A program made the translations under genes and the position numbers. 35,006 nt of DNA from Calditrichia bacterium. GTDB lineage: Bacteria > Calditrichota > Calditrichia > Calditrichales > Calditrichaceae. The notes under the pieces are model-generated. The model did not search any database. It saw only the letters and a program-made list of their open reading frames with translations, and was not told the origin of the DNA. The stretch spans positions 1 through 35,006 of the forward strand of contig JALSTK010000153.1 in the NCBI GenBank assembly GCA_026983775.1, written 5' to 3'. Positions 1 to 35,006 of this stretch are shown here, in pieces. The stretch's first letter is position 1. The number at the start of each line of letters is the position of its first letter.

Positions 1-57
1 GCAAGCTATATTTATTTATTCAACCTTCCTTCGACCCATTTAATAATTGGAGGCGCT

Positions 58-1848
58 ATGAAGTATCAAAATTTGGCAGAAATGTTTTTTGAGAAACGTT
101 CCACCATGCCCGATCATATCGGTTATATGTATAAAGATCAGGGCCAATGGAAGTCCATTACTTTCAAAGAAGCCGGGGACAGGGCAGAAAAAATCTCAGC
201 CGGATTGGCATCGGTCGGGGTTTCCGACGGGGATAGAGTTGCGATCGTTTCTGCCAACCGAATGGACTGGGCTTTAACGGATTATGCTACATTGGCCTTA
301 GGCGCCCTGCTTGTACCGGTTTATCCTTCGTTGCTCAGCGATCAAATTAAGTATATCTTGAACGATTCCGAGGCCAAAGCCGTAATTGTGGCCGATGATT
401 TGCAAATGGAAAAAATTAACGAAATCAGGGATGGTCTTCAGACCGCCCAGTCCTTTTTTGTATTCGATCCTCCCGCCGATATGAAAGAGCCCTGGAAAAG
501 TCTGGATGATCTGATTAAAATGGGAGAAGCATTTTTATCCTCAAAGGCAAACTATGTGATGGAACAGATAAAATCCGTTAAACCCGAGCATTGGGCAACC
601 ATCATTTATACATCCGGAACCACCGGAGAACCCAAGGGTGCTATTCTTACCCACAATAACTTTTTATCGAATGTGGAAAGTTCCCTCAGCGTGCTGACGG
701 TTGATGCGGAAGACTCTTTCCTGTCTTTTCTTCCTTTAAGCCATGTTCTGGAACGGATGGCAGGGCACTATTTAAGTTGTTATAACGGGGCCACAGTGGC
801 TTACGCCGAGAGCGTGGATACGGTTGCAGAGAATTTACCGGAGATCAAACCGACTATTATGGTTTCAGTGCCCAGGTTATATGAGAAGATCTACGCCAAG
901 GTGATCGAAAATGTCGAGTCTGGACCCGCCCTGAAACGTAAAATATTCTATTGGGCGATCAATGTTGGCAAAAATTACATCACAAGGATCATGTATAAGA
1001 AACCGATTCCGGGCCCTTTGCAATTTAAAAGAAATCTGGCCTATAAATTAGTATTCAGCAAACTGTATGAGAAATTGGGGGGACGGATGCGTTTTATGAT
1101 CAGCGGAGGAGCCCCTCTGTCCAAAGAAATTGCCGAATTTTTCGGAGCTGCCGGATTATTCATTTTAGAGGGGTACGGACTCACGGAAACTTCACCGGTT
1201 ATTTCGGTTAATTTGCTTAATAATTTCCGGTTTGGAACCGTAGGGCCTCTTATTCCCGGAGTTGAAGTGAAGATTGCCGAGGATGGCGAAATCCTGTCCC
1301 GTGGACCGCATATCATGGTGGGATATTATAAAAAAGAGGAAGATACCAAAGAAGCCATTGATGAGGAAGGTTGGTTCCACACCGGTGATATTGGCATTAT
1401 GGAAGACGGGTTCCTTAAAATCACCGATCGGAAAAAGAATTTGATCGTCACTTCAGGAGGTAAGAATATTGCTCCCCAGCCTATCGAAAATAAACTGGTT
1501 ACCAGTCCCTATATCGAACAAGCGGTAATTATCGGAGATAAGCGTAAATTTTGTACGGCTGTATTGGTGGCCAGCGAAGAGACGGTAAGCAGATGGGCCA
1601 AAGAGAATAACCTGACTTTCCATAATTACAAAGAATTGGTCAGTCTGCCGGGGGTAAAAGAACTCATCAGGGGAGAACTGGATCGACTGACTGAAAATCT
1701 GGCCCGTTACGAAACAATCAAAGATTTCTTCCTGGCACCCCAACCGTTTTCTATCGAAAACAAAGAACTGACCCCTTCTCTTAAGGTCAAAAGAAACATC
1801 GTCGAACAACATTATGCCGAAGAAATTAATCGCATGTATGACGTTTAA
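58..1848 (+). CDS. Long-chain fatty acid--CoA ligase (AMP-forming, FadD15/FAA1-like)
   Basis: The 596-aa product belongs to the ANL adenylate-forming superfamily, COG1022-like long-chain acyl-CoA synthetases. These activate a fatty acid to acyl-AMP and then acyl-CoA. The ATP-binding P-loop motif IIYTSGTTGEPKG lies at residues 182-194, GYGLTETSP at 372-380, the ribose-binding HTGDIG at 441-446, followed by TDRKKN and GGKNIAPQPIE. A C-terminal lysine-containing SLKVKR segment is typical of the adenylation lysine. Length is normal for the FAA1-like branch. GGAGG sits 6 nt before the ATG. No signal peptide is seen, so it is probably cytoplasmic or membrane-associated. A strong terminator follows, so this gene ends its own transcript. 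The fatty acid chain-length specificity cannot be read from the sequence. Confidence 0.93.
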   Translation: MKYQNLAEMFFEKRSTMPDHIGYMYKDQGQWKSITFKEAGDRAEKISAGLASVGVSDGDRVAIVSANRMDWALTDYATLALGALLVPVYPSLLSDQIKYILNDSEAKAVIVADDLQMEKINEIRDGLQTAQSFFVFDPPADMKEPWKSLDDLIKMGEAFLSSKANYVMEQIKSVKPEHWATIIYTSGTTGEPKGAILTHNNFLSNVESSLSVLTVDAEDSFLSFLPLSHVLERMAGHYLSCYNGATVAYAESVDTVAENLPEIKPTIMVSVPRLYEKIYAKVIENVESGPALKRKIFYWAINVGKNYITRIMYKKPIPGPLQFKRNLAYKLVFSKLYEKLGGRMRFMISGGAPLSKEIAEFFGAAGLFILEGYGLTETSPVISVNLLNNFRFGTVGPLIPGVEVKIAEDGEILSRGPHIMVGYYKKEEDTKEAIDEEGWFHTGDIGIMEDGFLKITDRKKNLIVTSGGKNIAPQPIENKLVTSPYIEQAVIIGDKRKFCTAVLVASEETVSRWAKENNLTFHNYKELVSLPGVKELIRGELDRLTENLARYETIKDFFLAPQPFSIENKELTPSLKVKRNIVEQHYAEEINRMYDV

Positions 1849-1866
1849 TCGCTAAAAAATACGTTA

Positions 1867-1897
1867 AAAGGGGAAGCCTGTCACTTCCCCTTTTTTT
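1867..1897 (+). terminator. Rho-independent terminator after the acyl-CoA ligase
   Basis: AAAGGGGAAG at 1867-1876 pairs perfectly with CTTCCCCTTT at 1884-1893 around a 7-nt loop, and a T-run continues to 1897. It lies 18 nt after the ligase stop codon. Confidence 0.92.
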
Positions 1898-1915
1898 ATT
1901 AAAAGAGTGATACTC

Positions 1916-2470
1916 ATGGGACAGATCAGACCACATCAGAAAGTAAAGCTATTTGCAGCCCTTCTGTTTTCCCCATTGATCGATTTAGATGAAATATTTT
2001 CTTCCATAGAGGCCGGGTTTGATGAAATCGATTCCCGTTCTACTGTGTTTTCATTTGATCCTTTTACTTCTTACTATTTCCCTGAAATGGGAAAAGGTCT
2101 GCAAAAAGTATTTATATCTTTTAAGGAATTAATCGATCCCGATCGTCTACCTGATATAAAGATTTCCAGTAATAATTTTGAAAAGACCTATCAAAAATCC
2201 GCAAAGCGATTAGTCAATTTGGATCCGGGGTATTTAACCCTGGCCAAAGTAGTGCTTGCGACGACTAAGGATTATAGTCACCGTATCTATCTTGGTCAGG
2301 GTATTTTTGGAGATCTACACCTGACTTACGGTAATAAGTCTTTTCAGCCTCAGCCATGGACCTATCCGGATTACAAACAGGATATGATTCTTAGATATTT
2401 TGAAAATCTTCGTCGGCTTTATAGAGAACAATTATTTTTAAATCTTCAAAACAGAACAGAAAATACTTGA
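1916..2470 (+). CDS. DUF4416 family protein
   Basis: The product is about 184 aa and resembles the DUF4416 family (unknown function). Recognisable pieces are the N-terminal VKLFAALLFSP, the FDPFTSYYFPEMG segment, FISFKELIDPDRLPDIK, NLDPGYLTLAKVVLATTKDYSHRI and the C-terminal DLHLTYG and WTYPDY motifs. A GTG at 1907 is in frame, but the ATG at 1916 with AAAGAG about 9 nt upstream is the better start. There is no membrane segment and no obvious catalytic signature. It sits alone between the ligase terminator and plsY. In other genomes the family is conserved but uncharacterised, so no function is assigned. Confidence 0.85.
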   Translation: MGQIRPHQKVKLFAALLFSPLIDLDEIFSSIEAGFDEIDSRSTVFSFDPFTSYYFPEMGKGLQKVFISFKELIDPDRLPDIKISSNNFEKTYQKSAKRLVNLDPGYLTLAKVVLATTKDYSHRIYLGQGIFGDLHLTYGNKSFQPQPWTYPDYKQDMILRYFENLRRLYREQLFLNLQNRTENT

Positions 2471-2542
2471 ATGTTTTGCCGGATTTTCTTTAATTACTGA
2501 TTGTAATATTCTCAAAATTGTAACCTGATTGCGGAGCTTTTT

Positions 2543-3175
2543 ATGATTGATGCCGTTTTAATCCTGATCATTGCTTTTTTGTTCGGTTCGTTTCCAACGG
2601 CTATTTTAGCCGGAAAAATAATGAAAAAAATTGATATCCGCGAATATGGCAGTGGAAATGCCGGAGCTACCAACGTGGTTCGTGTGTTAGGCTGGAAAGC
2701 GGGGTTGATGGTTCTTTTGATCGATATGTTGAAGGGCTTTATCCCCGTATTTTGGATTGCCGCCTGGATTCATCCCCAGACCGATACACTGGTTTACTTT
2801 CAAATATTAGCTGCTATTGCGGCCATTGTCGGACACATTTGGACTATCTTCGCCGGATTTAAAGGGGGTAAGGGAGTCGGCACTTCGGCCGGCGTGTTTC
2901 TGGCCCTGTTACCTTTGCCTCTGTTGATTGCTCTGGCGGTATTCATTCTTATTGTTGCCTTAACCCGCTACGTCTCTCTCGGGTCGATTTTAGCGGCTCT
3001 CTTTTTTGTATTGGTTGTGATTCTGCAAAAATATGTATTTCAGGTCGGGATCCCGGATATACTCTTTTATCTGAGTATCACGGTCACCGTGCTCATCTGG
3101 TATGCGCATCGGGAAAATATTAAGCGTTTACTGGCCAGAAATGAGAACAAAATAAGTTTCAGTAGTTCAAAATAG
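2543..3175 (+). CDS. plsY: Acyl-phosphate:glycerol-3-phosphate acyltransferase PlsY
   Basis: This 210-aa integral membrane protein transfers the acyl group from acyl-phosphate to glycerol-3-phosphate, the first committed step of phospholipid synthesis. All three PlsY signatures are present: GSFPTAILAGK near the N-terminus, YGSGNAGATNVVRVLG (glycerol-3-phosphate binding) at about 33-48, and the glycine-rich GFKGGKGVGTSAG at about 107-119. Several hydrophobic segments alternate with these loops, as expected for a multi-spanning inner-membrane enzyme. GGAG lies about 8 nt before the ATG. The substrate-producing gene gpsA follows after 18 nt, so the two form a phosphatidate operon. Confidence 0.95.
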   Translation: MIDAVLILIIAFLFGSFPTAILAGKIMKKIDIREYGSGNAGATNVVRVLGWKAGLMVLLIDMLKGFIPVFWIAAWIHPQTDTLVYFQILAAIAAIVGHIWTIFAGFKGGKGVGTSAGVFLALLPLPLLIALAVFILIVALTRYVSLGSILAALFFVLVVILQKYVFQVGIPDILFYLSITVTVLIWYAHRENIKRLLARNENKISFSSSK

Positions 3176-3193
3176 GGCGGAAGGGAACGGATT

Positions 3194-4198
3194 ATGAAAA
3201 TCACTTTGATTGGCGCCGGAAGCTGGGGTACGGCTCTGGCCCTGGTTTTGCATTCCAACCATCATCGGGTACGATGCTGGACTATCGAGCAGGAAACCAT
3301 CGATGATGTGACTGCTAAACATGAAAACAGCCGGTACCTTCCGGGAATTCAGATTCCCGAAGGCATTGAGTTCACCATGAATTTGGAAAGAGCTTTACAA
3401 GGAAGCGAACTTATCGTAAATGCCTTACCGTCACAGATTACCAGGAAAGTTCTGCCGAACGTACTTGGATTCCTGAATAATAAAGACCGGATCTGGGTTT
3501 CTGTTTCCAAGGGGATTGAGAATACGACTTATAAACGCATCACCGAAGTCATTCATGAAGCCGCCGGAATTCCCCTGGACAACATCGTCGCTCTTTCCGG
3601 ACCCAGCCATGCCGAGGAAGTTTCCAGAAAAATTCCCACGGCCATCGTAGCGGCTTCGTCCAGCTTATCCACAGCCAAGCTGGTTCAGGATACTTTTATG
3701 ACTCCTTATTTTCGGGTCTATTCCAGCAACGATGTAATCGGCGTGGAATTGGGTGGAGCCCTAAAAAATATTATTGCTTTGGCCGCCGGTATTTGTGACG
3801 GTGCGGGTTTCGGAGATAATACAAAAGCGGCTCTGATGACACGCGGATTGGCGGAAATGAACCGTCTGGGAGCCGTGATGGGAGCCCGACCGGCTACCTT
3901 TGCCGGTTTAAGCGGAATGGGAGATCTAATTGTAACCTGTATGAGCCGTCATTCCCGTAACCGTCATGTGGGAGAAGAGATCGGCAAAGGCCGAAAATTA
4001 CAGGAAGTGCTGGACGAGATGGTCATGGTTGCCGAAGGAGTTAAAACCACTGTATCCGCCTATGAACTATCTAAAATAAAAAAAGTGGAAATGCCCATTA
4101 CCGAACAGATCTATTTAACCCTATTCGAAGATAAGTCGCCCCATCAGGCCATGATTGACCTGATGACGCGTCAATCGAAAGTGGAAGACTGGGGTTAA
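3194..4198 (+). CDS. gpsA: NAD(P)-dependent glycerol-3-phosphate dehydrogenase
   Basis: The 334-aa product reduces dihydroxyacetone phosphate to sn-glycerol-3-phosphate, the substrate of the upstream PlsY. The dinucleotide-binding GAGSWGTA is at residues 7-14. SGPSHAEEV and the catalytic-lysine segment GVELGGALKNIIALAAGICDG (candidate Lys191) are intact, as are GLSGMGDLIVTC and SRNRHVGEEIGKG. Length is typical of bacterial GpsA. A purine-rich GGAAGGGA precedes the ATG. It is a cytoplasmic enzyme, very probably cotranscribed with plsY. Nothing is anomalous. Confidence 0.96.
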   Translation: MKITLIGAGSWGTALALVLHSNHHRVRCWTIEQETIDDVTAKHENSRYLPGIQIPEGIEFTMNLERALQGSELIVNALPSQITRKVLPNVLGFLNNKDRIWVSVSKGIENTTYKRITEVIHEAAGIPLDNIVALSGPSHAEEVSRKIPTAIVAASSSLSTAKLVQDTFMTPYFRVYSSNDVIGVELGGALKNIIALAAGICDGAGFGDNTKAALMTRGLAEMNRLGAVMGARPATFAGLSGMGDLIVTCMSRHSRNRHVGEEIGKGRKLQEVLDEMVMVAEGVKTTVSAYELSKIKKVEMPITEQIYLTLFEDKSPHQAMIDLMTRQSKVEDWG

Positions 4199-4228
4199 TA
4201 TATTTACTTAAAAGGGAGGGTTTTGACC

Positions 4229-5065
4229 ATGATTAAATCGATTTTATTGCCAATAGACGGTTCGTCGTATACGCAGTCGGTCCTGGAATACGGGGTCTTT
4301 CTTGCCCAAAAGTTTAAAGCTTTCCTGCATGTATTTACCGTGGTGGATATTCGTCTTTATGAATGGAATTTAGCCACCGGGGCGGATAGCTTCGTGCCCG
4401 TTATTCCTTCTACCGAGTATCAGGAAGAATCCCAGCATATGCTCGAGCAGAAAGCGGATCGGATTCTCTCGAAAGCAAGCGACTGGCTTAAGCAGAAACA
4501 TGTAAAATACACGGTTTCCAGAACATCCGGAATTCCCGTTGATGAAATTTGCCAGAAAGCGCAAATTAGCGATCTGGTTATTCTCGGCATTCGCGGCGAA
4601 TACGAACGCTGGCGAAATAAGATGTTAGGCGCTACTGTAGAATCGGTTACCAGACAAATCAACGCTACCGTTCTTCTCGTGGATAAGCAGTTCACGCCTT
4701 TTGAACAGATTATCTGCGGCTACGACGGCAGTACGTTCGCCGGAAAAGCATTGCAATTTGCCGCATTTACCGCCCTTAGCCTTAAAATGCCGTTGGAAGT
4801 AGTTACCGTCCTCGAAGCAGATAAAGCACAGGAGGTCCTTAAAGAAGCCGAACAATACTTAAAAGCCTGGGAAATCCAATATAAGCTACGTCAGGAAAGC
4901 GGAGAAGTGGCCGAAGTCCTGGTGGGAATCCAGAACAGCGCCCCGGTGCCTTCTTTAACCGTTATCGGCAGCTATGGCCACTCACGGCTGAGAGAAGCTA
5001 TTTTAGGCAGTACAACGGTGGAAGTTATGCGGAAGGCTAAAAAACCAATTCTATTGGCAAAATAA
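4229..5065 (+). CDS. Tandem-domain universal stress protein (UspA family)
   Basis: The product is about 278 aa and carries two UspA domains in tandem, roughly residues 1-150 and 155-278. The second has the ATP-binding signature G-x2-G-x9-G-S/T (GSYGHSRLREAILGST). The first has a related but altered version, GIRGEYERWRNKMLGAT, with one extra spacing residue, so it may bind nucleotide differently or not at all. I place the start at ATG 4229, which has AGGGAGG about 9 nt upstream, rather than the in-frame TTG at 4223. The family is implicated in stress survival, and its precise role here is unknown. It lies between gpsA and the FBPase gene with short gaps on both sides (30 and 33 nt). Confidence 0.9.
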   Translation: MIKSILLPIDGSSYTQSVLEYGVFLAQKFKAFLHVFTVVDIRLYEWNLATGADSFVPVIPSTEYQEESQHMLEQKADRILSKASDWLKQKHVKYTVSRTSGIPVDEICQKAQISDLVILGIRGEYERWRNKMLGATVESVTRQINATVLLVDKQFTPFEQIICGYDGSTFAGKALQFAAFTALSLKMPLEVVTVLEADKAQEVLKEAEQYLKAWEIQYKLRQESGEVAEVLVGIQNSAPVPSLTVIGSYGHSRLREAILGSTTVEVMRKAKKPILLAK

Positions 5066-5098
5066 GAAAGAAATCAATACGTCAAACAGGGAGAATCG

Positions 5099-6109
5099 AT
5101 GAGCGCTAAAATTATTACTCTAACCCGGCATATTATCGAAGAACAACGCCGATTTCCGGAAGCTACCGGTAAATTTACAGACCTGATGAATGATATTGCC
5201 TTTGCGGCTAAACTGATTTCCTATCATACCAATAAAGCAGGATTAATGGGAATTTTAGGAGAAACCGAAGCGATTAATGTTCAGGGGGAGATTGTAAAAA
5301 AATTGGACATTTTTGCCAATGAAACCATGGTAAAAGCCCTGGATCATGGTGGTCATACTTGTGTAATGGTCTCCGAAGAGTCGGATGGTATTATTCCCAT
5401 TCCCGAAGAATACCCCTTAGGTAAGTATGTGGTTTTGTTCGATCCTTTGGATGGATCATCCAATATTGATGCCAATGTCAGTGTGGGTACCATTTTTTCC
5501 ATCTATAATCGCATCTCGCCCGAAGGAAGGCCGGGTACAGTGGAAGACTGCTTACAACCCGGACATAAGCAGGTATGTGCCGGTTATGTTATATATGGGT
5601 CCAGCACCATGTTGGTCTATACTACCGGAAACGGAGTCCACGGATTCACACTGGATCCCAGTTACGGTGAATTTATTCTTTCTCATCCTAACATCCGGAT
5701 TCCTAAAAAAGGTAAAATATATAGTGTAAATGAAAGCAATTATGATTACTGGGATGATTCCATCAAGAAATATATTCACTATGTAAAACAGATCGATGAA
5801 GCCACCGACCGGCCCCTTAATTCCCGCTACATCGGATCCATGGTGGCAGATATTCACCGTAACCTTCTTTACGGAGGAATTTTTCTTTATCCCGCCAGTA
5901 AAAAAGCGCCTCACGGCAAATTACGGTTGGGCTATGAAGCGAATCCCATGGCCTTTATTGTAGAACAGGCCGGCGGCAGAGCCATCGATGGGAAACAACG
6001 TATTCTAAATATTAAAGGGAATAAGTTACACCAACGGGTACCTTTGTTTATCGGTTCCGAACAGGATGTGCGCATGGTGCAAGAATATATTTCAGGGAAG
6101 CGAGCTTAG
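5099..6109 (+). CDS. fbp: Fructose-1,6-bisphosphatase class I
   Basis: This 336-aa enzyme hydrolyses fructose-1,6-bisphosphate to fructose-6-phosphate in gluconeogenesis. The metal-binding core DPLDGSSN is at residues 115-122 within LFDPLDGSSNIDANVSVGT, preceded by the acidic VSEESD segment. The sugar-phosphate-binding region YIGSMVADIHRNLLYGGIF and the C-terminal KLRLGYEANPMAFIVEQAGG are intact. Length matches class I enzymes. GGGAG precedes the ATG. Together with KorAB further downstream this fits a capacity to build sugars from acetyl-CoA or other small acids (inference). No T-run terminator follows. A large inverted repeat lies 21 nt after the stop. Confidence 0.96.
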   Translation: MSAKIITLTRHIIEEQRRFPEATGKFTDLMNDIAFAAKLISYHTNKAGLMGILGETEAINVQGEIVKKLDIFANETMVKALDHGGHTCVMVSEESDGIIPIPEEYPLGKYVVLFDPLDGSSNIDANVSVGTIFSIYNRISPEGRPGTVEDCLQPGHKQVCAGYVIYGSSTMLVYTTGNGVHGFTLDPSYGEFILSHPNIRIPKKGKIYSVNESNYDYWDDSIKKYIHYVKQIDEATDRPLNSRYIGSMVADIHRNLLYGGIFLYPASKKAPHGKLRLGYEANPMAFIVEQAGGRAIDGKQRILNIKGNKLHQRVPLFIGSEQDVRMVQEYISGKRA

Positions 6110-6129
6110 TTCATAGCGTCTCAATATAG

Positions 6130-6168
6130 AGCTGAACAAACGGTGTCACAGATGCATTCTGTTCAGCT
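6130..6168. repeat. Inverted repeat (hairpin without T-run) between fbp and asnS
   Basis: AGCTGAACA at 6130-6138 is perfectly repeated in inverted orientation as TGTTCAGCT at 6160-6168, enclosing 21 nt. No poly-T follows, so it is not a standard intrinsic terminator. The rest of the 193-nt gap (6110-6302) holds no gene that I can support. Confidence 0.7.
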
Positions 6169-6302
6169 TGTAGACAGACCGATAGCCCGAGTGCTATAAA
6201 TTTCCTCTGTTTCGTTCGTGCTTTTCTATTGCACTATATAGGGTGGATTTTTATATTCGCTCAACCAAACAAAATTCTAATACACAAAACATGGAAATAT
6301 AT

Positions 6303-7598
6303 ATGGCTCAGGTTGTTCGGATTTCGGAAATTGCAAAATTTGAAGGTCGGGAAGTTACTCTTCAGGGTTGGTTGTACAATAAGCGCTCAAGCGGTAAATT
6401 ATGGTTTTTATTGGTTCGGGACGGATCGGAAATTATTCAGTGCGTTGTCTTTAAAAATGACGTAAGTGCGGAAACGTTCCAGGCCGCTGAAAAATTAACC
6501 CAGGAAAGTTCGTTACGTATTACAGGCACGGTTTCTGCGGATAAACGGTCTCCATTGGGATTTGAATTACAGGTAAGAGAGATCGAGATCATTCAGATTG
6601 CCATTGATTATCCCATTTCCAAAAAAGAACATGGCATTGATTTCTTGATGGATCATCGCCATCTATGGTTGCGATCCAGGAAACAGCATGCTATTCTACG
6701 TATCCGGCATCAGATTATCCATGCTGCCCGCGAATTTTTTGACGACCGCGATTTTATTTTAGTGGATTCACCGATTTTTACACCCAATGCGGCCGAAGGA
6801 ACAACCACCCTCTTCGAAACCGATTATTTCGGATCGAGTGCCTATCTGACTCAAAGCGGACAACTTTATGCCGAGGCCGGTGCCATGGCGTTCGGACGCG
6901 TTTATTGCTTCGGGCCCACCTTTCGCGCCGAAAAATCGAAGACCCGCCGGCATCTGACCGAATTCTGGATGATTGAGCCTGAGGTTGCCTTCTTTGATTT
7001 ACAGGATGATATGCAGTTAGCCGAAGAATTTGTCTCTCATCTCGTGCAGAGTACACTGAAGAACCGCCAAAAAGAGTTGGAAACCCTCGAACGGGATTTA
7101 ACAAAACTGGCAAATATTAAAGCGCCTTTTCCAAAAATTCATTACCGGGAAGCGGTTGAGATATTAAAAAAGAACGGTTCGAATTTTATGGAAGGTGATG
7201 ATTTCGGAGCGCCGGATGAAACCATCATTTCCGAGCAATTCGATCGTCCGGTGATTGTGCATCATTATCCCGCGGCAGTAAAGGCCTTCTATATGAAACG
7301 GGATTCCCGGCAACCCGAATATGCCCTGGCTATGGATATGCTGGCTCCGGAAGGGTATGGGGAAATCATCGGCGGTTCACAGCGTGAAGATGATTACGAC
7401 ACTTTGCTAAAACGAATCCGCGAGAACGGTTTGTCTGAAGAGGCTTTTCGCTGGTATCTCGACCTTAGAAAATACGGCAGCGTGCCCCATTCCGGCTTCG
7501 GCCTGGGAATCGAGCGCACCGTTGCCTGGATTGCGGGTATTAATCACGTGCGGGAAACCATCCCTTACCCGCGTACTATGCAACGTTTATATCCTTAA
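6303..7598 (+). CDS. asnS: Asparaginyl-tRNA synthetase
   Basis: This class IIb aminoacyl-tRNA synthetase is about 431 aa from the start chosen here. It has an N-terminal OB-fold anticodon-binding domain ([19 protein letters not shown]), motif 2 ([21 protein letters not shown]) and motif 3 ([14 protein letters not shown]). The [10 protein letters not shown] and IPYPRT endings are those of AsnRS rather than AspRS. In-frame ATGs also exist at 6243 and 6291. I prefer 6303 (MAQVVRI) because family alignments normally begin there, but no candidate has a strong Shine-Dalgarno, so the start is uncertain by up to 20 codons. The product charges tRNA-Asn with asparagine. The next gene begins about 16 nt after its stop. 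Confidence 0.93.
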
Positions 7599-7614
7599 AA
7601 TCCTTAAACGATGG

Positions 7615-8085
7615 ATGATGAAAAATTTAATCGGGGTCATCGGCGGCAGCGATATTGATTCTTCGATTGCCGAAATTGCCTTTCAGACCGGCGTTCAAAT
7701 CGCTGAATATGGATTCGGCCTGGTTTGCGGTGGAATGGGTGGAGTCATGGAGCAAGCTGCCAGGGGATGCCGGCAAAAGGGAGGTCTGACGGTTGGAATT
7801 TTACCGGGTGAAGATTTTTCCCTGGCCAATCCTTACCTGGATGTGATAATCCCGACCGGGATGAATATTGCCAGGAATATCCTGATTGTGCGCAGTGCTC
7901 TCGGTATTATTGCTATTGACGGGAAATATGGTACTTTGTCGGAACTGGCCTATGCTTTACAGATGCATAAGCCTATAGTGGGTATAAAAACCTGGGATGT
8001 TTCCGAAAAGATTATCCGGGTTCAATCGCCGAAGCAGGCCATGGAAACACTTATTCAGTTGATGGATCATGGAAAAAGCCGTTGA
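7615..8085 (+). CDS. TIGR00725-like / SLOG-fold protein of unknown function
   Basis: The product is about 156 aa. It starts with a Rossmann-like strand and GVIGGSD, then GFGLVCGGMGGVMEQAARG, and later IAIDGKYGTLSELAYAL, the paired glycine-rich motifs of the SLOG/LOG nucleotide-binding superfamily. The arrangement resembles the TIGR00725 group (sometimes annotated as molybdenum cofactor carrier-like). The canonical PGGxGTxxE motif of LOG cytokinin-activating hydrolases is replaced by DGKYGTLSE, so I would not assign that activity. Possible starts are the adjacent ATGs at 7615 and 7618, without a clear Shine-Dalgarno. A longer in-frame extension back into asnS exists but is unlikely. The gene overlaps the acylphosphatase gene by 17 nt, indicating translational coupling. 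Confidence 0.82.
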   Translation: MMKNLIGVIGGSDIDSSIAEIAFQTGVQIAEYGFGLVCGGMGGVMEQAARGCRQKGGLTVGILPGEDFSLANPYLDVIIPTGMNIARNILIVRSALGIIAIDGKYGTLSELAYALQMHKPIVGIKTWDVSEKIIRVQSPKQAMETLIQLMDHGKSR

Positions 8086-8344
8086 TTTAGTTGTAAAAGG
8101 ACGCGTGCAGGGCGTGGGTTTCCGCTGGTTCTCGCGTCAGCAGGCGGATCGTTTCGGAATTAAGGGATGGGTAAAGAATTTACCGAACGGTGATGTGGAG
8201 ATCTTTGCCGAAGGAGAGCGGGCAGCTGTTGATGCCTTTATGGAAACCATCCGACAAGGTCCTTCCTTCGCTTACGTGGAAGAGATGCTGATTTCGGAAC
8301 AACCCCTTGATCGGAGCTATTCAACATTCGAAGTAAAATTTTAG
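8069..8344 (+). CDS. acyP: Acylphosphatase
   Basis: This small 91-aa protein hydrolyses acyl phosphates. The signature KGRVQGVGFRWFSRQQA carries the phosphate-binding loop with catalytic Arg19. The second signature GWVKNLPNGDVEIFAEG carries catalytic Asn37. Length and the C-terminal phenylalanine are normal for the family. Its first 17 nt lie inside the end of the preceding SLOG-like gene. apt begins 9 nt after its stop, so the three genes appear to form one coupled unit. Confidence 0.95.
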   Translation: MEKAVDLVVKGRVQGVGFRWFSRQQADRFGIKGWVKNLPNGDVEIFAEGERAAVDAFMETIRQGPSFAYVEEMLISEQPLDRSYSTFEVKF

Positions 8345-8353
8345 GTGACTTAA

Positions 8354-8878
8354 ATGGATCCCGTAGAAAACATTAAGACTGCAATTCGGGATGTTCCCGA
8401 TTTCCCCAAACCGGGGATTTTGTTTAAAGACATTACTCCGCTCTTGAATAACGCCCGTTTATTCTCTTCCACACTCGATATTTTAGCCGAAAAGGCTCAC
8501 CGCTATGAACCTGATGTAATTGTCGGGATCGAATCGCGCGGCTTTATTTTCGGCGCTGCCCTGGCGGATCGGTTGAACTGTGGATTCGTTCCGGTACGTA
8601 AACCGGGGAAATTACCGTATAAAACTTTTTCGGAAGAATATGCGCTTGAGTATGGAACAGACACGGTAGAGATGCATGTGGATGCTTTAAAGGAACATAA
8701 AAGAGCCCTTATTGTGGATGATCTTCTGGCAACAGGCGGGACGGCCCTGGCAACGGCCCATTTGGTTGAAAAAGGCGGCGGTTCTGTGCAGGCTCTGTTT
8801 TTTGTGATTGAACTGGAATTCCTGCAGGGCAGAAAAAAATTATCAAATTATACCACCTTGTCATTGATTAAATATTAA
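8354..8878 (+). CDS. apt: Adenine phosphoribosyltransferase
   Basis: This 174-aa type I phosphoribosyltransferase converts adenine and PRPP to AMP in purine salvage. The PRPP-binding loop VDDLLATGGT is at residues 121-130. The N-terminal IRDVPDFPKPGILFKDITPLL and GIESRGFIFGAALA motifs and the RKPGKLPY flexible-loop segment are all present. AGGTGA lies 6 nt before the ATG. The gene is directly behind acyP. A tRNA-Arg gene begins 42 nt after its stop, with its own likely promoter overlapping the end of this gene. Confidence 0.96.
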   Translation: MDPVENIKTAIRDVPDFPKPGILFKDITPLLNNARLFSSTLDILAEKAHRYEPDVIVGIESRGFIFGAALADRLNCGFVPVRKPGKLPYKTFSEEYALEYGTDTVEMHVDALKEHKRALIVDDLLATGGTALATAHLVEKGGGSVQALFFVIELEFLQGRKKLSNYTTLSLIKY

Positions 8879-8893
8879 ATTCATGCCTATATT
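8864..8893 (+). promoter_or_regulatory. Probable sigma-70-type promoter of tRNA-Arg
   Basis: TTGATT at 8864-8869 and TATATT at 8888-8893 are separated by 18 nt. The -35 overlaps the last codons of apt. Predicted transcription would begin about 20 nt before the tRNA. Confidence 0.5.
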
Positions 8894-8920
8894 GCTTTTG
8901 ATGGATATTAAAATTGTTTT

Positions 8921-8994
8921 GCCCCTGTAGCTCAGTTGGATAGAGCAGAGGCTTCCTAAGCCTTGTGTCGGGAGTTCGAATCTCTCCAGGGGTA
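8921..8994 (+). tRNA. tRNA-Arg (anticodon CCT)
   Basis: This 74-nt cloverleaf has acceptor arms GCCCCTG and CAGGGGT (G1-U72 wobble), D-arm GCTC/GAGC, anticodon stem GAGGC/GCCTT with loop TTCCTAA (anticodon at 8955-8957), and T-arm GGGAG/CTCTC around TTCGAAT. It reads AGG codons. CCA is not encoded. The discriminator is A. Confidence 0.95.
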
Positions 8995-9192
8995 CTTTTC
9001 CTCTTCTTTTAGAATCTGATCTGTAAATGATAACCGAACCGTTGAGATATTTCGGTAAATCGAATTCGGATAGTAACTCTGTAACGCAAGCTCCTCCAGT
9101 CTAAGATGAAATATTTCAGAAAAGGATAAAAACTGCAGGTACACATTGAGATAAAAATCTTTTAAATGAGAAGTAACCTTTAGGAAAGAATA
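8995..9192. other. Intergenic stretch, nothing recognised
   Basis: These 198 nt between tRNA-Arg and the yifB-like gene contain no ORF with support, no terminator with a T-run and no repeat of note. An antisense reading frame here runs through the tRNA and is not credible. Confidence 0.6.
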
Positions 9193-10731
9193 ATGATATC
9201 GAAAGTTTTATCTTCCGCTCTGTTAGGTCTCGATGCCTATATTGTTGAGGTAGAAACCCATATTGAACGCGGTATGCCTTTCTTCGGCATAGTGGGGTTA
9301 CCGGACAACGCTGTTAAAGAGAGCAGAGAACGGGTGGTAGCAGCCATTAAGAATTCGGGGTATCCGTTTGTCCATCAACGCAGAATCACCATCAATCTGG
9401 CTCCGGCCGATATCCGCAAAGAAGGCTCTTCCTATGATTTACCGATAGCTATCGGTATTTTAGCCGCCCAGGGAGACGTGGATATCAGCAGACTGAGTGA
9501 TTATCTTATTCTCGGAGAGTTGGCTCTGGATGGAAGTTTACGACCGATTCATGGCAGTTTATCCATTTCGGTTAAAGCCAGAGAGGATGGCTATAAAGGG
9601 ATTATTCTTCCTGCCGAGAACGCAGCCGAAGCAGCAATGGGCAGCGAGAATTCATCTATTATGGCCATGTCCCATTTGACGGATGTGGTCAATTTTTTGA
9701 ACGGTGTCGCGGATTTTGAACCTTTCTCCGTGGATATTGAAGAATATTTCAAAAAAGAACTGCATAGTCCGATTGATTTCCGGGATGTCAAGGGCCAGGA
9801 GCATGTGAAACGGGCCATGGAAGTTGCGGCGGCAGGCGGTCACAACTTGATTATGATCGGACCTCCGGGTTCCGGGAAAACTATGTTGGCGAAACGCTTC
9901 CCGACGATTCTCCCCCTTATGTCTCTGGAAGAAGCCATAGAAACTACCAAGATTCATTCTGTAGCCGGATTATTGCCCAATGATCATGGATTGGTAGCTA
10001 TTCGGCCTTTTCGTTCACCGCATCATACCATTAGCGATGCTGCTCTGGTCGGCGGAGGAAAATATCCGCGTCCCGGCGAGGTAAGCTTGTCTCATCACGG
10101 AGTCCTTTTTCTGGATGAATTACCCGAGTTTAAAAAAAACGTTCTCGAGGTATTGCGTCAACCCATGGAGGATGCCAGAGTAACCATTTCAAGAGCGGCC
10201 TTTACACTTACCTATCCGGCCAATTTTATGCTGGTTGCGGCTATGAATCCCTGTCCCTGTGGTTATTATGGTGATCCGAATCATGCTTGCTCCTGTACGA
10301 TTAATCAAATTCAGAAATATCGGGCCCGTATTTCCGGCCCTTTGCTGGATCGTATTGATATTCATGTGGAGGTTCCGGCGGTAAACTTCAAAGAACTCTC
10401 ATCGGATCGTCAGGGTGAACCTTCCGCGCTTATCAGGCAGCGCGTGCAAAGAGCCCGGGAAATACAACTTAAGCGCTTCGCTCATGAAAAAAATATCTTT
10501 TGTAACGCCCACATGCAGTCTGTCCAGATCAGGCGTTACTGCAAAATTGATCAGCAGGGGAAAGACCTCTTAAAAACCGCTATTACCAAGTTAGGCCTGT
10601 CGGCCAGAGCCTATGACAGAATTTTAAAAGTTTCTCGAACCATAGCCGATCTTGCCGGAAGTCCGGATATACTTTCTTTACATTTAAGCGAAGCCATTCA
10701 ATACCGAAGTTTGGACCGTGATCTCTACTAA
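9193..10731 (+). CDS. YifB/ComM family Mg-chelatase-like AAA+ ATPase
   Basis: The 512-aa product has the three-part YifB/ComM architecture. An N-terminal Lon-protease-like ChlI domain ([22 protein letters not shown]) is followed by an AAA+ Mg-chelatase core with Walker A GPPGSGKT at residues 223-230 and Walker [13 protein letters not shown]-terminal domain contains [19 protein letters not shown]. The [17 protein letters not shown] segment is the family's cysteine cluster. ComM has been described in Vibrio as a branch-migration helicase used in natural transformation. Whether this organism is transformable cannot be seen here. AGGAAAG precedes the ATG. The gene is monocistronic, flanked by a tRNA and the kor promoter region. 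Confidence 0.94.
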
Positions 10732-10794
10732 ATATAAATCTGAAAATAATAGCAAAAACCCCCTACCCTTTATTGAATTGACTTAATAAAATAG

Positions 10795-10821
10795 TTAACT
10801 TGATTTATGGTAACATATACT
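10795..10821 (+). promoter_or_regulatory. Possible promoter upstream of korA
   Basis: The AT-rich 127-nt gap before korA holds a good -10-like TATACT at 10816-10821. The best -35-like hexamer, TTAACT at 10795-10800, is only 15 nt away, and a TTGACT at 10778-10783 has no matching -10 at 17 nt. A promoter is likely somewhere here, but its exact elements are uncertain. Confidence 0.3.
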
Positions 10822-10858
10822 AACCAACAAAGGTCTAAATAAATTAGGACGGTTCAAA

Positions 10859-12694
10859 ATGAGTGAGAAGCAGACAAAAGAGCTGGAACGCGTTACGATA
10901 CGGTTCGCAGGCGATTCCGGTGATGGTATGCAGCTGACAGGCAGTCAGTTCACAGATACGACAGCTCTTGCAGGCAATGACCTGATTACTTTACCCGATT
11001 ATCCGGCAGAAATCCGGGCACCTGCCGGTACCCTTTATGGTGTATCCGGTTTTCAGATACAGTTTAGCAGTCATCCTGTTCATACTCCGGGTGATGAGCC
11101 CGATGTTTTGGTAGCGATGAATCCGGCGGCATTAAAAGTAAATTTGAAAATATTACGTGATAACGGTATCATTATTGTTAATACGGATTCCTTCACCGAA
11201 AGGAATCTTAAATTGGCCGGTTATGAGACCAATCCCCTGGAGGATGATTCTTTAAAAGGTTATCAAGTCTTTCCGGTTAAAATCACAACTTTAACCCGGG
11301 AAGCCCTGAAAGATTCCCCGTTAAAACTGAAGGATAAAGATCGTAGTAAAAACTTTTTTGCCTTAGGGATAACTTATTGGCTCTTTACTCGTTCCATGGA
11401 TGCAACCTTAGATTGGATAAAAACTAAATTTAAAAAACATCCGGAAGTGGTGGAAGCTAATATAACCGCTCTCAATGCCGGCTATAATTTTGCGCATTCA
11501 ACAGAAATTTTTGCAACCCATTATCGGATCAGTAAAGCGAAAAAAAGACCGGGCACATACCGTAATGTCACTGGGAATGAAGCGACTGCCATCGGTTTTA
11601 TAGCGGCAGCCATGCGGGCCGATAAGGAACTATTCCTCGGTAGTTATCCAATCACACCGGCCAGTGATATTCTGCATGAATTGTCGAAATATCGCAATTA
11701 TGGTGTAAAAACCTTCCAGGCCGAAGACGAAATAGCCGGGATCGGCTCCGCGCTCGGTGCCTCGTATGCCGGTGATGTAGCCATTACGACCACCAGCGGA
11801 CCGGGTATCGCCTTAAAATCCGAGTTTATGGGTCTGGCGGTAATGACTGAACTTCCGTTGGTCATCGTCAATGTGCAGCGCGGTGGGCCCAGTACAGGGT
11901 TACCTACCAAAACGGAACAAGCGGATCTCTTGCAGGTATTATATGGCAGAAACGGCGAAGCACCTATCCCGGTCATAGCCGCAGATAGTCCGGCCGATTG
12001 CTTTAGAGCCGCTTACGAAGCGGTTCAGGTGGCTTTCAAATATACCACACCGGTCGTGATGTTATCGGATGGGTATATTGCTAATGGTGCCGAACCCTGG
12101 TATCTGCCTAAGATCGAAGACCTACCGGAAATTGAGATAGAATATGCCACGAATCCGGAAAATTATTCACCCTATTCCCGTGATCCCAAAACCCTGGCCC
12201 GGCATATCGCCATTCCGGGAACTCCGGGTATGGAACATAGAATCGGAGGTTTGGAAAAAGATGATTCCGGAAATGTTTCTTATGATCCGGATAATCACGA
12301 TCGGATGATTCGTCTTCGTGCCGAAAAAGTGCAGAAGGTAAATGATTTCGTCAAACAACCTCAAATTGACGGCCCTGAAAAGGGTGATTTGTTGATTGTC
12401 AGTTGGGGAAGTACCTATGGTGCCGTATTCAATGCCATTGAAGAAATTCGCGAGAAGGGTAAAAATACTGTTTCATGGATTCACTTACGATGGATCAACC
12501 CTCTTCCTAAAACCCTTGGAAAATATATCCATAATTTCAAGAAGGTTTTGGTTCCGGAAATTAATATGGGGCAATTGTTGCGTGTTATTCGCGCCGAATA
12601 TTTAGTAGATGCTCAGGGATTTAATAAAGTCCGTGGCCTACCTCTAAATACCCATGATATTGTCGATGCAATCGAATCTCAATTGAAAGGATGA
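10859..12694 (+). CDS. korA: 2-oxoacid:ferredoxin oxidoreductase, fused gamma-alpha subunit
   Basis: The 611-aa product is the large subunit of a two-subunit 2-oxoacid:acceptor oxidoreductase. The gamma domain is N-terminal (RFAGDSGDGMQLTG at about 16-29, and PAEIRAPAGTLYGVSGFQ). The alpha/PYR domain begins near residue 261 with GSYPITPASDILHELSK and continues with TTTSGPGIALKSEFMGLA and RGGPSTGLPTKTEQADL. This is the KorA-type fusion. Such enzymes oxidatively decarboxylate, or reductively carboxylate, 2-oxoacids with ferredoxin as carrier. Whether 2-oxoglutarate or pyruvate is preferred cannot be fixed by reading, so the symbol reflects overall similarity. AGGA precedes the ATG, and korB follows after 6 nt. 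Confidence 0.93.
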   Translation: MSEKQTKELERVTIRFAGDSGDGMQLTGSQFTDTTALAGNDLITLPDYPAEIRAPAGTLYGVSGFQIQFSSHPVHTPGDEPDVLVAMNPAALKVNLKILRDNGIIIVNTDSFTERNLKLAGYETNPLEDDSLKGYQVFPVKITTLTREALKDSPLKLKDKDRSKNFFALGITYWLFTRSMDATLDWIKTKFKKHPEVVEANITALNAGYNFAHSTEIFATHYRISKAKKRPGTYRNVTGNEATAIGFIAAAMRADKELFLGSYPITPASDILHELSKYRNYGVKTFQAEDEIAGIGSALGASYAGDVAITTTSGPGIALKSEFMGLAVMTELPLVIVNVQRGGPSTGLPTKTEQADLLQVLYGRNGEAPIPVIAADSPADCFRAAYEAVQVAFKYTTPVVMLSDGYIANGAEPWYLPKIEDLPEIEIEYATNPENYSPYSRDPKTLARHIAIPGTPGMEHRIGGLEKDDSGNVSYDPDNHDRMIRLRAEKVQKVNDFVKQPQIDGPEKGDLLIVSWGSTYGAVFNAIEEIREKGKNTVSWIHLRWINPLPKTLGKYIHNFKKVLVPEINMGQLLRVIRAEYLVDAQGFNKVRGLPLNTHDIVDAIESQLKG

Positions 12695-12700
12695 TAAAAA

Positions 12701-13738
12701 ATGGCTTTGAATATTCAACATACGGATCCCAGCAAATTGACGCGGGATGATTTTACATCCAATCAGGAAACCCGTTGGTGCCCGGGTTGTGGAGATTATT
12801 CCATTCTGGCTCAGATGAAAAAGGTTTTACCTGATTTGGGTGTCCCTAAAGAAAATATCGTTATTGTGTCCGGAATCGGCTGTTCCAGCCGCTTTCCTTA
12901 CTATGTGGATGCGTTTGGTATACATAGTATCCATGGCCGGGCTCCAGCTATTGCCAGCGGCATCAAATTGGCTAATCCGGAATTGAAAGTATTTGTAATG
13001 ACGGGTGACGGCGATGGACTTAGTATTGGTGGAAATCATTTTATTCATCTCTGCCGCAGAAATATCGATATTACGGTAGTTCTGTTTAATAATGAAATAT
13101 ACGGCCTGACCAAAGGACAGTATTCACCGACTTCTTTGAAGGGGCAGGTAACCAAATCTTCGCCTTACGGTACGATTGAAAATCCATTTAATCCTATCCG
13201 TATGGCATTGGCTTCCGGTGCCACTTTTGTAGCCCGTTCCATCGATCGAGAAGCAAAACATTTAGTGGAAATACTACGCAGAGCTGCGGAACATAAAGGA
13301 GTCTCTTTTGTTGAAGTTTACCAAAACTGTGTTATTTTTAACGATGGTGCCTTTAGCGAATTGACTGATCCCAAAACGAAAAAAGATCATGTGGTCTATC
13401 TCGAAGACGGTAAACCGATGATTTTTGGCCAGAATAATGATAAGGCTCTGGACTGGAAATGTAACTCCTATGAAATTCGTGATCTGAATAAAAACAGTAA
13501 TACGGATGACCTGTTGATTCACGATGAATCATCCGGTCATGCCGCTGCTGAATTTGCGCTAGCCTCTCTTCACGAAATACCCGGAATGCCAACTCCCATC
13601 GGTGTTTTCCGGGACGACAAGTCGGAAGAAACTTATGAAGAGGGTCTGATAAACCAGATGCATGAGGTTACCGAGAAAAAAGGGAAGGGGACCCTGGAAC
13701 AATTACTCTATTCGGGTAAAACTTACACCATCGAATAA
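12701..13738 (+). CDS. korB: 2-oxoacid:ferredoxin oxidoreductase, beta subunit
   Basis: The 345-aa thiamine-diphosphate-binding subunit pairs with the upstream gamma-alpha chain. WCPGCGD with Cys27 and Cys30 and the TPP/Mg motif GDGDGLSIGGNH from residue 102 are clear, followed by FNNEIYGLTKGQYSPTS. A GTIENPFNP segment and VEVYQNCVIFNDGAF are typical KorB features. No separate ferredoxin-like delta subunit is encoded nearby. Electrons must therefore go to a ferredoxin elsewhere, perhaps through a single cluster held by the four cysteines usual in KorB (inference). A strong terminator closes the operon. Confidence 0.94.
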   Translation: MALNIQHTDPSKLTRDDFTSNQETRWCPGCGDYSILAQMKKVLPDLGVPKENIVIVSGIGCSSRFPYYVDAFGIHSIHGRAPAIASGIKLANPELKVFVMTGDGDGLSIGGNHFIHLCRRNIDITVVLFNNEIYGLTKGQYSPTSLKGQVTKSSPYGTIENPFNPIRMALASGATFVARSIDREAKHLVEILRRAAEHKGVSFVEVYQNCVIFNDGAFSELTDPKTKKDHVVYLEDGKPMIFGQNNDKALDWKCNSYEIRDLNKNSNTDDLLIHDESSGHAAAEFALASLHEIPGMPTPIGVFRDDKSEETYEEGLINQMHEVTEKKGKGTLEQLLYSGKTYTIE

Positions 13739-13760
13739 ATACTTTTAAAGTATTACATAA

Positions 13761-13795
13761 AAAAAAGGACAGATTTCTTCCTGTCCTTTTTTTTT
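13761..13795 (+). terminator. Rho-independent terminator of korAB
   Basis: AAAAAAGGACAG at 13761-13772 pairs perfectly with CTGTCCTTTTTT at 13781-13792 around an 8-nt loop, followed by more T residues. Confidence 0.93.
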
Positions 13796-13891
13796 ATTAA
13801 ACATTTTTTCTTTCCCTCCGATATTCTAAAGTGATTTGTATTTAATCCACAAGGCCTGACAAAACATTTTTGGTATGGATACCGAAACAGA

Positions 13892-14902
13892 ATGCAAGAG
13901 ATAAGCTATCTTCCTCTAAACGGCGAATCCAAAAGAATATTAATCGTCGATGATGTTCCGGAAAATATAGAAATTCTTCAGGATATTTTACAAGAATCCC
14001 ACTTTAAAATCAGCACGGCAAATAACGGGTTACAGGCTCTCGAACAGGTTAAATCGGATCAGCCCGATTTGATTTTGCTCGATGCCATTATGCCGCATAT
14101 GTCCGGTTTTGAAGTTGCCAGAAAATTGAAAAATCATGCGCATACCCGTTTAATTCCGGTTATTATGATAACGGCTTTGGGCGGGAAAGACGATCGTCTT
14201 AAAGGCCTGGAAGCAGGTGTGGATGATTTTATAACCAAGCCTTTCGATATCTTCGAATTACTGGCCAGAATTAATAATTTATTGCGTTTACGGGCCTATA
14301 TCAATGAATTGGAAAATGCCGAACAGGTTATTTTCAGTCTGGCCCGTGCCGTAGAAGCTAAAGATAAATACACGGAAGGACATTGTGGAAGATTATCCTT
14401 TCTTGCCGAACAATTAGGAAAAAGTCTGGGAATGGGTGAGCAAGATTTACTAATTCTGAAACGGGGAGGCTGGCTTCACGACATCGGCAAGATTGCCATT
14501 AGCGATTCCATTCTGCTCAAACCCGGACCTTTGACAAAGAGGGAATTCGACATTATAAAAACACATCCCCAAGAAGGGGAACGCATTTGTGCCCCCCTTA
14601 AAAGCTTAAAACCGGTTTTACCGGTCATCCGCTACCATCACGAACGTTACAATGGTACAGGTTATCCGGAAGGACTTGCCGGAGAAGATATTCCCATTCA
14701 TGCCCGCATCATAGGTATTGTGGATTGCTACGATTCCCTGACCACCAAACGCCCCTACCGGGAAGCGCTTTCTTCCGAAGTAGCTCGGGATATAATGAAA
14801 AAAGAGACCGAAGAGGGGCTCTGGGATCCCCACCTAATGGATCACTTCTTAACATTACTGAGTAAAAAAAAGAACCGCATCATAAAACAACTATTCCCCT
14901 GA
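13892..14902 (+). CDS. Response regulator with HD-GYP output domain
   Basis: The 336-aa product has an N-terminal receiver domain, with the acidic pocket Asp20-Asp21, phosphoacceptor Asp64 in LILLDAIMP, and a conserved lysine in FITKPFD. The C-terminal HD-GYP domain has His196-Asp197 in WLHDIGK, the paired HHE at 249-251 and GTGYPEGL with GYP at 257-259. All metal and GYP residues seen are intact, so cyclic-di-GMP phosphodiesterase activity of the RpfG type is likely. No sensor kinase is encoded next to it, so the input is unknown. There is no strong Shine-Dalgarno before ATG 13892. The gene stands alone between the kor terminator and the tRNA-Tyr region. Confidence 0.94.
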   Translation: MQEISYLPLNGESKRILIVDDVPENIEILQDILQESHFKISTANNGLQALEQVKSDQPDLILLDAIMPHMSGFEVARKLKNHAHTRLIPVIMITALGGKDDRLKGLEAGVDDFITKPFDIFELLARINNLLRLRAYINELENAEQVIFSLARAVEAKDKYTEGHCGRLSFLAEQLGKSLGMGEQDLLILKRGGWLHDIGKIAISDSILLKPGPLTKREFDIIKTHPQEGERICAPLKSLKPVLPVIRYHHERYNGTGYPEGLAGEDIPIHARIIGIVDCYDSLTTKRPYREALSSEVARDIMKKETEEGLWDPHLMDHFLTLLSKKKNRIIKQLFP

Positions 14903-14935
14903 TCATATCACCAATTATTTAAAGTTCTCTTCTTG

Positions 14936-14961
14936 TGTTCCGACTATATAAGTAGGGAACA
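14936..14961. repeat. Inverted repeat upstream of the micro-ORF
   Basis: TGTTCC at 14936-14941 and GGAACA at 14956-14961 are inverted copies separated by 14 nt containing TATATA. This could be an operator or a short RNA hairpin. It has no T-run. Confidence 0.45.
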
Positions 14962-14978
14962 AAACAGGAAAAGGGAAA

Positions 14979-15083
14979 ATGTCTCTGAAAGCAAGAATGA
15001 GCTACCTCATGCTTAAATATTTCAGCTTACCGCTGATTTATTTAAAAGCATCGATGAGAAAATTGGTAAGATTTTCAGCCTGA
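14979..15083 (+). CDS. Possible 34-aa cationic micro-ORF
   Basis: An ATG at 14979 follows an AGGAAAAGGG purine tract at good distance. It opens 34 codons ending with TGA at 15081-15083, directly upstream of the tRNA-Tyr promoter. The peptide has seven Lys/Arg residues, no acidic residue and many Leu, Met, Tyr and Phe residues, giving a cationic, partly amphipathic peptide. I recognise no family. In an AT-rich gap, a frame of this length can occur by chance. The Shine-Dalgarno is the only positive sign, so this is a candidate rather than an established gene. Confidence 0.3.
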   Translation: MSLKARMSYLMLKYFSLPLIYLKASMRKLVRFSA

Positions 15084-15097
15084 AGTAGCATAAAATA

Positions 15098-15127
15098 TTG
15101 ACTTTTATTTAAGTCCTTTTGTATATT
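15098..15127 (+). promoter_or_regulatory. Probable sigma-70-type promoter of tRNA-Tyr
   Basis: TTGACT at 15098-15103 and TATATT at 15122-15127 are separated by 18 nt, and the tRNA begins at 15146. Confidence 0.65.
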
Positions 15128-15145
15128 CGAAGCCTTGAATTTGAT

Positions 15146-15229
15146 GGGGAGGTTGCGGAGCGGTCAAACGCAACAGACTGTAAATCTGTCGGCTGAATGC
15201 CTTCGGAGGTTCGAATCCTCCCCTCCCCA
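15146..15229 (+). tRNA. tRNA-Tyr (anticodon GTA)
   Basis: This 84-nt class II tRNA has acceptor GGGGAGG/CCTCCCC, anticodon stem ACAGA/TCTGT with loop CTGTAAA (anticodon 15180-15182), a long variable arm and T-arm GGAGG/CCTCC. The discriminator is A. CCA is not encoded. A terminator follows within 5 nt. Confidence 0.96.
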
Positions 15230-15233
15230 CCTG

Positions 15234-15261
15234 GCCCTGGTTTTAAACCGGGGCTTTTTTT
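15234..15261 (+). terminator. Rho-independent terminator of tRNA-Tyr
   Basis: GCCCTGGTTT at 15234-15243 pairs with AAACCGGGGC at 15245-15254 (one T-G wobble) and is followed by seven T residues. Confidence 0.9.
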
Positions 15262-15306
15262 ATACATGGGATACGCCATAGCGCTTAATGTAAGTATAAA
15301 AATTTA

Positions 15307-15335
15307 TTGATTTTATTCGTAATAAGAATTATATT
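15307..15335 (+). promoter_or_regulatory. Probable promoter of tRNA-Val (and thrS)
   Basis: TTGATT at 15307-15312 and TATATT at 15330-15335 have an ideal 17-nt spacer. tRNA-Val begins at 15352. No other convincing promoter lies between the tRNA and thrS. Confidence 0.65.
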
Positions 15336-15351
15336 TAAAATTCATTTTTAC

Positions 15352-15429
15352 GGGGCGGTAGCTCAGTCTGGTTAGAGCGCTACGTTGACATCGTAGAGGT
15401 CGAGAGTTCGAGTCTCCCCCGTCCCACCA
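15352..15429 (+). tRNA. tRNA-Val (anticodon GAC), CCA encoded
   Basis: The acceptor is GGGGCGG/CCGTCCC and the anticodon stem CTACG/CGTAG with loop TTGACAT (anticodon 15387-15389). CCA is encoded at 15427-15429, unlike the other tRNAs of this window. The T-stem GAGAG/CTCCC contains one A-C mismatch. The molecule otherwise folds normally. Confidence 0.94.
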
Positions 15430-15431
15430 TG

Positions 15432-15466
15432 CCACGAGAAGTACTCGTGGTTTATTTTATGTACTT
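15432..15466 (+). promoter_or_regulatory. Terminator-like hairpin with a competing structure in the thrS leader
   Basis: CCACGAG at 15432-15438 pairs perfectly with CTCGTGG at 15444-15450, followed by the T-rich TTTATTTTAT, a terminator-like element 2 nt behind the tRNA-Val CCA. Alternatively AAGTAC at 15439-15444 pairs with GTACTT at 15461-15466, and CCAC at 15432-15435 pairs with GTGG at 15469-15472, which would cover the start of the thrS ribosome binding site. The two folds exclude each other. Regulation is an inference. Confidence 0.5.
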
Positions 15467-15480
15467 GTGTGGAGAGGGTG

Positions 15481-17400
15481 TTGAATAAGATAGTAATTAC
15501 TTTTCCCGATCAATCGAAAAAAGAATATGAAAAAGGCATTACGCCCCTTGAAATTGCCAAGGGAATTAGCAACTCTTTAGCAAAAAAGGCGGTTGCAGCC
15601 AAATATAATAATCAGGTCATTTCACTGAATCAGGCGTTGGATCAATCGGGATCTTTACAAATTTTAACTTTTAATGATAAGGAAGGTCGGGAAGTTTTCT
15701 GGCATTCTTCGGCACATCTCATGGCTCAGGCTATAAAACGTCTCTTCCCGGAAGCGCAATTGGGTATCGGGCCTCCTATCGCCGATGGTTTTTATTATGA
15801 TATTGACCTCGATCGCCCTATTACTCCCGAAGATTTTCCTGCACTGGAATCGGAAATGGCTAAAATAGTCGATGAAAACCATCCCACTGTTCGAAAAATT
15901 ATGTCGGCCCGGGAAGCTATTGAATTCTTCAAAAAAAATCACGAGTTGCTCAAGGTGGATTTATTGAAAGATTTGGAGGCAACCGGAGAAGAAATTTCCG
16001 CCTATTCCCAGGGGGAGTTTACCGACCTCTGCCGCGGTCCTCATGTTCCATCCACCGCATATCTTGGTAAAAATTTTAAGCTGCTCTCTGTGGCCGGTGC
16101 CTATTGGCATGGTGATGAAAAGAATAAAATGTTGCAAAGAATATATGCAACTAATTACCCGGATAAAAAATTATTAAAGCGGCACTTAAAACGGATTGAA
16201 GAAGCGAAAAAACGCGACCATCGCCGTCTGGGCAGGCAACTGGACCTGTTCAGTATCCAGGATGAGATCGGTTCGGGGCTCATTTTGTGGCACCCCAGGG
16301 GCGCCTTGATTCGGCATATTATTGAGACCTATTGGAAAGAGGAACATCTAAAGAGCGGCTACCAGTTGGTGAATACACCACATATAGCCAAACATCATCT
16401 TTGGGAAACGAGCGGGCATACCAGTTTTTATCAGGAAAATATGTTTCACCCGATGTCCGTCGATGAAGTGGAGTACCAATTGAAGCCCATGAATTGTCCT
16501 TTTCATATGATGATCTATAAGTCGGATATTCGCAGTTACCGGGATTTACCGATTCGCTACGCCGAGCTTGGTACGGTTTATCGCTATGAACGTTCCGGTG
16601 TTTTGCACGGTTTAATGCGCGTTCGGGGTTTTACGCAGGATGATGCGCACATCTATTGTCATCCGGATCAATTGACGGATGAGATCATGGGTGTCCTGGA
16701 TTTAAACACCCGGATGTTGTCCCGGTTTGGCTTTACCGAATATGATGTGTATCTTTCCACACGGCCGGAAAAATACGTAGGTACGGAAGAGGGATGGGAT
16801 CATGCTACGGAATCATTGCGTAAGGCATTGGAACTGAAACATATCGACTATGAGCTCGACCCGGGGGAGGGTGTCTTTTACGGTCCTAAAATCGACATCA
16901 AGATAAAAGATGTATTGGGGCGGAGTTGGCAGTGTTCCACGATTCAGGTTGACTTTAACCTGCCGGAACGTTTTGATCTTAACTTTGTCGATGCCGATGG
17001 ACAGCGCCACCGTCCGATTACCATTCATCGGGCCCTTCTTGGATCATTGGAACGATTTTTTGGTGTTTTGATCGAGCACTATGCGGGAAATTTCCCCTTG
17101 TGGTTAGCACCTGTTCAGGGCATAATTCTACCCATTGCCGACCGCCACTTTGCATTCTCCCGGAAAGTACAAAGTGAAATGCAAGCCAGGGGAATGCGGG
17201 TGGATATTGACCTGCGGAATGAAAAAGTAGGCTTTAAGATTCGTGAAGCCGAGGTGCAAAAAATACCGTATATGTTGATCATCGGTGATCGTGAACTTGA
17301 ATCGGAAAAGGTTTCGGTACGTCTGAAAGGGAAAGGGGACCTGGGCCAAATGGAAATCAAGGATGTCGTCGAACATATGTTCAATGAGATGCAGCAATAA
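15481..17400 (+). CDS. thrS: Threonyl-tRNA synthetase
   Basis: The product is about 639 aa from the TTG start chosen here. Domains in order are TGS (about 1-60), the N2 editing domain with zinc/active-site residues His75, His79, Cys184 and His188, a class II catalytic core with zinc ligand Cys339 in MNCPFHM, motif 2 in GLMRVRGFTQDDAHIY, motif 3 in RPITIHRALLGSLERF, and the C-terminal anticodon-binding domain. In-frame GTGs at 15469 and 15478 are alternatives. TTG 15481 gives MNKIVITFPDQSK, which aligns with the usual N-terminus, and GGAGAGGG lies just upstream. The gene heads the thrS-infC-rpmI-rplT cluster and probably shares the tRNA-Val promoter. Confidence 0.95.
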   Translation: MNKIVITFPDQSKKEYEKGITPLEIAKGISNSLAKKAVAAKYNNQVISLNQALDQSGSLQILTFNDKEGREVFWHSSAHLMAQAIKRLFPEAQLGIGPPIADGFYYDIDLDRPITPEDFPALESEMAKIVDENHPTVRKIMSAREAIEFFKKNHELLKVDLLKDLEATGEEISAYSQGEFTDLCRGPHVPSTAYLGKNFKLLSVAGAYWHGDEKNKMLQRIYATNYPDKKLLKRHLKRIEEAKKRDHRRLGRQLDLFSIQDEIGSGLILWHPRGALIRHIIETYWKEEHLKSGYQLVNTPHIAKHHLWETSGHTSFYQENMFHPMSVDEVEYQLKPMNCPFHMMIYKSDIRSYRDLPIRYAELGTVYRYERSGVLHGLMRVRGFTQDDAHIYCHPDQLTDEIMGVLDLNTRMLSRFGFTEYDVYLSTRPEKYVGTEEGWDHATESLRKALELKHIDYELDPGEGVFYGPKIDIKIKDVLGRSWQCSTIQVDFNLPERFDLNFVDADGQRHRPITIHRALLGSLERFFGVLIEHYAGNFPLWLAPVQGIILPIADRHFAFSRKVQSEMQARGMRVDIDLRNEKVGFKIREAEVQKIPYMLIIGDRELESEKVSVRLKGKGDLGQMEIKDVVEHMFNEMQQ

Positions 17401-17433
17401 CGTAGAGTGCAATAAGTAAAAAGGAGAAAACTG

Positions 17434-17952
17434 ATCGGAAGTAACAAAAGCGAAAAAACAATGATCAATGAGGCCATAACCGCTCCCGAAGTACGGCTGA
17501 TTAGCGAAAACGGCGAACAGCTGGGTATTGTGGGGATTGAGGAAGCCTTAAAGAGAGCACAAGAAAGCGGATTGGACCTGGTGGAAATTGCTCCTACCGC
17601 CAAACCGCCGGTGTGTAAGATTATGGATTATGGAAAGTTTACTTACGAAAAGCAAAAAAAAGAAAAAATAAGCAAGAAAAAACAGCATGTGATCATAGTT
17701 AAAGAAATTCGCATGCGGCCCAAAACAGATACCCATGATTTGGAGTTTAAAATAAAACACGCCAGAAATTTTTTGGAACAAAAAAATAAAGTAAAATTTA
17801 CCGTTCAATTTCGCGGACGTGAGCTGGCTTATAAAGAATTTGGCGAACGCTTATTGGACAGGGTAGTGGATATGCTGAGCGATATTGCCAAGGTAGAAGG
17901 TCCGCGAAAATTCGAAGGAAGAAACATGACGATGGTCATGGTACAAAAATAG
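17434..17952 (+). CDS. infC: Translation initiation factor IF-3, probable ATC start
   Basis: The product is about 172 aa. It has the N-domain INEAITAPEVRLISENGEQLG, the DLVEIAPTAKPPVCKIMDYGKF core, the lysine-rich linker and the C-domain KEIRMRPKTDTHDLEFKIKHARNFL. IF-3 binds the 30S subunit and controls start-codon fidelity. The first ATG (17461) has no Shine-Dalgarno. A strong AAGGAG at 17421-17426 stands 7 nt before an in-frame ATC at 17434, giving an N-terminal extension GSNKSEKTMINEAI of the length seen in other IF-3 proteins. infC genes are known to use AUU or AUC starts for autoregulation, so ATC is the better call. A CTG at 17431 is a weaker alternative. Confidence 0.92.
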   Translation: MGSNKSEKTMINEAITAPEVRLISENGEQLGIVGIEEALKRAQESGLDLVEIAPTAKPPVCKIMDYGKFTYEKQKKEKISKKKQHVIIVKEIRMRPKTDTHDLEFKIKHARNFLEQKNKVKFTVQFRGRELAYKEFGERLLDRVVDMLSDIAKVEGPRKFEGRNMTMVMVQK

Positions 17953-17973
17953 AAGGAAAGGGGTGAAACAGGA

Positions 17974-18168
17974 ATGCCTAAAATGAAATCCAATCGTGGT
18001 GCAGCCAAGCGCTTTCGTGTAACGTCATCGGGCAAGATTAAGCGCCATTCATCGCATCACAGCCATATTTTAACCAAGAAATCGGCCAAACGTAAACGTA
18101 AGCTGCGTAAAGAGAGTCCGGTTTCTCAGGCGGACTCTTCGAGAGTTCATAAGATGATTCTGAAATAG
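17974..18168 (+). CDS. rpmI: 50S ribosomal protein L35
   Basis: This 64-aa basic protein begins [24 protein letters not shown], the L35 signature, and ends with the usual HKMIL. A GGGG-containing purine tract precedes the ATG. It is the middle gene of the conserved infC-rpmI-rplT operon. In other bacteria L20 represses this operon through its mRNA, but I could not identify the binding structure here. Confidence 0.97.
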
Positions 18169-18188
18169 TAATTGAATAGGAGATAAAA

Positions 18189-18536
18189 ATGCCACGCGCT
18201 ACAAATAATGTTGCGGCCCGGCAAAGAAGAAAAAAGATTTTAAAGGCAGCAAAAGGGTACCGATTAGGAAAAAGTCGGTTATATGCCACTGCCAAAGATC
18301 AGGTTGAGAAGGGTTGGCAGTATGCCTACCGTGATCGCCGGGCAAAAAAGAGAACCTTCAGGAGGTTATGGATAACCCGAATTAATGCTGCCTGCCGTTT
18401 AAGCGGAATATCGTATTCTGTCTTTATGCAGGCCCTTAAAAAAGCCGAAGTGGATCTAAATCGAAAAGCTTTAGCCGACTTGGCGGTTCATAATCCGGAC
18501 GGTTTTGCAGAGCTTGTTAAACAAGTCACCGCTTAG
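18189..18536 (+). CDS. rplT: 50S ribosomal protein L20
   Basis: This 115-aa protein matches L20 throughout: MPRATNNVAARQRRKKILKAAKGYRLGKSRLY, AYRDRRAKKRTFRRLWITRINAA and a C-terminal globular domain. L20 is needed early in 50S assembly and is an autogenous repressor in several bacteria. AGGAGA precedes the ATG. A terminator follows 22 nt after the stop. Confidence 0.97.
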   Translation: MPRATNNVAARQRRKKILKAAKGYRLGKSRLYATAKDQVEKGWQYAYRDRRAKKRTFRRLWITRINAACRLSGISYSVFMQALKKAEVDLNRKALADLAVHNPDGFAELVKQVTA

Positions 18537-18558
18537 TTTAAATCAGCTAAAAAACTTG

Positions 18559-18591
18559 AAAGGAAGGTGCAGTTCGCGCGCTTCCTTTTTT
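18559..18591 (+). terminator. Terminator/attenuator between rplT and pheS
   Basis: AAAGGAAG at 18559-18566 pairs with CTTCCTTT at 18581-18588 and is followed by T residues. The GC-rich loop can add a few inner pairs. pheS starts 23 nt after it, leaving no room for a separate promoter, so it may act as an attenuator for pheST. Confidence 0.8.
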
Positions 18592-18613
18592 ATTATCTGA
18601 ACAGGAAATAGGA

Positions 18614-19621
18614 ATGTTGGTGAAAATAGAAGAAATCCGCAAAGCATTTGAGAAAGATATTTCATCCGTGAAGGACAGGGCGTCTTTGGAAGAACTGCGT
18701 GTAAAATATCTGGGCCGCAAAGGGCAAATCTCTTCAGCCTTCACCCTCATGCCCCAGGTACCTGCCGAACAACGCAAATCGTTCGGCCAGGGCCTTAATA
18801 TTCTCAAAAACAGGATTGAGCAGCAATACCAGGCGTTAAAAGCTTCGTTCGAGGAAACTTCCAGGGACACGGGAAGGATCGATCTTTCTTTGCCGGGTCG
18901 AAAGGGGTTTGTCGGTCGGAAACATCCCCTCGTTGCCGTTGCGGACGAAATTAAAGATATTTTTCGCGGATTCGGCTTTACAGTAGAAGACGGTCCTGAA
19001 ATCGAAACGGATTTTTATAATTTTGAAGCCCTCAATATTCCCAAAACACATCCGGCCCGTGACATGCAGGATACACTTTACATAACAGAAGATGTCGTAT
19101 TACGCACCCATACGTCTCCGGTTCAGATCCGGGTGATGCAACGACAAAAACCGCCTATCCGTATGATCGCTCCCGGCCGGGTTTACCGACGCGATACCCC
19201 GGATGCCAGTCATTCACCCTTTTTCCATCAGGTAGAAGGGTTGGCCGTGGGTAAAGATGTCACCTTTGCCGATTTAAAAGGAATTATTCAGGCTTTTGCC
19301 CACAGGATGTTCGGCAAGGATATAAATGTACGCTTTCGTCCCAGTTTTTTCCCTTTCACGGAACCCAGTGCAGAATATGATTTCAGTTGCGTGTTTTGCA
19401 GGGGAGAAGGTTGCCGGGTGTGTAAACATACCGGTTGGATGGAAATTTCAGGGGCGGGCATGGTGCACCCGAATGTCTTCCGGGCAGTGGGCATCGATCC
19501 GGAAGAATATACAGGGTATGCCTTCGGTATGGGAATCGACCGTATTGCCATGTTAAAATACGGTATCGACGATATCCGTTTATTTTTTGAGAACGACTTG
19601 CGATTTCTTACACAATTTTAG
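18614..19621 (+). CDS. pheS: Phenylalanyl-tRNA synthetase alpha subunit
   Basis: The 335-aa catalytic subunit has an N-terminal coiled coil (about 1-90), HPLVAVADEIKDIFRGFGF, motif 2 (GRVYRRDTPDASHSPFFHQVEGL), a CVFCRGEGCRVCKHTGW cysteine-rich segment and motif 3 (GYAFGMGIDRIAMLKYGIDDIR). It works as an alpha2-beta2 tetramer with PheT. AGGAAATAGGA precedes the ATG. pheT follows after 15 nt. Confidence 0.97.
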   Translation: MLVKIEEIRKAFEKDISSVKDRASLEELRVKYLGRKGQISSAFTLMPQVPAEQRKSFGQGLNILKNRIEQQYQALKASFEETSRDTGRIDLSLPGRKGFVGRKHPLVAVADEIKDIFRGFGFTVEDGPEIETDFYNFEALNIPKTHPARDMQDTLYITEDVVLRTHTSPVQIRVMQRQKPPIRMIAPGRVYRRDTPDASHSPFFHQVEGLAVGKDVTFADLKGIIQAFAHRMFGKDINVRFRPSFFPFTEPSAEYDFSCVFCRGEGCRVCKHTGWMEISGAGMVHPNVFRAVGIDPEEYTGYAFGMGIDRIAMLKYGIDDIRLFFENDLRFLTQF

Positions 19622-19636
19622 CGGACACAGGTAATA

Positions 19637-22018
19637 ATGCGAATTACGTACAGTTGGTTGAAAGATTATATTCATTTTGAAGAAAACCCTTTTGCCCTGG
19701 CCGATAAACTGACCAATGTCGGTTTTGAAGTCGAAGAGATTATCCCCCTCGTGCAGCCGTTCAGGGGAGTAGTCGTTGCGAAAGTCGAAAAGGTAAGCAA
19801 GCACCCGGATGCCGATAAATTACGGGTATGCAAGGTTTCGGACGGCAAGGAATCGTTCCAGGTAATTTGCGGTGCCCCCAATGTAGCAGCCGGCCAATAT
19901 GTACCTTTTGCCAAAGTCGGGGCGCACTTACCGGGTGACTTCAAGATTAAAAAAGCCCGCATTCGCGGCATTGAATCGTTTGGTATGATCTGTTCCAAAG
20001 AAGAATTGGGCCTTGAAAAACAGTCGGATGGAATCTGGCCTTTTGACGAAAAGTATCCCTTAGGAGCCGATGTCTATCAATTATTGGCCGAAAAACAGGA
20101 TTATATTTATGATTTTTTCATCACACCCAATCGACCGGATTGCTTGAGTGCCATCGGTATAGCGAGAGAAATAGCCGCCATTACCGGACTTCCGTTACGG
20201 ATGCCCAAAGTGAATTTAAGCTCGGTCGTGAGCAATCACTCTCATCCGCTTCCAAAAGTAACGATCGAAGATTCGGATGGATGCCCGCGCTATTCGGCCC
20301 GGATCATACGTAATGTTGAAATTGGGCCTTCCCCGCAATGGATGCAGGAACGTCTTGAAGCCTGCGGAATTCGTCCCATCAATAATATCGTAGATATTAC
20401 CAATTATGTTTTGATGGAGTATGGACAGCCTTTACACGCCTTTGATTTACGCCAGATTAAGGGCGGGGAAATTATTGTGCGCAGTAGTCGACCAAATGAG
20501 AAATTCATCACTCTGGACGATAAGGAAAGGATTCTTCCCGAATCCACTGTTCTCATCTGTGACCGGGAACGGGCCGTAGCCATCGGCGGCATAATGGGAG
20601 GACAGAATTCCGAAGTTTCTTCGACCACCAAGGATATTCTGCTCGAAAGCGCTTATTTTAAACCGACCCGGATTGCCTTTTCCAGTAAAAAATTGGGATT
20701 AAGTTCCGAAGCTTCCCAGCGCTTCGAGCGTGGAGTAGACCCTAATGGCATTATGGAGGCTTCCGACCGCGCCGCAGCTTTAATGGCCGAACTGGCCAGG
20801 GGTGAGATAGATCAGAGCGTCACAGATGTGTATCCTGTAAGGATAGAACCTAAATCGATCCGTTTCCGACCGGAGCGCATAAACCGGGTGCTGGGCAGTC
20901 ACATAGCAGAGGATAAAATTGTAACTTTGCTGGAAGGACTGGGTTTGTCTATAAAAGGAGGATTCGTAACCGTACCGACTTTCCGGGTTGATTTGTCTCA
21001 GGAAATCGATTTGGCCGAAGAAGTGGCCCGTCTTCTTAACTATGCCAATCTGCCCACCCATCATTCCGTTCAGATTCGCTATGATTTGGAAGAAACAAGC
21101 TCGGACCGCTTACTTGCATTTCTGAGGGATGAATTGATTCATCTCGGTTTGCAGGAAGTTTTTACCAATAGTATGCTGAAAGAGTCGGAAGCGGAACTGT
21201 TTCAGAACGGAAAAAATATTCGTATTCTTAATCCGATTAGCGATGATATGACCACCATGCGCCCCTCTCTTCTTCCCGGGCTCTTGAAGGCGGTGGCCTA
21301 CAATGTGAATCGAAATATGTCTGATGGGCGCTTCTTTGAAATCGGGCGTATCTTTACCAATTACCAGGAAAATGAATTACCGCAACAGCCCTATGCGCTG
21401 GCTGTGGTAATTACAGGCCGCCGCTACCCGGAATCCTGGAACAATCCGCAGGAGGTGGTCGACTTTTATGACATCAAAGGATATGTGGAAAATTTTTTGA
21501 GTAAAATATTTCTTGACAACTTTCATTTTATTTTATATGATAAAGATAGTTACATGGCAAAAGGTGAAACCATTTCAATTGAAACGGGTCAGCACCGGAT
21601 TGGGCTCTGCGGAAAGATTTCACCCGAAATTGTCAGGTTCTTTGACGTCAATCAGGATGTATATGGATTTGAGCTCAATATCGACTTACTGGCCGGTTTT
21701 TTGAACCAGAGTAGACCCTATAAGCCCATTGCTCGTTTTCCTTATTCCGAGCGGGATATGGCCCTTGTAGTCGATCAATCCGTGCCTGCGGAAGAGATAT
21801 TATCTTTCATCAGGCGGACGGGAGGCAAACTGTTACATTTTACAGATGTTTTCGATGTGTATGAAGGTGATAAAATTCCCGCCGGGAAAAAGAGCCTGGC
21901 CATTCGCATGCGTTTTCAGTCCATGGAAAAGACATTGAGTGACAAGGAAGTAGATAAAATATTTCATAAAATTATAAAAGAATGTGGAAAACAGTTTCAG
22001 GCAAGCTTACGGAAATAA
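19637..22018 (+). CDS. pheT: Phenylalanyl-tRNA synthetase beta subunit
   Basis: The 793-aa product has the full PheT domain order: an N-terminal EMAP-like tRNA-binding domain (VAKVEKVSKHPDADKLRVCKV and GAPNVAAGQ, about 40-150), B3/B4 editing region, B5 domain, a catalytic-like core (TMRPSLLPGLLKAVAYNVNR) and the C-terminal FDX-ACB anticodon-binding domain (RFPYSERDMALVV to the end). Length is normal. It recognises tRNA-Phe and edits misacylated Tyr. The stop codon is followed after 3 nt by the start of the coiled-coil gene, so translation of the two may be coupled. Confidence 0.97.
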   Translation: MRITYSWLKDYIHFEENPFALADKLTNVGFEVEEIIPLVQPFRGVVVAKVEKVSKHPDADKLRVCKVSDGKESFQVICGAPNVAAGQYVPFAKVGAHLPGDFKIKKARIRGIESFGMICSKEELGLEKQSDGIWPFDEKYPLGADVYQLLAEKQDYIYDFFITPNRPDCLSAIGIAREIAAITGLPLRMPKVNLSSVVSNHSHPLPKVTIEDSDGCPRYSARIIRNVEIGPSPQWMQERLEACGIRPINNIVDITNYVLMEYGQPLHAFDLRQIKGGEIIVRSSRPNEKFITLDDKERILPESTVLICDRERAVAIGGIMGGQNSEVSSTTKDILLESAYFKPTRIAFSSKKLGLSSEASQRFERGVDPNGIMEASDRAAALMAELARGEIDQSVTDVYPVRIEPKSIRFRPERINRVLGSHIAEDKIVTLLEGLGLSIKGGFVTVPTFRVDLSQEIDLAEEVARLLNYANLPTHHSVQIRYDLEETSSDRLLAFLRDELIHLGLQEVFTNSMLKESEAELFQNGKNIRILNPISDDMTTMRPSLLPGLLKAVAYNVNRNMSDGRFFEIGRIFTNYQENELPQQPYALAVVITGRRYPESWNNPQEVVDFYDIKGYVENFLSKIFLDNFHFILYDKDSYMAKGETISIETGQHRIGLCGKISPEIVRFFDVNQDVYGFELNIDLLAGFLNQSRPYKPIARFPYSERDMALVVDQSVPAEEILSFIRRTGGKLLHFTDVFDVYEGDKIPAGKKSLAIRMRFQSMEKTLSDKEVDKIFHKIIKECGKQFQASLRK

Positions 22019-22021
22019 TTG

Positions 22022-22321
22022 ATGGTACATATAGAACAAATTGAAAAACTGCAACATTTAGCGATTGAATTGGTGGACCGATATCGTGAGTTACGATTTC
22101 GGTATATAAGTCTGCAACGTGAGAATGCCGAATTAAAAGCGGAAATTGAAAAAATAGAAAAATCGAAAGGTGAAATTGTTCGTCCGAATTCACAAGTTGA
22201 GACCTTAAAAAAAGAAAATAAAAAATTGAAACAAAAACATCAGACTGTGCGTTCTCAATTAACAGAGCTGATGACGGAATTGCAGAATTCTCAAACAAAG
22301 TTTAGTGGTGTTGATTCATAG
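22022..22321 (+). CDS. Small coiled-coil protein, possible ZapB-like partner of ZapA
   Basis: The product is about 99 aa, rich in Glu, Lys and Leu. It has two heptad-like segments (about 15-50 and 60-92) and neither a signal peptide nor a membrane segment. I cannot assign a named family by reading. It begins 4 nt after the pheT stop (ATG 22022; a TTG at 22019 is in frame). It ends 16 nt before zapA. Position beside zapA and a short coiled-coil build suggest a ZapB-like cell-division accessory factor, which is an inference from context only. Confidence 0.8.
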   Translation: MVHIEQIEKLQHLAIELVDRYRELRFRYISLQRENAELKAEIEKIEKSKGEIVRPNSQVETLKKENKKLKQKHQTVRSQLTELMTELQNSQTKFSGVDS

Positions 22322-22337
22322 TTAAGGACATGAAAAG

Positions 22338-22625
22338 ATGACTCCTGGTCAAGTGCGGGTAAACATATTTGGCACTGATTATACGCTTATTTCGGATAAT
22401 AATGATAACTATGTTCGGGAAGTCGCCCGCTACATAGATGATAAAATGCGAGAAATAGATAAGAATCAGGCAATAAATTCAGCAACAAAGATTGCCGTAC
22501 TGGCGGCATTAAATATTGCTGATGAATTATTCCAGGAGCGTCAGTATAGAAAAAAACTCGTTGATCAACTTAACGAAGAGGCAAAAAAGGTAAACCAAAA
22601 TATTCTGGAATTATTTGAAGAGTAG
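22338..22625 (+). CDS. zapA: Cell division protein ZapA
   Basis: This 95-aa product has the ZapA pattern: an N-terminal beta segment VRVNIFGTDYTLISDNN, then YVREVARYIDDKMREI, ATKIAVLAALNIADELF and a C-terminal coiled coil. ZapA binds FtsZ filaments and promotes bundling at the division site. Length is typical. It is followed directly by the structured RNA at 22643-22815, matching the well-known zapA-6S RNA neighbourhood. Confidence 0.92.
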   Translation: MTPGQVRVNIFGTDYTLISDNNDNYVREVARYIDDKMREIDKNQAINSATKIAVLAALNIADELFQERQYRKKLVDQLNEEAKKVNQNILELFEE

Positions 22626-22642
22626 GTTTATCGCAACCCTAT

Positions 22643-22815
22643 AAACCCTGTATCCTATACGCGGAAATATAGGACCAACACCATTAAACCAGGGAACTGG
22701 ACTCCGGGCGTTGATTGCATGCCCCTTAAGCGGGGAAGCATGGCCCGTCCGGGAGGTGCCCATAATGCTTTGATTGAGGTTCTAGGAAACGCGTTTTAAG
22801 ATACAGGGTTTTTTT
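22643..22815 (+). ncRNA. ssrS: Probable 6S RNA
   Basis: The 5' segment AAACCCTGTATC (22643-22654) pairs perfectly over 12 bp with GATACAGGGTTT (22800-22811), and a T-run follows to 22815. Inside are a hairpin TCCTATA/TATAGGA (22653-22659 with 22668-22674) and an irregular rod: CGGGC/GCCCG (22705-22709 with 22743-22747), ATGC/GCAT and CCC/GGG. A roughly 173-nt rod with paired ends, an interior open region and a location between zapA and rny all match 6S RNA, which binds sigma-70 RNA polymerase by mimicking an open promoter. No covariance search was possible. Confidence 0.72.
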
Positions 22816-22845
22816 ATTTCGGAAATTTGGAAGTGAGGAATATGA

Positions 22846-24402
22846 ATGTCAGTAATTGAAATTGTAATTATTGCCGTGATCAGCTTTGCAGCTTTTCTAT
22901 TGGGTTGGATCGCCAGCTCGGCTCTTGGCAAAAAAGGGATTGTAGCAGCCCGTCAAAAAGCCAAAAAAATTATTGAAGAGGCTCAGGGCGAAATTGAGGA
23001 TGCCAAAAAAGAGAAACTAATTGAGGCCGAAGAAGAAATTTTTCAAAAACGGCAAAACCTGGAAGAAGAATACCGGAATCGTAAAAATGCGATTAAAAAT
23101 CTTGAGACGGAATTAAATACCAAAGAAAATAATTTGGATCGTAAAGCAGACCTGATCTCCAAAAAAGAGCGGGATATTTTTTTACAGCAACGGGAAATTA
23201 AAAATCGTGAGAATCAACTTAATGTCCGCCAACTCAAACTAGAAAAATTGTTGAGTGAAGAAAACGAACGACTGGAACGTATATCCGGACTTACAGGCGA
23301 ACAGGCCAAGAAGATTTTAATGGATAATATGATTGAGACAGCCCGTAAAGAAGCCGCCGGAACGGTTTATAAAATTATGGATGATGCCCGTAAAGAGGCC
23401 AGAGCTAAGGCTAAAAATGTCATCATTTCCGCTATGGAACAAACAGCCACCGATCATGCGGTGGAATCCACCGTGGCTATCGTTTCCCTGCCATCGGATG
23501 ATATGAAGGGAAGAATTATCGGCAGGGAAGGCCGAAACATCCGTTCCTTTGAAATTGTAACCGGAATTGATGTTATTGTCGATGATACACCGGAAGCGGT
23601 CATTTTAAGCGGATACGATCCTTATCGACGTGAACTGGCGCGAATTACCATGGAAAAGTTGGTTAGCGACGGACGAATTCATCCCGGCAGAATCGAAGAA
23701 ACCTATGAAAAAACAGTTCAGGAAATGCATGAATATCTAACGGAACTGGGGGAACAGGCCCTGATTGAGACCGGTGTTCACGGCTTGCATTCCGACTTGA
23801 TTAATTTGCTTGGAAAGCTTCGTTTCCGTACCAGCTACGGACAGAATGTCCTGCAACATAGTAAAGAGGTGGCTATGATAGCCGGAATTATGGCTGCGGA
23901 ATTAGGCCTGGACGATCATATGGCCAAGCGTGCCGGCATCCTGCACGATATAGGTAGGTCCACGGATCGCCACTCCGAAGGAAGCCATTGTCAAATCGGC
24001 TATGAAATCGCCAAAAAATATGGTGAAAATCCCATCGTATTAAATGCGATCCAGAGTCACCACGGCGAAGCCGAACCCATTTCGCCGATTTCGATTCTGG
24101 TACAGATCGCCAATGATATCAGCCGCTCACGACCCGGAGCCAGAAGAGAAGTAATTGAGAATTTTGTAAGACGTATGCAATCCATGGAAGAAATTGCGGA
24201 AGCCTGCGAAGGGGTTAAAGCGGCTTATGCTATTCAGGCCGGTAAAGAGGTGCGGGTCATCGTAGACCATGAAAAGATTAGTGATGCCAATAGTTTTCAG
24301 TTAGTGAAGGATATTGCTCAAAGGATTCAAAGTGAAATCGAATATCCCGGTCAGGTGAAGGTTACCGCCATACGGGAGTTCCGTTCCATTGATTTTGCAT
24401 AG
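22846..24402 (+). CDS. rny: Ribonuclease Y
   Basis: The 518-aa membrane-anchored endoribonuclease has an N-terminal transmembrane helix (about 3-23), a long charged coiled coil (about 35-170), a KH domain (VSLPSDDMKGRIIGREGRNIRSFE) and an HD domain with His367-Asp368 in GILHDIGR. The C-terminal domain ends VTAIREFRS. It initiates mRNA decay at the membrane. The KH and HD signatures are intact and the length is standard. GAGG stands 7 nt before the ATG at 22846. It lies immediately behind the 6S-like RNA. Confidence 0.96.
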   Translation: MSVIEIVIIAVISFAAFLLGWIASSALGKKGIVAARQKAKKIIEEAQGEIEDAKKEKLIEAEEEIFQKRQNLEEEYRNRKNAIKNLETELNTKENNLDRKADLISKKERDIFLQQREIKNRENQLNVRQLKLEKLLSEENERLERISGLTGEQAKKILMDNMIETARKEAAGTVYKIMDDARKEARAKAKNVIISAMEQTATDHAVESTVAIVSLPSDDMKGRIIGREGRNIRSFEIVTGIDVIVDDTPEAVILSGYDPYRRELARITMEKLVSDGRIHPGRIEETYEKTVQEMHEYLTELGEQALIETGVHGLHSDLINLLGKLRFRTSYGQNVLQHSKEVAMIAGIMAAELGLDDHMAKRAGILHDIGRSTDRHSEGSHCQIGYEIAKKYGENPIVLNAIQSHHGEAEPISPISILVQIANDISRSRPGARREVIENFVRRMQSMEEIAEACEGVKAAYAIQAGKEVRVIVDHEKISDANSFQLVKDIAQRIQSEIEYPGQVKVTAIREFRSIDFA

Positions 24403-24420
24403 CATATATAGGAGTTACGA

Positions 24421-25317
24421 ATGGCCAATGATAAAATTCTGGACGGCAAAGAGGTAGCGAGGTCCGTAACCGAGCGTTTAAAACATCAGGTACAATTTTT
24501 AAAAAATCATCGGATCAACTCTAAATTGGTCGTTATATTGGTGGGCAATGATCCGGCTTCCAGGATATATGTGCGCAGAAAGGGCAAGGCCTGTGAACAG
24601 TTATCCATCTCTTCGGAAACCATTTTCTTACCGGAGAATATAAAGGAAAAAGAATTAATTTCCAAAATTGAAGAGCTGAATCATGATCCCGCAACAAATG
24701 GTATCCTGGTTCAGTTACCCTTGCCTCCACAAATCGATGAAAAAAAAATCATTGAACTGATAGACCCCACGAAAGATGTGGATTGTTTCCACCCGGTTAA
24801 TATCGGCAGATTGGTCAGCGGCCATCCCTATGTTCTTCCCTGTACACCGGCGGGTATCCTGGAAATTCTTAAATACTATAGGATTGACACGGAAGGTAAA
24901 CACGCCGTAGTCCTCGGGCGGAGTAATATTGTAGGCAAACCGATGGCCAATATGTTACTCCAAAAGAATCCTTCGGCCAATGCAACGGTAACGGTAGTTC
25001 ATAGCAGAAGTAAACATATAGCTTCCCTGACATCCGATGCCGACATTCTGATAGCTGCCATTGGCAAAGCACACTTTGTAAACAGTGAGATGGTGAAAGA
25101 GGGCAGTGTGGTTATTGATGTGGGTATAAATCGAGTGGAAGCCGATACGGAAAAAGGGTACAGGCTGGTCGGCGATGTTGATTTTGAATCCGTTCTCCCC
25201 AAAGTAAGTAAAATCACACCGGTACCCGGCGGGGTGGGTCCCATGACCATTGCCATGCTGATGCAGAACACCTTAACTGCTGTGGCTACCCAAAATGGAA
25301 TTCTCTTACCGCAATAA
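24421..25317 (+). CDS. folD: Bifunctional methylenetetrahydrofolate dehydrogenase/cyclohydrolase
   Basis: This 298-aa enzyme interconverts methylene-, methenyl- and 10-formyl-tetrahydrofolate. Tyr50 and Lys54 in IYVRRKGKACEQL match the catalytic pair. PTKDVDCFHPVNIGRL, VLGRSNIVGKPMANMLL (NADP site) and VPGGVGPMTIAMLMQNT are complete. AGGAG precedes the ATG by a short spacer. The last 23 nt overlap the next gene in another frame. Confidence 0.97.
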   Translation: MANDKILDGKEVARSVTERLKHQVQFLKNHRINSKLVVILVGNDPASRIYVRRKGKACEQLSISSETIFLPENIKEKELISKIEELNHDPATNGILVQLPLPPQIDEKKIIELIDPTKDVDCFHPVNIGRLVSGHPYVLPCTPAGILEILKYYRIDTEGKHAVVLGRSNIVGKPMANMLLQKNPSANATVTVVHSRSKHIASLTSDADILIAAIGKAHFVNSEMVKEGSVVIDVGINRVEADTEKGYRLVGDVDFESVLPKVSKITPVPGGVGPMTIAMLMQNTLTAVATQNGILLPQ

Positions 25318-26086
25318 TCACGTGCGATTGGGTATTGCCAATTCGATCGCTTCTAAAAATAACTTTGATTGGCTGACAACGATTCGCTATGCCAAAGAGT
25401 TGGCGCTTTCCCTCATTCAGTTTTATATTTCTCAAAAAGAGTTAGCCTCCTCTTTTCAGGAAATTCGCTTCCGGTGGAATTTCGATACCAACGCTTTTTT
25501 TCATCTTGCCAAAGGCGCCGATTCCCGGCAGTTAGAAGACAGTTTCCGGTTTATAACCGGACTCTCCGTTCATCCCGTGATTCTTAGCCACGAAGTCGAT
25601 ATAAATAAAGAGGTATTAAAGAAATTTACTTCATCAAACGGGATCTTTGCTATTGAAAATGATACTTCGGACAGGCTAAATCTAAATACATACTTCAACT
25701 TAATTCAACAGTTACCATCAATTATTAAAAGTAACAGGATATATTTTGCGGTTTTGGATATTCCCCGGTTCTTTAATCAATACGCTTCTCACTTTTCCAT
25801 AGAAGAAATTTCGGAAACAATAAAAAACACCTTGAAGTATGTTCAACGTAATAACATTCCCATTATTTTTCATATGATTGACGTGAAATCGGTTTCCGCA
25901 GGCAGAGAGGATTGGACGGCTCTGTTTCAGGGCTGCCTTCCCTGGGATGAAATATTGAGCTATGCCTTATCCATTCGTTGTCCGATCAAAGCCTTTATCA
26001 TGGAATATGAAGATTTTAGTCTGACCCGGGAGTCTATTTATAATTTAAAGAAGTGGTCTTTGCGAAACAATTTACTTCTAAGATGA
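25295..26086 (+). CDS. Unknown protein, possible xylose isomerase-like TIM barrel
   Basis: The 263-aa product is not assigned to a named family. The order of segments resembles AP-endonuclease-2/xylose-isomerase-like TIM barrels: an opening LGIANSIASKNNFDWLTTIRYAKELALSLIQFY, then GIFAIENDTS (a strand ending in Glu), YFAVLDIPRFFNQYA (where family members have an LDxGH-like strand) and IIFHMIDVKSV followed by GCLPWDEIL. The usual metal-binding His after the Asp is absent, so catalysis may be lost or changed. ATG 25295 lies inside folD and has no clear Shine-Dalgarno; GTG 25322 and TTG 25328 are alternative starts. Translational coupling to folD is likely. Confidence 0.7.
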   Translation: MEFSYRNNHVRLGIANSIASKNNFDWLTTIRYAKELALSLIQFYISQKELASSFQEIRFRWNFDTNAFFHLAKGADSRQLEDSFRFITGLSVHPVILSHEVDINKEVLKKFTSSNGIFAIENDTSDRLNLNTYFNLIQQLPSIIKSNRIYFAVLDIPRFFNQYASHFSIEEISETIKNTLKYVQRNNIPIIFHMIDVKSVSAGREDWTALFQGCLPWDEILSYALSIRCPIKAFIMEYEDFSLTRESIYNLKKWSLRNNLLLR

Positions 26087-26123
26087 GTTAATAAACAATG
26101 AAATCCTTTTTTGGAGAAAATGA

Positions 26124-26441
26124 ATGTTTGAGTTGCTTATCGCAATTTTAATAGCTTTTATTATTCTGTTAGCGGTTCAAATTTATGCCTTGTTGCGTAT
26201 CAGACGATTCATCGGTTATTTGCAAAAATTATTAATAGAAATTGGAAATCGCTTTGGATATTTCCGGGTATCGACTATGAATCCCTCAAAAACCTGCCAG
26301 TTTTGTATGTATCGGCAAACCTACATTAAAGCCAGCCTCACAGGGAATCACGAAGATTTCATTTACCGCTGTAAATTGAAGGGTAAAGAAATCTCTTTAA
26401 ATGAAAGTTGTGAAAATTTCAAAATGGATCCGGATTTATAA
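26124..26441 (+). CDS. Small membrane-anchored protein with a four-cysteine motif
   Basis: The 105-aa product has an N-terminal hydrophobic helix (about 3-24), a basic segment, and a short soluble domain with Cys58, Cys61, Cys83 and Cys96. The CxxC plus two spaced cysteines could bind zinc or a cluster. I recognise no family. GGAGA precedes the ATG at 26124 at good spacing; the overlapping ATG at 26120 stops at once. It lies 37 nt after the TIM-barrel-like gene and 72 nt before the DUF58 gene. Confidence 0.78.
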   Translation: MFELLIAILIAFIILLAVQIYALLRIRRFIGYLQKLLIEIGNRFGYFRVSTMNPSKTCQFCMYRQTYIKASLTGNHEDFIYRCKLKGKEISLNESCENFKMDPDL

Positions 26442-26454
26442 TTTATTTGAAACG

Positions 26455-26466
26455 GTTTGCGCAAAC
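26455..26466. repeat. 12-bp perfect palindrome upstream of the DUF58 gene
   Basis: GTTTGCGCAAAC is a perfect palindrome, 47 nt before the DUF58 start in a 72-nt gap. It has the look of a dimeric regulator site, but no regulator can be named. Confidence 0.5.
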
Positions 26467-26513
26467 TCTTAAACTTAGCTGAACGATACGATACAAGAAG
26501 GATTGAAAACTAA

Positions 26514-27407
26514 ATGATTCCCGTTACCGAATATTTAAAACCTGAGACGCTTACCAGGCTTTCTAATTTGGAATTTATTGCCCGCCTGGTTGTAGAAGGA
26601 TTTTTGACCGGTTTGCATAAAAGTCCTTTTCACGGTTTCAGCGCTGAATTTTCCCAGCATCGGCCTTACATGTCGGGTGATAGTCTGCGCTTTGTTGACT
26701 GGAAAGTATATGGGAGAACCGATCGCTACTATATTAAACAATTTGAAGAAGAAACAAACCTTCGTTCTTATATCATTTTGGATATTTCCAATTCCATGCA
26801 ATATGGTAACCCGAAAATTACCAAAGCCAGGTATGCTACCTATCTTGCTGCTGCCTTATCCTATTTATTGATTTTGCAAAGAGATGCAACCGGTTTGGTT
26901 TTATTCGATAATCAAATAAGAAAAACGTTACCGCCTAAATCGATCTTTTCCTATCTCACGGTTTTGCTTTCTGCTATAGAACAGCAAAAATCGGGTACCG
27001 ACACACAGATCAGCCCGGTTTTACACCAGATTGCGGAACAATTTAATCGCCGGGGATTAATAATCCTTATTTCCGATTTACTGGACGATCCGGAATCCAT
27101 TTTGAATGGCTTACGACATTTCCGCCATGACCGCCATGAAGTTCTGGTATTCCATATTTTGGAAGAAAGCGAACAAACATTCAATTTTAGCGGTAATATT
27201 ATATTTGAAGATATGGAAAACGGGGAAAGAATTAAAACGCAACCCGCTTATATCCGGGAAAGTTACCGGCAACAATTTCAAAATTATCTAAAAACCATCA
27301 AGAACGGCTTAATTAATGATCGCATAGATTATAAATTACTAACAACCCGTACACCTTATGACGTGGCTTTAACCGAGTATTTATTAAAAAGGAAACGTTT
27401 ATTATAA
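26514..27407 (+). CDS. DUF58 domain protein (vWA-like)
   Basis: The 297-aa protein has the DUF58 signature HGFSAEFSQHRPYMSGDSLRFVDWKVYGRTDRYYIKQFEEE cut here into FSAEFSQHRPYMSGD, RFVDWKVYGRTD and KQFEEETNLR. It continues into a vWA-type region with ILDISNSMQYG (MIDAS-like DxSxS) and LIILISDLLDD. DUF58 proteins usually travel with a MoxR-type AAA+ ATPase, but none is encoded in this window. There is no transmembrane segment. Its TAA stop shares one base with the selD ATG at 27407, so the pair is probably translationally coupled. The pairing itself has no obvious functional explanation. Confidence 0.9.
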   Translation: MIPVTEYLKPETLTRLSNLEFIARLVVEGFLTGLHKSPFHGFSAEFSQHRPYMSGDSLRFVDWKVYGRTDRYYIKQFEEETNLRSYIILDISNSMQYGNPKITKARYATYLAAALSYLLILQRDATGLVLFDNQIRKTLPPKSIFSYLTVLLSAIEQQKSGTDTQISPVLHQIAEQFNRRGLIILISDLLDDPESILNGLRHFRHDRHEVLVFHILEESEQTFNFSGNIIFEDMENGERIKTQPAYIRESYRQQFQNYLKTIKNGLINDRIDYKLLTTRTPYDVALTEYLLKRKRLL

Positions 27408-28462
27408 TGAAACAGATCAAGTTAACCACTCTGGTCAGTTGCGCTGGTTGAGCCAGTAAAATTGATCCGGAGGTTCTGGATAAGATAATTCCCAGGAATA
27501 ATCAACTTTCCGATGCCAATCTGCTGGTAGGGAACCAGTCGTCTGACGATGCCAGTATCTACAAATTGAATGATCAACTGGCTCTGGTGCATACGGTCGA
27601 CTTTTTTACTCCCGTTGTGGATGATCCCTATATCTATGGACAAATTGCGGTCGCAAACGCCTTAAGTGACATTTATGCCATGGGGGGCAAACCTCTGACG
27701 GCCCTGAATATCGTCGGATTCCATCAGGGCAAAGTCACACCCGATATTGTTCGTACCATTTTGGAAGGCGGCACCCGGAAAGCCCGGGAGGCAGGCTGTA
27801 TTATTGCCGGCGGCCATTCCATTCAAGATGAAGAACTCAAATACGGTTTAGCCGTAACCGGTCTGGTTCATCCCGAAAAATTTTGGAAAAATAATTCGAT
27901 TGAAGAAGGTGATGTGATTCTTCTTACCAAACCCCTGGGTACAGGTGCTATTTCCACGGCTTTGAAACAGGACAAAGCGGACGATAAAGATGTGGAAGAA
28001 ATAGTGACAAGCATGCGTTTACTGAATCGTCAACCGGTTGAAATCTTGCAAAAACACAAATTAAATGTTCATGCCTGCACCGATGTAACGGGATTCGGTC
28101 TGGCCGGTCATTTGCTGGAAATGATTAAATCCAGTTCTCTCGACATTGAGGTCCGGCTTGAAAACTTACCTCATTTTAAGAATGCCCTGGAGTATCTGGC
28201 CCAGTATTCATTTCTACCGGGCGGATTTTACAGTAACCGCGAATTTGCTGCCGGTTCAATCGTTTCTCAAAAGAAAATCGATGATCCGGAATATAATATT
28301 TTATTTGATCCCCAGACCAGCGGTGGGTTGATAATTACCTTATCTGAACAACAGGGTGAGCAATTTATTTCTTTAGCCGAACAAGCCGGATATCCCTATA
28401 AGATAGGAATAATCGGTCGGGTAAGCAAAGGGCAGGGAGGAATGCTGCGTATCTCAGGATAA
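27407..28462 (+). CDS. selD: Selenide, water dikinase, itself a selenoprotein (in-frame TGA = Sec15)
   Basis: This 351-aa enzyme makes selenophosphate from selenide and ATP. The reading frame begins at ATG 27407 and contains TGA at 27449-27451. That TGA falls exactly where SelD has its essential Cys (E. coli Cys17 in GCGCK); here the context is SCAG-U-ASKIDP with Lys18 retained. Homology continues unbroken across it: LLVGNQSSDDASIY, HTVDFFTPVVDDPYIYGQIA, NALSDIYAMGGKP, TDVTGFGLAGHLLEM and FDPQTSGGL. A SECIS-like hairpin follows (27465-27481). Annotation from the first ATG after the TGA (27566) would wrongly lose 53 residues including the active site. The organism should therefore have SelA, SelB and tRNA-Sec elsewhere. 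Confidence 0.93.
27465..27481 (+). promoter_or_regulatory. Candidate bacterial SECIS element in selD
   Basis: ATCCGG (27465-27470) pairs with CTGGAT... as CTTGGAT-type arm 27476-27481 (sequence CTGGAT; one G-T wobble), leaving the apical loop AGGTT with the GG/U pattern typical of bacterial SECIS. The loop begins 19 nt after the UGA, within the distance described for bacterial SECIS elements. Confidence 0.75.
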
Positions 28463-28831
28463 TTCCGAACGATCCTCATCCTGCGGACACAGCAATTCTA
28501 CAAATTTACCTTTATGCATTTGAAAAATAAACCTTGCTAAACGATCATAAATAGGTTCGATATTCGCGCCGAACTTTTCACCTAAGATTTTTCCGATCTC
28601 TTCAACGCTGGTTTCGCCATCACACCGTTGCCAGACAAAACTTCCCAAATCATCCAGTTTGACACGAAAATAAGTCGATTTCATAAAAGGAGTAAAAATG
28701 CGCTGGGCCAGTTCATTGGTGAACTTAGGTCTGAGAACAATAATTCGATGGCTTTCGGTATCCTCTTCCCACTGCAAAATTCTGCGTGGCTTGCAGGGCA
28801 GCAATTCATGTACGGTCTTTATCTTTTTCAT
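28454..28831 (-). CDS. PqqD family protein
   Basis: The 125-aa product has a PqqD-like (RiPP-recognition-element fold) C-terminal half: FRVKLDDLGSFVWQRCDG, TSVEEIGKILGEKFG and IYDRLARFIFQMHKGKFVEL. This is preceded by a roughly 60-residue extension containing WEEDTESHRIIVLRPKF. No radical-SAM maturase or precursor peptide is nearby, so a role in peptide modification is not supported by context. The gene converges on selD and overlaps its last 9 nt. On the - strand it lies downstream of the OPT gene, with a terminator in between. A modest AGAAGA precedes the ATG. Confidence 0.85.
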   Translation of the reverse strand: MKKIKTVHELLPCKPRRILQWEEDTESHRIIVLRPKFTNELAQRIFTPFMKSTYFRVKLDDLGSFVWQRCDGETSVEEIGKILGEKFGANIEPIYDRLARFIFQMHKGKFVELLCPQDEDRSELS

Positions 28832-28853
28832 CTGCTATTCTTCTAAGAATTAT

Positions 28854-28883
28854 AAAAAGCCGGCAATAGAACCGGCTTTTTTA
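28854..28883 (-). terminator. Bidirectional terminator between OPT and PqqD-like genes
   Basis: AAAAAGCCGG at 28854-28863 pairs with CCGGCTTTTT at 28872-28881 with an 8-nt loop. Read on the - strand it ends OPT transcription. Read on the + strand it also has a T-run and would stop transcripts coming from selD, but only after they cross the PqqD-like gene antisense. Confidence 0.88.
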
Positions 28884-28904
28884 TTCCTATCTTTTCTGTG
28901 TATT

Positions 28905-30902
28905 TTATTTTTTGGAAGCTTTTAAGGGCATTGAAACCAACAGGTAGAGCAGGGCGACAAATACAAGCATCCCGGCAATGGCACTGGGATTTTCTACACC
29001 TAATTTTGTAATTGCAAAGTTTTTAAGAGCGCTCACCTGCTGACCATGGAACAGGTGCTTTATCCCTGATAAACGCTCTCCGAGAACAATAAAGGCTAAA
29101 ATAACAGCCGTTAAAGCTTCGCCGGCAATTAAACCCGATGAGATTAACACTCCTTTATTCTCCGCCTTGGTACGTTCCTCCTTAGTCGCACCCCGTTTCT
29201 TCAGGATCACTTCAAGAATCCAGCGAATCACACCACCCATAAAAATGGCAGCAGTCGAATGAAACGGTAAATACATACCCACGGCAATCAACATCGGCGA
29301 AGGGGAATTGATCATGATCAGTCCGATAGCAAAGATCATCCCGGCAATAACGAGGGGCCAGGACATCTGCCCGCCGACAATACCCTTGGCCATCAGAGCC
29401 ATTAAACCGGCCTGAGGTGCAGGCAGCTCCGGGCTACCGATATGATACACCTGATCCATGGCCATCATGGGGAAGACAAGAATCGTGGCCGCGGCAATGA
29501 CACCGATTATTTCCGCAATTTCCATTTTCCAGGGAGTCCCCCCAAGAATGTGGCCTACTTTCAAATCCTGAGTCATATCTCCTGCTATCCCTGCAGAGGT
29601 ACACACTACTCCGGCCACCCCTAAAACGGCCATCACACCATGATTACCGGTCACACCGATCAATACCAGTAAAATAGCGGCAATTAAAAGAGAACTCAAG
29701 GTTAGGCCGCTGATCGGGTTATTCGAACTACCTACCAAACCTACCAGATATCCGGCAACTGCAGCAAATAAAAATCCCAGAATTACCATGACGAGTGTTA
29801 AAATTAAGGCCCCGCCTATGGATCGGGAAAAATATTCATATAAATAATAGAGGGGAATAGCAATAACCAGGATGGTGATGCCGATTTTTTTAAAATCCAG
29901 ATCAATTTCCAGCCTCGATATATCACGCTCTTTCGTTTTTTTGGCACGAATATCCCCCACAGCTTTTCCTATCCCGGCAAACAATGAATCTTTTAATTTG
30001 TAGAGAGTATAAAAAGCGGCAATAATCATCGTACCGACGGCAAAGGGCCGAATTTGTTTCAACCAAACCTGTTCGGCCACATCAATCCAGCTATGCGTTC
30101 CGTTGACCAAATTGGCCAGGGAAGGATTCATGAATATTCCCAAAGGAACGAGAACCAGCCAGCCTAATACGGCACCGGCAAATAATACGGCCGAAACCCG
30201 TAATCCGACAATAAATCCCACACCTGTTAAGGCCGGAGAGGCTGCCGGCGATTCGGCTAAAAAACCGCCCCCGAAATCCATCTTGGTACCGAGCATATCG
30301 ATTTTTGATTTGGCTAATATATAATAATCTCTGGTGTAATCCGATATTAATTGAATGCCATTGGAATTTTTAAAGAGTTCCCATAAGGTCGCTAACCCCA
30401 TGCTCATAAATACGGCGCCGGCACCGGTTTGACCGCCCTGACCGGCTTTTACGATTTCTGCGGCCGCAACACTTTCCGGGAAGGGCAAATCGGCTTCTTC
30501 GACAAGGCTACGACGTAAAATAGTGACAAACAGAACGCCCAAAGTACCACCAATCAGCATGATAAGTGTGCTTTCCCAATAGTGCAATTCGTCCCAGACA
30601 CCGCTGATAACAAAGGCGGGTATTGTAAAAATAGCTCCCGCAACCAGGGCCTCACCAACCGATGCGGTGGTTCGGGCTATGTTTTCCTCCAAAATCGTGC
30701 CTTTAAACCCTCTTAAAGCGGCAATGGCAACAACAGCAGCGGGGAAGGTTGCCGCAACGGTTAAGCCGGCCTTCATCCCTAAATAGGCATTGGCAGCACC
30801 CAGTACAACGGCCATCAAGACGCCTAAAAAGACCGCTTTAAATGTTAATTCCTTTAAATCCGAATCCGCAGGGACAAAAGGTTTAAATTCCGTTTTATCC
30901 AT
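28905..30902 (-). CDS. OPT family oligopeptide transporter
   Basis: This multi-spanning membrane protein, about 665 aa, is of the oligopeptide transporter (OPT) superfamily. Typical segments are an N-terminal FKAVFLGVLMAVVLGAANAYLGMKAGLT, NPISGLTLSSLL, GDMTQDLKVGHILGG, the MAMDQVYHIGSPELPAPQA loop and SPMLIAVGMYLPFHSTAAIF. Prokaryotic OPT members are thought to import peptides or peptide-like metal chelates; the substrate is unknown here. A 22-residue upstream in-frame extension exists, but I choose ATG 30902-30900 because AAGGAG precedes it by 7 nt. The gene has its own promoter and terminator. Confidence 0.94.
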   Translation of the reverse strand: MDKTEFKPFVPADSDLKELTFKAVFLGVLMAVVLGAANAYLGMKAGLTVAATFPAAVVAIAALRGFKGTILEENIARTTASVGEALVAGAIFTIPAFVISGVWDELHYWESTLIMLIGGTLGVLFVTILRRSLVEEADLPFPESVAAAEIVKAGQGGQTGAGAVFMSMGLATLWELFKNSNGIQLISDYTRDYYILAKSKIDMLGTKMDFGGGFLAESPAASPALTGVGFIVGLRVSAVLFAGAVLGWLVLVPLGIFMNPSLANLVNGTHSWIDVAEQVWLKQIRPFAVGTMIIAAFYTLYKLKDSLFAGIGKAVGDIRAKKTKERDISRLEIDLDFKKIGITILVIAIPLYYLYEYFSRSIGGALILTLVMVILGFLFAAVAGYLVGLVGSSNNPISGLTLSSLLIAAILLVLIGVTGNHGVMAVLGVAGVVCTSAGIAGDMTQDLKVGHILGGTPWKMEIAEIIGVIAAATILVFPMMAMDQVYHIGSPELPAPQAGLMALMAKGIVGGQMSWPLVIAGMIFAIGLIMINSPSPMLIAVGMYLPFHSTAAIFMGGVIRWILEVILKKRGATKEERTKAENKGVLISSGLIAGEALTAVILAFIVLGERLSGIKHLFHGQQVSALKNFAITKLGVENPSAIAGMLVFVALLYLLVSMPLKASKK

Positions 30903-30969
30903 ACTTACGCTCCTTAAATAAATAGGTTTTTTGCCAAAAAAGAATAAAAATTTCGAAAAATTAAACAAA

Positions 30970-30998
30970 AACCTACCTTAAATTTAAATTCATGTCAA
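30970..30998 (-). promoter_or_regulatory. Probable promoter of the OPT gene
   Basis: On the - strand a perfect TTGACA (30998-30993) is followed after 17 nt by TAGGTT (30975-30970), a moderate -10. The OPT start lies about 68 nt downstream. Confidence 0.5.
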
Positions 30999-31015
30999 GT
31001 TCTGTAATTTTTTTC

Positions 31016-31053
31016 TTGCTTTTAAAGCAAATTGTTAAAATATTTAAAGCAAA
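31016..31053 (+). promoter_or_regulatory. merR promoter with repeated TTTAAAGCAAA operator-like sites
   Basis: TTGCTT (31016-31021) and AATATT (31039-31044), 17 nt apart, form a plausible promoter. TTTAAAGCAAA occurs at 31021-31031 and again at 31043-31053, a 22-bp period. The first copy is also half of the palindrome TTGCTTTTAAAGCAA (31016-31030). This layout suits autoregulation or control of the divergent OPT gene, which is an inference. Confidence 0.5.
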
Positions 31054-31073
31054 AATTGAAAAGAGATGGATTT

Positions 31074-31481
31074 ATGAAAGAACAGAAGCTTCATTATTCG
31101 ATCGGACAGGTTGCCGAATACCTTGATTTGCCTCAATCTGTTTTACGATATTGGGAAACTGTTTTTGACCGTCTGAATCCCGAGAAATCGCCCGGTGGAA
31201 ATCGACTCTATTCCGAAGAGGATATTAATATAATCGGTACGATTAAAAATTTACTTTATGGGGAAGGATTTACAATTAAAGGGGCCAATCATAAATTAAA
31301 CACCTTATTTCCTGAAAATCAATCCGAAGTGAAGCAGCCGGAAGCGACACATCCCGGCGAAGGTATTCATACCGGGACTGAAAAGGGTCTGAAAAATCAA
31401 AGTGGACCGGCACAGGAAACCTGGTCGGCTGATAAGGTAATCGATCGAATTCGGCATATCCTTAAAATTCTTGATGAATGA
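31074..31481 (+). CDS. MerR family transcriptional regulator
   Basis: The product is about 135 aa. It carries an N-terminal MerR winged-helix domain: YSIGQVAEYLDLPQSVLRYWE, then SPGGNRLYSEEDI and INIIGTIKNLLYGEGFTIKGA. The C-terminal part is polar and low-complexity and has no metal-binding cysteines, unlike metal-sensing MerR. Effector and targets are unknown. I use ATG 31074 rather than the in-frame TTG at 31032, because the DNA-binding domain begins just after it and the upstream DNA looks like its promoter. It is divergent from OPT and lies 48 nt before tRNA-Pro(GGG). Confidence 0.9.
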   Translation: MKEQKLHYSIGQVAEYLDLPQSVLRYWETVFDRLNPEKSPGGNRLYSEEDINIIGTIKNLLYGEGFTIKGANHKLNTLFPENQSEVKQPEATHPGEGIHTGTEKGLKNQSGPAQETWSADKVIDRIRHILKILDE

Positions 31482-31491
31482 TTTCACCCTA

Positions 31492-31520
31492 TTGCTTTCA
31501 AATCAAATGTTCAGTAAATT
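31492..31520 (+). promoter_or_regulatory. Probable promoter of tRNA-Pro(GGG)
   Basis: TTGCTT at 31492-31497 and TAAATT at 31515-31520 are separated by 17 nt. The tRNA begins at 31530. Confidence 0.45.
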
Positions 31521-31529
31521 TTAAACGTT

Positions 31530-31603
31530 CGGAGCGTGGCGCAGTCTGGGAGCGCACTTGAATGGGGTTCAAGGGGTCGCTGGTTCGAATCCAGTCGCTC
31601 CGA
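31530..31603 (+). tRNA. tRNA-Pro (anticodon GGG)
   Basis: The 74-nt cloverleaf has acceptor CGGAGCG/CGCTCCG, anticodon stem CTTGA/TCAAG with loop ATGGGGT (anticodon 31564-31566), T-arm GCTGG/CCAGT and discriminator A. CCA is not encoded. Confidence 0.95.
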
Positions 31604-31613
31604 CATTTCGAGG

Positions 31614-31641
31614 AAGGGGATTGATCTCAATCCCCTTTTTT
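31614..31641 (+). terminator. Rho-independent terminator of tRNA-Pro(GGG)
   Basis: AAGGGGATTG at 31614-31623 pairs with CAATCCCCTT at 31628-31637 around a 4-nt loop, followed by T residues. It ends 19 nt before the glycosyltransferase start. Confidence 0.92.
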
Positions 31642-31660
31642 AATTCAAAAAAAGTAAGCT

Positions 31661-32344
31661 ATGATTAAATATGACATTCTGATACCGGCTTATAATGCGG
31701 AAAAAACACTTGCTGAACTTTTAGAAGAAATAAAAGGATTACCTGATCTGCCTTCTCATTTAATTATAGTAGATGATGGTTCCACAGATAAAACTGCGGA
31801 GATCGCCTTACAGTTTACGGATCACTTACTTCAAAATAAAGAAAGAGAAGGCAAGGGGTTCGCTTTACGCCAAGGCTTTGATCAATTCTTAACCCACTCT
31901 GCTGCCGATTATCTGATCTGTCTCGATGCGGATCTACAACATCCACCGCAGTCGATTTTGGAATTCTTAAAAAAAGCGGAACACAATTCTTCTTCTATTT
32001 TAATCGGTAAGAGAGGCCGGAAAGTCAGGGAAATGCCTCTGTTGAGAATTCTTTCCAATACCATCACCTCCCTTGTGCTTAGCCTATTAACCGGCCAGAA
32101 AATCGAAGACAGTCAGTGCGGATTTCGTATGATTAAGAGGGAAGTGCTCACAGAATTGAAACTTTGTGAAAACGGTTTCCAGTTAGAAAGTGAATTTATT
32201 TTAAAAGCTTCCCGGAAAGGATACCGTCTCGAGTTTGTCGATATCCCCACCATATATGGGAATCATCCCTCCAATATTGATCATTTGGGAGATACCTTAA
32301 GATTTATTAAATTAGTTTGGAATTATTTAGTGCACCAATTATGA
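31661..32344 (+). CDS. Glycosyltransferase family 2 (dolichyl-phosphate mannose synthase-like)
   Basis: The 227-aa GT-A enzyme has the N-terminal ILIPAYNAEKTL, nucleotide-sugar-binding VDDGSTDKT (Asp38-Asp39) and the DxD-type LDADLQHPP (Asp89, Asp91). SQCGFRMIKREVL and FQLESEFILKASRKGYRLEFVDIPTIY are typical of polyprenyl-phosphate glycosyltransferases. No C-terminal membrane domain is present, so it resembles the soluble DPMS-like class. Sugar donor and acceptor are unknown. Its TGA stop overlaps the pcm start (ATGA), so the two genes are coupled. Confidence 0.92.
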   Translation: MIKYDILIPAYNAEKTLAELLEEIKGLPDLPSHLIIVDDGSTDKTAEIALQFTDHLLQNKEREGKGFALRQGFDQFLTHSAADYLICLDADLQHPPQSILEFLKKAEHNSSSILIGKRGRKVREMPLLRILSNTITSLVLSLLTGQKIEDSQCGFRMIKREVLTELKLCENGFQLESEFILKASRKGYRLEFVDIPTIYGNHPSNIDHLGDTLRFIKLVWNYLVHQL

Positions 32345-32970
32345 TTTACCGACAGAAAATAAAACAGATGTTAAACCGTCTACAAAATGCCGGTATCACG
32401 GATCAGCGAGTCCTTTTGGCCATGGCCAAAGTGCCTAGACATGAATATGTACCCACCGGACTCGAATTCCAGGCTTACGATGAAAAGGCCTTACCGATCG
32501 GTTTTGGTCAAACCATCTCACATCCGTACACCGTAGCGATTATGTCCCAACTGCTTTCAGTTAAAAAAGGGGATCGTATATTAGAAATAGGTACCGGTTC
32601 CGGTTATCAGGCGGCTGTTCTTTGCGCTATGGGAGCCCAGGTATTCACCATCGAAAAAATTGGAGAGTTGGCTAAACAGGCCGAAAGGCGTTTAAAGGCG
32701 GCCCAATACCACTTTGTTTTGCGCACGGGGGACGGTTCTTTGGGTTGGCATACCTATGCGCCCTATGATGCCATTATTGTAACCGCCGGAGCCCCTATTG
32801 TTCCCGACGACCTTTTTGATCAATTGAAAAACAGAGGAAGAATGTTAATTCCGGTAGGAAATCAAAATGAGCAGATATTGACCTTATACCTGAAAGAGGG
32901 GGATCATATGAAAGAAATGGAAATAGAGCGATTGAACTTTGTTCCTCTGAAAGGCAGGGAAGGATGGTAA
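32341..32970 (+). CDS. pcm: Protein-L-isoaspartate O-methyltransferase
   Basis: This 209-aa SAM-dependent enzyme methylates isoaspartyl residues in damaged proteins. Key pieces are VPRHEYVPTGLEFQAYDEKALPIGFGQTISHPY, the SAM-binding motif LEIGTGSGYQ at 81-90, VRTGDG-like LRTGDGSLGW and the GGRMLIPVG-like NRGRMLIPVG. The start at ATG 32341 overlaps the glycosyltransferase stop by 4 nt (ATGA). The 3' end overlaps the next gene by 7 nt, so three genes form a tight operon. Confidence 0.95.
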   Translation: MIYRQKIKQMLNRLQNAGITDQRVLLAMAKVPRHEYVPTGLEFQAYDEKALPIGFGQTISHPYTVAIMSQLLSVKKGDRILEIGTGSGYQAAVLCAMGAQVFTIEKIGELAKQAERRLKAAQYHFVLRTGDGSLGWHTYAPYDAIIVTAGAPIVPDDLFDQLKNRGRMLIPVGNQNEQILTLYLKEGDHMKEMEIERLNFVPLKGREGW

Positions 32971-33593
32971 AGGAAAATCCCAATTGGCTGGATATTTCTT
33001 ATCAGTGGTTGTTGAAATGGGCAGAAACTCCGTATGGTCCTTTCGTGTTGGTTCTCTGGGCTCTGGCCGAATCATCCTTTTTCCCCATCCCGCCGGATGC
33101 CTTATTAATTGCCCTGGTTTTGGGAGCCCGGCGTAGGGCTTTTTATTTTGCTTTTGTAGCCTCCGTGGCCTCCATTATCGGAGGGGGACTGGGGTACAGT
33201 ATCGGGCATTGGCTTTGGTGGGACGGAAGCGGGTTGTATTCTTCCATCGCAAAGTTTTTCTTCGCACACGTACCCGGAGTTAGTATTCCGCAATTTTTAG
33301 AAGTTCAGTCTTTATACGAAAAATGGAACTTTTGGGTTGTCTTTACGGCCGGGTTCACACCGATTCCCTATAAAATAATTACTATTTCGGCAGGTGCGTT
33401 CAATATTAATTTCATCATCTTTATTATGGCCTCAGCCGTAAGCCGTTCGGCGCGCTTTTTTATTGTAGCCTGGCTTTTGTGGAAATATGGCCAACCGATT
33501 AATACCTTCATCGAGAAATATTTAGGCTGGCTGAGTGTGGCCTTTGTGATTTTACTTATCGGAGGTTTTGTCGTGATTAATCATGTTTTATGA
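32964..33593 (+). CDS. YqaA/DedA family membrane protein (VTT domain)
   Basis: The 209-aa multi-spanning protein has the family's reentrant-loop motifs: ESSFFPIPPDALLIALVLGARRR and FTAGFTPIPYKIITISAGAFNI, with the glycine-rich IIGGGLGYSIGHWL between. DedA-type proteins are linked to undecaprenyl-phosphate or phospholipid flipping; the role of the YqaA subgroup is less certain. It overlaps pcm by 7 nt. No terminator follows; the next element is the tRNA-Pro(CGG) promoter. Confidence 0.9.
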   Translation: MVKENPNWLDISYQWLLKWAETPYGPFVLVLWALAESSFFPIPPDALLIALVLGARRRAFYFAFVASVASIIGGGLGYSIGHWLWWDGSGLYSSIAKFFFAHVPGVSIPQFLEVQSLYEKWNFWVVFTAGFTPIPYKIITISAGAFNINFIIFIMASAVSRSARFFIVAWLLWKYGQPINTFIEKYLGWLSVAFVILLIGGFVVINHVL

Positions 33594-33630
33594 ACGAAGG
33601 ATAGGGATGGTTGGAAGCAAATAGTTTGAT

Positions 33631-33659
33631 TTGACATAAAATCAAATATTTGGTACATT
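33631..33659 (+). promoter_or_regulatory. Strong sigma-70 promoter of tRNA-Pro(CGG) and probably leuS
   Basis: A perfect TTGACA (33631-33636), an ideal 17-nt spacer and TACATT (33654-33659) make this the best promoter match in the window. tRNA-Pro starts at 33696. Confidence 0.8.
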
Positions 33660-33695
33660 CAAATCCTTCAAAAAATCTTTTAATGGAACGAATTT

Positions 33696-33770
<75 letters not shown>

Positions 33771-33811
33771 ATTTTTCTTATTCCTCATTATAAACAGCGG
33801 AGTTCTGGCAA

Positions 33812-35006
33812 ATGGGTATTCCTTATCAAGAAATTGAAAAAAGATGGAAAAAATTCTGGGAAGAAACCGGTACCTATAAAGTAGATCTTTCGGATACGAC
33901 CCATAAACTATATACCCTGGTTATGTTCAGTTATCCTTCTTCCGATAAACTACACCTGGGACATTGGTTTAATTATGCACCGACAGACAGTTGGGCGCGC
34001 TTCAAACGTATGCAGGGATTTAAGGTTTTCGAGCCGATGGGCTTTGACGCTTTTGGATTACCTGCCGAAAATTACGCCGTAAAAACCGGTATTCATCCAC
34101 AGACCACGACCGAAAATAATGTCAACTACATTCGGGAACAATTAAAAGCGATCGGTGCCATGTACGACTGGGACTATGAGATCAATACCAGCCATGCCGA
34201 TTACTATAAATGGACTCAATGGTTATTCTTAAAATTGTATGAACATGGTTTAGCCTATCGTGCTGAAGCTCCGGTTAATTGGTGCCCTAAAGATCAAACT
34301 GTGCTGGCCAATGAGCAGGTTGTGGATGGTAAATGTGAACGTTGCGGTACAGAAGTCGTTAAAAAGAATCTTACTCAATGGTTCTTTAAAATTACGGAGT
34401 ATGCCGAAGAATTATTACAAGGTCTGGATAAAATCGATTGGCCTGAAAAAACAAAATCCATGCAGCGTAACTGGATTGGGAAGAGCCAGGGCCTTCAAAT
34501 TCGTTTTTCCGTGCTTAATCATAGCGATACGGATATCGAAGTTTTTACGACCCGACCCGATACCTTGTTTGGCGTAACTTATGTTGTCCTGGCTCCGGAG
34601 CATCGCTTAGTCGGACAATTGACCCTTCCGGAATATAAGCAGGCGGTAACGAAATATGTGGACAAAGCTGCCAAAACCTCAGAGATCGACCGTTTAGCCG
34701 TGACGAATGAAAAAACGGGGGTCTTTACAGGTAGCTATGCCATTAATCCTGTTAACGGGCGTCAGGTGCCAATCTGGATCTCCGATTATGTTCTGGCAAC
34801 TTACGGTACCGGAGCCGTTATGGCGGTTCCTGCTCATGATACCCGAGATTTTGAGTTTGCTCAGAAATATCATCTACCTATCGAAAAGGTGATTGTTCAG
34901 CCCGGTACGAGAGAAGAAACCGTATTGAAAGAAGCTTATGTCGGGCCGGGTCGGATGATCAATTCGGCTAAATACAATGGCTTATCTCACTTAGAAGGTG
35001 GGCAAA
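33812..35006 (+). CDS. leuS: Leucyl-tRNA synthetase (N-terminal part, runs off the window)
   Basis: An open frame from ATG 33812 runs without a stop to the window edge (398 codons seen). The class I HIGH-type motif is HLGH at residues 48-51. It is followed by [24 protein letters not shown], typical of LeuRS. A zinc-like hairpin ([16 protein letters not shown] then CERCGTEV) and the start of the CP1 editing domain ([19 protein letters not shown]) are present. GGAG lies 9 nt upstream of the ATG. Its KMSKS motif and anticodon domain lie beyond the window. It is probably cotranscribed with tRNA-Pro(CGG). Confidence 0.94.

Follow-up and report, generated by a model that had tools for sequence, protein, structure and literature searches.

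An intact selD gene of predicted selenocysteine type

The DNA analysed here, a 35,006-nucleotide stretch of a Calditrichia bacterium (GCA_026983775.1, contig JALSTK010000153.1, positions 1 to 35,006 of the forward strand; hereafter the window), carries a selD gene that is almost certainly intact and that is predicted to encode a selenophosphate synthetase with selenocysteine (Sec) at its catalytic loop, the in-frame UGA codon being recoded by means of a hairpin. The gene (selD, selenide, water dikinase, 351 aa; 27407..28462, + strand) was read from ATG 27407 to TAA 28460–28462, and its ATG shares one base with the stop codon of a DUF58 gene lying upstream (TAATG). The sole internal stop of the frame is the TGA at 27449..27451 (+ strand), beyond which 336 codons are open. 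It was claimed in a preliminary description of this DNA that this TGA is residue 15 of the frame and falls at the essential Cys17 of Escherichia coli SelD, and the alignment agrees, pairing CAG-U-ASKIDP of the window protein with GAG-C-GCKISP of E. coli K-12 SelD (in longer context, VSCAG-U-ASKIDPEVLD with SHGAG-C-GCKISPKVLE). The UxxK loop U15-A-S-K18 thus aligns with C17-G-C-K20. A Cys12 codon at 27440..27442 (+ strand) supplies the partner of Sec15 in a CxxU motif (Ser-Cys-Ala-Gly-Sec), as read from the frame and from relatives; among 28 rows of Calditrichota Sec-SelD, of which two hold one and the same sequence, 26 showed CxxU.

SelD-type sequence was likewise described as uninterrupted on both sides of the TGA. 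Consistent with this, the read-through frame scored 373.7 bits against TIGR00476 selD (curated equivalog cut-off 125 bits), with residues 5–315 on model positions 1–309, and both AIRS domains were matched. The expectation that standard gene calling would truncate the gene held for its consequence, as a conventional call would drop the active-site loop, and not for the start codon: the codon at 27566, given as an ATG, reads TTG, and past the TGA no ATG occurs in frame before 27680 (residue 92).

A SECIS-type hairpin within the coding sequence

A bacterial SECIS (bSECIS) hairpin was identified from covariation and the bSECIS model at 27465..27481 (+ strand), within the selD coding sequence, with a 7-bp stem (AUCCGGA/UCUGGAU), a GGU loop (27472–27474) and a UGA-to-loop spacing of 20 nt. 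The bSECIS model specifies a stem of 4–16 bp, a loop of 3–9 nt with G in one of its first two positions, a UGA spacing of 16–37 nt and an energy threshold of −7.5 kcal/mol (PMC13188914). In stem, loop, G and spacing the window hairpin conforms to this model, and the bare hairpin, at −7.4 kcal/mol, is borderline relative to the published threshold. A 55-nt segment, which includes further small hairpins, folded at −10.5 kcal/mol. This longer fold, which surrounds the TGA, did not stand out from shuffled sequences (z = −0.13); the signal comes only from the short hairpin and from its covariation.

Across 27 distinct Calditrichota Sec-SelD sequences, 91 % of stem cells were paired, compared with 77.5 % in shuffles and 21–50 % when the stem was slid. 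Compensatory changes followed the same pattern, with 36 cells altered on both sides versus 10.3 in shuffles, and all 27 sequences had G at the first or second loop position. The outer stem was imperfect in several relatives of families f5 and f6. When the window segment was recoded synonymously, only 2 % of the variants folded as well as the window hairpin, and no comparable hairpin was found past the Cys codon in four Cys-type fusion paralogues (0 to −3.6 kcal/mol).

Recoding machinery and other selenium traits

The genome to which the window belongs (G000) is 4.03 Mb and 99.5 % complete. Previously a functional Sec-decoding system had been predicted elsewhere in the genome, and absence of selA, selB or selC had been named as evidence against a Sec reading. 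Searches of the genome recovered all three, so this test did not refute the reading: selA on G000:C99 (497.3 bits, above the curated cut-off), selB on G000:C131 (377 bits, above the cut-off, its product having a winged-helix domain of the SelB type) and tRNA-Sec on G000:C177 (Rfam 69.8 bits, gathering score 47; ARAGORN anticodon TCA).

By analogy with the known pathway, we infer both Sec insertion and enzymatic activity for the window SelD. SelB carrying Sec-tRNA(Sec) would bind the hairpin just 3′ of the UGA and deliver Sec there, and the ribosome would not stop. The resulting enzyme would convert selenide and ATP to selenophosphate, the selenium donor from which SelA would make Sec-tRNA(Sec). 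As Sec-SelD would supply the donor for the Sec-tRNA(Sec) used in its own synthesis, it would depend on its own product.

Two peroxiredoxin genes of G000 also have an in-frame TGA at the peroxidatic Cys, with a short hairpin after each: DFTFVUATE (L163, G000:C119:3341-3739) and AFTFVUPTE (L164, G000:C166:11889-12278). At least one TGA-containing peroxiredoxin gene was present in all six relatives searched. The two genes of G000 suggest that SelD is probably not the sole selenoprotein of the genome. The formate dehydrogenase alpha subunit (FdhA) and FlpD were considered as further selenoproteins and gave no match in G000. TGA was absent from nearly all FdhA-like matches of the other family members; a formate dehydrogenase-like fragment of G012 (G012:C424:7316-8065) has one in-frame TGA and is possibly a Sec-FdhA. 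SelU was not found in G000. YqeB, the marker of the third selenium trait, reached 71 bits in G000 against a cut-off of 220, and every match in the phylum was below the cut-off.

Distribution in the Calditrichota and alternative readings of the UGA

A selD gene with one in-frame TGA was found in 30 of 40 Calditrichota genomes. In 27 distinct genes the TGA lies at exactly the same codon, which cannot be attributed to chance, and it is kept down to about 42 % identity. The selD region of one of the loci, L021 from a Calditrichia metagenome-assembled genome, is identical to that of G004. TGA-selD and selA occurred together in 26 genomes, TGA-selD alone in four, selA alone in three and neither in seven (Fisher P = 0.0015, with relatedness among the genomes ignored). 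The four genomes with TGA-selD in which no selA was found (G007, G013, G036 and G038) are all fragmented drafts, and tRNA-Sec is present in G013. In the six genomes of family f2 (G015–G020), neither selA nor tRNA-Sec was found above cut-off, and their selD has no TGA, as the Sec reading predicts; this selD adjoins selU. The Sec trait has apparently been lost from, or was never present in, this family, with selenouridine kept. Two full-length selA genes were observed in G033 (C2:6727-8076 and C278:5042-6403) and in G037 (C80 and C62), which could reflect duplication or draft contamination.

Outside the phylum, TGA at the SelD site was common among 80 loci from other bacteria, including Helicobacter, Clostridia, Bacillus, Acidobacteria and Verrucomicrobia, with frequencies that are not representative because the loci were picked by similarity to the query. 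Bacterial Sec-containing SelD occurs in, for example, Haemophilus, many Clostridia and Campylobacterota.

This conservation bears on the alternative that the gene is a Cys-type selD in which the TGA arose by nonsense mutation or through a sequencing error. The genome does have a Cys-type NifS-SelD fusion (described below), which would then be the sole working enzyme. An isolated lesion is nevertheless very improbable given the recurrence of the same TGA in three-quarters of the genomes, and the long open frame past it with a covarying SECIS hairpin attached. Equally hard to sustain is translation only from TTG 27566, with an N-terminal leader ending at the UGA. The open frame from that codon does exist. 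Its 298-aa product would, however, be without the catalytic loop and its Sec or Cys, and both the hairpin and the SelD residues flanking the TGA are conserved in relatives, which makes this reading very doubtful. It is distinct from the partial termination at UGA that is expected for every selenoprotein mRNA. A variant code in which TGA is a sense codon genome-wide, with Trp or Gly at this residue, found no support and is dismissed as exceedingly unlikely, since TGA is the ordinary terminator of nine of the 33 listed window genes, the aligned residue of relatives is Cys and the Sec machinery is present in the genome.

Relation to known SelD proteins

Sec-SelD is a long-known selenoprotein family (PMC1794560, PMC13188914), in keeping with the statement in the preliminary description that Sec-containing SelD is established in bacteria. 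The window selD, read with Sec at the UGA, is a further member of this family, and it shares with bacterial Sec-SelD (TIGR00476) the family assignment, the UGA position, the UxxK loop, the downstream bSECIS and the machinery. It differs in subtype: CxxU is the norm in the Calditrichota, whereas in marine metagenomes its reported share of the single-domain Sec-SelDs is about 5.6 % (PMC2398784). We found no open-access paper discussing selenocysteine in the Calditrichota. The significance of the finding lies in the Sec-decoding trait in this phylum and in the correction of a gene that would be cut short by ordinary gene calling. The features of some specialist interest are only the CxxU subtype and the pairing with a second SelD, which is less expected than the Sec-SelD itself.

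A second SelD fused to a cysteine desulfurase

Unusually, the window genome has a second, Cys-based SelD beside the Sec-SelD. Profile matches identified a 735-aa protein (L002:328-2535, on G000:C63) consisting of a NifS/IscS-type cysteine desulfurase and a full Cys-SelD with the motif GLGCACK. The desulfurase part scored 500.8 bits against TIGR03402, slightly below the cut-off of 530.75. Such NifS-SelD fusions were found in 14 of the 40 Calditrichota genomes, and 12 of the 14 also have TGA-selD. A FastTree phylogeny built from 120 SelD domains recovered the 13 fusion domains that it included as monophyletic (support 1.0) and separate from the standalone Calditrichota genes.

Two bacterial NifS-SelD fusions have been reported before (Mariotti 2015, PMC4561486; PMC2398784). 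That of Geobacter sp. FRC-32 contains Sec with a CxxU motif (PMC2398784, PMC4561486). The second SelD of the window genome has the same domain order, desulfurase then SelD, as the Geobacter protein; in contrast to it, the Calditrichota fusions are Cys-type and mostly accompany a standalone Sec-SelD. NADH dehydrogenase-SelD fusions, which have a CxxC motif (PMC2398784), are similar in placing a Cys-type SelD behind an N-terminal fused enzyme and different in that the window-genome protein has a desulfurase partner and a CxC motif.

Selenouridine synthesis was considered as the reason for a second SelD and rejected, as G000 has no SelU. Given this and the YqeB score below cut-off, the fusion SelD most likely serves the Sec pathway as well. 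Because its synthesis requires no Sec, a Cys-type SelD could initiate the cycle on which the Sec enzyme depends. On the basis of gene content, we hypothesize that the NifS-Cys-SelD fusion primes or backs up the self-dependent Sec-SelD. A broader proposal, which we put forward tentatively and regard as somewhat less likely to hold than to fail, is that many Calditrichota divide roles between Sec-SelD and NifS-Cys-SelD, the fusion acting as a starter and recycler that draws its selenium from (seleno)cysteine and breaks the self-dependence. The pair of Sec-SelD and NifS-Cys-SelD offers a natural system in which to study how a cell with a Sec-requiring SelD resumes Sec synthesis after selenium starvation.

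One of the fusions, in G039 (L143, G039:C1:1229500-1234000), has a frame that stops early, giving 554 aa with SelD residues 3–106 only; it is perhaps a frameshift or a decaying copy.
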